NCBI GenBank assembly: GCA_024220505.1
Contig: JAKZZE010000010.1
Span: 1,736,001-1,800,000 of the forward strand
Origin: Rhizopus arrhizus
Lineage: Eukaryota; Mucoromycota; Mucoromycetes; Mucorales; Rhizopodaceae
Direction: 5' to 3'
DNA: 64,000 nt
Shown here: in pieces, positions 1-64,000 of the stretch
Layout of the letters: every line of letters begins with the position of its first letter
Numbering within the stretch: position 1 is the stretch's first letter
Program-made: the position numbers and the translations under genes
The notes under the pieces: generated by a model
Databases searched by the model: none
What the model was told of the DNA's origin: nothing
What the model saw: only the letters and a program-made list of their open reading frames with translations

Positions 1-1644
1 ATTTTCACTTTGAACTATCGTGCCTCGACCTTCCAAGCTTTTAGAATTAGATTCGATTGAAACCGAAGATACAAGGTTTTTTTGATATTTTCCAACCTTG
101 ACATCCTCAAATACCTGCAACAAATCATTCACCTAGTAACAATTATAAAAGGTGTTAATGCTGGGAGTTACACCTATTTCTTGGTACGTTACTCGGCTCG
201 TATAACCTGCTAATTCTGTTATCTCTTTATATGCATACATGATACGACCAGCAGCGTCTGAAGAACTTAATAATAAACGGCGGTTGGTAACAAAACCTAC
301 ATTTGGTATTAAAAATTAATTGGTATAAAATTTATCAATTTTTTCTTCTTTTCTTTTACTTTCTGTACGTCCACTAACGGAATGATCGAGGGTATTTAAT
401 CCAGGTATTTTGAGGAACACAGGAACTGAGCACAGCAACAAACCACAAGCACCCCAAAAGTACTTGATTACGAAATCTTCCATCATACTGTGTGGAACAC
501 GAATTCTAAATATCCTATTCATATGTCGAATCAGGGTATAATAACTCTTGTCTAACTCGACCTTTTCTATGTCTTGTCCATCATATAAAGAAATCTCTTC
601 TGCATTTTCAATCAGACGAGAGTGTCTGAATCTAAATTCGCCTTCTAGCTTCTGTTCTTCTGCAACCATTTTACCAAAGGATGGTGTGTATTTCCTCATA
701 ATCATGGATGACAAATTCACAATAGAAGTTCCAATAAATACACCCTCAAAACCTACGTTAAGGGATAGTTGATAGTTGTAAATGAATACATCTAATATAG
801 GCTTGGCCAGATTAGAATAAAGCTCGGCTAATGAATTGGAGAATTTCATAGTATCTACAGTAATGCACTGATCTGCGTTTTTAATTCGATCGTCCAAGTT
901 ACCAACAGCATAGAACGTCATATCTGTTAAGTATTTTTCGTGAATGTACGTTGTGAGACGTGTACGGAATTGAATAGAAAGCTTGTTTTGCATATAGCTC
1001 AACTTACGTATGAATTAGGAATAAGAGAATATAACTATTTACATATATGTCATTTACCATACTGTTAGTATAGGTTGCAGGAATAGCTACTGTCATCCAC
1101 CAAACGATGCCCAAAATAAATTCCTTTATTTGTCCTCTTACTAAAGCGCTTACAATCTTGCCATCTAAGGTAGCAATATAAACAGACAGTAATGTTCTAA
1201 AAACTAGATGCGAAGATAAGTAAGGACATGTACATACTATACGTGCCTATAGAAATATACCCAAGAATCCAGAATGTACTATTAATAACCAAAACTCCTT
1301 TGAACGTAGACCAGGCATAACAATCTGCAATAATCTGTAAAGTTGCTTAAAGAAGACTACATCCACCTATACGTATATTACTAAATGAGTTTCTCTTCAA
1401 ATGTTATGTAATTGTACCTCTGCTTTCTTTTTGTTATTCTTATTTCTAGTCTTTGCATTTTCCTTTTATTCATAGCTTTTACAATTTGTCTTATAGATAA
1501 AATAGAGCGTAATATCAAAAGAAATATGATTGAACGTTGTACGGTTGTGCGATGCTTTCCATATTGTCTAAATAGATTATTTATATAAGGAAGAGCAGAT
1601 AGGATCCAATTTGATGTAGCAAGTTTAGAAAATACGTTGGGCAT
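1..1644 (-). CDS. peroxisomal ABC transporter, ABCD/ALD family half-transporter (partial; nucleotide-binding domain lies outside the window)
   Basis: ABCD-family half-transporters import fatty acyl-CoAs into peroxisomes. The visible exons give the N-terminal transmembrane domain: a start MPNVFSKL, then an exon reading [15 protein letters not shown] near 1370-1250, as in ALDP/PMP70. The exon at 1002-340 holds the family signature [16 protein letters not shown] followed by [11 protein letters not shown], and [20 protein letters not shown]. It is followed by AGYTSRV near 200 and LLQVFEDV near 110, which precede the ABC domain in this family. Walker motifs are off the left edge. The [16 protein letters not shown] stretch looks closer to ABCD1/2 (Pxa) than to ABCD3, but I do not assign a paralogue. 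There are at least five introns. It is divergent from the 6PGDH gene. Confidence 0.85.
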
Positions 1645-3230
1645 AAAGAAAGACGAAATACAAAAAAGGGGGAGAAAAGTCCTTATAAATTCAATTTCAT
1701 GTGATAATTTATTCTCAATATAAAGTTGTGCATGAATGGCGAACCTTTTTTTTTCATGAGATTGGGGATCATATCACCTTTACTTGTTTAGCTAATAACA
1801 TTTTTTTTATGTTAGTTCAATCCCACTTATCAGAGAGTCAGCATCCTCTTTCCTCTCAACACCGTTCCAACCAACATAATCTTCAGTTTTGCTGTGTAAT
1901 TTGTCTCAAAAGGGGCTAGCAAAGAATTCTTTGTGAACAGATAATGTTCCATTTGATGCTTACTGAATTATAATATAAAAATTGTAAAGTTATTCTTTGT
2001 TATTACCAGTCTCGCTTAAGCTGGGATCTAGCTTGTATAATGTTGTTTTCTTCATATTTTTGCGCGTTTAATTTCATTCGTTAATATCTTTGGCTTTTGC
2101 AATTGTAAGCTTAGAATAATTCTGCGTAACTTGCTTAAATTTCCACATTGAATATAATAATAATAATCAGAATTAGAGCTTATTGTAAATGTGAAACTTT
2201 ACAAAAAAGTGATAGCAAGCTTTTACGAATATTAGTGAAGCCAAAGTTTGGAATTTCACTCCTTTATCATTCGTTACCGATTTTGAAATTAAATCTCTTA
2301 ACAGCCGAATGCTTGCATTAGAAGGGAAGGCTAACTCTAGACATCAGGATAATTAATAGCACTGTTAATAGCAACTCTATTTAAATATCGATTAGTAAAT
2401 AACATAGACTGCTTTTATAACCACACACATTTTAAAATAATTCACCTTTCAATTCTTGGTAGCTAGGACCCGAGCCAAACGATTAACTGTGGTTCCTGCG
2501 CTGATGCACAGCCTTCAGATTTCAATAAACTACCCAAATATATAAGCATCACTTACTACAGCAGGCTTCTCCAAGCAGTAGACCTTGTGGCTCTTCCACA
2601 GCTTGTAATATGAAGTTACATGATCTGTCTGTTGTACCTTCACTTGAATCATAATCGGGTTGGCTTATATTTACAAACCACAATTGTTAATATTGGAAGG
2701 TATTCTAATCGAGTTTGCTTTTACTAAGAGGAGTCCTTTTTTTCCAAAGATGAGTACATATTCTAGTTTAGAAGCGCGAAACATTCAAATAGAGTATAAC
2801 TTTGACCTTTTTTTAGATACTAAACCTTCATTAGGTACTGAGTAGATGCTATTTACTCAAGTAAAGTAAAAAAGTACATAATCATGGTAATGTATAATTG
2901 CTAATTATATCTTTATGGTAAAATAATTTATTTAATCGAGTAGCACTTTATTATTAGTGGTTGATACCATTATCCAAATGAAAAGTGAAGTGTTGCAAAG
3001 ACTTCATCTCGTTTCTAACAATTATGACCCAAAGCCTACTTCATTTACTCCATATCAAGTCCGAAATTGTCCAAATATACAGCCAATCAAAGTTCAACAG
3101 CCGCTTAGCATTTCATCAAATAGCGTTAAAAATTCAATACATCATCCCGCAATCTTTATTTAATCTCCCTTGCTTTTCCCCAACCCTTTTTTTTCTTTTT
3201 TCTTTTTTAAAAAACTTTATATTAATAAAT
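1645..3230. other. intergenic region between the divergent ABCD transporter and 6PGDH genes
   Basis: About 1.6 kb with no convincing gene. Short open frames here have low-complexity or unlikely translations. A CCAAT element (agccaatcaaag, about 3082) lies roughly 150 bp before the 6PGDH start and could be a promoter element. A pyrimidine-rich tract (about 3167-3206) directly precedes the start codon. Confidence 0.5.
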
Positions 3231-4856
3231 ATGGTTGAAGCTGTGTAAGTTTTAATGAAAAATAAACGCGTTCGAGGATTATTTGATGTTTATGTTTCAT
3301 CCTGTAGTGCTGACATTGGTCTTATTGGTTTGGCTGTCATGGTAAGTTTAGATCTTATGGCGGATAAGATTTGTTTTTAACATGTTTCTAAAGGGTCAAA
3401 ACCTTATCTTGAACATGAACGATCACGGTTATACTGTTTGTGCCTACAACCGTACTACTTCCAAGGTCGACGACTTTTTGGCTAATGAAGCCAAGGGTAC
3501 CAAGATTGTTGGTGCTCACTCTGTTGAAGAGCTCTGTGCTAAGTTGAAGCGTCCCAGAAAGGTCATGTTGCTTGTCAAGGCCGGTTCTGCTGTTGATGCT
3601 TTCATTGACCAATTGCTTCCCTACTTGGAAGAAGGTGATATCATCATCGATGGTGGTAACTCTCACTTCCCTGATTCTATCCGCCGTACCAAGGAATTGG
3701 AAGCCAAGGGTATCCTCTTTGTTGGTTCTGGTGTCTCTGGTGGTGAAGAAGGTGCTCGTTTCGGTCCTTCTTTGATGCCTGGTGGTAACCCTAAGGCTTG
3801 GGAACACATTAAGCCCATCTTCCAAGACATCTCTGCCAAGGCTCCCGATGGTGCTCCCTGTTGTGAATGGGTTGGTGAATCTGGTGCTGGTCACTATGTC
3901 AAGATGGTTCACAACGGTATTGGTAAGTCTTGAAAAAAAGAGAGAAAAACGTAAATCTAAAACGCGTCCTTTTAGAATACGGAGACATGCAATTGATTTG
4001 TGAAGTTTACCAAATCATGAAGGAAGGTCTCGGTTTGTCTCACGATGAGATGGCTGAAGTCTTTGAAGAATGGAACAAGGGTGAATTGGATTCTTTCTTG
4101 ATCGAAATTACTCGCGATATCCTCAAGTTCAAGGACACTGATGGTAAGCCTCTTGTTGAAAAGATCAGAGACACTGCTGGTCAAAAGGGTACTGGTAAGT
4201 GGACCGGTATTGACTCTCTTGACCGTGGTATTCCTGTCACCTTGATCGGTGAAGCTGTCTACTCTCGTTGTCTCTCTTCTCTCAAGGATGAGCGTACTCG
4301 TGCCTCTAAGATCCTTGCTGGTCCTTCCAAGAAGCCCTTCTCTGGTGATAAGAAGAAGTTCATTGCCGCTCTCGGTCAAGCCCTCTATGCTTCCAAGATT
4401 GTTTCCTATGCTCAAGGTTTCATGCTTATGCGTCAAGCCGGTGCTGATTACAAATGGAACTTGAACTTCTCTGGTATTGCCTTGATGTGGCGTGGTGGTT
4501 GTATCATCCGTTCCGTCTTTTTGGGTAAGATCAAGGATGCTTACCAAAATAACCCTGCTCTTGAAAACCTCTTGTTCGATCCCTTCTTCCAAAAGGCTAC
4601 TGCTGATGCTCAAGACTCATGGAGAGAAGTTATTGCTCAAGCTGTTACTATGGGTATTCCCACTCCTGCTCTCTCTACTGCCTTGAACTTCTACGATGGT
4701 CTCCGCCACGAAATTCTCCCCGCTAACCTTCTCCAAGCTCAACGTGACTACTTTGGTGCTCACACCTACGAACTTTTGGATGCTCCCGGTAAGTGGGTTC
4801 ACACCAACTGGACTGGTAAGGGTGGTAATGTCTCTGCTTCCACTTATGATGCTTAA
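3231..4856 (+). CDS. GND1: 6-phosphogluconate dehydrogenase, decarboxylating
   Basis: Oxidises 6-phosphogluconate to ribulose-5-phosphate plus CO2 with NADPH production, in the cytosolic oxidative pentose phosphate pathway. Four exons (3231-3244, 3308-3341, 3394-3922, 3976-4856) join to 485 aa, the normal length. The N-terminal Rossmann motif ADIGLIGLAVMGQNL is assembled across two introns. The family signature IIDGGNSHFPDS and the catalytic stretch HYVKMVHNGIEYGDMQLI (catalytic Lys and Glu) span the third intron. The protein ends in STYDA. The first exon codes only four residues plus two bases. Codon use is extremely biased, indicating high expression. Long antisense frames opposite the gene are a by-product of that bias. 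Confidence 0.97.
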
Positions 4857-5016
4857 ACTATGTTATTGTATTTTTATATTTCAAGAAAAAAGTGTTTAAT
4901 TGTAAAAATAAATAAGAAAAAATAGGGCTGTTTTTTGTCATGTAAAACTTTTAAAACTCCATTACTTTTAAATTGTTCGCTTTAGTTTCTCTTTTCTCCC
5001 TTTTTTCTGTGGACAG

Positions 5017-7241
5017 ATGAGACTCTTCAAAGTTACCGGACTCGGAATAGGGTTCCTAACAGCGACCATTCAAGCAGCATCAATAGAGCTAAGAAAGGAT
5101 AATATCAAGACACACATTAGCTCTGGTCAGTGGTAAAGTAGTAAAGCTTCTTTACTGCGAATATGATAAGCTCAGCTTATTCGATAGGTTCATTGAACAC
5201 TTTTCACCTTATTGTGGTCACTGTAAACAATTTGGTAAACAAAAAAAATATTGTTTGCTATATACTATGCATACTAATATCCAATAGCGCCTACTTGGGA
5301 ACAGTTGACAGAAGATTTTGGTCATTTTGCTGAAGAGAAAGATTTTCATTTTGGTACGGTTGATTGTTCTGTACAAGGAGATTTGTGTGATGAACATGAT
5401 GTTAGAGGGACTCCAGAGATTCAACTTTGGACTGCGGGTCAAAAGGTCGAAAAATATACAGAATCAAGAGACTATGATGTATTGGCTGAGTATATTAAAA
5501 AGAAGGCCAATGCGTACTCCGAAAATAACGGCCTTGGAGATGAGGAAGAGGCTTTTGAGAATGAAGAAATTAGTGAAGAAGGAGAAAATGATATCAACGA
5601 AGAACAAGAAGATGAGGAAGAAAATGATTTAAACGAAGAAGAGGCTGAAAACGAAGAAGAGCTCGAAGAAGATGAAGAAGAGCCCGAAGAAGACGAAGAA
5701 GAGCCCGAAGATGTTGAAGAAGAAATCGACGAAGAAGCTGAAGAAATAGAAGAAAAAGTTGTTGTGAAGCCTGATGAGAAAGCACAACAAACAGAAGAAA
5801 CCACTGAAAAGTCATTGCCAAACCCATTGGGTATATCTGTAGACTTGAATGAAAAACAAATGGAAGAAGTTTTATCAAAACCTTCCGATGTGTGGTTTAT
5901 CAAGTTTTATGCACCATGGTGTCCTCATTGCCAAGCGTTGGCCCCTACTTGGGAAGCATTAGCATCACAGCTTCAGAATGAAGTCAATATAGGCGAAGTC
6001 AATTGCGATGACCATGGAGGTAAATAGTAAGAAAGTGAACAAAAGAGAATACTTATATATAATGTACATAACACAGATATATGTAATAAGCATGGTATAG
6101 AAGGCTATCCTACGTTGTTATTATTTGGAAATGGAAAACCTATAAATTATAACGGTGATAGATCATTAATGAGTCTTATAAGGTTTGCAAAGGCAAATGC
6201 TGGGTAAGAAAGTAAATGCTCAAAAAATTATCCTTTGCTAACCTTTTGGTTTGTTTACGTTAGCCCGGTTGTAAAGCAAGTGAATATGGGCGAACTTGAA
6301 AAATATGTAAAGGCCAAGGATGTATCGTTAGTTTATTTATCCAATAATAAAGAAATACCCGTAAGTAAAAAAGTTTTAGTATGTGTAAGTGAGTAACTTA
6401 GCTATTTTGATAAATATGTCAATAGGAACTAATTGAAAGAGCTGCAAGAAATTATATGAATACTGTTTCCTTTTATGCAACTGAAGACGCAAAAGTATTC
6501 AAAACCTACAATGTTGGATATTCTGATATTCCTGCAGTAATGGTACTTAAGGACGGTAAACAAAAGATGTACACTGCACACGACTTTAAAGACACAGAGA
6601 GCAATGAGAAAACACTGTTTGATTGGATAGAAAAGGAGCAATATCCCTTAGTGAGCAAATTAAACCCAAGCAACTATCAATCTATTTTAGAAGGAAAGAA
6701 ACCGGTTGTGTTAAACATCATTAATGCGCAAGATACTGTGAGTCAAACAAGGTTTCACAATGCAGCTATTGCTTGGGATAGATCTAGTCAAGGTGATGGT
6801 GCTATCTTTGCAGAGATGGATCATGCAATATGGGGACAATATGTACGAGACAAGTTCAATGTAGAACATAACAATGTGCCCAAGATCGTCATTTATAACA
6901 CTGCTGTATGTTCTTTTCTTTTTTGTTTGTAGCCCTTACTGATTGATTTTGATGTATAGACTAGCGAATATTTTGATAAGGATGTTAAAGGTGTTGAATT
7001 GTCCAGTGAAAATCCTGAAGGCATTTATTTAATATTAGAAAACCTGGACAGGTTGAGAGGTAGCTCAGCACTTGCTGTACATGAGAAAGTATTCAATTCT
7101 GTTCAAAATGGATTCCATGCAGTAGGAAAGCATTGGTTTATTAGCATCATCTTATTTTCTGTCCTTGGCAGTTATTTGTATAAGCGTTCATCAAGCCATA
7201 GACCCAAGAAGGCTTATATTTTACCATCGCACAACGATTAA
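5017..7241 (+). CDS. membrane-anchored protein disulfide isomerase-like protein with two thioredoxin domains
   Basis: Predicted ER thiol-disulfide oxidoreductase. The chosen start gives a signal peptide (MRLFKVTGLGIGFLTATIQA). The first thioredoxin domain has active site PYCGHCKQF, interrupted by an intron directly after it. A very acidic Glu-rich linker of about 80 residues follows (about 5520-5800), then a second thioredoxin domain with PWCPHCQALAPTWEAL. Further thioredoxin-like, non-catalytic segments precede a single transmembrane helix near the C-terminus (HWFISIILFSVLGSYLY) and a short basic tail (KRSSSHRPKK). There is no KDEL; retention is presumably through the anchor and tail. Architecture resembles TMX/PDI membrane types, but I do not assign a one-to-one orthologue. 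Convergent with the next gene; the stop codons are 27 bp apart. Confidence 0.88.
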
Positions 7242-7268
7242 AAATACTTTAGCAATAAATATTTTTTA

Positions 7269-8267
7269 TTATATTGAAGGTGTTAATGAACGAGAACGTC
7301 GAGGTTGTACTGGGGATGGTCTTTTACTACTATCCGTACTGTCATTACCTGTATTGTTACTTTCTTCTAATGATTGGTTTATTCTGCCTAAACTAGTATC
7401 AATTGGAGGTAGAATAGGCTTAGCTGACCTTGGTGAGCTTGAGGAAGGCGATTGGTTGATTATATCTACTTTCATTGCTGGGCGAGGCATTTGCTTTTTC
7501 TTTTTGGTATCTTTTGGTGCTGATAAAGGTGATTGAGGATTGCTACTTCTCTGAATCTTTGCTTTCAATGCTTCCATCACTTTGTCATGAGATAACTTGT
7601 CTTGCTCTGTATCATTGGATATGGAGGATCGATTTCGCTTTAGTGATGACCTTTCTTCTATACTAGGTGTCTTTAAACGGTAGTCGGCTGAAGAAGATGG
7701 AGGACAAAGCGGATGAGCTGAGTGAGGATATGGTATGGCTGGAGAAGGTGGAGGTCGGTGTTGTGTTTGCTCTGACAGCTGCTGCTGCTGCTGTTGCTGT
7801 TGTTGTTGTTGTTGTTGTCTCTGCTGTGATTGAGGTGGTTGCTGAGGATAATTGAAACGAGCAAGCACTTGCTGTTGAACGGGAGCAAGTCCATAAACAT
7901 AAGGGGGTGCTGCTGTTCTCGGCTTTGATTGTTCTCTTACAAGCTCTAGATCCATTTGCCGAAGTTGGATTCGAGCCTCATATGCTTTTAGTGTATCGCG
8001 TGCTGCTTTTTTCTGGGAAAACAGAGCTTTAATGTTAATATATAGTATAACTTAACCTATCTCTCTTTTCACCTTGTCTTCCTCAGATTTAGCTGCCAAA
8101 ATGCATTTTAATAGTTCAGGATCATCACTGTAACGATCTAATATTTCTTTAATACTGATTTCGGAAGAACCACCAGGTTGACTGGAGGGTGGAATTGGCC
8201 ACTGAAAGGCAGAAGTGGGTTGTTTGCTGTGGGGTGACAGTGAATTAGAATGTGATTGGTTTGTCAT
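7269..8267 (-). CDS. glutamine-rich protein of unknown function
   Basis: Two exons (8267-8073 and 8012-7269). The splice GTGAAA...CCCAG keeps the frame and joins KSEEDK to KKAARDTLKAYEARIQL, a probable helix. The N-terminal part contains ISIKEILDRYSDDPELLKCIL, also helical. The middle has a polyglutamine tract (about 19 Gln, 7780-7835 region) and Pro/Ser-rich sequence; the C-terminus is Ser/Arg-rich (SRSLTPSI). No catalytic or DNA-binding domain is recognised. Low-complexity Q/P/S composition is typical of transcription-associated regulators, which is inference only. Confidence 0.65.
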
Positions 8268-9434
8268 CTTTCAGCTGTAAAAAAAAGCACGTTAAAAAAA
8301 TCGGAACAAGCCCTTTTTCTGAATTCTTTTCATCATTAAAGTGTGTGTAACTCTACTTTTTTAAAATTGAGAAAAAAGCATCAGAAATATCAACTACAAA
8401 GAAATCATTTGCATATCTACATAAGGCTTGAATTTATATCTCACGTGAGGGTATACTGATTTTGAAATACTTTAAATTAAAATCATACAGAGACAATTGA
8501 CTATCAAGCTACGATGTATTACAAGTTTTGCTTCGTGACACTTATAAACATACACTGTATATTTGTATCAAAATATATAGATTTTGAAAACTCGTTTAAA
8601 TTTTTCTTATAATTCAATGAAACAACTGAGCAAGAGAAATTTAAAAAGAAATATAAATTACGATCATATACTTGCAAAAAGCAAATATAAGTTTGTGATC
8701 CGAGCAAGAAAAAGGGCGTGGTGTGCGCATGTACATGAATATGAATTACGAAAGAAAAAATTGAGAACTATTAAAAAAGCGTAAAAGTAGGCCAGATGAC
8801 AATGATTTTTGGTATTCTAAAGCAAACTTTCAAACATTGCAGTAGCAACGTAAATTTTTGGGGGAGGGGTTTTTTATGTGTGTGTGTGTTCATAACAACT
8901 GATAACTCCTTTCATCAAAGCTAACTTTACAGTTTAGCATTAAAATAGAAATAAACAATCAAGGAGATCCTAGCAACACCTTACCCCTTTATATAGTTTT
9001 GTTTCTATAGATTTATAACCTACATGAGATCCGTTTAATATTGTCTATAAATATTGGAGCGAATGTATTTAGTTTTGGCTTATTATTGAAATATCTATTT
9101 ATAATAATGTGAATTATATCAGTCTGATGTGGGTTTCTACATTAAACATGATCAGCACAAGCTGGATTTTTCAACCTGCACTAGAATTGCTTGGATGAAA
9201 GATATGCAGACATTGTCAATTGATTCTTTAATGTGTAAAACAACTATATATACCTCAATGCATCTTAATGAAATAGAGAGTTCTACTATGGTAAAGAACA
9301 AAATAAAGAATGGGAGATTCTACTGCTTGGAAAAAGAAAGCTGTTTGGATCAGTTTCGCCCTTGAAGTTTGCTTTGAATAAACTCAGAACAGTGGTCACA
9401 CACGCGCTCACACATAGACTCGCCCTCTAAAAAA
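8268..9434. other. intergenic region between the Gln-rich gene and GLE1 (divergent)
   Basis: About 1.2 kb, strongly AT-rich, with a G-run/T-run and short TG repeat near 8859-8890. A TCACGTGA palindrome lies near 8441. I see no gene here; the short open frames have no recognisable product. Confidence 0.5.
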
Positions 9435-11332
9435 ATGTCAAGCAAGAAAAAAAAAAAAAAGCTTCCTTTTTTAACAAGAATGCAAGTGATGCCGGTTAGA
9501 GTAACGAATCCTAACGTATACACGGTACCAGATTCAGACTCTGAATATGAATCAGACACCGATATGAGTATTATCTACTTTACGACGAGGTGAAGTGAGA
9601 AGAAAAAGTACAATAAAAAAGACCTAACGTTATAGCTCGTTGGTTTTAATAGACCGGCGACTTCATATAGCTCAAAAGATCTAAGCATCATTAAAATTCT
9701 TGAGCCTGCAATGTACATGGAACCTTATATGAGAAATAATCGTGTAAGCAAAAAATTGGTTTGAACTTTTATGAAAACTAAAGTTTTATTTTACTATAGA
9801 CAAGGTCTCCAGAAACCAAAGAGCAAGAAAAACGCCGACAACTCGCTCAGAAAGTAAAAGAAAGAACAGAAAAGATATTAGAAGAGGATAAAAAGAGACG
9901 AGAGAAAGAACGTAAAGAGATAGAAAAGATTAGAGCAAGTATAAAAGCAACGTAAAGTATTTTCACTTTGCAAGAGGATACAGCTTTCTGACACTTCAAA
10001 ATCCATAGAAATATTTTTGATGAGGATGATGCAACGTTTGAGCAAGAAATGAAGCAGTGGAGCGAAAAGGTAGAAGCTGCTATTGCATACGATAAGAGTA
10101 GAAGAGAGACAGAATTAGCAGCTGAGAAAGAACGAGCAGAGAAAGAAAAGAAAGAAAAGGAGGAAGAGGAAAAGAAGAAGCAGGCCGAAAAGGAAAGGGT
10201 TGAAAAGGAATTGAAATTGGTGAGTCCCCGGCTATGCTCTCTCTCTCTTTTCATTCTCTTTTAATAACATGATTGTATTTAGAGAAATTCTGTGGCTACT
10301 TCACAAGAAGGATTAGAAGAATATAAAAAGCATTTTCAAAAGATTGAATACTTTAAGCAAAACCTTAAACCGAAATTGCAAAGTGACTCGGCATTTAGAA
10401 AGCAAATCTTTGAAGCACGAAGACTGGTTAAACGAACGGTTACTCAATTACAATACAAACATAACGTTATCTTTGAAAAGGTAAGCATATCGACAGATCT
10501 TTTTTTGAATAATGTATTGATTTTTTTCTACAGTATACTGTAATGTATAATCACTTGATAGCAGTTCAAGGTCAATCGCAAGAAGCATTTGAAGTTTTAT
10601 TGAATTTCCTAGCAAAGGCATTTTTAGAACAAGTAAAGCAAGAAGTCCATGCCACACCATTCGCTGCTTACTTTTTAGCTCGATTCGCCTATCTTCTCGT
10701 TAGCACCATACCAACTTTTCTCGATTATCTTATGGGCCGTCTTTTTAAGAGGTGTCCTTATCTCATTCCCCAATACCATGATGATAATCATGTAAGACCA
10801 CAAGATGAATATGAGGATTCAGTTTACCCATTTTTTATTTTTATTTTTTTATTTTTTGTAGAATCTCTCTGACGAAGAAATCAAACTTAGACTTCATTAC
10901 AATTACACTAACAAAGATACCAAGACATTTCAAACATTTTTGCAACATGCCGAAGAACAAAAGTGTTATGTTATGTTTTACGGTGCCTTGTGTCAAACCG
11001 AACCTGATCCTGGACAGCCCGAGAATCCTTACCCGATCAAGCACGCATGGATCTGGCTGGCACGTATCTGTAACATGCCACCTCGTGAAATCACACCTAT
11101 TCTTGTGATGGGCATGCTAGAAGTAGCTGCCAAGCGTCTACTTGAGGTTTATCCCACACAGACACCCAAGCTTCTAAAGCTAATTCAAACGGACATCATT
11201 TCCAAATATCCCAAGAGGGAAGGAAATGATAATGTTGCTGGTATCAAACGTTTGGAAATGTTTTTGGAGGATTATTTCCAAAGGGGAAAATTGAATCGTG
11301 TTGAAGAGCATATTCCTCCTTCAAAATATTAA
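9435..11332 (+). CDS. GLE1: mRNA export factor GLE1 (nucleoporin, IP6-binding activator of DEAD-box ATPase Dbp5)
   Basis: Gle1 sits on the cytoplasmic face of the nuclear pore and, with inositol hexakisphosphate, stimulates Dbp5 to remodel exported mRNPs. The start MSSKKKKKK is followed by a short acidic/Ser segment (SDSESE) and EPYMRNN. A long charged coiled coil follows (KERAEKEKKEKEEEEKKK, about 10100-10215). The C-terminal GLE1 domain spans about 10290-11332 with KKHFQKIEYFKQNLKP, FEARRLVKRTVTQLQ, CPYLIPQY, ENPYPIKHAWIWLARICN and VAGIKRLEMFLEDYF. About seven exons with GT-AG introns. The stop lies 4 bp from the stop of the oppositely oriented GCP3 gene. Confidence 0.93.
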
Positions 11333-11336
11333 GTTC

Positions 11337-13693
11337 TTATTTATTATTTAAGAAATAAAAATTATTATAATCAAGCCGTGTGGATAACGACCGCAAGTCT
11401 TCGTCATGGTATGATTTCAACATGTCTAAAAATTGTAATACTTGCATGGTGAATGCACCTTCAATGTCTTCATGATCGCGTCTAATCTTATTTAGTGACT
11501 CGCCCTCTTCACTTGTGTTAGCATCGTCACTTTGTCTGGCTGCTTCTTGGCACGCGTGCTCATACAAGCGATCCAGCATGATTTTATATTGCAATATGCA
11601 ATCAAAAATCTCATTCAATCTCTCGGCGAGCATCTTCTCTTTGAGTCCGCTAAGGAAACCTTTTTCGGTGATTTCATTTAAATAGTTTGTATGCGATTCA
11701 ATGATAGAATCCAAATCAATGCAGCGATGTTCGATATCATTCTCTAGCTTCTCCCAAGAGCACTCCAACACTTCAAATAGCACATAATGCTGTAGTTGGT
11801 ATATAAAGTGAATCATTCTCTGTATCGTCATCTGCGCCTGATGAAGATCCTGCGACACATCTGGAAGCTGAGAAAATTCGCGACTGACTTTTCCCCACTG
11901 TCTCCATGAGGCTGACAGGGTATACTCCACCCGTTTGAGTCGCCAGAGAAAATTGAATACTTGAAGATAGCGTACCATTGCGCTCGGATTGATGACAGTA
12001 TTGATGGGGGCATCGACGTGGTAATCCAGCGTGAATACGTCCCATCCTAAATCATTCTTTTGGATCTCGAGTAATCGGACGTCCAGACGATTCAGAATCT
12101 CAGGCTCATCGTATTGAGCGTTGGAGGATCGAATGGTGGTCTCCAAGACACCGGTCAGATTATGACGAAATAGTGTAGTGGCAGGTTTGTCGAGCTTGAC
12201 TCTATTGAACTGTATAAGCAACGAGAGATCAACACAACCTCCCTTCTTAATTACCCTAATACATCCATCAAGTATTGAATAAAATCCCCTTGTCCAAGCA
12301 GTAAGTATCTTTTAAGAGCACGTAAATGATCCATCAGTTTATATTTAATCTTTAACAAGTCCAAGAGAGATTTGCTTGTGTCCAAATAGATGGTATCAAT
12401 AGCCCTTTCAACCGCCTGTATTTCACCATATTTGAATTTATCCCTTGTGTGGGTAGGTATGTCATATTGGTCCATACTGTCATGGCAGCTATAACGAATG
12501 AAATTCAGAGATTTGCCAATCGAAAAAATCTTTTGTGCCAACTCTTTGGAAAGAAATGAAGGTAGCATGTTTTCACGTATTGAATATTTGTGTTGCCAAA
12601 GGACTTCTTCAGATACTGCGAAATCACAAGCAACAAAGAATTCCTCATAAGGATCATCCAGTTCACCTTCATATACCCACCGCTGCAGCATATCATAAAA
12701 CGGCTTGGATACTACCTGCAGCATGTTTGTAATAAACCCTTTAATGAAGGGATCTCCATGCTTGGTATAATTATGCAAAGCGCTCACCAATCCCCCACCT
12801 TTTTGGCCTATGACATACAATAGGTACATGTTTACAAAGTCATGCAACTACACACATACCTTGACAAGCGTCTACAAGTATACTTATCAACTTCATCTTA
12901 CTGTTGGCATCTTCCATCCACACCAGCAGTCTTTTGAGTGTCAAACTCTGTTCATTCATGACCGGGTTCCGCTGAACAAGTTGCTTTTCAACTTGCGCCT
13001 CAATGATGGCAATCAATTTGTAGTAGGCCGTCAGCTCATCCTGAATAGCCGCACAAAGCGACTGACCGACCAATCCGATACTGCTCGAATCAATGTTTTC
13101 CTCTACAAATTTTCGAACGCGGCCATAGAGCCAACCGGTCTCTGTCAATCGATAGACGAGTTGCTCTGTTGGGTTTGATAGATGAAGAAACTGTTTATCA
13201 ATAAAGTATTCATCTGTAGATGGATCCGCCTTGATATATTGTCCGTTGATCCCTTGAAAGACAAAGACGAGATCACGTAATATATCCGATTCTGACACTA
13301 TATATTTTCTGTTAGTTGATGCCCAGCCTCTGCATTGCTCTATTTACCATTTCTTTTGTACGCTGCCTTCACTTTGGCAAGTTGTATCGCGGGTGGATCG
13401 GTCGTGTCGCTAAAATTGAAAGTTAGCCTTTTTCTTTGCATATCTTGAGAGATTGTTTACATGCATTTCATAATGTTTAAATGGTCGTAAATGGTCCATG
13501 TCTTGTTCAATATTAGGTAGTCCAGAGGTATGGATAGATATCGGACTTTGAGTACCCGACTATTAAAAGAAAGTTAGATTGCTCCCCTTTTCAGATAACA
13601 ATAAAAGAGAGCATTACAGTCTTTGTTGATTCTCTCTGCTGATTTTCTGGTGGTAAATTGTTTAATAATAGAATCAAGTAGAGAACAGACCAT
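11337..13693 (-). CDS. gamma-tubulin complex component 3 (Spc98/GCP3 family)
   Basis: Component of the gamma-tubulin ring complex that nucleates microtubules. The N-terminal GRIP1 region reads SESDILRDLVFVFQGINGQ, LVGQSLCAAIQDEL and LTLKRLLVWMEDANSKM. A second exon carries LVSALHNYTKHGDPFIKGF and RWVYEGELDDPYEEFFV. The GRIP2 part has RYLLLGQGDFIQYLMD, PATTLFRHNLTGVLETTI, LDYHVDAPINTV and FEVLECSWEKLE. These motifs match GCP3 rather than GCP2. Upstream exons near 13310-13690 are less certain. The plausible start MVCSLLDSIIKQF reaches the downstream frame RVLKVRYLSIPLDYL only if one base is missing near 13655, or if an unusual GTCTGT intron is used. Confidence 0.92.
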
Positions 13694-13710
13694 CTTTTTT
13701 CTAACCGTCT

Positions 13711-13750
13711 CTATGTAGAGTATACATAATTATGAGTGTTCCACTGAAAT

Positions 13751-13787
<37 letters not shown>

Positions 13788-14249
13788 TTACTGAGGAAGA
13801 TAATTTATTATGCAAGTGTGCAAACTGAAATGCCTTTTCTGAAGTTTGTGTATCCTGCTTTACTGTAGCCAAGTAAATTAGCAAATAGAAAAAAAAAACA
13901 AAAAGAATTCAAACATATTATTTTACAATGGTCATAAATGCTCTTAACAATACTATCCTCATCTGGTATAATAGACGGTTCCTTTTGACTATATAAAGTG
14001 AAACAGTTGGCATTAGATCAATAAAGCATTTATAAAAAGAAAGAACCTTGCAAGTATCTGATTGTATTTTTCCAATAGATCCTGCTGCTGTTTTACAGCT
14101 TCTTCGGGATCCAGATGTTCAAAGAGATCAAAACGATCCAAGAGCTTAGAAAGAGTTCGAGATAAATGAGTTGAATCTGATTTTGTGCTAAAAGTTGAAG
14201 CTAAAGAATTACGCGCTGTTCTTGAGCGAAGGATGGGTGAATAACTCAT
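13711..14249 (-). CDS. small predicted coiled-coil protein, unknown function
   Basis: The first exon (14249-14047) reads MSYSPILRSRTARNSLASTF, then LSKLLDRFDLFEHLDPEEAV and KQQQDLLEKYNQIL. A GTTCTT...TATAG intron leads to QKEPSIIPDEDSIVKSIYDH. A further intron (acceptor ...GGCTACAG) leads to KQDTQTSEKAFQFAHLHNKL. An intron containing the 32-base homopolymer may then give a short last exon ending near 13711. The helical C-terminal half suggests an assembly subunit, but I recognise no family. Frame is conserved across the splices; the last exon is the weakest part. Same strand as GCP3, ending just upstream of it. Confidence 0.45.
13753..13784. repeat. 32-base T homopolymer (A on the minus strand)
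   Basis: Uninterrupted T run on the + strand. In the predicted small minus-strand gene it would fall within the last intron, upstream of a TTATTTCAG acceptor. Confidence 0.95.
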
Positions 14250-14381
14250 TTTTTAAAAAAAAAAGAGTTGAAGAGGAAAAAAAAAATGTTTATTATTAAA
14301 TTTGGGTTAAAATAAAGAAATAAAGGGGGATTGAGACGGGAATAGTGTACATGACATCAATAATAATAATAACAAAAAAAT

Positions 14382-16032
14382 TTAATATACGCCTTTGATC
14401 TGTTTATCAGCGATTTCTCTTGGAGGAAGTTCACCTGATAATTCTTCGAGAGTCTTTCCTTTAGTTTCAGGGATCAAGAAGGATGAAAAGATACCGGTCA
14501 TCATGAAGAAAGCAAAAAGTTCAAGCAAGTGATCTATCCACTTGTTCGAACCACCGATATCCTTCAAGAGACCAAAACCGACTTGAGCAACAATCGAGCC
14601 AACCTTACCAGAGGCAGCGGAAATGCCATGAGCAGTAGATCTGTAACGGGTAGGGAAACATTCACCAGGAACGATAAAGGTAGTTGTGTTTGGACCGAAA
14701 TTGAAAAAGATTTGAGTGATTGTGTAGAGAACGATAAAGAGTGCATTCGAGGTTTCGAGGATCTTGTTATAACCAAAACCGAGGATGACAAACATGATGG
14801 TCAACATGGTAAAGCCCATGATTTGGATCGTCTTACGACCCAACTTATCGATGGTGAAGACAGAGATCCAATAACCAGGAACGGAACCAAGCAAGTTGAT
14901 AATCACATTTCCCACACAGACACGAAAGACAGCAGTATAAGGATCAGACGAACCACCAAAGCCAATGTTGGACAAGATGATCGAGTTATTCAAACCGAGA
15001 CCATACCAGGCAATGTCAAGAGCGAACCAAGAATAAGCAGCGCCAAAGAGGACCTTGCCATTTTCCCATTTACCAAAATGACTACAGAAATCAGACCAGG
15101 AAGCCTTGGGAGAGGCCTCATCACGCGTGACGGCAATGTTATCTGTATAGTCACCAGCCGAAGCACCTCTTTCGATGAATGCCTTTGCATCCCGAATGCC
15201 CTTTTCCACCTTTTGCTCAACATCGATCGTGAAACGAGGTGTTTCGGGAATCGTCAGACGATAATAAAGCGCACACATACCAGGCACAGCACCCAGACCG
15301 ATGACGATACGCCAGACATAGTCCAACTTGGTCTGGTCCGCCTTGATGGCGCTCTGGAAAGCTGCGGTGACAATCAGGCCGACAAGACCTGCTGTGACTT
15401 GACCGAAACCTTGCATGGCAAAGACAGCGGCCATCATGGCACCACGACGTTTTGTAGTGGCAAATTCAGAGGTGATGACAGAGGACAGAGGGTAATCACC
15501 ACCGATACCGATACCGACAATGATTCGCCAAAAGGTAATCACGCCCCAAAAGGAAGCAGCAGGACCATTGCCTGCTAATGATTGACCGACTGTTCCGATA
15601 ATGATAATCATCAGTTCAACACCGTACATTCTCTTTCTGCCCACACGATCTGCTAAATAACCAAACAAGAGTTGACCGATCACGGTACCGACCGAACAAG
15701 ATACTTTGATGGCTGTATCCACATTATAAGGCGTCTTGTTACCATTGGCTTGAAAGTAAACATAACCAATCATAGTAGATACTAAGTTGATAGCAAAGAT
15801 ATCATAAGCATCTGTAAAGAAACCAATACCGGAAACAATACAAGCACGGATATGAAACCATCCAAATTTTGCATTGTCAATCTAATTGAATTTTAATGAA
15901 TTGAATTCAATTTTATAATTGTACCTCATCTAAAGCAGCACGACGACGTTCGAGAGCTTCTAAAGCGAGTTGATCGTGATTGATTCCTTCATCGATTTGA
16001 ATCGTTTTATGTTCTTCTGTACTAAGTGACAT
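14382..16032 (-). CDS. PHO84: high-affinity inorganic phosphate/H+ symporter, PHO84 type (MFS, PHS family)
   Basis: Plasma-membrane phosphate uptake transporter. Two exons (16032-15925 and 15881-14382) give 535 aa. The N-terminal cytosolic segment MSLSTEEHKTIQIDEG precedes FGWFHIRACIVSGIGFFTDAYD, typical of PHO84. The sugar-transporter motif GYLADRVGRKRMYG, the PHS signature GIGIGGDYPLSSVITSEFA and, in the second half, FGPNTTTFIVPGECFPTRYRSTAHG are all intact. It ends with ETKGKTLEELSGE. Twelve transmembrane helices fit the hydrophobic pattern. The single 43-nt intron lies right after the hydrophilic N-terminus. The long upstream region may carry phosphate-responsive control. Confidence 0.96.
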
Positions 16033-17155
16033 GATAAGAAGAATAAAGAAGAGAGGAATGATAGATTGACAGAGGTTATGAATTTATATTATTTCACTAG
16101 AGTACAACAGAATGACTTGACCATGTAGCCAATCGATTTAAACATGTGGATCAATTGATTCTAACCCAAATTAGACTAAAATAAAAGAATCAAAGCGTAA
16201 CATCAAGTTGTACAAATAAAAAAGGGTTCATGTTTCATCCAATCAAACTTACCTAGAAATCCACGCTCAAAGTATCTTGTCAAGCAATTGACCTTCAAGG
16301 GTTTTCGTTCAATCAACTGATTTATTTATAAAAAAAAGTGGACAATGAAAAATAGTAAAGTTTGGAAAAATGTCAAAAAAAAGGTCCTTTAATGTACAAA
16401 TTAAGAAAAGGGAAATTGGACTAATTTGGTCAAAAAAACCCCCTTTTTTTTTTTAATTCTTTGGTAAAGAAAACAAGTGATAAGCAGTGATCACTTGCAA
16501 AAAAAAAAATAAAAATAAAAATACAACGTGTTTTATTTCTTCATTTTTATCTTCCTGTAAGACTCTATGCATCACCACACATGGAGTGATTTTATGAATG
16601 ATGCTTATTTCTTGATCACAAATATAATTCAATCACCGTCAAAAACTGTAACCTGCCTTGTACTTACTTTATTCAGAAGGATCTTGTTCTATTCACTTTT
16701 TATCCAACTTTGATAATTCCATTTCTCATTTTATAAGCAAGAGTGAGAGAGAACAGGTCATTTTTGTTGAGAATCAAAGTTTTCTTTCATGAATCTTGCA
16801 GTAGAAGCCTTTCAAAAGATCACGATTCAAAGCTTGTTTGATCTCTCCACTGACTGCTTTTATTGATGATTAAGTACAAGAATTGATAAACAAACGAATA
16901 TTTCAAGAGAAAAGTCAAATGGAATATATCAATAACTTCCATTCCTTCCTGATCTGACTGACAATAAAAAGAAAGGTGCAATGTGACATTGGATAGAGTT
17001 GTCTGACAAAAGAGTTTTGATAAGCCTTTTTATTGTAAAGAAAAAGGAATGATTTATAATGAAAGGAGATGAATGAAATGAAAGGATAAGAATTAAACTT
17101 TTTTTTTTAAAAAAAAAAAAGATGTACAAAAAGTGAAATGAGTTGATACAGTGAA
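16033..17155 (-). promoter_or_regulatory. upstream region of PHO84
   Basis: About 1.1 kb between PHO84 and the C2H2 gene on the same strand; no gene seen. A CACGTT element (minus strand, 16525-16530) matches the lower-affinity Pho4-type bHLH site about 495 bp before the PHO84 start. This is one hexamer and could be chance. Homopolymer A/T stretches are common. Confidence 0.3.
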
Positions 17156-17989
17156 TCAGGGACGAGACGGATTAGGTTCAATATAAACCGCTTGAGCCAG
17201 ACCCTGAAAAGAATCAATGATGACTGGTTTTTGTTGAAATAAACCAAATCCTTGAAGGGCCTCAAATTCATCTTGTGTCAGCCAAAGTTCTCTTAATAAT
17301 GCAGGGGGTGGTGTCTGCTGTAGCTGCTGAAGTTGCTGTAGCTGCTGAAGCTGCTGTGGTTGTAAATGCTGCAATTGTTGAAGTTGATGTAACTGCTGAA
17401 TGTGTTGTGGTTGCAGTTGGTGCAACTGTAGTGGCATTTCCCCTTGCTGCTTTTCTTGTTTTTGTCGGTGATACATTTCAAACACTTTTTGTCTTTCTGC
17501 TTCTGCTTCAGGATCAAGATCACTCGTAGGTAATTTACCGCGATGTGTTTGTGTATGCTGAATCATGTTATCAAACCGACTGAATGTCCTTTTACAACCA
17601 GGAATACAACATTTAAATGGTTTTTCTCCAGTGTGTTTACGGGTATGTCTCGCTAAATGTTCTGAACGAGTAAACACCATCTTACAATCACCGTAACCGG
17701 TACACTGAAAGAGCTTGGGTTCTTTAGAGCGCGTCCTCCTTGCTTTTAAAGAGGAAGCAGTCATAGAGGGTGTTACGGTCGTATCAGAGATGGAATCTAT
17801 AATTTTATCAGAGGTAACATCTACAGTTGTACTACAGTTGGAGGTTGTAATAGTTGTATCAAAAGATATGGACTTGTCAGAATTAGATGATGTGGTCATA
17901 TCTGAACTAAAAGGTGTCACTGTGTCAAAAGTAGAAGGTTGAATCGTTTTAGAGGTAGAACGTGTGATTCTCGTAAAAGTAGAAGGCAT
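17156..17989 (-). CDS. C2H2 zinc finger transcription factor (two fingers, Gln-rich C-terminus)
   Basis: Intronless, 277 aa. The N-terminal about 90 residues are Ser/Thr-rich. Two adjacent C2H2 fingers follow: [19 protein letters not shown]..., with C-x5-C-x12-H-x3-H, the canonical linker HTGEKPF, then [18 protein letters not shown]..., with C-x4-C-x12-H-x3-H. RSEHLARH and RFDNMIQH are typical recognition helices of the Msn2/Usv1-like fungal class that binds C/G-rich sites. A basic stretch [10 protein letters not shown] precedes the fingers. The C-terminal part is an L-Q repeat region ([16 protein letters not shown]) that may activate transcription. The exact regulon cannot be told from sequence. 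Confidence 0.88.
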
Positions 17990-20900
17990 TCTATTGCTGT
18001 TATTATTAATAAAAAAAAAAGGTGTAAAGAAAAAGAAAAAATAGGAGCCACGAAAAATTATTTAAATTTTTTTTTTATTTTATTTCTCTGTTGTCAGTAA
18101 AGTGGAGTTTGTAAAATAAAGTGAAAAATGAGATTAAAAGACGGTAAGACCTCAGGTACCTAAAACAAGTCAATTGAAATATTTTGTGGACGGTTTGAGA
18201 TTGAAAACGAGACAAGACTTTTTCTTTCCTTGTCAGTAACTACTTATCACAACGTATCATTGTGTTAGAGATCACTCGAATTATTAAATATAAACCAATC
18301 GTTTCATCCTCGCTTCCCTCAGGCCCCCTGGCATCTCGACTTTAAATCTGTTGGAAGGAGAGCCCCCCTTTTTGTCTCTTTATTTTCTTTATTGGTTTGT
18401 TTTGAAGAATAGGTTAAGAGGGCTTCAGTGTAGACTCTATTCGCGTTATACAGTCTGTCTTTTGCCCTCAATCATCAATTTATTCCAATCAAATAAAATT
18501 TTAACATTCTTCTGGTTGCTAAACGCGAGACATAGGATAAAGTAAACAATAATGAGTCTCCTTCTTTTCAAAGGTCCTCCTACTTCTCTTCAATATATGT
18601 ACGCTGTGGTAAATTCTTGTGTTAGAAGTTTCTTTTTTATTCTGGCTTCCGGGATGTTGCATAGAACACTCAGAAGGATCATTTTTCATTCAATACGCTA
18701 TGTTCATCTTACTGAATTCAGTTGTTTTATTTTAGCTTTTCAATTATTTTAATATATTCTTTCTGTATGCATTCATTTACCATACGCTTTTATCAATATT
18801 TTCTAAACACAATAGTCATCTATTATTCTGCCTTACAATGGCTACGTTCGTTTGTTTGTGTCAAAGGAAAAAAAAATAGATGAATATCAGTAAAATAAAA
18901 AAGTGGCTTTTGATTTCTTTGGAACTTGTTGATCCAATACACTTTTGAGCTTTTCACCGTGTAAAGTAGGGATATTCAAATTTAGTGCGCGAATCATGAT
19001 CAATATATATGTTAACACGATGAGTTCGATAGATGTTATATATTTGCTTTAACCTATTAGGCTTCACGTAATATTTGCTTTGATATTGACAGGATTACTC
19101 ATAGACGATCTTTTATTCAGAGTGAAATATAAAAGTGCAGTGGTGCTTATTAAGCTCTTTGATGACATGATCAGTGACGCAAACAGGATTGGTGAATAAA
19201 CTGTAATCGTATTCTAATACAAAAACAACTTAGTGTCTACATCGTTTGTCACATTAATAAACTTGACCTTGTCTCCTTAAAAAAAATGTATTTAATGGAC
19301 CCTCTTCCTTTCTTCACTCAATAAAAAGAATCATCGATTATCAAGTTTTTTTGTTACTCTATTTTCAACTTTGATCAACTACAAGCTACTCCAAACATCA
19401 TAGCAATAATAATACGCGAGATCCAAGTAAGCCTTGTGTTAAAAGGATATGTTATGAACGGATCGTAGTGGCCCTTTGCGCGAACCAGTTTTCAAGTGGT
19501 TCGAATTTTATGTAGATCCAGATGGAAATAGTCCTTCGTTGTCTGTTTCAAGGTGTGAGATTAAAAAAAGAAAAATAAACTGTTTTGCTGGAAATGGATT
19601 AGTCTCCAGAAAGTGAGGTAAATAAGAACGTAGCCAAGTAAATGATGACTTGCATACTATTAAAAACCATTGTTGTCAATAGCTGATGTTTGAAGGAATT
19701 AATTTTATCAATAAAATGGTCAAGTTTAGAAAAAGAAATATCAAATTAGCTAGAGAGCAACTATCTCAGCAATTTAAGATCATGATTGATTTTCTCTTTT
19801 ATACACTTGCCTTGATTGAAATAGATTGTTTATCCTTCATTTTCCCAGTAAACCATATAAATCAAACTAGATGTATATTAGGGGGTTTTTTTTGAAAGAG
19901 GAAGAAGGAAAGGCAATAAGTAGTTTTGCATATGCCATGGAGGAATATTCTACAGAGGCATCAGATGAAGCAGTGCTCTTTTTGCAAAAGAGTTTCAAGT
20001 CTAAGCCAGTTCAAATATAAACAAATACAAGAAATCCTCTGAAATTGATAATGGTTTTGATCTTTCGATGCCAAATAGACAAAGCATCTTTCATATATCG
20101 TTTTTAATGAGAAAATAACATGGATACAACAATAAAAAATTCATGTTTATATTTCAAAAGCAAACATGTTGAAATCAGAGGCGAGCTTCATGAACAAGTA
20201 TATTATGCCAATATTTTCAAGAGTGTTTTTACGTGATTTCGATGAAGTCATAATACATGCTATATAAATATCGACTTATTCTTTGCTTATTTATATATTC
20301 ATCATTTCGTTATTGCCATAAAAAGAAGCGACGCTTCAAGCAAAAGAAACACGACTTTATGCTGAAACTTAAAGATAGAAAAAGGGCAGCCACAGCAAGT
20401 ATCAATCAGAAGACAACTTCACAAAGCTTATGAAGCAGCAAAAATGGTCTGCTGACACTCGGTTGACTTTGAGTATCGCACACCCTGTTTTGTACAGTCC
20501 GCTTTGTGAAGGTACATTTCATCTTTGGATATAAAAGCCGAAACATGATTGTACTCAGAAGACTTAATACGAACTTTTTACCACAGGCTTTTGCTGCTCG
20601 ATGCCCAGGATGAGTTTGGTAGACGATAACATTTATATACTGGTAAAATGATTCTCTTTTGTTGAAGAGGTTACTGATGCCATGAACATCCCAAAGATCG
20701 TAGAGTCCCTTAGTGTAGTCAAAGTATGATCATAAATAATTACACACTATAATAAGCTCATAGTAACGTTGTGTACAGAAAAAATTTGGGTACCTGAAAA
20801 AGATGGTTCAAAACAGAAATAGAAGTGACAAGAAGCGTCAGAAAAAAAAAACTGTTAAGGCCTTCTTTTATCACAGAATTTAAAAAATAAAACTTGTTTA

Positions 20901-22287
20901 TTATGTTTAATGTCTGACTTGATATTACCAATTGACTGTGGCTGTCATGAATTAGGAGCTCTGTCTAGAGCTATATTTTGCAATCAAACTACAGTGTTGA
21001 TCCAAACTATGTATTACCCAATTGATGTATATACATTGTACATTGACCTCAAGATGGGATCTTATAACTGTCTATCTATCTTATTCTAAATTTGTATTTC
21101 AAAAAGGTATACAAATTCTTGATTTATTCTATACAACCTCTCTTTACTTTGTCAGCTATCAACATACCACATATTTGACATAATTAAAAGATTTAAAAAG
21201 TAATAAATAAATAAAAAAATATTAAATTTGTTCAAACCTACAAATCCCCTTGTTGCTTAATTGTTATGTGTCCTATTCGTAAGGTAAAGTACTACATTCA
21301 TTCCTAGATTTTTAGCTCTATCGTGCACCTGTGTATTATCAGCGTGCATTACTTCTTGTTTATCCCTTTAATATCGATGGGCGTGATACTATCCTTGTTC
21401 AGTGACCCCTGATCCTGACAGTGACATTATAACTGTATGTAATTAGCTTAGTTGACGTTGCTTCTTGAAAGTTAAACTTGGATGATAGCTGCAAATAGAT
21501 CACACATATCAATACAAAGATGTACTTCAAGTCACTGAAAACTACGATCGTTTTGTTTCATTTTAATAAGCAAAGAAACAGGACGACTTATCTGTAGCAA
21601 ATGCCTCCATAAAGTTAATCTTTTTTTATTATAATTGACAATATAAAACAAAAGCACACTGTATACATGATAGATGTTATTAAGTATAAGATGATTTAAT
21701 CATCTCAAACTCATTCAGAGCATAAACAATTTGCAAATTCTTTAATTATACATGACACCAAAGCCAACTACAAGGGATTTGTTTCATTAATTTGATAATA
21801 ATGGAATACAAATTATTCTAAATAAGATACCTTTGCATAAATTAAATACAAATGAATACATATTCACATCATTATAACTTTTATTAAATAACGCCATCAC
21901 TTTTGTTACAAGAATTTGAAACTAAATAAATGATCGATGGATGTCTCATAAAGTTATTAAGCAATACTTGAAAGAGATTCCTTGTGTATTGATAGCCATT
22001 CCTGCATTAAATAAATTACTTGAGCCTCTCTTAGCTACAGTCTGGTATTATTTTAGCTTATTCATCTTCATTTATTTTATCAAGTGCTTATCAGTGAGAT
22101 TTTTTTTCTTTTGTTTACAAGAAAACGTCTTGTAACCAACAAAGCGCGTTAAAATGAATGAGCTTAGCTCAGTAACAAAAGAAAAAAAAAAAAACTTAAA
22201 CAGCGACATTCTTTTTATTAAAGCGCGAAAACATAAAAAAGTCACCTATTTTTTTTTACATTTTTCTCTTTTAATTATTGTAAAAAC
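17990..22287. other. 4.3 kb gene-poor region
   Basis: I find no convincing coding region, tRNA or rRNA. Short frames near 18350-18750 and 19690-19890 have hydrophobic or random translations without splice support. A stretch near 20340-20620 shows slightly less AT-rich sequence and a gtacat...cacag intron-like segment, so it may be a decayed gene or element. A/T-rich sequence dominates 20880-22280. The last few hundred bases presumably hold the NELF-B promoter. Confidence 0.45.
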
Positions 22288-24252
22288 ATGTCAAAGAAAA
22301 TCTTGATTGGACCAGCAGAAGAAGATATTCGTGCTTTATTATCTCAATCAAGGGAGCCCTCAGAAGTGATAAAGACCATTCAAAAAGAATACGGCTTAGA
22401 TCTATTGGGTATTGAGCACATGTACCCACTTTTGGATTTTTGTGGTTATAGTCGCTTAGACATTCATAAAGCTTGTTTGAATGCCTTGAATGTAGAAACA
22501 GTCAAATATATTGAAAGCTCTTCATTTCAGCTTGAGCAGTAAGCAACTGACAATTGTTTCATTATAAAATGCTAATCATGAATAGATTCTATGATCTTTT
22601 TGATAAAACCTTTCCTTATATTCATATACCTTTGATGCAACCCATTCCGATGGCACTTTTAAAAAAATTTGAAAAACATGTGGGAGAAGACGTGATTGAA
22701 AAGTTAAAATCGGATATGAATGTGTTTGCCAACTGCCCTTTAAATATCAAACAACGCGTGTACAAACAAGACGAAGCTTTCTTTCAACAAAGCATGTTGC
22801 CTTTATTGAATAGTTATCATCACGATGAGACACTGCAAAAGTTGGCAATCAATTTAAAGCCAGATAGTTATCAGGAAGTTATTGAACAAAGGTACCTACA
22901 CTATACTGTGAGAATAAGAGGAGATTCTAATAGCTCATTAGGCGCACACATCCCATTGTATATAAATTTATGGAAGTCATCGGTGGGGATCCACAGATAT
23001 ATCTGATGTTTATGCAAATGGTTAGAATTGTATTTGAGACGACACCTTATCCTAGTTTGTGTTCTTTACGTATTGATGTTTTGATGAACTACCATGATTT
23101 AGGCTATGAAAAGGTAATGATGGTATATGTATTAAGAATAACTTTGTAACCCATTGAGGTAGACTCTTCAATTAGATAAATGCCACCAGTTGATCTGGTC
23201 CCTTGATACATGTGTACGCAACCAAAATATGGATGAATCAATTATTGTTAAAATCAAAGAGTGTTTTGATTTAGTAAAGAATGGTACACCACTTTATGCG
23301 TAAGAACACTGTCGATTTACAAAAGCCGTTTGAATAACATCATGTATAGTGACTTTGCTATGGTGCTTATGGATCCAATGATTTCCAACTTTTTAGCTTC
23401 GTGTATCGTAAAATGGTTAAGAAGCAGCGTTGATGATAACGCGCCTGATGATTTGGAGGAATTGATCAGTTACACAACCAAGTTATTAAATCTAGCGGAA
23501 CATGCACCCACTGCCGTTGCATTAAACACAAAAATACCAAAATTAGATAAAGAGATCAAGAATGTGCTATGGACTGTGTTGTGTGAGATTTTTGTGAATG
23601 AAGATGCGGATATGAAGATACAAATCAAGGAGTCAGACTTTAATGCTCTTCAAGGTATGCTTGTACGAAGCGACATTGCACGTAAAGTGTTTGTGCATTA
23701 TCTGATAGACCGTGTACAAGAACGCGATGTGGGTACGTTGCATCGATGCTTACCACTCATCATTCAGACCTGGCCATCACCCGACTTTGATGAAAGAGGG
23801 ATTGTTTATAGACAGACTTATATTAGTTTTATAAGAACCATGATTGAAATTGTCACGAAACGTAACTTGTATGAATTAATAGCAGACGTCAAATGGAGAC
23901 AAGTCATCATGGAAAACTTTTTATTAAAGGTGGTTGCGTGGGATGAAAAAATACATGAACAGTTGGTCTGGCTGTTGACAGATTATTTCACAGATCCAAA
24001 GTTGCTACTTAAACTTGGATCTCAATTTATTCTTATTTCAGAGTGGGCAGATGTCGTCGTTTCAAATGGCAAAGTGGACGAAAAGGTAAGCTTAGAAGCC
24101 GCGGTGATGATTTGCTAACATTATCACAGACCAGAAATCACCTTGTGGAAATGTACCTTCATCTTATTTCAAGAGCAAGAAATGTATTGAATGGTGAATT
24201 CACAATTAGTCCTCCAGCTGTTATTCGTTTCTGTACAAGTCATGTAGTTTAA
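22288..24252 (+). CDS. negative elongation factor B (NELF-B/COBRA1) homologue
   Basis: NELF-B is a helical scaffold of the NELF complex, which with DSIF holds RNA polymerase II in promoter-proximal pausing in animals. Six exons (22288-22538, 22586-22891, 22942-23113, 23163-23299, 23350-24085, 24130-24252) join in frame to 574 aa, close to the about 580 aa of the animal protein. Matching segments in order: LLDFCGYSRLDIHKACLNAL (animal LDLHGTPRLEFH), the run MPSLQPV-like IPLMQPIPMALLKKF, SLCSLRIDVLMNYHDLG, CHQLIWSLDTCVRN (animal CHKFTWCLDACIRE) and DFAMVLMDPMISNFLASCIV (animal DLSMILCDPFAINTLALSTV). Identity is modest but colinear over the whole length. Convergent with the RRF gene; the stops are 21 bp apart. 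Confidence 0.82.
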
Positions 24253-24273
24253 ATAAACCTTTTTTTTTTATTA

Positions 24274-25223
24274 TTATAATTGAATTTCCTTGACTTTTGC
24301 TTTTAACAAATCATCTATAGCTTTATTGAACTTATCTGTCATGTTTTGAACCTATTTTAAATAGAATGTAAGGCATAAATAACACACATTGACTTTTTCT
24401 TACAGATTTCTCCAACTTTTTAATATCGTCAGCAGATTGATGCTTTTTATCCTCTTTAAGCAACTTCATGGCATCTTGACGAATGGATCTAATTTTTGTC
24501 TTTGATTGTTCTCCTGTTGTATTCACCAACTTGGCCATCTTGTCTCTTGTTTCTTTAGTGGTTCTATATTGAATAAGGTAAGTATAGGATGATTCATTGT
24601 ATACGATTACCAGTACTTTGGAATGGGTACACGAATACCCTTGCTTTCAATCATTGGGTTTAAATTCAGCCCAGCATCACGAATAGCTTTGTCAATAGAG
24701 GACACATACTGTTGTATCTATTAGTATACAATCTACCATCACTATGCGTACTTTACATCCTCATCATGTGAAATAACCATCAGGGTTTGTGGATCTCTCA
24801 CAGTCACTTGCGCAAGGTCTTTTAACGGATAACTGGTGTTCTCAATACGAACCTTGACACTATCCAGCAAGGCTATACCCTGCTTTAGTATACATAAGCT
24901 ATAGAGTCTATTTGAAACTTACATGGAGCAGCTCGACCAACACGAATGTTAGATAAATGCTCCTTAAGAGACTGAATACACTGTTCATAGCGTCCTTGGA
25001 ACTTGTCTTGATCAAAAAGAGGCTCTACTACGATCTCTTCTTGTTCGATATGGCGAGACTTTTTATTACTGTCTTTATTCTTTTTAGCATAAGTTCGAAC
25101 AGGTTGTAAGACGGGAAACATAAGAGCTGGAATTGCTGTTGTTCTTGCCTTGACAGCAGTCAAGGAAACAGTAGATTGCACTGTTCTGGAAGCAATGACT
25201 CTTGACAATACACGAAATGACAT
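24274..25223 (-). CDS. RRF1: mitochondrial ribosome recycling factor
   Basis: Releases post-termination mitochondrial ribosomes from mRNA. The start at 25223 (MSFRVLSRVIASRTVQS) gives a basic presequence suited to mitochondrial import; a TTG two codons upstream is not needed. RRF core motifs follow: SLKEHLSNIRVGRAAP, then in further exons ALLDSVKVRIENTSYPLKDLAQV, VRDPQTLMVI, IRVPIPKTTKETR and KIRSIRQDAMK, ending in KAKVKEIQL. Four to five exons. It lies 45 bp behind the prolidase stop on the same strand, so the two share almost no spacer. Confidence 0.92.
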
Positions 25224-25268
25224 GTGCAAGAAAAAACAGTGTACTATTTCTCTGAGAATGAAAATTTT

Positions 25269-26784
25269 TTAAGCTTTCATAATAGCCTCAATGTCCTTTA
25301 TTTCCTTTGGAACAATCGTAAAATTCTCGTGTCCTTCCTTTGTGATCAAGACTGTATCTTCAATACGAACTCCACCAATGACACGGTATTGGTTAATTTT
25401 GTTGAAATCAAAATAGGTTTCATATTTGCTTGTCCACTGTTGGATACTGACATCATTAAAATACAAGCCAGGCTCGACTGTAATCACCATATTTTCTTCC
25501 AAGGGACGATTCAGTTGCTCTAAAGGTTGACCCTTTCTGTTTGACGCTATACCAATACCCTCTCTTTTTCACAGTATTAGTGTCTGCTTTTTCATTTATA
25601 AATTCTTTTTACCCTCCAACGTCATGGCAGTCAATTCCTACAGAATGACCAAGCCCTATAGAATACAGTGATGAATACATACCAAAATTACAAGTATAAT
25701 AAGATGGTACCGTGAAAATAAAATGCTTTATACAAGCTCAACTTTAACAATTCGTCTAAATCGCCTTTTAAGATACCGAGGTTTTTTAAACCTTCGCATA
25801 AAATCCGTATAGCTAAAGCAGACATATCCTGCCAATGAACCCCTGGCTTCAGACAGGCCAACACGCTCTATTGCGCATCATTGTTAGTTGTAAGACAGTT
25901 AAACAAGAAGAGCTTACGTTTTGTGCTTTGAGCACAATGTTATAAATATCCTTTGCCTCCTCTGAAAATTTTCCACAAACAGGAAAAGTACGGGTGATAT
26001 CGCTACCATAGCATTGACGTTCACCACCCGCGTCCACCAAGACAAGAGCTTGAGAGTCCAAAGGCAGTGGCTTGTTGTTATCCGTGTAATGAAGTATGGC
26101 TGCATTGTGTCCAGAGGCAACGATAGGAATATAGCACTGTCGTGTCAACCCGTTCTTTGCACACATCCAACGAAATCGAGCCTCCAATTCTGCCTCATGC
26201 AATGCATCATGACGAGCTACGTACGACATGAGTGAGAGGTGAGCGTGTGAAGAGATATGAGCTGCGTAACGTAGCGTGGAAATTTCCCAGGGATTCTTTA
26301 TCAATCGTGCCTCACGCACAGCCCACACCAACTCATATCGATCGTTGGCCAGGGTTTTCAAAGAACTCAGGAGGCTTGTGTCTGTTGAGGGTAGGGTATA
26401 GACAAGAGAAGGTTTAAGTCGAGTAAGGAAAGAGGGTAACTCTTCTTCTGTCAAGATATGGTTCACATCGTATTTTTTTATCAACGTATCGTGACTATCA
26501 GGTATTCCTTTCCATAATTGATGTTCTGATGGTACTGTTGGAGGAATGAGATAAATCTCATCAGTGTCTGTCAATATGAGTATATGATAACCAGCAGCTT
26601 CTACTCCAGAAAGATAGAAAAAGTTACTTTCTTGACGAAAATCAAGTTCGACGTCCGTATCATCTCTTGTATGAATGATTCCTCCTTTATGATAAATAAC
26701 AGAATGTTTGGTTGGATTTAGTATTTGCTTGATTTTTTCATAGTTGGATCTTGTAGGTATTTTGTTTGATATAGGATATATCAT
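25269..26784 (-). CDS. Xaa-Pro dipeptidase (prolidase, peptidase M24B)
   Basis: Cleaves dipeptides with C-terminal proline, in the cytosol. The N-terminal AMP_N domain includes HTRDDTDVELDFRQESNFFYLSG. The catalytic pita-bread fold begins with VREARLIKNPWEISTLRYAA. Metal ligands appear in order: Asp in LVDAGGERQCYGSDITRTFP (two Asp), His in a later short exon region near 25640-25560, Glu in MVITVEPGLYF and Glu in GGVRIEDTVLITKEGHE. At least four exons. Resemblance is to PEPD-type prolidase rather than bacterial PepP. No signal peptide. Confidence 0.9.
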
Positions 26785-26872
26785 TGAAAAGTAAAAAGGA
26801 AAAAAAAAGGGGGTAAACCAAAAAAGAATAAAGCGTACAAAGGCATTAAAAAAAGTAATTTTTGTCTACCAA

Positions 26873-27819
26873 TTAAATGATTTTATTTTTATCCCAAAAT
26901 TCAGTTGTTGCTTTCTCTGCAGGAAATGTTTGGATGGATAAGTCATTGAATACTTGGTTGTTATCAAACTCTTTTGGAAATGAAATCATATCCAATATAT
27001 CTACAGCAGGAATAAGATAGGGACATTCTCTAATCAAGTCTTTTTCTAATTGACTATGTTGGGTGAGATTAATTTGCTGTCAATGTCATCCTATCCACCT
27101 ATTTACCTGCCAACATACATGTCGAATCGATTACCAATGATTGTAACCAGTGGTAACTGATCCTTATTCCAATTTGCACTTAATGTGTTACTGTATAATC
27201 CTCTACCACAATGTGGCATATAAAATAAGGTTGATTGCTTTATTGACCTTTTTCCTTGTTCATCCTCTTTGATGATCTCTATCCCATTCACTTTACATAA
27301 TTCCTTGTCTAATTCTGTCATTACAGGATCAAATATATACATTTTACCAGGTATCTTTATGTGTATTAATATCCATTATAGACTTATTATGAGGAAAGAC
27401 TTACATTTAATAATTCTCTTAATATTAAAGCTAATATAAACTGATATTGTGCATTCTTTGATTTTTGCATGGATCCAATACCATAGCAAACAATATCATT
27501 AAACTTTGTTGTCAAGAGATGTTGTTTAAATATTTCTAGTTTATCATAAGCCACTGTTATCACACATACTATACTGTTGTTTACCTATCAATTCTTTATA
27601 AAATCTACTGCCCTCTAATACTCCTCTACAAAACAAGTCAATAAAAAGTTGGTTTATTGTTCTTTTATCTCTTTACTTTCTTTCTTTTAGTTTTGCTTGA
27701 ATATCTTCTAATGTCCAGTCATCAGAATCTTTAAAAGTATATTTCTTGTTTCTCTTCTTTTTAGAAACGCTCTTGTATTTAAACTTTTCTACTGTAACAA
27801 ATCCATCTTGATCTGTCAT
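26873..27819 (-). CDS. SRR1-like domain protein
   Basis: SRR1 proteins take part in circadian input in plants and in haem-related regulation in other eukaryotes; the molecular role is unresolved. The start MTDQDGFVTVEKFKYKSVSKK lies at 27819, with a basic Lys-rich segment. Later exons read FNDIVCYGIGSMQKSKNAQYQ, then the core of the domain STLFYMPHCGRGLYSNTLSANW, and finish at FWDKNKII. About five small exons. It shares a 110-bp divergent promoter with the bromodomain-like gene. Confidence 0.85.
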
Positions 27820-27854
27820 TCTATTAAAACAAAAAAAAAGTGTGAAAAGGAAAG

Positions 27855-27865
27855 CCAATCACGTG
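27855..27865. promoter_or_regulatory. CCAAT box adjoining a CACGTG E-box in a bidirectional promoter
   Basis: In the 110 bp between the SRR1-like start (27819, minus) and the bromodomain-like start (27930, plus), ccaat (27855-27859) is immediately followed by cacgtg (27860-27865). CCAAT is the HAP-complex site and CACGTG the palindromic bHLH site. Adjacency and placement suggest a shared control element; function is inferred. Confidence 0.45.
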
Positions 27866-27929
27866 CCGCAACCTTTTTATACATACAGAACAGCGGAGAA
27901 ACATTTTTTCTTTTTCTTTCTTTTCAGAT

Positions 27930-29563
27930 ATGCCCACAACACGCTCTACTGTAGAAGAACAACCTCAAGAATCTATACAAACAATTCGCGAAAGACGATA
28001 CGCTTCGAGAAAGAAACGTAATAATGTTAATGCACAATCACCAAAGCAAAAAATAATGATGCAATTTCTGAATGCCATGATTGAGTACGAATAAAAAAAG
28101 TAATAATTGTTGCCATTTAATCATTAAATAATATTAGATTTGATAAACAACGCATTTTATGGAGTGAGCCAAAAGAACGCGCATCAATCACTTTGGAATC
28201 AATAGAAGATCGTGTTTATAAAGGAAAATATAAAGATCTTGGTTCATTTAAAGTAAATTCATTCGTGCGTTTATTACAACTCTATTCTTAAACTTATTAA
28301 TAGACTGACATTGATACTTTATTTTTATCTGTCTTACCCAGTCATTCATCCAAAGACGATATGAACACCTTCAAGAGCTTGTACCAGTTTGCACAAAATT
28401 GTTTAAAATTCGAATCCAATCGATTGGGAGAAGAAATAGATAACAAGCAAGAATTATACAAAACGATTGCTTTGTTTAGACCTTCTATCGATGGATATGT
28501 ATTTAGTGACACACTTGTTAAAGATCCTACATCAACACCCAGTCACCAATTGCGTAAACTAGGCTCATATTACTTTTTGATGATGATTGATATTTAACTC
28601 TTTTTGATAGCTCAAAATATTCATGAAATGGTCGTCTATCCTTCACAACCTGCTAAAAAGGAAGAGATACCAACCTTAAAACAAACTATTGCTCCTCCTC
28701 CCAAATATCCTCCTAAAATGTTAAAACATGAAGATAAGCCAGTTGTACCAAGTAAGACTTTCTTTTTTTTTTTTAAAACTTTCTATTAATGCTTTTATTT
28801 AGTTCAATGGCTTGATTTTGGCGCCTTTTCTAGTTTTGCGCCTACATTTGATTCTAATAATGCCAATGTGAGCTATGAAAGTACATATATAGGTCGTGCA
28901 GCAAAACGCGTAAAGAGATCCAAACCAAAAGAAGAAGAAAACGCGAAAGAATTGAATGAGGCATGGCTTGCTAAAGAAGGGTTAGATATGAAGCAAATAT
29001 TGAATGCGATTGAGGATAAAAAGCCCGATAGTGTTGAAGAGGAATTGACAGAAAATTATCAATTCTTGCAAAGATTGATCGAGTATCAAGAATCAAGAAT
29101 TGAAAAAGGAGAATCTGTAGATGAACAGGAATTGCAAACTGGTAAGCTAAAGGATAATAATAAAAAGAATTAAATTATTGATAAAGGAAATATAGTGAAA
29201 CTATTACAAAAGAACATTATAAGCATGTTATCTAGATTACCGCCCAATGCAACTGCCAACAATACAGAAATAATAGAAAAGACAATGGAAAATATACCAT
29301 CTTGTGAACCAGCTTACAGAGGATCTTTGCAACCTCATAAAATATTTTCATATCCAACCACTGAAAAAGCAGAGAATTTACCTCCTTATGCCAACTTGAC
29401 ACCCACTTATACAAAAGAAAACTGGCGCCTAGTCAAAGTACCTGCAGTTAATGATAACTCTTTAATTAGTATGGTTGAACAACAGCAAATTAATTTTTAT
29501 ACAAAACCTCCTGCTTTTGTTCCACCACAACAACCATTCATTCAACATCAACCAAGGAAATAA
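27930..29563 (+). CDS. bromodomain-like protein, possible RSC-complex subunit (Rsc58-like)
   Basis: The start MPTTRSTVEEQ leads into a basic segment and a degenerate bromodomain assembled over three exons: MQFLNAMIEYFDKQRILWSE, ITLESIEDRVYKGKYKDLGSF and DIDTLFLSVLPSHSSKDDMN followed by FKSLYQFAQNCLKFE. A classical bromodomain has KYxxLxxFxxDVxLxFxNA, which this fits. Middle exons read FGAFSSFAPTFDSNNA and AAKRVKRSKPKEEEN (basic). The C-terminal region is helical, ending in a Pro/Gln tail. Single N-terminal degenerate bromodomain plus this size recalls fungal Rsc58, but similarity is too loose to be sure. About six exons. Confidence 0.6.
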
Positions 29564-30022
29564 TAATAAATAACATTTTGTACATGTCATATTTGTATGA
29601 GGCTAATACAATATTTCAATTTCAAAGTCCAATTGAGCACATAATATTTTTCTTACTGACACGACTTATTTTGCAGATGACAACAAAAATAGGGGAGAAG
29701 AAAAAGACGACAAGCAAAGTCATTCATGGTTTTTAGGATTAGACACTCTATAAAATAACACACATAAGCAAATTAGAGATATTAAAATAAATCATCCAAA
29801 GCGATTAACATCGTATTATTTTTAAAGCTATTTGTTTAAAGTTATTCTAAATGAATATAAATAACTAGAATAGATTTACACAGGGCTTTCTTTTTTATGT
29901 ATTTGAAAGAATATGTGATTACTTGTGTTAAAAAAAATAGTTTAGCTCCGCTCAAGTAATTAAGTTGTTTATTGCCTGCTATTTCTTTTTCTTTTTTTTT
30001 TCTTTAATTCATTACTTGTAAG
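29564..30022. other. intergenic region
   Basis: About 460 bp of AT-rich sequence with no gene visible. Presumably the 3' region of the bromodomain-like gene and the promoter of OST5. Confidence 0.5.
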
Positions 30023-30369
30023 ATGACTGTCATTGTAAGTTCTTTCTGTACATATTTCAACTTCTTTTACAACACTAACAACAAATAAAAAGGACGAGTG
30101 GATGTCTGGAACACCCATCACTGCACCTATACCACGTTCCTTATACTTTTTAGCCGCATATATCACTTTATCTATCGGTTTATTCGCTGCTGGATCCTTT
30201 GTCATGTAAAAATAAAATGGAAAATTAGATACCTAAAGTTATTAATTCAAATTTTAGTCAAGAAAAAAAGACACCCGTCATTCAACAATTTCAATCTGCA
30301 GTTATTGCTTCCGCACTTCTTGGCTTTGGAGTTATTTTTGCTTCAAATGCCGCTGGTGTTTATCTTTAA
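30023..30369 (+). CDS. OST5: oligosaccharyltransferase subunit OST5 / TMEM258 family
   Basis: Small subunit of the ER oligosaccharyltransferase that N-glycosylates proteins. Three exons (30023-30034, 30093-30205, 30258-30369) join to 78 aa, the usual size. The first exon codes MTVI only. Two transmembrane helices follow: SLYFLAAYITLSIGLFAAGS and SALLGFGVIFASNAAGVYL, joined by a short loop EKKTPVIQQFQSAV. The C-terminal GFGVIFxxxxxGVYL matches the OST5/TMEM258 ending (GFGxxxLxxxxGVYV). This small gene is easily missed because its longest uninterrupted frame is short and an unrelated open frame lies antisense to it. Confidence 0.85.
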
Positions 30370-31101
30370 ATAACAATAAAAACGACCATTGCTATCAGTA
30401 CAGAGACACTTTGCAAAAAAGAGACCTTCAGCTATTGTTCTAAGCCGATATATAATACATTAACGCCCTTTTTTTTTCAGATTTCTATTTTTGTATGATT
30501 TTTTGATTGGATCAAAAATAGGTTTTATTACAAATAGAACAAGTTATCAACAATCAAAGATGTGATTTTTCTTACCTTCTTAAAAGTTAAAGTTTTGAAC
30601 GGATTACTTTTATTTCTGAATTTTATTCGTTTTAATCGACAAAAGCATTATATTGGGTTTAAGAAAATGACGTTTTGATACAAAAAGAATATTGTATCAA
30701 TACAAATGCTTTCTTTTGAATCTTTTTTTTTTTTTTTTTTTTTTTTTTGTAGTGTTATTCAGGGGTAGCAAAATAGATTGAAATAGACATCAAAACGTCC
30801 TGATTTTAAAGATCTTTTAAAGCTACTTTGGAAATCCAAGTAATAATTGTTTAAATGTAGGAAATAAAAGCGAATGACTTGTAATGTTCTTTACTCAGGT
30901 ACAGAAAGCATAAATAAGTGCTTTATTGCATGAAATGCAAGTAAAAAAAAAAAAAAGCACGGAGGTTTAAATTGCATGTTTTTTTTAAAAAAAAACTTTT
31001 TTGGGGAAAAAAAAAAACAAACTTCTTTAAACAAAGGTGTTTTAGTTGTTCCTTTTTCTTTCTCTTTTTATTTATTTTATAATTTCAACTTTGATATAAA
31101 A
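30370..31101. other. intergenic region with homopolymer tracts
   Basis: About 730 bp, AT-rich, no gene seen. Contains a 26-base T run (30723-30748) and several A/T runs just before the next start codon (about 30940-31015). Confidence 0.5.
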
Positions 31102-31368
31102 ATGAATGAAAAGAAAAGCGAAAGTGATTGTATTAATATTACATTATCCGAATTAATTGGTTATCACACACTTACACAAAATAAGGATGGAACAACAGCC
31201 GTTGATTTATTACAACAGCCTATTATTTTAAACAAACGCTCATATATGGACATCACTTTAGATTATATCAATCGAGCTAATCAAAAACACGCATATTTAA
31301 TGCAAATGGTAGCTCAAACAAAACAATATAGTCAACAAATGATGCATTCATATCTTTATCAACAATAA
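31102..31368 (+). CDS. small hypothetical protein (88 aa)
   Basis: A single open frame starting MNEKKSESDCINITLSELIG and ending QMMHSYLYQQ. The codon pattern and a helical C-terminal half (YMDITLDYINRANQKHAYLM) look protein-like, and a pyrimidine-rich leader precedes the start as in neighbouring genes. No hydrophobic segment, no known domain. Function unknown; a small complex subunit would fit the helical character. Confidence 0.5.
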   Translation: MNEKKSESDCINITLSELIGYHTLTQNKDGTTAVDLLQQPIILNKRSYMDITLDYINRANQKHAYLMQMVAQTKQYSQQMMHSYLYQQ

Positions 31369-32013
31369 ACACACAATTACTATTCATTTTAATATTCTGT
31401 CACATTTCATCAACCAAGAAAAGAGTATTTTAATAGTTTAAACATCAAAACAAGCCAAAAGTCCCCTTTTTCTTGTTTATTACAACACAGTTTGTATGAA
31501 TAAAAAGATAAAATATATTGCAACATTAGATTTTTAAACCCTTTATGCTATTTAAACAACACTACAACTCTTTTAATCTTTCATGCAAAGTCGACTTATC
31601 GCTTAATTTTAACTTGCTTATGCCAAGGCTGGTCTATTCAATTAAATAGATTAATGCATTTATAAAAAAAACAGTGTCGGAATTAGAACTGCTATTTACT
31701 TGTACAATCTATGCCTTTGCATCTATTTCAAACCAAAGCGATCCCCTCTCTTTCTCCCTTATTTTTTGATAACATCACCAAAGAAAAGAGAAAAGAAAAT
31801 AAAAAGAAAAGCCCTACCAATTTTTTGCTTCACATTACTTGATCATTTGCATCCAAATACAAGTTATTTAAAACATTTATTTTATTTTGAGGTGACCTGA
31901 GTGGAACATTTTTGTCTGCTCTTGTCCTACAAATTTAAGTTCCGGAGTTTAACAATTACCTTGGCAATTTACAAAAAAAAAAAAAAAAAAAAAAAAAAGC
32001 TTTTTTTTTGGCT

Positions 32014-32069
<56 letters not shown>

Positions 32070-32095
32070 CTCTAAAACGCAATCTACTTTAGATC
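31369..32095. other. intergenic region / leader of the fucosyltransferase gene
   Basis: About 730 bp without a convincing gene. The last 125 bp contain the A26 and T52 homopolymers and end in ctctaaaac...actttag directly before the ATG. That looks like an intron 3' end, so a 5' untranslated or short coding exon further upstream is possible. Confidence 0.5.
31973..32069. repeat. A26 homopolymer followed by T52 homopolymer
   Basis: A run at 31973-31998, a 19-base spacer (gctttttttttggcttcaa), then an uninterrupted T run at 32018-32069, ending 26 bp before the fucosyltransferase start codon. The two arms are complementary and could pair in single-stranded DNA or RNA. Confidence 0.95.
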
Positions 32096-33591
32096 ATGTC
32101 AATAGCACTTCCTCCTGTTAAACTTATTTATTATACTCGTTGGTTTGGAGATACAAAATTTGGTAAATAAAAAAGAAACTATTGAAAACCATTTTATTAA
32201 GTTATTCAGATCATGACGATCATCGTGGAAGAGACTGTCCTATACCTAAAGAATATTCAATCGATATGAGCCAGGTACCTGAAGGAGCCAGTTGGTGTAC
32301 TTTAACGAGCTCAACAGAGAATTGGGAAGAAGCCAGTGGCTTGATCTTTCATGCGGCTGACATTTCTTATGCAGAGTTTCCACCTCGTAAAGCATAGATG
32401 AATGAAATAAATTGATCCTCTAAGCATCTTATCTATTAGCTGTGAATAATCAACCACGTATTTTGGAAACACTTGAGTCACCAATTACAGCACCCTTTCG
32501 AACCAATCCAGAACAAATGAAAAAATACGATTATTTAGCTTCTTATCATTTCAAATCCACTTTTTTATTTACTTATTTTTCACCTAGCATTATGGATGTC
32601 GCCAATCGCCCCTTACCGAAGGATTTCATAATGACCAAGCGAAAGGGTGCACCTATTTTATGGATCGCACGCAACTGTATGGCGACGAGTGGAAGACAGA
32701 AATACGTGGCTGAATTGATGAAGCACATTGAAGTTCACAGCTATGGTGACTGTAATAATAACATGCAGTTTCCTGATGATAAATCACGGTTAGAATTAAT
32801 GGCAGAATACAAATTTTATTTGGCGATTGAAAATGCGAATTGTGAAGATTATGGTACACACTTGAGCCCATAAAAGTGTAAATTTGTTTATTTAATTCAT
32901 TCTTATGGCTTTAGCTACTGAAAAGTTGTATGATACCTTCATGATGTCTGCTGTACCCATCGTAGACGGACCGTCCAGTTATCGCGGCTATCTTCCCACC
33001 AATCGATCTGTCATTTACATGGACGCCTATCCCGACCCAAAGGATCTGGCAGACTACATTGATTATTTAGACAAGAATGACACAGCTTACCTTGAATATC
33101 TCTCCTTTCGACGTGACGCTGTGAATCTGGCTGCCAAAGATCGATTGGAGCCAGCATTCATTGACCAGTGGGGGGACGCCCTGGAGCATAAAAAGAGGTC
33201 CGACTACTGTTCCATTTGTCGTGGTGTGTTGCCCTGGTGGCAAGCCCGACATGCATCCAACACGACCTATGAGGATAAATCAGAAAGGTTCTTGGCTGAT
33301 CAATCCTGTCAGCCTGCTGGTAAGTGGGATTATATCACCCACGGACGTCCTTATACACCCTCATGGAAGCCTCGTCCTCGAGATGAATTCACTCGACCTC
33401 AAGATGAATTCACTCAACCTCAACTCGGTCAACCTGTTGAAGAAGATCAAAAGCAAATCATTGAAACCATAGAAGGAAGTAATCGAAATATAGCCCTTTT
33501 GGCAAACGTCTTATTTCTTTGTTTTATTCTTGTGTTTGTAGTATTCTTACGTCGACCCAGAAAGAATAAACAGGAACATGTTTATGTTTAA
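32096..33591 (+). CDS. alpha-1,3-fucosyltransferase (GT10) with a C-terminal transmembrane segment
   Basis: Transfers fucose from GDP-fucose to glycans; fucose is a known constituent of Mucorales walls and glycoproteins. Four exons (32096-32162, 32210-32386, 32440-32853, 32915-33591) keep frame. The GT10 signature is clear across the third intron: YKFYLAIENANCEDY, then ATEKLYDTFMMSAVPIVDG. Upstream are RKGAPILWIARNC and IEVHSYGDC, the donor-binding fold. Downstream is SSYRGYLPTNRSVIYMDAYP. Unlike typical type II fucosyltransferases, no N-terminal anchor is seen. Instead the C-terminus carries ALLANVLFLCFILVFVVFL followed by RRPRKNK. A short Pro/Asp repeat (RDEFTRPQDEFTQPQ) precedes the anchor. 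An upstream exon cannot be excluded. Confidence 0.87.
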
Positions 33592-34399
33592 ACTGCTACC
33601 TACACAATCATCCCAAACGTTCCCTTCCCCTCCCATCTTTTCAAAAATTTTCCTTTTTTTCGAGAATCAAAATACAAGATGTCACTGTAATATATTGTTT
33701 AGTAACTTATTTGCTGTATTGACAATAAAATAAAATAACAGGCAAGGCTATTTTTTCGTGTCTTTTAAATAGAATTCAAAGAGAGGAAAAAGAATGGTTG
33801 AAAGAACATGGAGTAATAAAAATTTGGAGTTTATATAACCTGGTCGTATCTTAAAGAGATCCTCTTGTCACTAAAAGAAATGAAAATGAATATAAAAAAA
33901 TACTCATTTCGAATAGAGCATACTGAATGATTGATATAAATCATGCAGGTAAATTAAAAAATAACCTCAAACAGAACCATTTCTTTCACGATCCTTGATG
34001 CTCTGTGTGAAAAGAAAGTGATTGGCTTACAAAATTGACTTGTGTAAGGCGGTAGAGAACTGTTCACTGCAGAATTGAACAAGTGTGTCAGTCGTTGGAA
34101 GGGAGGGAGGGCAAAGTCCCTTTAGCAAAGTAGTCAATTTCTTTTCTGCTGACATTGGTCTCTCGTGTCTGGCCCGCACGGGTTTCGATCTCCAAGGTCG
34201 CTTTCTGCTTGTTGGTGGGTTTAAGCCCTGGGATGACGAGCGGGATCCAAATAAAATCCAAAGACACAAAAAGTAGTGTGGAAATCCGGTCTAAAGTTGC
34301 TTTATTGAGAAAAATCACGTGAGAGTGGTCCACCTCTCCTTAAAGAGGGTCTTTGTTTTTTTTCATGTGAAAAATCCCTTTCTTTTGTAAATATCATAC
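33592..34399. other. intergenic region with a possible small minus-strand gene
   Basis: About 800 bp. Mostly AT-rich, but 34030-34260 is less so and could encode, on the minus strand, MSAEKKLTTLLKGLCPPSLP from 34155, spliced at GTAAGCC/CACAG to ASRIVKEMVLFE, with a stop near 33868 (about 54 aa). I do not recognise it; the splice sites are good, the start is uncertain. Confidence 0.3.
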
Positions 34400-35787
34400 A
34401 TGGGCACAGAACACCCTAGTTTCTCTTCACCTTATACCGTTCAAACCATTGATCAGATACCCACACCAGTCTTAAAACTGCTTGTCTCCTTGGGTCCACT
34501 TTTAAGTCATGTTGCCCAATTCGTTCAAGTGGTCATGTGGAAATCACAACAACCAAGACTTTCGGTTCTTTTAGTGTTAGGATGGGTTGCTCTCTGCCTT
34601 TGGACATGGCAAATCCTCGCGTTGGGTCCACCTGCACTTATCCTTTACAAACTCGGTCATGACTGGTTGACTGTGCGAACGAACCGAGCTCGCCGAGAAA
34701 AATTAGAAAGAGTACGTCAAGAACAGCGCAAAAAGGTGGATGAAGAAGAGGAAGAGGCAAGGAAGGCAAGTGAAGAAAAGGAGCTGATTTCACGCAAGAT
34801 TCGACCTCAGGGTTATGTATCGCTGGACGATACTTTGGCGGATTTGGTGGTCATTAATCATTTTCTGGATGCATTCTCGAGACAGATGGAGCGTGGGACA
34901 CAAGTCTTGCACGAGACCAATCCATTGTCTATCTTGAGTGTCTTGATGTATGCAGCGCCCATTTGGATCGTGCTCAATTGGTGGTGGGGACCTCAGATCG
35001 TTTTGGCTCTTGTCGGTAGCTTGGTGCTCATCAGTCCTTCTCCTTGGTTTGCGGTCATGATGCATGCCATGCTTCGTAATGTGGTCTTTAAACATCTTTT
35101 GATCGCTTTCTGGGCCTATGGTGTAGCCGTAGTGACATCTGTACTCAGGTTTGATTTGCAATTCAAGGATCGTGTCAGGACTGTGTTTAGTCGTGCAGTC
35201 AGTACGAGAACAAAGGCAGTCAAGTGGATGGAGAAAAAGGAAGTAGTGCAAGAAAGTAAAGGAAATCGAAGTGAAATGATATTTCAATTTGAAGTGTTTG
35301 AAAATCAGGTGGGTTGACGAGATCTTTTAGATAGCATAAATTCACCTTCTCTCTTTTTTTTTTTTTCTCTCAGAGATGGTGGTTAGGTGTTCATTGGACT
35401 ACAAACATGATGCCTAATGAAAGAGGACCTTGGACAGACAGTCAATTGAAACCGATTACAAATAAAGATGATTTCAAATTACCAGAAGGAGATACAAAGG
35501 TCACTTATCGTAACGTCAGTGAAAAGGAAACGATCAAGACCACAATTCACAAGACATGGACATGGGCTGATGGTGACTGGTGGGTGGATATGACGGGTGA
35601 ATTACAGGGTAAAGTGGATCAAAACGGCTGGGAATATGGGAATAATGCATGGAAACAACCAAGCGGTGTGCCAGGCCTCCAAACATTCACCAGAAGACGT
35701 CGTTGGTGTCGACGTGCGAGATTGGTAGAACGTGAGATGGATGAACGTATACCTAATGATGACGAAATAAAGCGAAAAAAAGAATAG
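34400..35787 (+). CDS. peroxisomal membrane peroxin with dysferlin domain (Pex23/Pex24/Pex30 family)
   Basis: Pex30-type proteins shape ER regions where peroxisomes and lipid droplets form and regulate peroxisome number. Two exons (34400-35308, 35374-35787) give 440 aa. The N-terminal half is membrane-embedded: SVLLVLGWVALCLWTWQIL, ILSVLMYAAPIWIVLNWWW and a reticulon-like hydrophobic stretch (IVLALVGSLVLISPSPWFAV). An acidic/basic coiled coil lies between. The DysF domain starts at FEVFENQRWWLGVHWT, includes ERGPWTD, DWWVDM and GWEYGN, and ends FTRRRRWCRRARLV. This arrangement is diagnostic of the family; the exact yeast counterpart is unclear. Confidence 0.9.
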
Positions 35788-35870
35788 CTGAGATCTAATG
35801 AACCTTTATATAAAATGCACAAATCCTTTCCTTTTTATTCTTTTTTTTTTTAATTAATTGAATAAATCAT

Positions 35871-36567
35871 ATGAATTACGTAAAGACAAAGATTGCTGAA
35901 AAGATCCATGTACCAGAACTGGTAGAAACTGTTCGTGTCCAAAGCACTCGTCAGCTTAAAGTGGTTGAAGAAAAGTTTCCTTATGTCCATCAAACGCTAC
36001 CAAAGCATAACATGACTGATAAACAAAAGAAGAAGTTGCTGAAAAAGATTGAGCGTTTAGCTAAATGGTTAGATAATGCAGTACCTCATTCACCCATTCC
36101 TTTAGGTGTCGATTCAATTTTGGTAAAGAAAAAAAAAAAGATCCTAATGCTACAAACACATCATTTAACCATTCGCATAGGGATTTATTCCAGTTATTGG
36201 TGGTGCAATGGGAAGCATATGCTCACTTTATCAAAGTAAGTATGATTTATGATCTATAGGCAAGTCTAACAAAGAAATAAACAGTTTACTTATCAACTAC
36301 ATTTGGTATTCCCTTGTGGTTATTAATGCACATGCTATTTAATATCTTGGTAGACTTTGTCTTTAGCTTGATCCCTGTTATTGGTGGATTCCTTCATATG
36401 TTTATAAAGCAAACATCTACAATTATGAAGAGCTTAATGAATGGGTTAACGATGAAAATAGTCAAAAAGAAGAACAGCAAGAGATAAGTTGGAGACAATT
36501 AGGAAATGATATTTACAACGTCATGCCTATCGATCAACTAGTGAATAAGGCAAAGAAACAAAGCTAA
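35871..36567 (+). CDS. DUF4112 membrane protein; reading frame interrupted near the C-terminus
   Basis: Three exons. The first reads MNYVKTKIAEKIHVPELVE through KIERLAKWLDNAVPHSPIPL and GVDSIL. The second has GFIPVIGGAMGSICSLYQ and the third IYLSTTFGIPLWLLMHMLFN followed by DFVFSLIPVIGGFLHMF. This is the DUF4112 two-helix domain with duplicated IPVIGG motifs. After FLHMF the open frame continues as IKQTSTIMKSL and stops near 36484. The -1 frame gives YKANIYNYEELNEWVNDENS and continues to 36567, which fits the family consensus (FLD-F-YKAN-RN). One T appears to be missing at 36401-36403. Function of the family is unknown. Confidence 0.8.
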
Positions 36568-36632
36568 TAAAAAGTCACTTTTTTTTTGCATAAAAAATAT
36601 ATTTTTCATTTTTTTTTTCTTGTGTTACTTTG

Positions 36633-39600
36633 ATGTCAATACAGTTATTAGACAAGTCAACGATTAGAAATATACATTCTGGTCAAGTCATTGTTGACAT
36701 TGAGTCTATTGCAAAAGAACTTGTCGAGTAAAATATATAAAGTCAGTTACTCTTAGTATATACCTAACATGCTTGTAGAAACTCATTAGACGCTTCTGCT
36801 ACTTTTATTGAACTTAAATTTATAGACCACGGCCTACACTTTATTCAAGTAGAAAGTGAAAGTATTAAACATAGACACACAGTTAATGAATATGTATAGG
36901 TCAAGGATAATGGTCATGGTATTGAAGAAAAAGATAGAGCCTTTATAGCCAAACATCATTACACGTCCAAAATTAAAAGTTTTCAGGACTTGGAGAGCAT
37001 TTATACCTTTGGTTTTCGTGGGGAAGCCCTCCATTCAATCTGTTCAATATCCAAAAATGTTTCAGTGACCACAAAGACAAAAGATGATTCAATTTCAAAA
37101 AAATATGACCTCAGTGCTGAGGGTAACTTGATAGAGTAAGTAAATTTGCATAAATTGAATCTGCTCATATCTTTCCTATAGTGAACAAACAACCAATGCG
37201 TTTGCAGATTCAGGTACAATGATCTCAATCCATCAACCTTTTCTTCATTTACCTGTCAGAAGACAAGTTGCACAAAAAAATGCGGTAGCCAGCGTGAAAA
37301 GGATTCAAGAGCTTTTAGTAAAGTATGCACTTGTTTATCCTTCCATTCGATTTGCGTTTCACGACGCACCACAAACAGCCGGAAAACCCACTGTTTGGAT
37401 AAAACCTCCTACTTTAGATGTTGAAAGTGCCTTGACAATTCTTTATGGATCACAATTGTCTGATATGTTGGAGCGATTTATTGAAACGGATCCTCAACAT
37501 ACTTCTTTAACAGTCGATGTTATATTACCAAAAAAGAATTCAGGTAAGGAAAGCCAGTGAAAAAAAAAAAAAAAAAGAGCTTTTAGTAAGTCTTTTTTTT
37601 TTTTTTTTTTTTTTCAGATCCTTCTGTTATCCTTAAAGGCGGAGAACGTGTCTTTTTTATGTTAATCAACGACCCATTCACTATGTCAAATCTGAACTAA
37701 AGGAATTGGTAACAACCATCAGAAATAGATACAGGGAATCACTAGGAATTAGCGAAGGTATTTTATATTTTTATTCACGAAAAGACCGTTTGTTAATAAA
37801 AATATATACAACAGCTGTGAGCGCTAAAAAAACACCATTCATCTATATTCATATTCAATTATCTCCTGACGAATTTGATGGTATAGAAATCCATAACCTT
37901 TATGTGTATCATTAAATACTTAAATTTACTAGTTAATGTTGAACCCAACAAGACAACAATTTTATTTCACAACAAGCAAAGAATTATCAATCTCATAGAA
38001 TCTCTACTGGATAAACTATATCCTTCCAAAGCAGATGTCTTCTTTCGTCAACCTCTGGCTTCAAATCAACCCATTGCAGAAAGTGTACCACAAGCGTCAT
38101 CAAAGAGACTTGGTAAAGAGAATCAAATGATATCTGCCAAAAACATCATGAACTGGCAGATCAGCCCTTCATCTCAAACATCTAATGATGTACTTTCCAT
38201 AAAGCAGCCTGAATCATCGCGTTTATCCTTATCCTCCACTCCTATCACAAAACAAGTACCATCTTCTTCTCATCATACTCCCAAATCTGGAACACTATCC
38301 AATCAGTCACTACTCAATGTTGTTTCAAAACCAGGATCATCCTCTGGTAATTCGCTGTCCAATACTATACGAAAGCCATCATCCAGCCACAGTTTATTCG
38401 ATACGCCAAAATCATCTAATCATACCTCAATTAACGATAATACAACTAAGCCTGCTATATCTACTGCCCATCTGTCTCCTTCAATATCCAACACAACCTT
38501 GAAATCAATGGATCATTCACCTACTTCCAAAGCAGCGGATACTACTAAATCCAAACTAGTTCCATCAAGCATAGTTGCAAACTCATCTTCAATCACTTCC
38601 TATTTTCAAAAACCTACCGTCCAACGTCCCTCTCCTCAACCTGTGATTCAGCAGGATACCCTAGAGCAGCAATCGATGAATCAGCAACATACTCTACAGC
38701 AACCATCAAAATCACCTGTAATCCAGCCAGAGAAACTGATCCCTCGAAAACGTACTCACACAGATCTTTTCCCGGCCGAGAGTAGCAGAAGTACCTGGAA
38801 CAAGGTAGCCACGATCGAGGTGGACATGGACAGCATTCGATCCAATTATGCTCAGCGTAAAGAGCAGATGGCAAAGACATACCGAATGCGTATTGAAGAT
38901 TATATTGCTATTGAATTAACAGGAGAACCCTTCACACGTTTCATAACCCACTCTGATCAACTGATATTTTTCATAAAGGGAATTCATCCCGCAGAAGATG
39001 AAAGGATCCACAAGGTGAATCAAATAGGTGTCTTGAAATATAAAGAGTAAAAGGCTTTTTTTTTTCGCGAAATAGTACATGAACACTTACTTTTATTGTT
39101 TAGTATTCAAGATTATTGGATGAAGAATCAATTCATGAGTGAGCCATTGATCTCTCAAACAAAATTGAACCGGCCTGTCCAAGTACAATTCAGCACGAAG
39201 GATCCTTTATGTTCATCCCTGCTCTCATTGACATGCCGCGAACGGCTTGTGAAAGATGATTGCCACGGACAGAGAGATGTGACATTTAAAGAGATTACAG
39301 ATGAACGTGTGACACATAACGGATTTCAAGTGCGCTGGAGAAAAGGTAGCAAAATAGTATACAGACATACTGAATAACCCTATTTGTATAGAGCCTCATT
39401 TAGATTGTATTATTGTTCAATTCACAAGTATCTATCCTCTCGGTTCTGGTTATGGACCTGGCGACTTTCGAGAGCTTCTTTCCAATCCAGGCCGCCGACC
39501 AACCAAGGTCTTGAACTATTTAAAATGCATGGCTCAGGAACAAACGACTCACAGGACAATGGATGAAGAAAAACTAAAGCAAGTACTTGATAAATTACAA

Positions 39601-39678
39601 TGGCAAACCACCACAGGGACAGAATGGAAATTAGGTTTGCTTGACTCAACCATCGTTGCCTGTATGCTCACAGTTTAA
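36633..39678 (+). CDS. MutL homologue PMS1 (yeast Mlh2 type), DNA mismatch repair accessory factor; frame break near 37652
   Basis: Human PMS1/yeast Mlh2 pairs with MLH1 in an accessory MutL complex. The start MSIQLLDKSTIRNIHSGQV leads to the ATPase motifs KELVENSLDASATFIELKF, VKDNGHGIEEKD and YTSKIKSFQDLES followed by YTFGFRGEALHSICSIS. The transducer domain includes ERVFF then YVNQRPIHYVKSELKELV, and DVNVEPNKTTILFHN. A Ser/Thr/Pro/Gln-rich linker spans about 38000-38750. The C-terminal domain has DERVTHNGFQVRWRKGS and RPTKVLNYLKCMAQEQTT, as in PMS1. No DQHAxxE endonuclease motif is seen, as expected for this class. At GTC-TTT-TTT-ATG (37650-37658) one T is lacking, giving a stop at 37698-37700. 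About nine exons; the stop is 19 bp from the next, opposite gene. Confidence 0.85.
37544..37617 (+). repeat. PMS1 intron with A17 and T22 homopolymers
   Basis: Within one intron of the MutL gene, an A run (37560-37576) is followed after 16 bases by a T run (37593-37614) that forms the polypyrimidine tract ahead of CAG. The arms are complementary. Confidence 0.85.
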
Positions 39679-39697
39679 TGTAATAAAATAATCTTTT

Positions 39698-40804
39698 TTA
39701 TTTATTTTGTTGTTGCTGTTGTTCTCTTTCATGTTTTGTGCGTTTCATAAATTGATTGACTTTTCTAAACAGTTTACCATTGGAGCCTCGTCGCATGATG
39801 CCCAAGACAGTCATGACAGAAGAGTGGCGTTGGATATGTTGGTGGAGGATGGGTGTATATAACAGTGAGGCTGGATCACGTTCAAGGGTATCTGAGAGTT
39901 CTTGCAAGAGGATTTGCATGGGGTGGTTGTCCTTGACAAATTGACAAGCCAGCTTCAGCTCCTCATGACTCACTACCTTTCTAAGCTGTGAAATAGCCAA
40001 TTTAGAGCGGATGAGGAGCGCAAGGCATTCGGTACGGCCGTACTTGGTAGCCTGCAAGACAAGGGTGCTCGGCTGGGTCTGACGCGTGATGGGGTTCATA
40101 AGATCGCCAAGTAAAGTGAGATCGGCCTTGGCAGAGTGGATGAGCCAGTCGAGGGCCTCGACACGATCACCATTCGCTAGCAGACCAAACAGAGCCGTCT
40201 TTCGACCTGCGTCCCGTTGATTGACATCGGAGCCGCGAGAGACAAGCAAGTGAATGACAGGGTCCGGAGGTTGACAAAATCGGGCGGCATAATGCAGCGG
40301 TGTCCAGCCATCACCATCGCGTGCGTTTGGGTTGGCTTTGTGATTGAGTAAGAGGTCGATGCAGGGTAAAGGCTGATTGGGACAATATAAAGACACCATA
40401 TGAATCGCTTGCACATTATAGACATCGCGTGCAGTTACATCCGCTCCATTCTCGAGTAGGAGTTTCAAGAGCGAAAAGAGGGATGACTTGTGGTATCTGG
40501 CGTGTGAGATGACAAGATGGAGTAAGGTGCAGTCCGTGTCTGGATCCCGTGTGTTCAAGAGAGTCGTCAGATCAATGCCGTTATTATTCTCAATGTAATG
40601 CTGAAGCGCTTCTTTATTGCCTTGTTCTGCCGCTTTCCAAATTGACATATCTGGTTTCTCTGCTGGTTCTTCTAATTCAATTGAGATATGCTGGATTTCT
40701 TCAATAGACTGTGGCTCCTGAAGGATGTGGTTGTTCAAACAGGTTTCGATTGGCGGCTTTGTGCTGCTGAGCAAAGCAAATGTACGAGTAAACACAGTGG
40801 GCAT
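39698..40804 (-). CDS. ankyrin repeat protein
   Basis: Intronless, 368 aa. At least four ankyrin repeats lie between residues about 65 and 270: CTLLHLVISHARYHKSSLFS, LKLLLENGADVTARDVYNVQ, GWTPLHYAARFCQPPDPVIH and LVSRGSDVNQRDAGRKTALF, all with the TPLHxAA/GADVNxxD pattern. The C-terminal 100 residues are helical and basic, ending in a Lys/Arg/Gln tail (KRTKHEREQQQQQNK). No SOCS box, kinase or other partner domain is seen, so it is a presumed protein-binding adaptor. The G+C content is noticeably higher than its surroundings. Convergent with PMS1. Confidence 0.85.
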   Translation of the reverse strand: MPTVFTRTFALLSSTKPPIETCLNNHILQEPQSIEEIQHISIELEEPAEKPDMSIWKAAEQGNKEALQHYIENNNGIDLTTLLNTRDPDTDCTLLHLVISHARYHKSSLFSLLKLLLENGADVTARDVYNVQAIHMVSLYCPNQPLPCIDLLLNHKANPNARDGDGWTPLHYAARFCQPPDPVIHLLVSRGSDVNQRDAGRKTALFGLLANGDRVEALDWLIHSAKADLTLLGDLMNPITRQTQPSTLVLQATKYGRTECLALLIRSKLAISQLRKVVSHEELKLACQFVKDNHPMQILLQELSDTLERDPASLLYTPILHQHIQRHSSVMTVLGIMRRGSNGKLFRKVNQFMKRTKHEREQQQQQNK

Positions 40805-41082
40805 ATCTAAATTTTTTTTAAAAAATAAAACAAAATAAAAGAAGCAAAAAGAAATAAGGGATCAATTAAAAAGGTGCAAGAAAATGCTTTCCTTCATCCG
40901 GAAAATTTTCTTATTTTAGTTTGATCCAAAATTGATGTATGCTTAGATAACACTTTGCTCATTTGGCCACTTGCCTCCTTATTGGTTCGCCTCCTTAAAG
41001 ACTTGCCACACACTCACACATTAAAAAAAAGTAACACCCAGCACACATAAAAAAATTTAGGTGTTCTTTTTTTTTTTCTTCA

Positions 41083-42343
41083 ATGGCTAGTAAAGGAACA
41101 GAAAAAACATTACAGAAATTAAGAGAGTCTGTAAATGGTGGGAATTATTATGAGGCTCACCAAATGTACAGAACTGTTGCTAGAAGGTAATAAACAGAGA
41201 ACTTTAAAAAAGAACAAACCAGTTGAAACACCAGAATAGATATAATAAGCAGCAAAAATATGAAGACACCATTCGCTTACTTCATGACGGTGCCATTTTA
41301 TTATTACAACACAAACAAAATGGCTCAGGATCTGATTTAGCTAATTACATGCTTGATACTTATAAACTTGCTAATTTACCTGTCAATGAAACTTCATTAG
41401 GTAAGTAAAAACAAAAAAAAAAAAGCATAAAAGGGAATTAACGCGACCAAAATAAAAAGATCGTATTGTCGAAATTTTGAACTTGTTTCCTGCCAATGAA
41501 GTGGGCCGAAAAACATTTATTAGTAATGCCATTAGGTAATTATATCTATTTGCACGAAAAACAAGTAAAAGGTTTACACTTCAACTAGATGGACAAAAGA
41601 TGATGAACATTACCCTGATGGAGATCCCGAATTACACGACTTTGTAGGCACTATGCTTTATAACGGTAAGTAAAAGGGGACTTCTTGAAAAGAAAGCAAA
41701 AAAAAAAAAATTAACGTACGAAAAGAGAAAAAGTACAGTCAAGCAGAAGAGCATTTGCTTTTAGGAACAGAGCACAGTGCTGGTTTGTTAGGTACTCTGG
41801 CTTATGAATGGGCAACTGAACAAAAATCAACAAGCAAAGGCATTTATCTCGCAAGAGTCGTGCTTCAGTAAGAGAAAACAGGAATGATACAAAAAAGACG
41901 ATATTTATCTTTTTTTTTTTTTGTTCAGATATGTAGCATCCAAAGATATTCACTATGCCAACCTGTCCTATACAAACTTTATCAAAGCAGGAAATCAACC
42001 TACGGCAGCTCAATTGAAAGTACGTCGCGCACCTGCTGATGAACCTTCCGATATCGATGTTTATGGTGATTCCTGGATCAATTTCACTCAGTTACTTTTA
42101 TTAACGATCCAAAGGGATGCCTCAGATCTCTTTAAGGAATTGAAATCTAAATACCAAGGCTTGTATGGATCTGAATCTAACTTTATTGAACTCATGGATG
42201 ACATTGGACTTGTTTACTTTAATATTCCCAAACCAAGAAAGCAAAGTAATATGCTTCAAGAAATGATGGCCAACTTGTTTGGTGGTGGTGGTAGTGGAGC
42301 ACCACAAATAGGCAATGGTGGATCCAAAGTGGATCTTGATTAA
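41083..42343 (+). CDS. GET4: GET4/TRC35, guided entry of tail-anchored proteins factor
   Basis: Get4 with Get5 hands tail-anchored proteins from Sgt2 to the Get3 ATPase. The start MASKGTEKTLQKLRESVNGG and NYYEAHQMYRTVARR is the typical N-terminal helix pair. Further exons give TIRLLHDGAILLLQH, DPELHDFVGTMLYN, AEEHLLLGTEH and DSWINFTQLLLLTIQRDA, then a final helix FIELMDDIGLVYFNIPKP. The last exon ends in a Gly-rich tail (LFGGGGSGAPQIGNGG). Helical alpha-solenoid throughout. About seven short exons. Divergent from the ankyrin gene. Confidence 0.9.
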
Positions 42344-43283
42344 ATCTAATAAAACTTTATTTTATCTTTTTTCTACAACGATGCAATCTCACCATATGCA
42401 TATGGTGAGTCTAACATGTTCGATGGCGACTGTTACATACTTTTATTATGATATCCTTTATACTAAGAACTATAAAATTTACTTTTAAGAAAAAAAAAAA
42501 AAAAAAAGAAAAAAGTAAAACATGAGTTTATATCATATATGCTCAGTGCAATGATAGTAAATCGCCTATTTAAAAGGGATGGAATATCAAGATGTATAGA
42601 TCAAAATAATGCTGGAAGTATATCTCCTAATGTTAAAAGGAAAAAGCGATTAAAGTGAGGATTTAGCTTGTTGCTTTCAGAGACATGCTTATGTATAATT
42701 GTTTCAGTAGTACGGAAGGATATAATAAAGTTAATGGGCCCTGTAACCCAAATTACGATCACTACTTGACAGAAATCAGAAAAATTCCAAGCATGTGTCT
42801 TTAAAGTGCAAGATATGATGGTATGCATCATTCAGCATGTCATATAAGCAACCAGTATAAAGAATGCTACATCAAGTCGAAACTCACTGAAATAATGGAC
42901 GAGAAGTAGGTCAAATAGACTAGATCCTATCATGCTATTCAAAGATGTAACCCGACTAAATTTTTTTTATATTCTACATTTCTATTTTTACTAGTTTCTT
43001 TCCTCCTTTTTTTTTTTTATATAAAGAAGACGTTACTTAAAGAAAAAGAAATCTAGCTTAAAAGTCTACATTTATGTCTTCATTCTCTATATAACCAAAA
43101 TTTTTATAGAGCCAAACAGCTTTATACCCTTATTGTTATTGAACTATAAATCATTTTTTTTTTTTTTTAAATGGTTTTATTAACTATAAATCATTTTAAA
43201 TCAGATGAAAATGCAGTTGTCAAAACCTGACTTTCAAAAAAGCTTAGCTTTCACTTTTTTTTTTGTTTTTTATTTTTTTCTGC
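42344..43283. other. intergenic region
   Basis: About 940 bp, AT-rich with several A/T runs. A minus-strand frame at 42601-42831 reads HAWNFSDFCQVVIVIWVTGP, which could be a decayed element or gene piece, but there is no supporting context. Otherwise nothing seen. Confidence 0.45.
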
Positions 43284-46046
43284 ATGAGTGAAAAGAGAAA
43301 AAGAGAAGAACGATCTGAATCACCAGAAGAAGAATCTCGACTTAAAGTATATTATCTTCAGGAGTTATTCTTTCATGACTTGTATAAATGCTCAAATTTG
43401 TATTCTTTTCATTAGGCCATTGCTGCTTCCAAATTACAAGCATACACTGTTGGTAGACAAAAGAAATCAGCTTATGAGAGACACAAAGAAGAGACCGATT
43501 TGAAGAAACAGGTAAGATTAACCTCAAATATAAGTTCGTTTACTTATTTGTCTTTTTAATTTAGCAAGAATCTTTGGAAGCTGCAAAAGTTTATGCAGAA
43601 TTTGTTGCTTCTTTCCAAGAACCTACTTCATACAAATTAGGCACAAGCTCTTTTGTAAAAGCAGGCACTTTGAATCCTGCAACAAGTAACATAATTAAAA
43701 TATGATAGAGAGAAACTTAGAACTTAGCATGCTTTCATCTTGAATAGATGTAACAAGTCAATCGACACCAAAAGCAACAACAACAACAGCAGCAGCAACG
43801 AAATCAACATTTAAAGCAATGCCATTCGTAAAAGCTGGTGAGAGTATGAAACCGTTTATACAAGATGACGATGACGATTCAGAAGAAGACGAACTTGCAA
43901 AACTGAAAAAATCCAAAGCCCAAAAGCGAAACTTGGACACCTTTTTAGAGGAAATCAAAAAGTAAATCGCCCTTTGTCTTGTCATTTGGAAAACGTTGCT
44001 GACTTATTCCAATAGGGAACAGCAAGTACGCAGTATTAACAAATCAGAACATACAATTCCGACCGGTATAACTTTGCAATTTACCTCTTTGATATTATGA
44101 TTGTGAGTTCTAAATTATTGAACAGACGATGCTGTTTTGGGTGATGGCGATTCACATTCAACAAATCTTTATGTGGGTAATATTCATCCGACAGTGACAG
44201 AAATGGGCTTATGCCATGAGTTTGGTAAATTTGGACCGATTGCTTCTGTCAAGATTATGTGGCCACGCACACTAGAAGAAAAGGAGAAAGGAAGAAATAA
44301 TGGGTTTGTATGTTTCATGAACCGGGAAGATGCAGCAGAGGCTATCAAAGGTTTAAATGGAATTGAACTCGAAGGATTCAAATTACGTGTGGGATGGGGC
44401 AAAGCAGTTCCTTTGCCTGCTGAGCCTGTCTTTGGTAAGTTGGCAATTGAATCATGAAGAAAAACAACTAATAATGTTTTTTCTTTCCCTTAGTATTGGA
44501 GCAAGCTTCAACAGCCACCAAGACAGGCCTTCCATTCAATGCACAAATTGATCCAGGCGCACCTGGAGTGGTAAGAATATTAGAAGAAAATATAAAATGT
44601 GTTTTAATTTAGTTTATGTAGAATTCTAGACCAAGAGCGGTAGTTAATGTTGTGAAGCCAACAGATATACAAGTGCTTCGTATTATACACCGCGTAGTCG
44701 AGCGTGTGATTGAACATGGACCGATGTTTGAAGTAGGATTACACTTGGATGAATTATTTTCTTTTACTCATCTGGACAATATAGGAAATCATTATGAGCA
44801 GGGAACAAAATAATACATTATTTAAATTCTTGTTTGATAATACGGTAAACACGCTTTTTTTATGACAAGTGGCTAAACTAAAAGAGAATATAATCTGACC
44901 TTTGAACAAAAAAAAAAAAAAAAAGTCGCCAGAACACGTTTATTATCGATGGAGATTGTATTCAATGCTGCAAGGTGATACAAAATCAAGGTGGAATGAT
45001 GAACCATTTCAAATGTTTGAAGGTGGCGCCTGGTGGATTCCTCCTGAATTACCTTTTATAGATGAGGTATTTTTTTTTTCGAGTTTGAAACAAAGAGAAT
45101 AACCACTTTACAAGTATTCTGAGGATCCAGCATTTGACACTGAAGACGAATTAGCAGAAAATGAAAATGTGGCAAAAGGAACCTTGGGCAAGATAGCTAA
45201 ACAAAGATTGGCTATTTTGCTACGTGAAGTAACATTTCAACGAGGCACTATTGCCCGTGCCATGGCGTTTGCTATTGACCATTCGGACGCAGCTACGGAG
45301 GTAATAACAACAAAATGAGAGAGTTACTGTTTTAGGCTTAGACTGTATATAGATTGTGAATATTCTGTGTAAATCCATACTTGTACCCGACTCTCCATTG
45401 TCAGCCAAATTAGCCAGGTTGTATTTAGTATCCGATATTTTACATAACAGTAGTGTACATGTATCTAATGCATGGAAATACCGTAAAGAGTAAGACAGAA
45501 AAAGAAAAGGATAGAAAATAAAGAAAATAACTCTCTTTATAGATTCGAAACGCAGTTGCCACTCTTATTTGATCATTTTAATTCAATCTACCGATCCATT
45601 AATGCGCGATTAAAAGCTGAACAAATGAGGGTAACTAGATTAGCACCATTTGAGAAGAAAGACTTAGCTTTTTGTAATAGAAATATATCTCTTCTGTAAT
45701 CAGTGTTTGGGAGAATTGGATGATATTTCCAAAATTTTATACAGACCAATTGAAAAGTATATTCTTAAAGAAAGATGGCAATACAACCCACCAATCTGTA
45801 GAAGAAGAAGAAGAAGAAGAAAACATAGATGGCGAACCTATCGAAAATGATGATGTTGATGGTGAACCTATTGATGACGATATAGATGGTGAACCTATCG
45901 ATGATGACTTTGATGGTGAACCCATGCAAGAAGATGAAACTATAGATGATAACATAATGAAAGACAATAATATAAATGGTGAAACATTGGGAGAAGATCC
46001 AGAAATTGAATTGAGCCAAATTGATGACATGTTTTGCATAAAATAA
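43284..46046 (+). CDS. U2 snRNP-associated SURP-domain protein (U2SURP/SR140)
   Basis: Spliceosomal U2-associated factor, absent from budding yeast. Domains in order: a Lys/Glu-rich N-terminus with the FxxxxQ-like QEPTSYKLGTSSFVKAG; an RRM (TNLYVGNIHPTVTEMGLCHE, with RNP1-like NNGFVCFMNR); a SURP module (IIHRVVERVIEHGPMFE continuing across an intron to IIMSREQNNTLFKFLFDNT and SPEHVYYRWRLYSMLQGD); and a CID-like domain (IAKQRLAILLREVTFQRGTI, LARLYLVSDILHNSSVHVSN, VWENWMIFPKFYTDQLKSIF). The C-terminus is an acidic repeat of DGEPIDDD type (45820-45930), as in the animal protein. About ten exons with tiny introns. An A-run precedes the SPEHVYY exon and serves as part of its intron. Confidence 0.9.
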
Positions 46047-47993
46047 ATAAAAAGCGGCGATCGTCCGTGTAACATTAAGATTTTATCCTCTTGTTTATTC
46101 CCCTATCCTCTAGCTAATTCTAGATCTTTCGAAGCTTACAACAGATATCTGTCTATCATACTTATTAGACATTTAATACATGTTACAAGTGCGTTACTAT
46201 GGTTACAATACTAACCATCAATTTGAAGTTTGAATAGGTTAATACATGCTTTGATTATGAATCAGATAAGGAATCGTCAAGAAAGCACATTTTAATTTTT
46301 TTTTTTTTTTTCATAAAATATACGCTTCTTTATGATTATAACCGAACTTTCTAGTAAAAACAAAATAGCTGTATAATTTCAATCAAAGCTTTTGCCAAGC
46401 TTTTTTTAATATAGTCTTGCACGGACTAATTGATTTGTTAAATTTTAATATTGAACTTGAAAAGATGTTTTCTATTCTAAACAAAGCTTCAATTGAAATG
46501 TATAGAATTGAAGCATAAGTAACACGCTATAGTCTAAAAAAGGGAAAATATTCTGAAAGTAAAAATTTAACAAACAAATGATATTAAAATTTGATGAGTT
46601 AACCCACAGAGCTGCATATATAAAACTAGCAAAAAGAAACGATTAAAACCAACTATTGAAAATTGCAAAAGAATTGAACCCATTCGATCATCTTTACTTC
46701 TTTTGTCATTTCATATTTTCTTGTTCTGTACACTCAGTTTTAATAAAAATTGATGTGTTTGCTGGAATTTGTTTTAAAGGTCTTTTGTTACGAGTACATA
46801 TAGTGTTCAGTTGATTCACTGTCAGATAACACGCGTCTTTATAAAGTTGTATGTCTCCGCTTCATTTGGATTATGTAAGGTGTTTGTTATGATAAAATGA
46901 CACGCGACAGATCTCTGATACACTCCTTGTGAACAGCACCAAATAGTGACACAAATGTTTACAATAAATAAATTAAAAGCACGTAACTGAACCTAATAAA
47001 GCAAAATAAAATAAAAAATCCAATTGACTGGGTGATGGTTGCTTTTGGTTATAAAATTTGAAAGGTGATGAAAAATGACTATTGCCAACTTCAATTAAGG
47101 GGATTCAATTGAACGAGACAGATTGACCAAAAGAAAAAGAGAAAACACGTTTAAGCAAAGACAGTGATGCATTTTAAAAAATCTTTTTTGTATCTTTTGT
47201 TGAATTCTATTCAAGGCAAATAATGATAAACACAACCATAGACCGCACCAGCCATGTTTAATACAGTTTAGACTGTATACAATCTATCTTGATTATTCTG
47301 TCTAATATATTCCCAGTGACACGAGAAAATATTGGAAATTAAAATTGAATTAAATATTAAAAGTTAATTAAATTAAATATCACAAAGTTCACGTTTTTTT
47401 CAAACCTTCTCCCTTTTTTATTCATTGTTCAAGCTATGAGAGGTGGAGTCCAATGTCAGGCCACTTGTTCCTTAAAAGACAACCGTTGTTCATCCACTAA
47501 ACCACGTGTATGCACAGAACATGAAAGCGTGTGTAACCTTTTTTATTCACACAAAAAAAGGGTCATTTACAAATAAACTCAGGTCAAATTCAACACACAC
47601 GCACAAAATAAGGGATCATATCACAGCGCTACTTTATATATGAAAAATATATACAAACATTGACATAAAAAAACAATTAAAACTTTATAAAACATTATTC
47701 CATCTTTTTCATTCCTTTTCTAAAAGCCTTTTTTTTGTTTTCGTTTTTCTATTTCCTTTCTTTTTTTTTTAATTTAGTTATAAAACTTGATCTTCAGGCA
47801 AGAACTTGGCCAGAACATAAACGTAATATATTGCACACGCGTAAATCCTAAACGGGGCCCTGTTCTTTTTTTTTTTTTTTTCGGAAATAAAAAGTTTTGG
47901 TAACCTGTCAATTGTATATAAAAACTTGTAGATCTTTTCTTTCTTTTCTGTCTTCTTTCCCTCTTGTTTTTTTTTATAATTCTCATTTTACAA
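46047..47993. other. 1.9 kb intergenic region upstream of the homeobox gene
   Basis: No gene seen. AT-rich, with a less AT-rich patch near 47420-47530 that holds ccacgtgt (CACGTG at about 47503), followed by long T runs (47870-47882 and others) shortly before the start. Possibly an extended promoter with upstream control sites. Confidence 0.45.
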
Positions 47994-49225
47994 ATGGAGT
48001 ATTCTCAAAGCCAGACAGCTTCAAACTATATGTCTAAAGAAACAACTACACCACCACGTAAACGTACACGCGCAACACCAGAACAACTATCGATTCTTGA
48101 AAAGACCTTTACTATCAATCAAAGTCCCAATAGCCGTATTCGAGAGCAGCTATCAAGAGAGCTCGGAATGTCTGAACGATCCATACAGATCTGGTTTCAA
48201 AATCGTCGCGCCAAAGTGAAAAATATCGCCAAAAGATCCTCTATGCTACATAGCGAAACACTACGTATGCAGTATGATGCGGCTAACGCAGCAGCTGCAG
48301 CATGTCAAGCCGCTCTCTTTCAACAAAATCCAATGGCAGTCGAAGACCCTGTAAAGTCAAATCCTGACTTATACTATTATTATTATTATTACTATTACAA
48401 TCAACAAAAGCAAAAGCACTTGATGCCCTTCAAATCAGCTTCTATCCCTCCTCCCCCTCCTCCTCCTCCTCCTCCTCACGCTGTCGCTTCCACTGCTGGT
48501 CATGGTGAGCTAGAAAGAAAAAATCGCTTCAGAGCACATACTGTGGGACCTTATACTCCTTATCAAAAGCCTTCCTTTCCTAGGGCTTCTTCTGTAGATA
48601 TTCAATTGACAAATGAAACCATGTTAAATAATAATTTATTGATGAACGATAACCCCTTTTTATCGTTTCAGCAACAAATGAATAGTCCTTGGACAGATAT
48701 TGCTCCCTTTTGTAAGTTGAATAATAAAACGCTTTCCATTTTAAAAAATTATGTATTAATTCCTTTATCTTTTATTGTTTTTCATTAGATGATGATACAT
48801 CCACTCCTGTAGATGATCAACAGACACTTTCAGTAGAAGCACTTCAAATCGGCAGCTGGAAAAGAATGAAATTCGATCCCAAAGACCTCACTTGTGTTTT
48901 TGATAAACAGCGCTCTATGTTTATTTGGTGTATCCAAGATGGTGCTTCTAGGTTTAAAATGGAATTCCACCAGGACGCTGTACAAAGTATCACGTTGGTT
49001 CCTAATCAGATTCGACCTCGTCTAGAGTTTGGTGTGTTACCGCAGCAAATATCTTTTTATATGGATAATGGGCAGCATCAGTGGGTGCAGTGTCGAGATT
49101 TTACAGAAGATAGACAAGCCTCAGTTATCACATTCCATCAACTCGATGGTCCTTTACTCCTGTTAAAATCGGAGTTGCAGCAATTGGCGCAGGAAAACAC
49201 ACGAGTTGCTTCTGTTTATAAGTAA
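47994..49225 (+). CDS. homeodomain transcription factor (fungal Phx1/Pho2-like)
   Basis: Two exons (47994-48711, 48789-49225), 384 aa. The homeodomain begins PRKRTRATPEQLSILEKTFT and has the invariant third helix SIQIWFQNRRAKVKN. A Met in a hydrophobic frame extending 30 bp upstream is less likely than MEYSQSQT. A run of nine Tyr (48371-48400) and a run of about eleven Pro (48447-48477) interrupt the middle. The second exon holds a C-terminal domain, ALQIGSWKRMKFDPKDLTCV to FKMEFHQDAVQSITLV, found in fungal homeobox regulators such as Phx1. Likely DNA-binding regulator; targets unknown. Confidence 0.88.
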
Positions 49226-49416
49226 GGAAAAAACCTCTCCCTATGTATGTATGTATGACAAATGTATATTACGTTTTATATGATTCGTGCGGTGATCAAA
49301 TTTAAGCAAATATATAAACCTGTAAAACTTTTTTTTTATTTATCTTTACTCTTTGTTGGTTATTCTCCCTTAACTCTTTGAATAAAACAACACTTAAACC
49401 CCCCTATTATTAAAAA

Positions 49417-50819
49417 ATGAGAGAAGTTATTTCTATTCACGTCGGTCAAGCTGGTGTTCAAATTGGTAATGCCTGTTGGGAACTTTATTGTCTTGAACAT
49501 GGTATTCAACCTGATGGTCATATTCCCCAAGAACTTCAAGCTGGTGACAACTCCTTTGACACCTTCTTCAGTGAAACTAGCTCTGGTAAGCACGTTCCTC
49601 GTACTGTCATGGTCGATTTAGAACCTACCGTTGTTGATGAAGTTCGTACTGGTGCCTACCGTCAATTGTTCCATCCTGGTAAGTTTTGTAATTATTCCTT
49701 CTCATCTTCTCATCTAATCTCTTTTCATCAGAACAATTGATCACTGGTAAGGAAGATGCTGCCAACAACTATGCTCGTGGTCACTACACTGTTGGTAAGG
49801 AGCTCGTTGACTCCGTCTTGGACCGTATTCGTAAGTTAGCCGATAACTGTACCGGTCTTCAAGGTTTCTTGGTCTTCCACTCCTTTGGTGGTGGTACCGG
49901 TTCCGGTTTCGGTGCTCTTTTGATGGAACGTTTGTCTGTTGACTATGGTAAGAAGTCCAAGCTTGAGTTCTCTGTTTACCCCGCACCTCAGGTCTCCACC
50001 TCCGTTGTTGAACCCTACAACTCCATCTTGACCACCCATACCACTTTGGAACACTCTGATGTTTCTTTCATGGTCGATAACGAAGCCATTTACGATATCT
50101 GTCGTCGTAACTTGGACATTGAACGTCCTTCTTACCTCAACTTGAACCGTTTGATTGCCCAAGTTGTTTCTTCCATCACTGCCTCTCTTCGTTTTGATGG
50201 TTCCTTGAACGTTGACTTGAACGAATTCCAAACTAACTTGGTTCCCTATCCTCGTATTCACTTCCCCTTGGTCACTTACGCTCCCATCATCTCTGCCGCC
50301 AAGGCTTTCCACGAACAATTGTCTGTTCAAGAAATCACCAACGCCTGTTTTGAACCCAATAACCAAATGGTTAAGTGTGATCCTCGTCACGGCAAGTACA
50401 TGTCTTGTTGTCTTTTGTACCGTGGTGACGTTGTTCCCAAGGACACTAACGCTGCCATTGCCAACATCAAGACCAAGCGTACCATTCAATTTGTTGATTG
50501 GTGTCCTACCGGTTTCAAGGTTGGTATCAACTGTCGTAAGCCTGCTGCTGTTCCTGGTGGTGACTTGGCTGAGGTCCAACGTGCTCTCTGTATGTTGTCC
50601 AACACCACTGCTATTGCCGAAGCTTGGGCTCGTCTTGATCACAAGTTCGATTTGATGTACGCCAAGCGTGCTTTCGTCCACTGGTATGTCGGTGAAGGTA
50701 TGGAAGAAGGTGAATTCTCTGAAGCTCGTGAAGATTTGGCTGCTCTTGAAAAGGATTATGAAGAAGTTGGTTCTGACTCTTTGGGTGATTCTGAAATCGA
50801 AGACGCTGAAGAATACTAA
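49417..50819 (+). CDS. TUB1: alpha-tubulin
   Basis: Structural subunit of microtubules. Two exons (49417-49678, 49732-50819) give 449 aa. [20 protein letters not shown] starts the GTP-binding domain; the tubulin signature GGGTGSG is present, with the catalytic acidic loop [20 protein letters not shown]. The C-terminus is acidic and ends EDAEEY, with the terminal Tyr kept. The loop that carries Lys40 in animals reads [13 protein letters not shown] here, so no acetylatable Lys40 is present. Codon bias is very strong, as in 6PGDH. A 330-aa open frame opposite the gene is a by-product of this bias. Confidence 0.98.
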
Positions 50820-51569
50820 AAAGTTCATTATTAAATATGATACTTAATAAAAACTTTATGTTTTGTTCAACTTAATACTAAAAAGAATAGCGTATGATGT
50901 CTCTTTTAGAGTGAGCCTGCTTTTGGTGGTTTTGTGTTTGCGATACGCTTTTTATTTGATTAAAAAGCATGCTTTGTATTAGCTTTGATTATTTTACTGT
51001 GTGAAATTTCAATTTATGCTCCTTTATTTTTGCAATTTTACACAAATTTATTTTCTCCATGATAACTCCGTTTGTACACTGGCTTGGCTTAAATCAAAAG
51101 GAATGAGAGCTCTACTTTCTTAGATATGCCTATAATTTAATTGATTGAGAAATGCTGATTTTTACAATTGACATTTGCATTGAAAAATTAATTGCGATTA
51201 ATATGGTTTACATAACTTCATTGTCTGGAATCTTTAACTGAAAAGGCAAGTGAAAGCGGAATTTCTAGGCCTGAAAAAAAAGGGACTCTCACAAGTGAAA
51301 CTTTATAAGCGGAGAAGAGTAAAGTATATTTTGATCATAGGGGAACAATGATAGATAGGGCGCTTTTCTGCAGGGAAAATTATATAATCCTTATGTGAGG
51401 TTATGATGTGTATTACAAGATTAAATAGCACATCTTATTGTTCTTTTAAAACGATCTGCTAATGGTTGTACGCTAATTCAATCGTTTTTGTTCGTACTAC
51501 ATAAGCAGCCGAAATCTTTTTTTTTTCTTTTTTTTCTTTTTCTTTCAATCATTTGTATTTTTCTTATCT
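50820..51569. other. intergenic region between alpha-tubulin and the tau-like gene
   Basis: 750 bp, AT-rich. Contains the tubulin 3' region and the promoter of the repeat protein, with a T-rich leader (51518-51546) before its ATG. No gene seen. Confidence 0.5.
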
Positions 51570-53215
51570 ATGCTTGCTGAACCCAATTCGATCAACAAAG
51601 AAACCGAAGCGCTTTCGATCACAAGCAGCCAAAGTTCCAAAACAAGTAAAAGCTCTAAAACAAGCAAAAGCTCCAGGACTAGTAAAAGTTCTAAAACAAG
51701 CAAGAGCTCAAGAACAAGTAGAAGCTCTTGGTCAAAAATACCAAATTATCCAATGCCAACCTACAATAATGAAGGTTTATGATTTTGAGGGGAAAGAAAC
51801 ATTCCACTGTATTTTTTTTTAACTTGAATCGATGAAAATTGTATAGAATTACCACCTCTGCCTACAAAAGAACCATCCACAAAATTAACTTATGCGTCTA
51901 AAAGAGCAAGTCTAGTTTCTCCACCTTCAAATCTGACGGATTACAGGTAAGAGATGAAAAAGTATACTGAACATATCTTACGTAAAAAATGCAACAACCA
52001 ATCATACTTAAATAAAGCTCAAGTCATGTGAAGTCCAAAGTAGGTTCTTTAGACAACATCAAGCACACGCCAGGTGGTGGGAACACAAAGATATTTGATG
52101 AAGGTGTCCATGTCTTGAAAGAAAAAGTTGTTTCAAAAGCAGCACCCAAAGTTGGCTCGCTTGATAACATCAAGCACAAGCCGGGTGGTGGTGAAACAAA
52201 AGTGTTTGATGAGGGTGTCTATGCGCTAAAGGAAAAGATTACCTTGAAAGCAGCTTCAAAGGTTGGCTCACTCGATAATATTAAACATAAACCAGGGGGT
52301 GGCGAGGCAAAGGTGTTTGATGAAGGCATCCATGTGTTGAAAGAAAAAATCAGTTCAAAGGCAACGTCCAAAATTGGATCTCTAGACAATATCAAACATA
52401 AACCAGGCGGAGGCACAACAAGGGTATTTGATGAAGGCATTCATGTCCTAAAGGAGAAGATTGCCTTAAAGGCTACATCAAAAGTTGGTTCGCTCGACAA
52501 CATAAAGCATAAGCCAGGTGGAGGCAAAACAAAAGTATTTGACGAAGGTGTCTATGTACTAAAGGAAAAGATTGCTGCCAAAACATCCTCCAAGGTCGGC
52601 TCCCTAGACAATATCAAGCATAAACCAGGTGGTGGTGAGGCAAAAGTGTTTGATGAAGGGGTACATGTCTTGAAAGAAAAGATCACGTCGAAAGCGGCAT
52701 CCAAAGTCGGCTCGCTGGATAACATAAAGCATAAACCAGGAGGAGGCACTACAAAGGTGTTTGATGAAGGTATTCATACATTGAAAGAAAAGATTGTTTC
52801 AAAGGCTACGTCAAAAGTAGGCTCTTTAGACAACATCAAGCATAAGCCAGGTGGCGGTGAGACAAAAGTATTTGATGAAGGAGTTAATGTCTTAAAAGAA
52901 AAGGTTGTTTCCAAAGCGACATCGAAGATCGGCTCACTCGATAACATAAAGCATAAGCCTGGCGGAGGTACAAAGAAAGTGTTTGATGAGGGTGTCTATG
53001 CGCTGAAGGAAAAAATCGTCGCAAAGGCCACGTCAAAGATCGGTTCTTTGGATAATATCAATCACAAATTGGGAGGTGAAAACATCAGAGTATATAATGG
53101 TAAGGATGCAAAACCCAAGATGATTACAAGTAAGATAGGAAACAATCATAAAAAGCACGCTGGTGACACTAAAGAAATTGTTACAAAGGGCAAATTGTTA
53201 AATGAAAGATTGTGA
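51570..53215 (+). CDS. tau/MAP2-like microtubule-binding repeat protein
   Basis: Three exons (51570-51774, 51847-51946, 52018-53215) join exactly in frame to 500 aa. The N-terminus is a Ser/Lys/Thr tract of repeated SSKTSK/SSRTSK units (51625-51735), then a Pro-containing region with LTYASKRASLVSPPSNLTD. Nine tandem 37-residue repeats follow, each of the form KVGSLDNIKHKPGGG, then ETKVFDEGVYALKEK and a Lys/Ala/Ser spacer. KxGSxxNIxHxPGGG is the core of the animal tau/MAP2/MAP4 microtubule-binding repeat. A tenth unit (KIGSLDNINHKLGGEN) and an eleventh are degenerate. The protein is strongly basic, with no membrane or catalytic domain. Microtubule binding is inferred from the motif. It follows alpha-tubulin on the same strand. 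Confidence 0.9.
52037..53035 (+). repeat. nine tandem 111-bp coding repeats (37-aa tau-like units)
   Basis: Unit starts are at 52037, 52148, 52259, 52370, 52481, 52592, 52703, 52814 and 52925, with no indels between units. The DNA differs at many third positions (for example aaagttggctcg versus aaggttggctca), while the protein core is nearly invariant. Degenerate units continue from 53036 to the stop. Confidence 0.95.
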
Positions 53216-53402
53216 GAAATTATAGTTTGTTGAGAATCTGTTTGTGAATGTTAAGAAATAGCTCAACTCACTTACGTACTTTAATAAATAACCCTGTACA
53301 TACAAAAAAAAAAGAGATGAGGTCTTCATTCGTTTGAATTGGTCTCGACTAATCGTCATTTCTCCGCCATTTTTATTCTTCTTTTTTTTTGTTTTCTTCT
53401 TC

Positions 53403-54192
53403 ATGCTTTCTCGGACAGCATCACTTGCATTTGACACAAAAACACTCTCTTTGTTTAGTAAACGACTATCTAATTGTCCAAGATTCAAGTTTAAATACCA
53501 ACCTAATGTGAAAGAAGCCGCTGTTCTTCTGCCTTTATGTATAGTTCAGGACAAACCAAGCGTATTATTTACAGTAAGAAATATGAACTTGAGGACACAT
53601 CGTGGTGAGATTAGGTAAAAAAAAAAAAACAGACTTGTCGCCAGTCTTCATTTTTAAAAGAACTAAAAATTTAATACAGCTTTCCAGGTGGAAAACAAGG
53701 TATAAAATAAACTATTTTTCAAATAGACATAAAAACAGTATATACTTCTAGATCCAACGGATGAATCACTAGAGCATACAGCACTAAGAGAAACAGAAGA
53801 AGAAATAGGCCTTCCACCCCAAGCAATTGAAATCCTTGGACGTTACTCGGCATTACCCAATAAAACAGGCTCATTACGAGTACATCCTTATGTTGGATTT
53901 ATAAAAAATGATTACATTGATTTGACAAAGTTTAATCCAGAAGAAGTGTCAAGTGTGTTTACATTACCTGTTGATTATTTGGTGGATCCAAAAAATAGAC
54001 AAGTAAAGCAATTTCGTGATAGTCAGATCAAGTACACTGTATTTAAAGCACCGAACTCCTTGGAAGGAGAAAAAGAAATTTGGGGATTGACAGGCTTTAT
54101 ATTGGAAGGTAAACATAATGATTCGCTCGCATATCATTTATTCTATTTTTGTAGGTGTTTTTAGGAAGATTATCCCTGAATATTATAAATAA
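53403..54192 (+). CDS. Nudix hydrolase, CoA diphosphatase type (NUDT7/8, Pcd1-like)
   Basis: Hydrolyses CoA or its derivatives to phosphopantetheine and 3',5'-ADP. The start MLSRTASLAFDTKTLSLFSK is basic and may be a mitochondrial presequence. MNLRTHRGEIR is joined by a 20-nt micro-exon (53680-53699) to SFPGGKQ, then DPTDESLEHTALRETEEEIG, a complete Nudix box with the NUDT7/8 SFPGGxxDxxD prefix. The C-terminal part ends EGVFRKIIPEYYK. Four or five exons. No peroxisomal SKL tail, which argues against a peroxisomal NUDT7 and for a mitochondrial NUDT8-like role; this is inference. Confidence 0.88.
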
Positions 54193-54376
54193 ATAAAAAA
54201 AAGCACTATTGTAAATATGGCAATGTAAAAAATAAAATTATTAATAAATACATCTTTGCTTTCTCTCCTCTCCCCCCTTTTTTTTTCTCTCTTTTATCTA
54301 ACATATAGATTCTTTGCATATTTAACACTAGAATTTATCTCCTTTCCTTTTAATTTTTTTATTATTATTATTTCAT

Positions 54377-56469
54377 ATGGCATTTAATGTATCGGTTCCC
54401 GATTTAATACTTAAGGAAGGCATATTCATACAACCTTTAACACCTATCGGGAATAGTTTAATTGCATCTTTTTTTGTGGGAATCATCCCTTTAGTACTTG
54501 TTCTTGTTTTATTAGGAGTTTTCCGTGTTCCAGCTTATTATGCTTCATTTGCTGGTCTAGTTTTATGGTATAAAAAACTTTAATGACATTTATAAATGCT
54601 CATGTTAATTTAGTATCATCATATCTATCTTTGGCTGGCACATACCTGCTCAACAAGCATTTGAAGCTGTTGGTAACGGTATTGTTTATGCAAATTGGCC
54701 AATCATGTGGCTTGTATTTAATGCCATGTAAGCTAACAAAAGATATAGACAACAAGTGTTGCTTACTTTCTTCTCATTAGGCTAGTCTACAATATTTCAG
54801 TCAGGTCTAAAACATTTGATCTGTTTCGAAGGTGGATGTTGATCCATACGCCGCCTGATAAAAGAGTGCTTTTACTCATCATTGGCTTTGCTTTTGGTGC
54901 TTTATTAGAAGGTAGGAAAGGAAAATAGACCAGTGAATTGCACCTGCTAATACACTCCTTCTTTTCTTTCTGAAGGTGTAGCTGGGTTTGGTGTGCCTGG
55001 TGCCATTTGTTCCTCTATGCTGGTATCATTAGGGTAGAGAAATAATACAATTAAAATAGAGCAAAACTGACATAAAATTTGGTTTGATAGATTTGAACCT
55101 TCTGATGCCCTTGTTTATACACTCATATTTAATACCACGCCTGTAGCCTTTGGTGCCCTTGGAACACCCGTTACAACTCTTGCCTCACTCACCGGCCTTC
55201 CAGCTCTTTCATTATCTTCCATGATGGGCAGACAGTTACCTTTCCTTAGCCTTTTTTTACCGGCCTATGCCCTCTTATTCTATGCTGGTCCAAGAGCAGG
55301 TCTGATCGAATGCTGGCCACCAGCACTTGTTGCCGGTTTTTCTTTTGCAATTACGCAAGCCATATTTGCGAACCTTGTAGGACCTGAATTACCTGATCTG
55401 ATGGCCGGATTAGTCTCATTGTTGTGCATTATCCTTTTCGTTCAATATTGGAAGCCTCCGTATAGGGTTGAATATGAAGCAAATATGAATTTTCATTTTG
55501 CAAACGGGAAAAAATCAGATGTTGAGTCTGTAATTTCTGAAAGGCAAGACATCCTGAGTTTTAAGGAAGCTGCTTTAGCCTGGTGTCCTTGGATTATCAT
55601 TATTATCGTAGTTATCATGTATGCCCATAGCGCAATAAAAAAAATTGAAGTAGCTTACATTATATCCATTAGCTGGACCTTTGTAAAAGTTTCCACGATA
55701 GGTGCTGTTCATATAAACTGGCCTCATCTTCACCAAGAGGTACACAGAAAAGGACCCATGATGGTTGTTTAATAATATGACATTAATTTATTAATGACAG
55801 GTATGGCTGACATTGTATAGTAGAAAGTATGATGCCGTTTGGGTGTTTCAACCATTAGCCACAGGAACGGCTATTTTCGTATCATGCATTACTTATTCTA
55901 TCATTATATGGCTTCATGGAGTTCATCCACATGAACTTTTAGCTGCACTAAAAGATACTGCGTTGCAACTTTATAAACCAACTATCACAGTCAGTTTTAT
56001 TATGGCTTTTGCTTACCTTTTCAACTATTCTGGTAAAGGGCAAACAAAAAAAAATTTATAGCTTATAATTTTTCTTTTAAAAGGTATTGTCTATACTATT
56101 GGATATCAGCTTTCTTCAGTAGGTCGAGCATTCCCTTTTTTATCTGCTTGGCTAGGCTGGGTTGCCTGCTTTTTATCAGGAAGTGATACATCAGCCAACT
56201 CCTTGTTTGGTAACCTTCAAGTGGTCACCGCAAGAGAAATTGGATTATCAGCTGTGCTCATGGCTGCTACCAACTCAAGCGGTGCTATCACGTCTAAAAT
56301 GATCTCACCCCAAAACTTAATTACAGGTGTTTCTACTATTGGTTTAGAGGGTAAAGAAGGCATTATTTTAAGACGAACTGTGCTTCACTCTTTATTGATG
56401 TGTACTACAGTGGGCGTTATGGCGTGCATACAGCAATACCTTATACCTGGTATCATACCTTCCGAATAA
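54377..56469 (+). CDS. L-lactate permease family transporter (LldP/LctP, TC 2.A.14)
   Basis: LldP carriers import lactate or glycolate with protons and are mainly bacterial. Many membrane helices are visible, starting LIASFFVGIIPLVLVLVLLG. The family core follows: ALLEGVAGFGVPGAICSSML, then PSDALVYTLIFNTTPVAFGA with LGTPVTTLASLTGLP. A second conserved block reads WLGWVACFLSGSDTSANSLF, then GNLQVVTAREIGLSAVLMAA and KMISPQNLITGVSTIGLEGK. About seven short introns of the local type interrupt it, so it is a resident gene and not contamination. It ends at a stop after PGIIPSE; a further helical frame to about 56600 is not in phase. Confidence 0.9.
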
Positions 56470-56848
56470 AAGAATTTCCTACATTTGTTTTTACTCTACT
56501 CATCATCTTGCCCAGTGCTTTAACTGAGATGCTAACTTTTATTATTAGTGCATACATGAAGAGTATAAAACTTAAAAAAATTAAACTTTTTTCGATTTAA
56601 ATACAAGTATATGAGAATTAATTATCATGCATACTGTTCAAAGCAGACCAAAATACTCAAGTGTGTTACATTTATAGGCAACCCATGATGGTTTATTGGG
56701 GTTTGTACTTATGCATAGAGGTACATTGGCTTGATTGGCCCTTTTTCTAAGTCACACTTTTATTCTATTGTAAATATCCTTTTTTTTCTCCCCTTTTTTT
56801 TTTCTTCTCCATTGCTGTGCATAAAAAAAACATAATTCATTCCAAACA

Positions 56849-58326
56849 ATGAGTCTTGATAGAGATACACCAACGCCGCCAGCAGAGAATTCCATGCGAC
56901 CTCGGCCTATGCCACCAAGAATACCAGGCCGTTCTGTGCTACCTCCCATGAGTCGTTCACAAAACGGTCGCTCTCCTTTACCTCCCATGTCGAATAGTCC
57001 AGGAGGATTAAGAGGAAGTCCCAGTAGTGGAAGAATGGGTAGACCAGGATTGAGTCTATCTCAGTTGGGTCTTCCACCAAGACAAGAACAAACACCTTTT
57101 GCTAATTTTTCAAAATACGTGTAAAACAGTAAAGTAGAAGTATCTTTCTGGAACTAATATTTTTTTAGTGATCCTTCGGGTAAACTCAATTTTGCTGGAA
57201 AAGCCATTATTCATGCCGATGGCGTTGATTTCAGTAATGGTAGTAGTTTTACTATTAAAATGGACGATTTGATATTAGGAGAAGAGCTTGGAAAAGGACA
57301 ATATGGCACAGTGAAAAAAGTAAAACATCATGTTACTAATGTAACAATGGCTATGAAGGTAAGAAGAAAAATAAAATAAAAAATAAAAATAAAAAGAATA
57401 GATGAATTTATGCAATATTAGGAAATCCGTTTAGAATTAGATGAGACAAAGTTACATCAAATATTAATGGAATTAGACATTTTACATAAAAGTTCAGGAG
57501 AATACATTGTAGAATTTTATGGTGCATTTTTTATCGAATCTTGTGTATATTATTGTATGGAATATATGGATGCAGGTTCGCTTGATAAATTATATGGTGA
57601 AGGTGTACCTGAGGATGTATTGGCAAAGATAGCTACTTCTGTAATGTATATGCAAAAGGAATACAGCAATAGTATACTTATGAGTTGTTATATCATAGAT
57701 GTTGAAGGGATTAAAATTCTTAAAGGATGAACTTTCTATTATTCATAGAGGTAAAATAACATAAACATATAGGTATGTGTATGCTAAATGTGGGATATAG
57801 ATATTAAGCCGACTAATGTGCTTGCTAATAAACAAGGACAAGTAAAACTATGTGATTTTGGTGTATCCGGACAATTAGAAAAATCCTTAGCAAAGACAAA
57901 TATTGGATGTCAGAGTTATATGGCTGTAAGTAAGGGAAATAGGTTTAATTGGGAATGATTAATAATATATGTATATAGCCTGAACGTATAAAAGCAGTAA
58001 ATACATATTCAGTTTCATCAGATGTTTGGTCATTGGGCATTTCACTTGTAGAAATTGCTATTGGTCACTATCCTTACAAATATGACAACATGTTTGCTCA
58101 ATTAGAAGCTATTACTAATGGTGAACCACCTTCTTTACCTTCAGAAACATTCTCTATTGAAGCATGTGATTTTGTAGCTGCTTGTCTTCAAAAGGATCCA
58201 AATAAGCGTCCCACTTATGCAGAATTGCTAGAACATCCATTTATTAAAAAATATGAAGACGTGGATATTGATATGGTAAAATGGGCTAAAGAAGCATATG
58301 AAGCATCAACACAACAGAAACTGTAA
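56849..58326 (+). CDS. PBS2: MAP kinase kinase of the HOG pathway (PBS2/Wis1 type)
   Basis: Dual-specificity kinase that activates the stress MAPK Hog1. The N-terminal 90 residues are Pro/Arg/Ser-rich (PPMSRSQNGRSPLPPMS). The segment IIHADGVDFSNGSSFTIKMDD is characteristic of Pbs2/Wis1. Kinase motifs: glycine loop LGKGQYGTVKKV, Lys in AMKEIRLE, HRDIKPTNVL, DFGVSGQLEKSLAKTNIG (activation Ser and Thr in SLAKT), then APERI and SSDVWSLGISLVEIAIGHYP. It ends at a Gln/Lys tail. About seven exons; a MYMQKEY-like stretch in one intron is not coding, since ATS joins MLKGLKFLKDEL. The upstream Pro-rich part is shorter than in yeast Pbs2. Confidence 0.92.
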
Positions 58327-58418
58327 TCCTTTCAATCTCAGTTTATAAATCATTAAAACCTTCTTTTTTTTCATTCTCCTTTCTCTTTTTATTTTCTTTC
58401 TTTTTTTATTTTTATATA

Positions 58419-59433
<1,015 letters not shown>

Positions 59434-59581
59434 TACCTTTTAATATTATAATCGTAATAAACATTATTATCCCTACACCCCCTTCACTTTTGTCGGGTAT
59501 TGAATTGAAAAATGGGGGAAAAGAAAAAAAAAACTCAAGGGCTTTCACTCACCCACTCTCTCTCTTTCTATATTTTTTATA

Positions 59582-60878
59582 ATGAGTAATCCTGATGAGT
59601 GGCTAGAAAAGGTCAAAAGGTGTGAATATTTACCGGAACAAGATATTAAAAAGCTGTGTGAAATGGTAATCATTTAATCAATCGTGCTTTATAATGGACT
59701 AAGCTTGTGTTAGGTAAAAGAGTTATTACTGGAGGAATCAAATATACAACCAGTACGTTCGCCTGTTACCGTGTGTGGTGATATTCATGGTAATACATAC
59801 TCCTTTGGAAAAGTTACAAGAGATTGATTACATTGAATGCAGGTCAATTCTACGATTTATTGGAATTATTTAACGTAGGAGGAGATGTTAAAGATACAAA
59901 TTATATTTTTATGGTAAAAGAAAGCGTTAAATTGGATTAGGATGTATGCGAATATAAGCTTACGATTAATAGGGTGATTATGTCGACCGTGGTCATTTTA
60001 GTTTAGAAACACTTACGCTTTTGTTGGTTTTGAAAGCAAAGTAAGCATTTGATGTATTTGTATGTGTTTATTAAAGTAATTTATGTAGATATCCTGATAA
60101 GATTACTTTGCTAAGAGGAAATCATGAAAGCCGACAAATTACACAAGTTTATGGGTTTTATGGTAAATATGATAATAATAGTAAACAAATGAAGAAGAAT
60201 AAACAGTTGTGTAGATGAATGTCAAACAAAGTATGGAAATGCAAATGTATGGAAATATTGCTGTTCAGTATTTGATTATTTAACATTGGCAGCAGTAAGT
60301 ACCCATAGTCAATAATACTTTTGATACTTATTCATCACAGATTATTGATGGATCAATATTATGTGTTCACGGTGGATTATCCCCTGATATTAAAGCATTA
60401 GATCAAATGAGAACCATTCACCGCTTACAAGAAATACCACATGAAGGATCATTTTGTGATTTGATGTGGTCTGATCCAGAAGATATTGACACTTGGTCAG
60501 TGAGTCCAAGAGGAGCAGGTTGGTTATTTGGCAGCAAAGTAACTAGCGAGGTAGATTAACGATATACTGTTCAATATGAAAAGTGTACTCATAAACAAGT
60601 AGTTTAATCATATTAATGGATTGTCATTAATTGCAAGAGCTCATCAATTAGTACAAGAAGGTTACAAGTACATGTTTCCAAAAGACGAATTGGTGACTGT
60701 ATGGTCAGCACCCAATTATTGTTATCGATGTGGTAATGTAGCTTCTATTATGCAAGTAACTGATAGTGGAATACATTTCAAAATCTTTGATGCCGTACCT
60801 GATCAAGAACGTTTCACTCCAGCAAGAAATAACGCTCTTAACAGAATTGGTGGCACAGGTGGCCAATACTTTGTATAG
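59582..60878 (+). CDS. PP2A-like serine/threonine protein phosphatase catalytic subunit, PP6/Sit4/Ppe1 type
   Basis: PP6-type phosphatases act in cell cycle, TOR and stress signalling with SAPS-domain regulators. The N-terminus [20 protein letters not shown] and [10 protein letters not shown] is PP6-like. Catalytic motifs: [48 protein letters not shown] and [11 protein letters not shown] are intact across about eight exons. The C-terminus is atypical: after [20 protein letters not shown] it ends TGGQYFV. In this family the terminal residue is normally Leu (YFL), which is carboxymethylated; here it is Val. Confidence 0.92.
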
Positions 60879-60960
60879 TTCTCTTTCTGTGTGTGTGTTT
60901 GTGTGTAAATTATAATAAATAATAAATAATTTCTCTCTTTTTTCTTTCTTTTCTCAATAA

Positions 60961-62070
60961 ATGTCAGAACAAAAGTAAATTCGTTACTTAATTTGATCAT
61001 GTGCTAACTAATCTATAGAAATACATTTGGATTACTTGGATCTGTAATGGATAATGCAGGTTCTTCTTTTGATCAAGCCTACAAAGTAAAAAAAGTAGAA
61101 AGATCGTATTGAACATGAATTAAAATATTTTAGTAGACTTTAACAAAGACAATGGAACAAACATTACAAGCTAGACAATTGACAAGTTTAGCGATGGAAC
61201 AAATTTATAAAGCAAATGTCAAAATAGGTAAATTCTATAGTTTATTCATGTGTATTTGTTATTTAACTCAGTTATTAGATAGTCATATTGAAGCAGAAGG
61301 AAATGGTAGACTTAAAGTATTATTCACCTTGGGAAACCTATCACCATTTCCCATGAAATCAGTCAAGGGCAACTTGAAGCTTGAGGACTCCAAGGTAACT
61401 TTGAAAAATAGAGGCAATACTCAACTTATGATGTTTAGATCGAAATAGGCTATAAGGAAGAAGCCAAGATAATTGATGAAAGTAATTTGGAAACGCATAA
61501 GTCAGATAATCTATTTGATACACCCATCGATCTACAACCACAAATGGAATATGAACAAAGCATAGAACTAAGCATAAAGCAAGTGATCCAATCTAATGGA
61601 ATGATTGAAGTGTCATTTATTAATTTGATGAATGAATCTACGCCAGTTCAAATAAGGCATGAATTTGGTATTTATTTGATAGATCAGGTACATATATTCA
61701 CCTATTCTTTACTCTTCAACTAAAATTGTTCACTTTGATTAGCTGACTAGAAAAGTAGTAAAAGAGTTCAAAAAGGATGAATTTGATGGGATAAGGAAAG
61801 AAGAGTATTCAAGTGAGTTTATACGTGAACTGTTGGGAATTCATCCTGTGAAAGGCATAGAAATTGGAATGAAATTAGAATTTACTGATAATTGCAAAGT
61901 AAATGAATTGAACAGTCATCATCGTGGTATTAACATGCAATTAGAATTCAGTTATAGTTGAAATTATCGAGTTTTCCTCTAATTATGAAAGTGTCATTAT
62001 TGAAGCTCATAGTAATAATGATACATTCTTATCCATGTTTATTACTGAATTAGACAAGTTAAATAAGTAA
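60961..62070 (+). CDS. protein of unknown function (helical N-terminus, probable beta-sandwich region)
   Basis: The start MSEQK is spliced to NTFGLLGSVMDNAGSSFDQA and then TLTKTMEQTLQARQLTSLAM, an amphipathic helical part. DSHIEAEGNGRLKVLFTLGN follows, with a strand-rich region to ELSIKQVIQSNGMIEVSFIN. Two C-terminal endings are possible. Without a further intron the frame stops at 61961. Splicing GTAAAT...AATTAG (46 nt, about 61899-61944) continues to IIEFSSNYESVIIEAHSNND and LSMFITELDKLNK, ending at 62070; I prefer the longer form because it stays protein-like. I do not recognise the family. About six exons, close behind PP6. Confidence 0.55.
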
Positions 62071-64000
62071 TTATAAAATAGTACACTAAATCAATAAGTA
62101 GTCTTTGTTATTATTTGGTCAGATTCTTTTATTGTACCTGATAAATCATTTGTCGTGTCACAATCTTTCCTCCTCTTTTGCTAAATAAAATGACCTGTTA
62201 ATCTTTCAATATTGCTTTGACTATGAAATTGTCTTACTGATATATATGTTATGACAGATGCACTTGTATGTTCTAATAATGTTTCCATTAAATCTTATAA
62301 TAAACCTTTATCTTCTTCTCTTTTGCTTGCTTTGATGCTATCTCTGCTATTTTAATAGATTTATATTTAATCTTGTCAGCCCATCATTACTTTTATCTGC
62401 TGTAGATCAGTGACATAGGTTTATATAATATATTTTGATTTGTCAAAGTCATACAGTCATTCCATTTTCAATTTGAGGATTTTGTAAACACTAATACTTT
62501 TATCAACTAAACTTTGGACTAATCTGGAATTACTAGACATAAAATAAAAAGTGAGCAAGTGACTTTAGAGAACGCGTCATTCCTTGGCGTATACGATAGT
62601 CCAATATCTGTATTATTTTATACGAACTTGTCATTTTTCCATAACAAGCTAATACTCTAGGCTCTACCCAAGTGCCGGACAACAGCCCATAGATTGGCTT
62701 CCACTACTAATATATTTGAATAACCTGCGCCCCTCACTCCCTTCTTTTTCCTTTTTCTCCTGGTAATCAAAAGAGATTTTTAGTTAACATACTTTATTAT
62801 TTGATTCAGGCCATGTATATTTGACGTATTACTTTCATCTTGTGCTCATTAAGTTTTTTATATTTTATTCAATAAAATAAATATATAAATAGCAGCACTT
62901 TAAGCTTGATATTAAATAATTCAACAGTAGTTATACTACACCATCCAAATTGAGTTCTTATAAATCCAAAAGCATCCATGCCATTGACAATTAAAGTGGA
63001 GCTCTTGCTTTCTTCGTTCACGTCTTCATCACCTTTACCTTCAACATCACTTTCATAAACAGTATAGCTTGATATTCCTGAGCTGCTTTGACCTTCACCA
63101 GGTGAAGGGACCATGGAAATTTACGTACAACGTACTCTCTTTCCGGTAATTGCGAACAACAATGTATGATGAAGGAAACCTTTTTTTAGATAATTAAATT
63201 ATAAAAAGCAAGGAAAAAAGACTACATAGATTTTATGAGCTTTATCTGAAAAAAGACAAACATTAATTAAAAAGCAGTAATGGTAAATAAATGTGGTCTA
63301 AAATTAAAAGCAGAATCAAGAGGGATAAAAGACTCAAAATTTCATGCCTCTAAAATTCCTCATATCCCTAGGAGCAGTATCTAGTATAAATATATATAAG
63401 TTAAACATTAATAAAATCAATTTATTAAGCCTTGCTACTAGTAATTTATTTTATATTTTAAGTTGTCTCACAGAATAACTAATTTCCAAAAGGATTACTA
63501 TTCCAATATTTCCCATTGCTAACATTATACCACCGATTTCCTCTTTTCACGAAACCATATTCATCTGGTTGATCTTCATTATTTTTCGTGGTGTCTTTAT
63601 CTCCTGGCCCAGAGCTTTTGAAGTAGAGCATTCATTCCTTGGTGATGAAAATCAGGTTAACTCACAAGATATCTCTACATTTCTTTCTAGGGACTTTAAA
63701 TTCTCTCTCTTCCTTACTCAATAAAAAGGTTTGAGAGACTCATTGATTGTTTGCCATATTTGTTAGTTTTATTAATCGAGGGATATAACACATCTATTCC
63801 ACAGAACGGATTCTTGAAAAGCTACAACTATGACCATGAACTTGAGCCATCCAAGCATAAATGGCATGCTGCTCGTCATAATGAATTTGAGCTAAATTCC
63901 TCTGCGACTCTTTACCTTTGCGAATTATTTTAGATTCAGTATATTTGCGTTTACTTTCGTTATCAGCAGGAAGATAGGCTTCCTCATGCACAATATCAAA
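62071..64000. other. sparse region at the right edge with possible minus-strand coding pieces
   Basis: No complete gene is visible. On the minus strand three stretches look partly protein-like: 63991-63794 (KIIRKGKESQRNLAQIHYDE), 63653-63483 (GPGDKDTTKNNEDQPDEYGF then VKRGNRWYNVSNGKYWN) and 63114-62869 (SSSGISSYTVYESDVEGKGD). They may be exons of one or more fast-evolving genes or remnants, with the 5' part off the window. The rest (62071-62860) is AT-rich without features I can support. Confidence 0.3.

Follow-up and report, generated by a model that had tools for sequence, protein, structure and literature searches.

The window analysed here, a stretch of 64,000 nucleotides from Rhizopus arrhizus, contains a gene for a protein that its sequence places securely in the tau/MAP2/MAP4 superfamily, with nine near-identical tau-type repeats of 37 amino acids in tandem. 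Taking all evidence together, we consider it very probable that this protein is a disordered superfamily member that would bind along microtubule protofilaments and might be regulated by MARK/Kin1-type kinases, that its gene was inherited from the animal-fungal common ancestor, and that its array arose from copies of the first repeat.

Membership in the superfamily was assessed by profile, structure and motif. A search of the exon-3 protein against Pfam PF00418, as proposed in the earlier sequence-only reading of this DNA, gave a highly significant match (E 9.8e-108, 352 bits against a cut-off of 27) in ten stretches. Among solved structures, the nearest hits carry the name tau (E 4.5e-25) and align across several repeats in a row. 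Nine intact tandem repeats and one decayed repeat carry the core [KR]xGSxxNIxHxPGGG, at least three of which we took to define the superfamily, bearing out the claim of tau/MAP2-type repeats in a fungus. The 37-residue spacing fits the superfamily range, neighbouring cores in other members being at least 29 residues apart; a unit spacing of 31–32 residues is usual in vertebrates, not obligatory for membership. None of the Ase1/MAP65, EB1 or XMAP215 Pfam domains occurs among the 11 families matching exon 3 up to E 1. The ten other families in that set match far more weakly, and we set them aside as sums of small scores from a repetitive sequence; PF12488, PF13438 and PF24738 slightly exceed their whole-protein cut-off, with no individual stretch passing.

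The array itself consists of nine units of exactly 37 residues (52037–53035, plus strand, 111 bp each, the period also returned by Tandem Repeats Finder), with the core KVGSLDNIKHKPGGG and starts at residues 109, 146, 183, 220, 257, 294, 331, 368 and 405. It is followed by a decayed tenth repeat, KIGSLDNINHKLGGE... (residues 442–473; 53036–53131, plus strand), recognised in the translation with a core score of 41.2, and by a stretch that, judged by eye, is the remnant of an eleventh, KIGNNHKKHAGDTK (residues 474–487; 53132–53173, plus strand), occupying the position of the R' pseudo-repeat of relatives. The initial description of nine tandem 37-residue units plus two degenerate ones was therefore correct. 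Scored with a 16-residue core profile, the ten cores reach 41–58, compared to 19.0 for the best of 500 shuffles of the same protein, and K[VI]GS is retained in all ten. Among the 36 pairs formed by the nine units, pS is 0.78 and pN 0.10; synonymous sites are near saturation, with pS of at least 0.74 in 23 pairs, and pN falls from 0.153 in the linker to 0.024 in the almost invariant core. Near-saturated pS together with low pN, lowest in the core, indicates that the units are old copies kept alike by selection at the protein level.

The gene (51570–53215, plus strand) is predicted to comprise three exons that join in frame to encode 500 amino acids, the splice joins being predictions from GT..AG borders and the open frame. 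Predicted exon 1 (51570–51774, plus strand), placed by its frame and GT border, holds the start codon and a Ser/Lys-rich basic segment. Predicted exon 2 (51847–51946, plus strand) is supported by the motif YASKRASLVSPP, a similar form of which directly precedes the first repeat in four of the six proteins from other Mucorales. Predicted exon 3 (52018–53215, plus strand), to which the PF00418 match belongs, contains the repeat array, the C-terminus and the stop codon, and its frame is open across 399 codons. The N-terminal 108 residues are short and basic (net charge +10), and there are two SP/TP sites in the entire protein; on these grounds the proline-rich flank is weak compared to that of animal tau. 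Within exon 1, an 18/36-bp tandem repeat (51627–51728, plus strand) encodes a basic SSKTSK run, which may possibly stand in for tau's basic flank. The vertebrate MAPT, MAP2 and MAP4 subfamilies are characterised by an acidic projection domain, a proline-rich region and R'; given the short basic N-terminus and decayed R', we do not place the protein in any of them.

To find relatives, three protein searches were performed, which together list 290 different proteins (the best 120 each of 4511, 4934 and 861 hits). Among the matches listed are at least 26 named fungal proteins: six from Mucorales (Helicostylum, Pilobolus, Syncephalastrum, Benjaminiella, Cokeromyces and Mycotypha), ten from Glomeromycota (Gigaspora, Racocetra, Cetraspora, three Funneliformis, Rhizophagus, two Paraglomus and Acaulospora) and ten from chytrids (two Geranomyces, Powellomyces, Phlyctochytrium, Thoreauomyces, Spizellomyces and four Rhizophlyctis proteins). 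Group placement was checked in the taxonomy for seven genera; the remaining fungal genera we take to belong to Mucorales, Glomeromycota or chytrids as given. The other names noticed among the listed matches are those of animals, many entries being nameless, and no Dikarya name was noticed among the 290 proteins (the best 120 of 861 to 4934 hits each, many of them nameless). Nearest among the matches listed is the Helicostylum protein, with 50% identity over 61% of the query, which points to a source within the Mucorales.

Contrary to what the sequence-only reading had supposed, tau-type proteins are thus not new to fungi: at least 26 named ones are listed, one Gigaspora margarita database entry is named tau-like, several other fungal entries are called 'Microtubule-associated protein', and Sundermann et al. 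2016 (PMC4815063) include the fungus Rhizopus delemar in their MAPT/MAP2/MAP4 tree and call its architecture distinct. Going by that description, the Rhizopus delemar protein is likewise a fungal superfamily member. This was the only relevant fungal mention found in the open-licence literature searched. The main text of a 2023 survey devoted to fungal gene families (PMC10406608) nowhere uses the word 'microtubule', and the passages found contain no tau protein. Functional work on a fungal tau-type protein did not turn up in a search of the open-licence literature, which most subscription journals lie outside.

Fungal relatives mostly have 4–8 units (25 of the 26 named proteins and one unnamed). 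Core counts over 291 proteins, including our own, gave 10 for the window protein, 11 for P0007, 10 each for P0036 and P0079 (all three unnamed database proteins), 9 for the clam Mercenaria and 8 for two fish proteins. The expectation of more repeats than in animal tau hence stands against the four land-vertebrate proteins compared, which have 4–5 units each, and falls against the family at large; a record repeat number, which we had considered, was rejected on the same counts. As a separate observation, two gene sets of Rhizophlyctis rosea (HDV00 and HK097) each seem to contain tau-type proteins of two kinds, namely a short four-repeat form with R' and an animal-like layout and a split-block chytrid form (P0238 and P0262 compared against P0209 and P0211).

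The arrangement of the units differs between groups. Spacing is 37 residues in the window protein, mostly 31 in Glomeromycota and mostly 30–32 in animals, while most chytrid proteins have 30–35 residues within blocks and a long spacer between two blocks; Glomeromycota and chytrid proteins have the repeat family in common with ours and differ, for the most part, in their 31-residue spacing or split blocks, respectively. In five of the six other Mucorales, the first unit measures 37 or 38 residues and later units 34–36, with 37-residue spacing present once each in four of these proteins and 38 in that of Cokeromyces. The other Mucorales proteins resemble ours in their KxGSLxNIKHKPGGG cores, in the 37-residue first unit (four of six) and in the motif preceding the repeats (four of six); they differ in having 4–8 units and, in four of them, a clear R', whereas the units of the window protein are all of the first-repeat type.

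Comparison of linkers bears this out. The window linkers score on average 44.1 against the first-repeat linkers of five Mucorales and 17.0 against the 15 internal linkers of the same proteins (Syncephalastrum was left aside because its layout differs), and all nine prefer the first-repeat type; against 23 linkers of four Glomeromycota, the mean is 2.5. These alignments are most simply read as an array that arose by copying of the first repeat, with the internal repeat types lost.

Compared to vertebrate tau, MAP2 and MAP4, the window protein has in common the tandem KxGSxxNIxHxPGGG repeats, a basic flank and the KxGS phosphorylation motif. Vertebrate units are mostly 31–32 residues long, with 4–5 in four proteins and eight in two fishes, whereas ours are nine near-identical units of 37; the window protein also has no acidic projection domain, a weak proline-rich region and a decayed R'. 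The hexapeptides VQIINK and VQIVYK, which drive filament formation in tau, are replaced at their places by residues of the TKVFDEG type.

Evidence on descent comes partly from the terminal pseudo-repeat. After their last repeat, four Mucorales proteins, Paraglomus and two Rhizophlyctis proteins carry a segment of the form KLxFxExAxPRIDxG. Segments of this type also occur in echinoderms, rat MAP2 (a name we gave from that protein's tail) and tau, and other Glomeromycota show a looser version; the vertebrate version, R' (KLxFRExAKAKxDHG), likewise follows the last repeat. We built an R' model from 14 of the 26 named fungal proteins, picked for showing the motif or its looser form, so that the comparison is partly circular. 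Among 22 proteins taken as animal (11 named and 11 unnamed ones judged animal by sequence), this model gave the last segment the top score in 10: all six deuterostomes, 4 of the 16 others and none of the three named insects. For two of three vertebrate tau proteins, the last segment beat an internal one by just 1 bit, and the scan dropped segments too near the protein end, so that the true last units of Mercenaria and P0007 went unscored. With these limits, the comparison partly supports common descent. A likeness between the tails of Glomeromycota and vertebrate proteins (SP..LALDE and SPQLATLADE) stood out by eye, but we do not claim homology of the whole tail, because MAFFT put the two stretches out of register.

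In a tree of the last two repeats and the terminal segment (25 rows, 74 columns), the Glomeromycota group together, as do four of five Mucorales and the rows of vertebrates, echinoderms and insects, leaving the deep order unsettled; the window row sits on a long branch in an unsure position. Fungi do not form one clade in the best tree, and a single fungal clade is not rejected (p-AU 0.214). Horizontal transfer from an animal, once or several times, could in principle produce such a picture, given the open deep order, the splitting of the fungi and the confinement of names in the listed matches to animals and three early-branching fungal groups. We regard transfer as unlikely, since members occur in Mucorales, Glomeromycota and chytrids, each with its own unit spacing, so that several events or one very early event would be needed, since a single fungal clade is compatible with the data, and since the GC3 of the gene (0.381) lies within the range of eight other coding stretches in the window (0.301–0.487).

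An ancestral gene is the simplest explanation for the presence of the family in three fungal groups and in animals, which suggests, from the sequences compared, that tau-type proteins are older than nerve cells. Among the origins offered in the sequence-only reading, deep ancestry consequently fits best, transfer ranks as a possible second and convergence is very unlikely. Some features sit less well with our overall reading: the 37-residue period exceeds the commonest spacing of animals, R' is decayed in the window protein, the proline-rich flank is weak, the place of the window row in the tree is unsure, and the R' comparison does not hold for the three insects tested. We give about even odds to the fuller scenario in which chytrids, Glomeromycota and Mucorales retained a lattice-binding tau-type protein of the animal-fungal ancestor, the yeasts and moulds most used for work on fungal microtubules perhaps lost it, and this lineage rebuilt its array from the first repeat to nine sites that could hold nine successive tubulin dimers.

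How the protein might work can be proposed from its likeness to tau; we infer that it binds and stabilises microtubules and that this binding is regulated. It would be disordered in solution, and each 37-residue unit would stretch along the outer ridge of a protofilament, one per tubulin dimer. The K[VI]GSLDNIKHKPGGG core would touch tubulin, bringing the serine of KxGS close to Glu434 of alpha-tubulin, and the linker, which varies more, would bridge to the next dimer. With a dimer length of 8 nm, nine serial units could span up to nine consecutive dimers, about 72 nm, and such multivalent binding to the lattice would promote assembly and stabilise the polymer. MARK/Kin1-type kinases could weaken binding through the ten KxGS serines, a possible off switch. 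For tau, two studies (PMC13224075, PMC7604284) describe one repeat per tubulin heterodimer along the protofilament, contact of Ser262 of KIGS with Glu434 of alpha-tubulin, and lowered affinity upon phosphorylation of Ser262 by MARK.

Candidates for the corresponding partners are present in the genome. An alpha-tubulin gene, of which two coding pieces were found (49417–50819, plus strand; PF00091 and PF03953, with alpha-tubulin as best solved match), ends with its stop codon 750 bp upstream of the tau-type start codon on the same strand. Its LEKDYEEVG segment matches the best solved chain exactly, the second E there counting as residue 434, and LEKDYEEVG with Glu434 is retained in all four alpha loci read (of five), this neighbour among them. 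The five beta loci keep a conventional C-terminal end, and one of them was aligned with solved beta-tubulin over exon residues 5–385. Seven loci encode a KA1 domain, the best being nearest to solved MARK1 and MARK4; in that best exon KA1 alone matched, with no Pfam match to a kinase domain. Across the genome, the tubulin loci (L016–L026) comprise five of alpha type, five of beta type and one divergent locus whose match runs through stops, perhaps a gamma-tubulin read across an intron.

We also modelled the exon-3 protein with 18 relatives using AlphaFold. The model has a mean pLDDT of 42.4, a pTM of 0.14 and no residue at or above 70, and contains no ordered fold, just short low-confidence helices. 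This outcome is consistent with disorder, as in tau; low confidence is not proof of disorder, and as it can also result from bad modelling, the output does not demonstrate binding.

A protein that kept its repeats while leaving microtubules for another acidic partner might likewise show uniform 37-residue units, a decayed R' and a weak proline-rich flank. The pattern of constraint argues against such a switch, the tubulin-contacting core being the most conserved part of the unit and the tubulin residue it would meet being kept, and we judge it improbable, slightly more so than transfer. Convergence, in which a low-complexity repeat drifted into the motif, would suit a repetitive and internally uniform array, but is highly implausible in view of the strength of the PF00418 match, an alignment that runs over consecutive tau repeats, a core of many residues common to animals and a terminal pseudo-repeat common to deuterostomes.

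Contamination or an unexpressed pseudogene is as implausible as convergence; the exon joins are predicted only, but the locus lies about 1.79 Mb inside its contig, in a genome of 50.26 Mb in 41 contigs, kin occur in other Mucorales, the long frame of exon 3 is open, and pN among units is far below pS. The sequence-only reading had named absence of the gene from related genomes as a sign of contamination; this did not hold, since other fungi have relatives. All 10 of 10 candidate PF00418 matches in the genome fall here, and genome searches with the Helicostylum and Gigaspora proteins matched this locus only. A single locus deep in a large contig, ordinary eukaryotic neighbours and relatives in other fungi make contamination very unlikely, and the gene is native and under selection.

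Several further genes were noted in the window. A NUDIX gene comes after the tau-type gene, and a gamma-tubulin complex component lies at 11337–12311 (minus strand; PF04130, E 1.1e-79), so that three microtubule genes, with alpha-tubulin and the tau-type gene, occur within 42 kb. Exons of an L-lactate permease (55071–56061, plus strand; PF02652) belong to a mainly bacterial family, and the gene is possibly an old transfer into the fungus. A weak match to COBRA1/NELF-B (23270–24118, plus strand; PF06209, E 9.3e-06), which is not known from yeasts, is perhaps a further animal-like gene retained in an early-branching fungus. The window also contains a glycosyltransferase family 10 (fucosyltransferase) exon (32896–33591, plus strand; PF00852, E 1.3e-14).

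Within its known superfamily the protein is structurally unusual, and the superfamily itself has gone almost unnoticed in this lineage. Because the family is already present in fungal database entries and has been named once in print, for Rhizopus delemar, our claim is a moderate one, surprising to most tau and fungal cell biologists, yet with precedent. Tau has been studied almost solely in animals, mostly in neurons, and fungal microtubules mostly in yeasts and moulds. If the ancestral reading is true, the binding logic of tau, and perhaps its MARK-type switch, would be older than neurons. Early-branching fungi that have a tau-type gene and lack nerves would make it possible to test directly what the family first did. 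Fungal tau-type genes may also serve to test how repeat number and spacing set microtubule binding, and an array of nine 37-residue units with a near-invariant core and other residues in place of the hexapeptides would offer a comparison that separates microtubule binding from filament formation.
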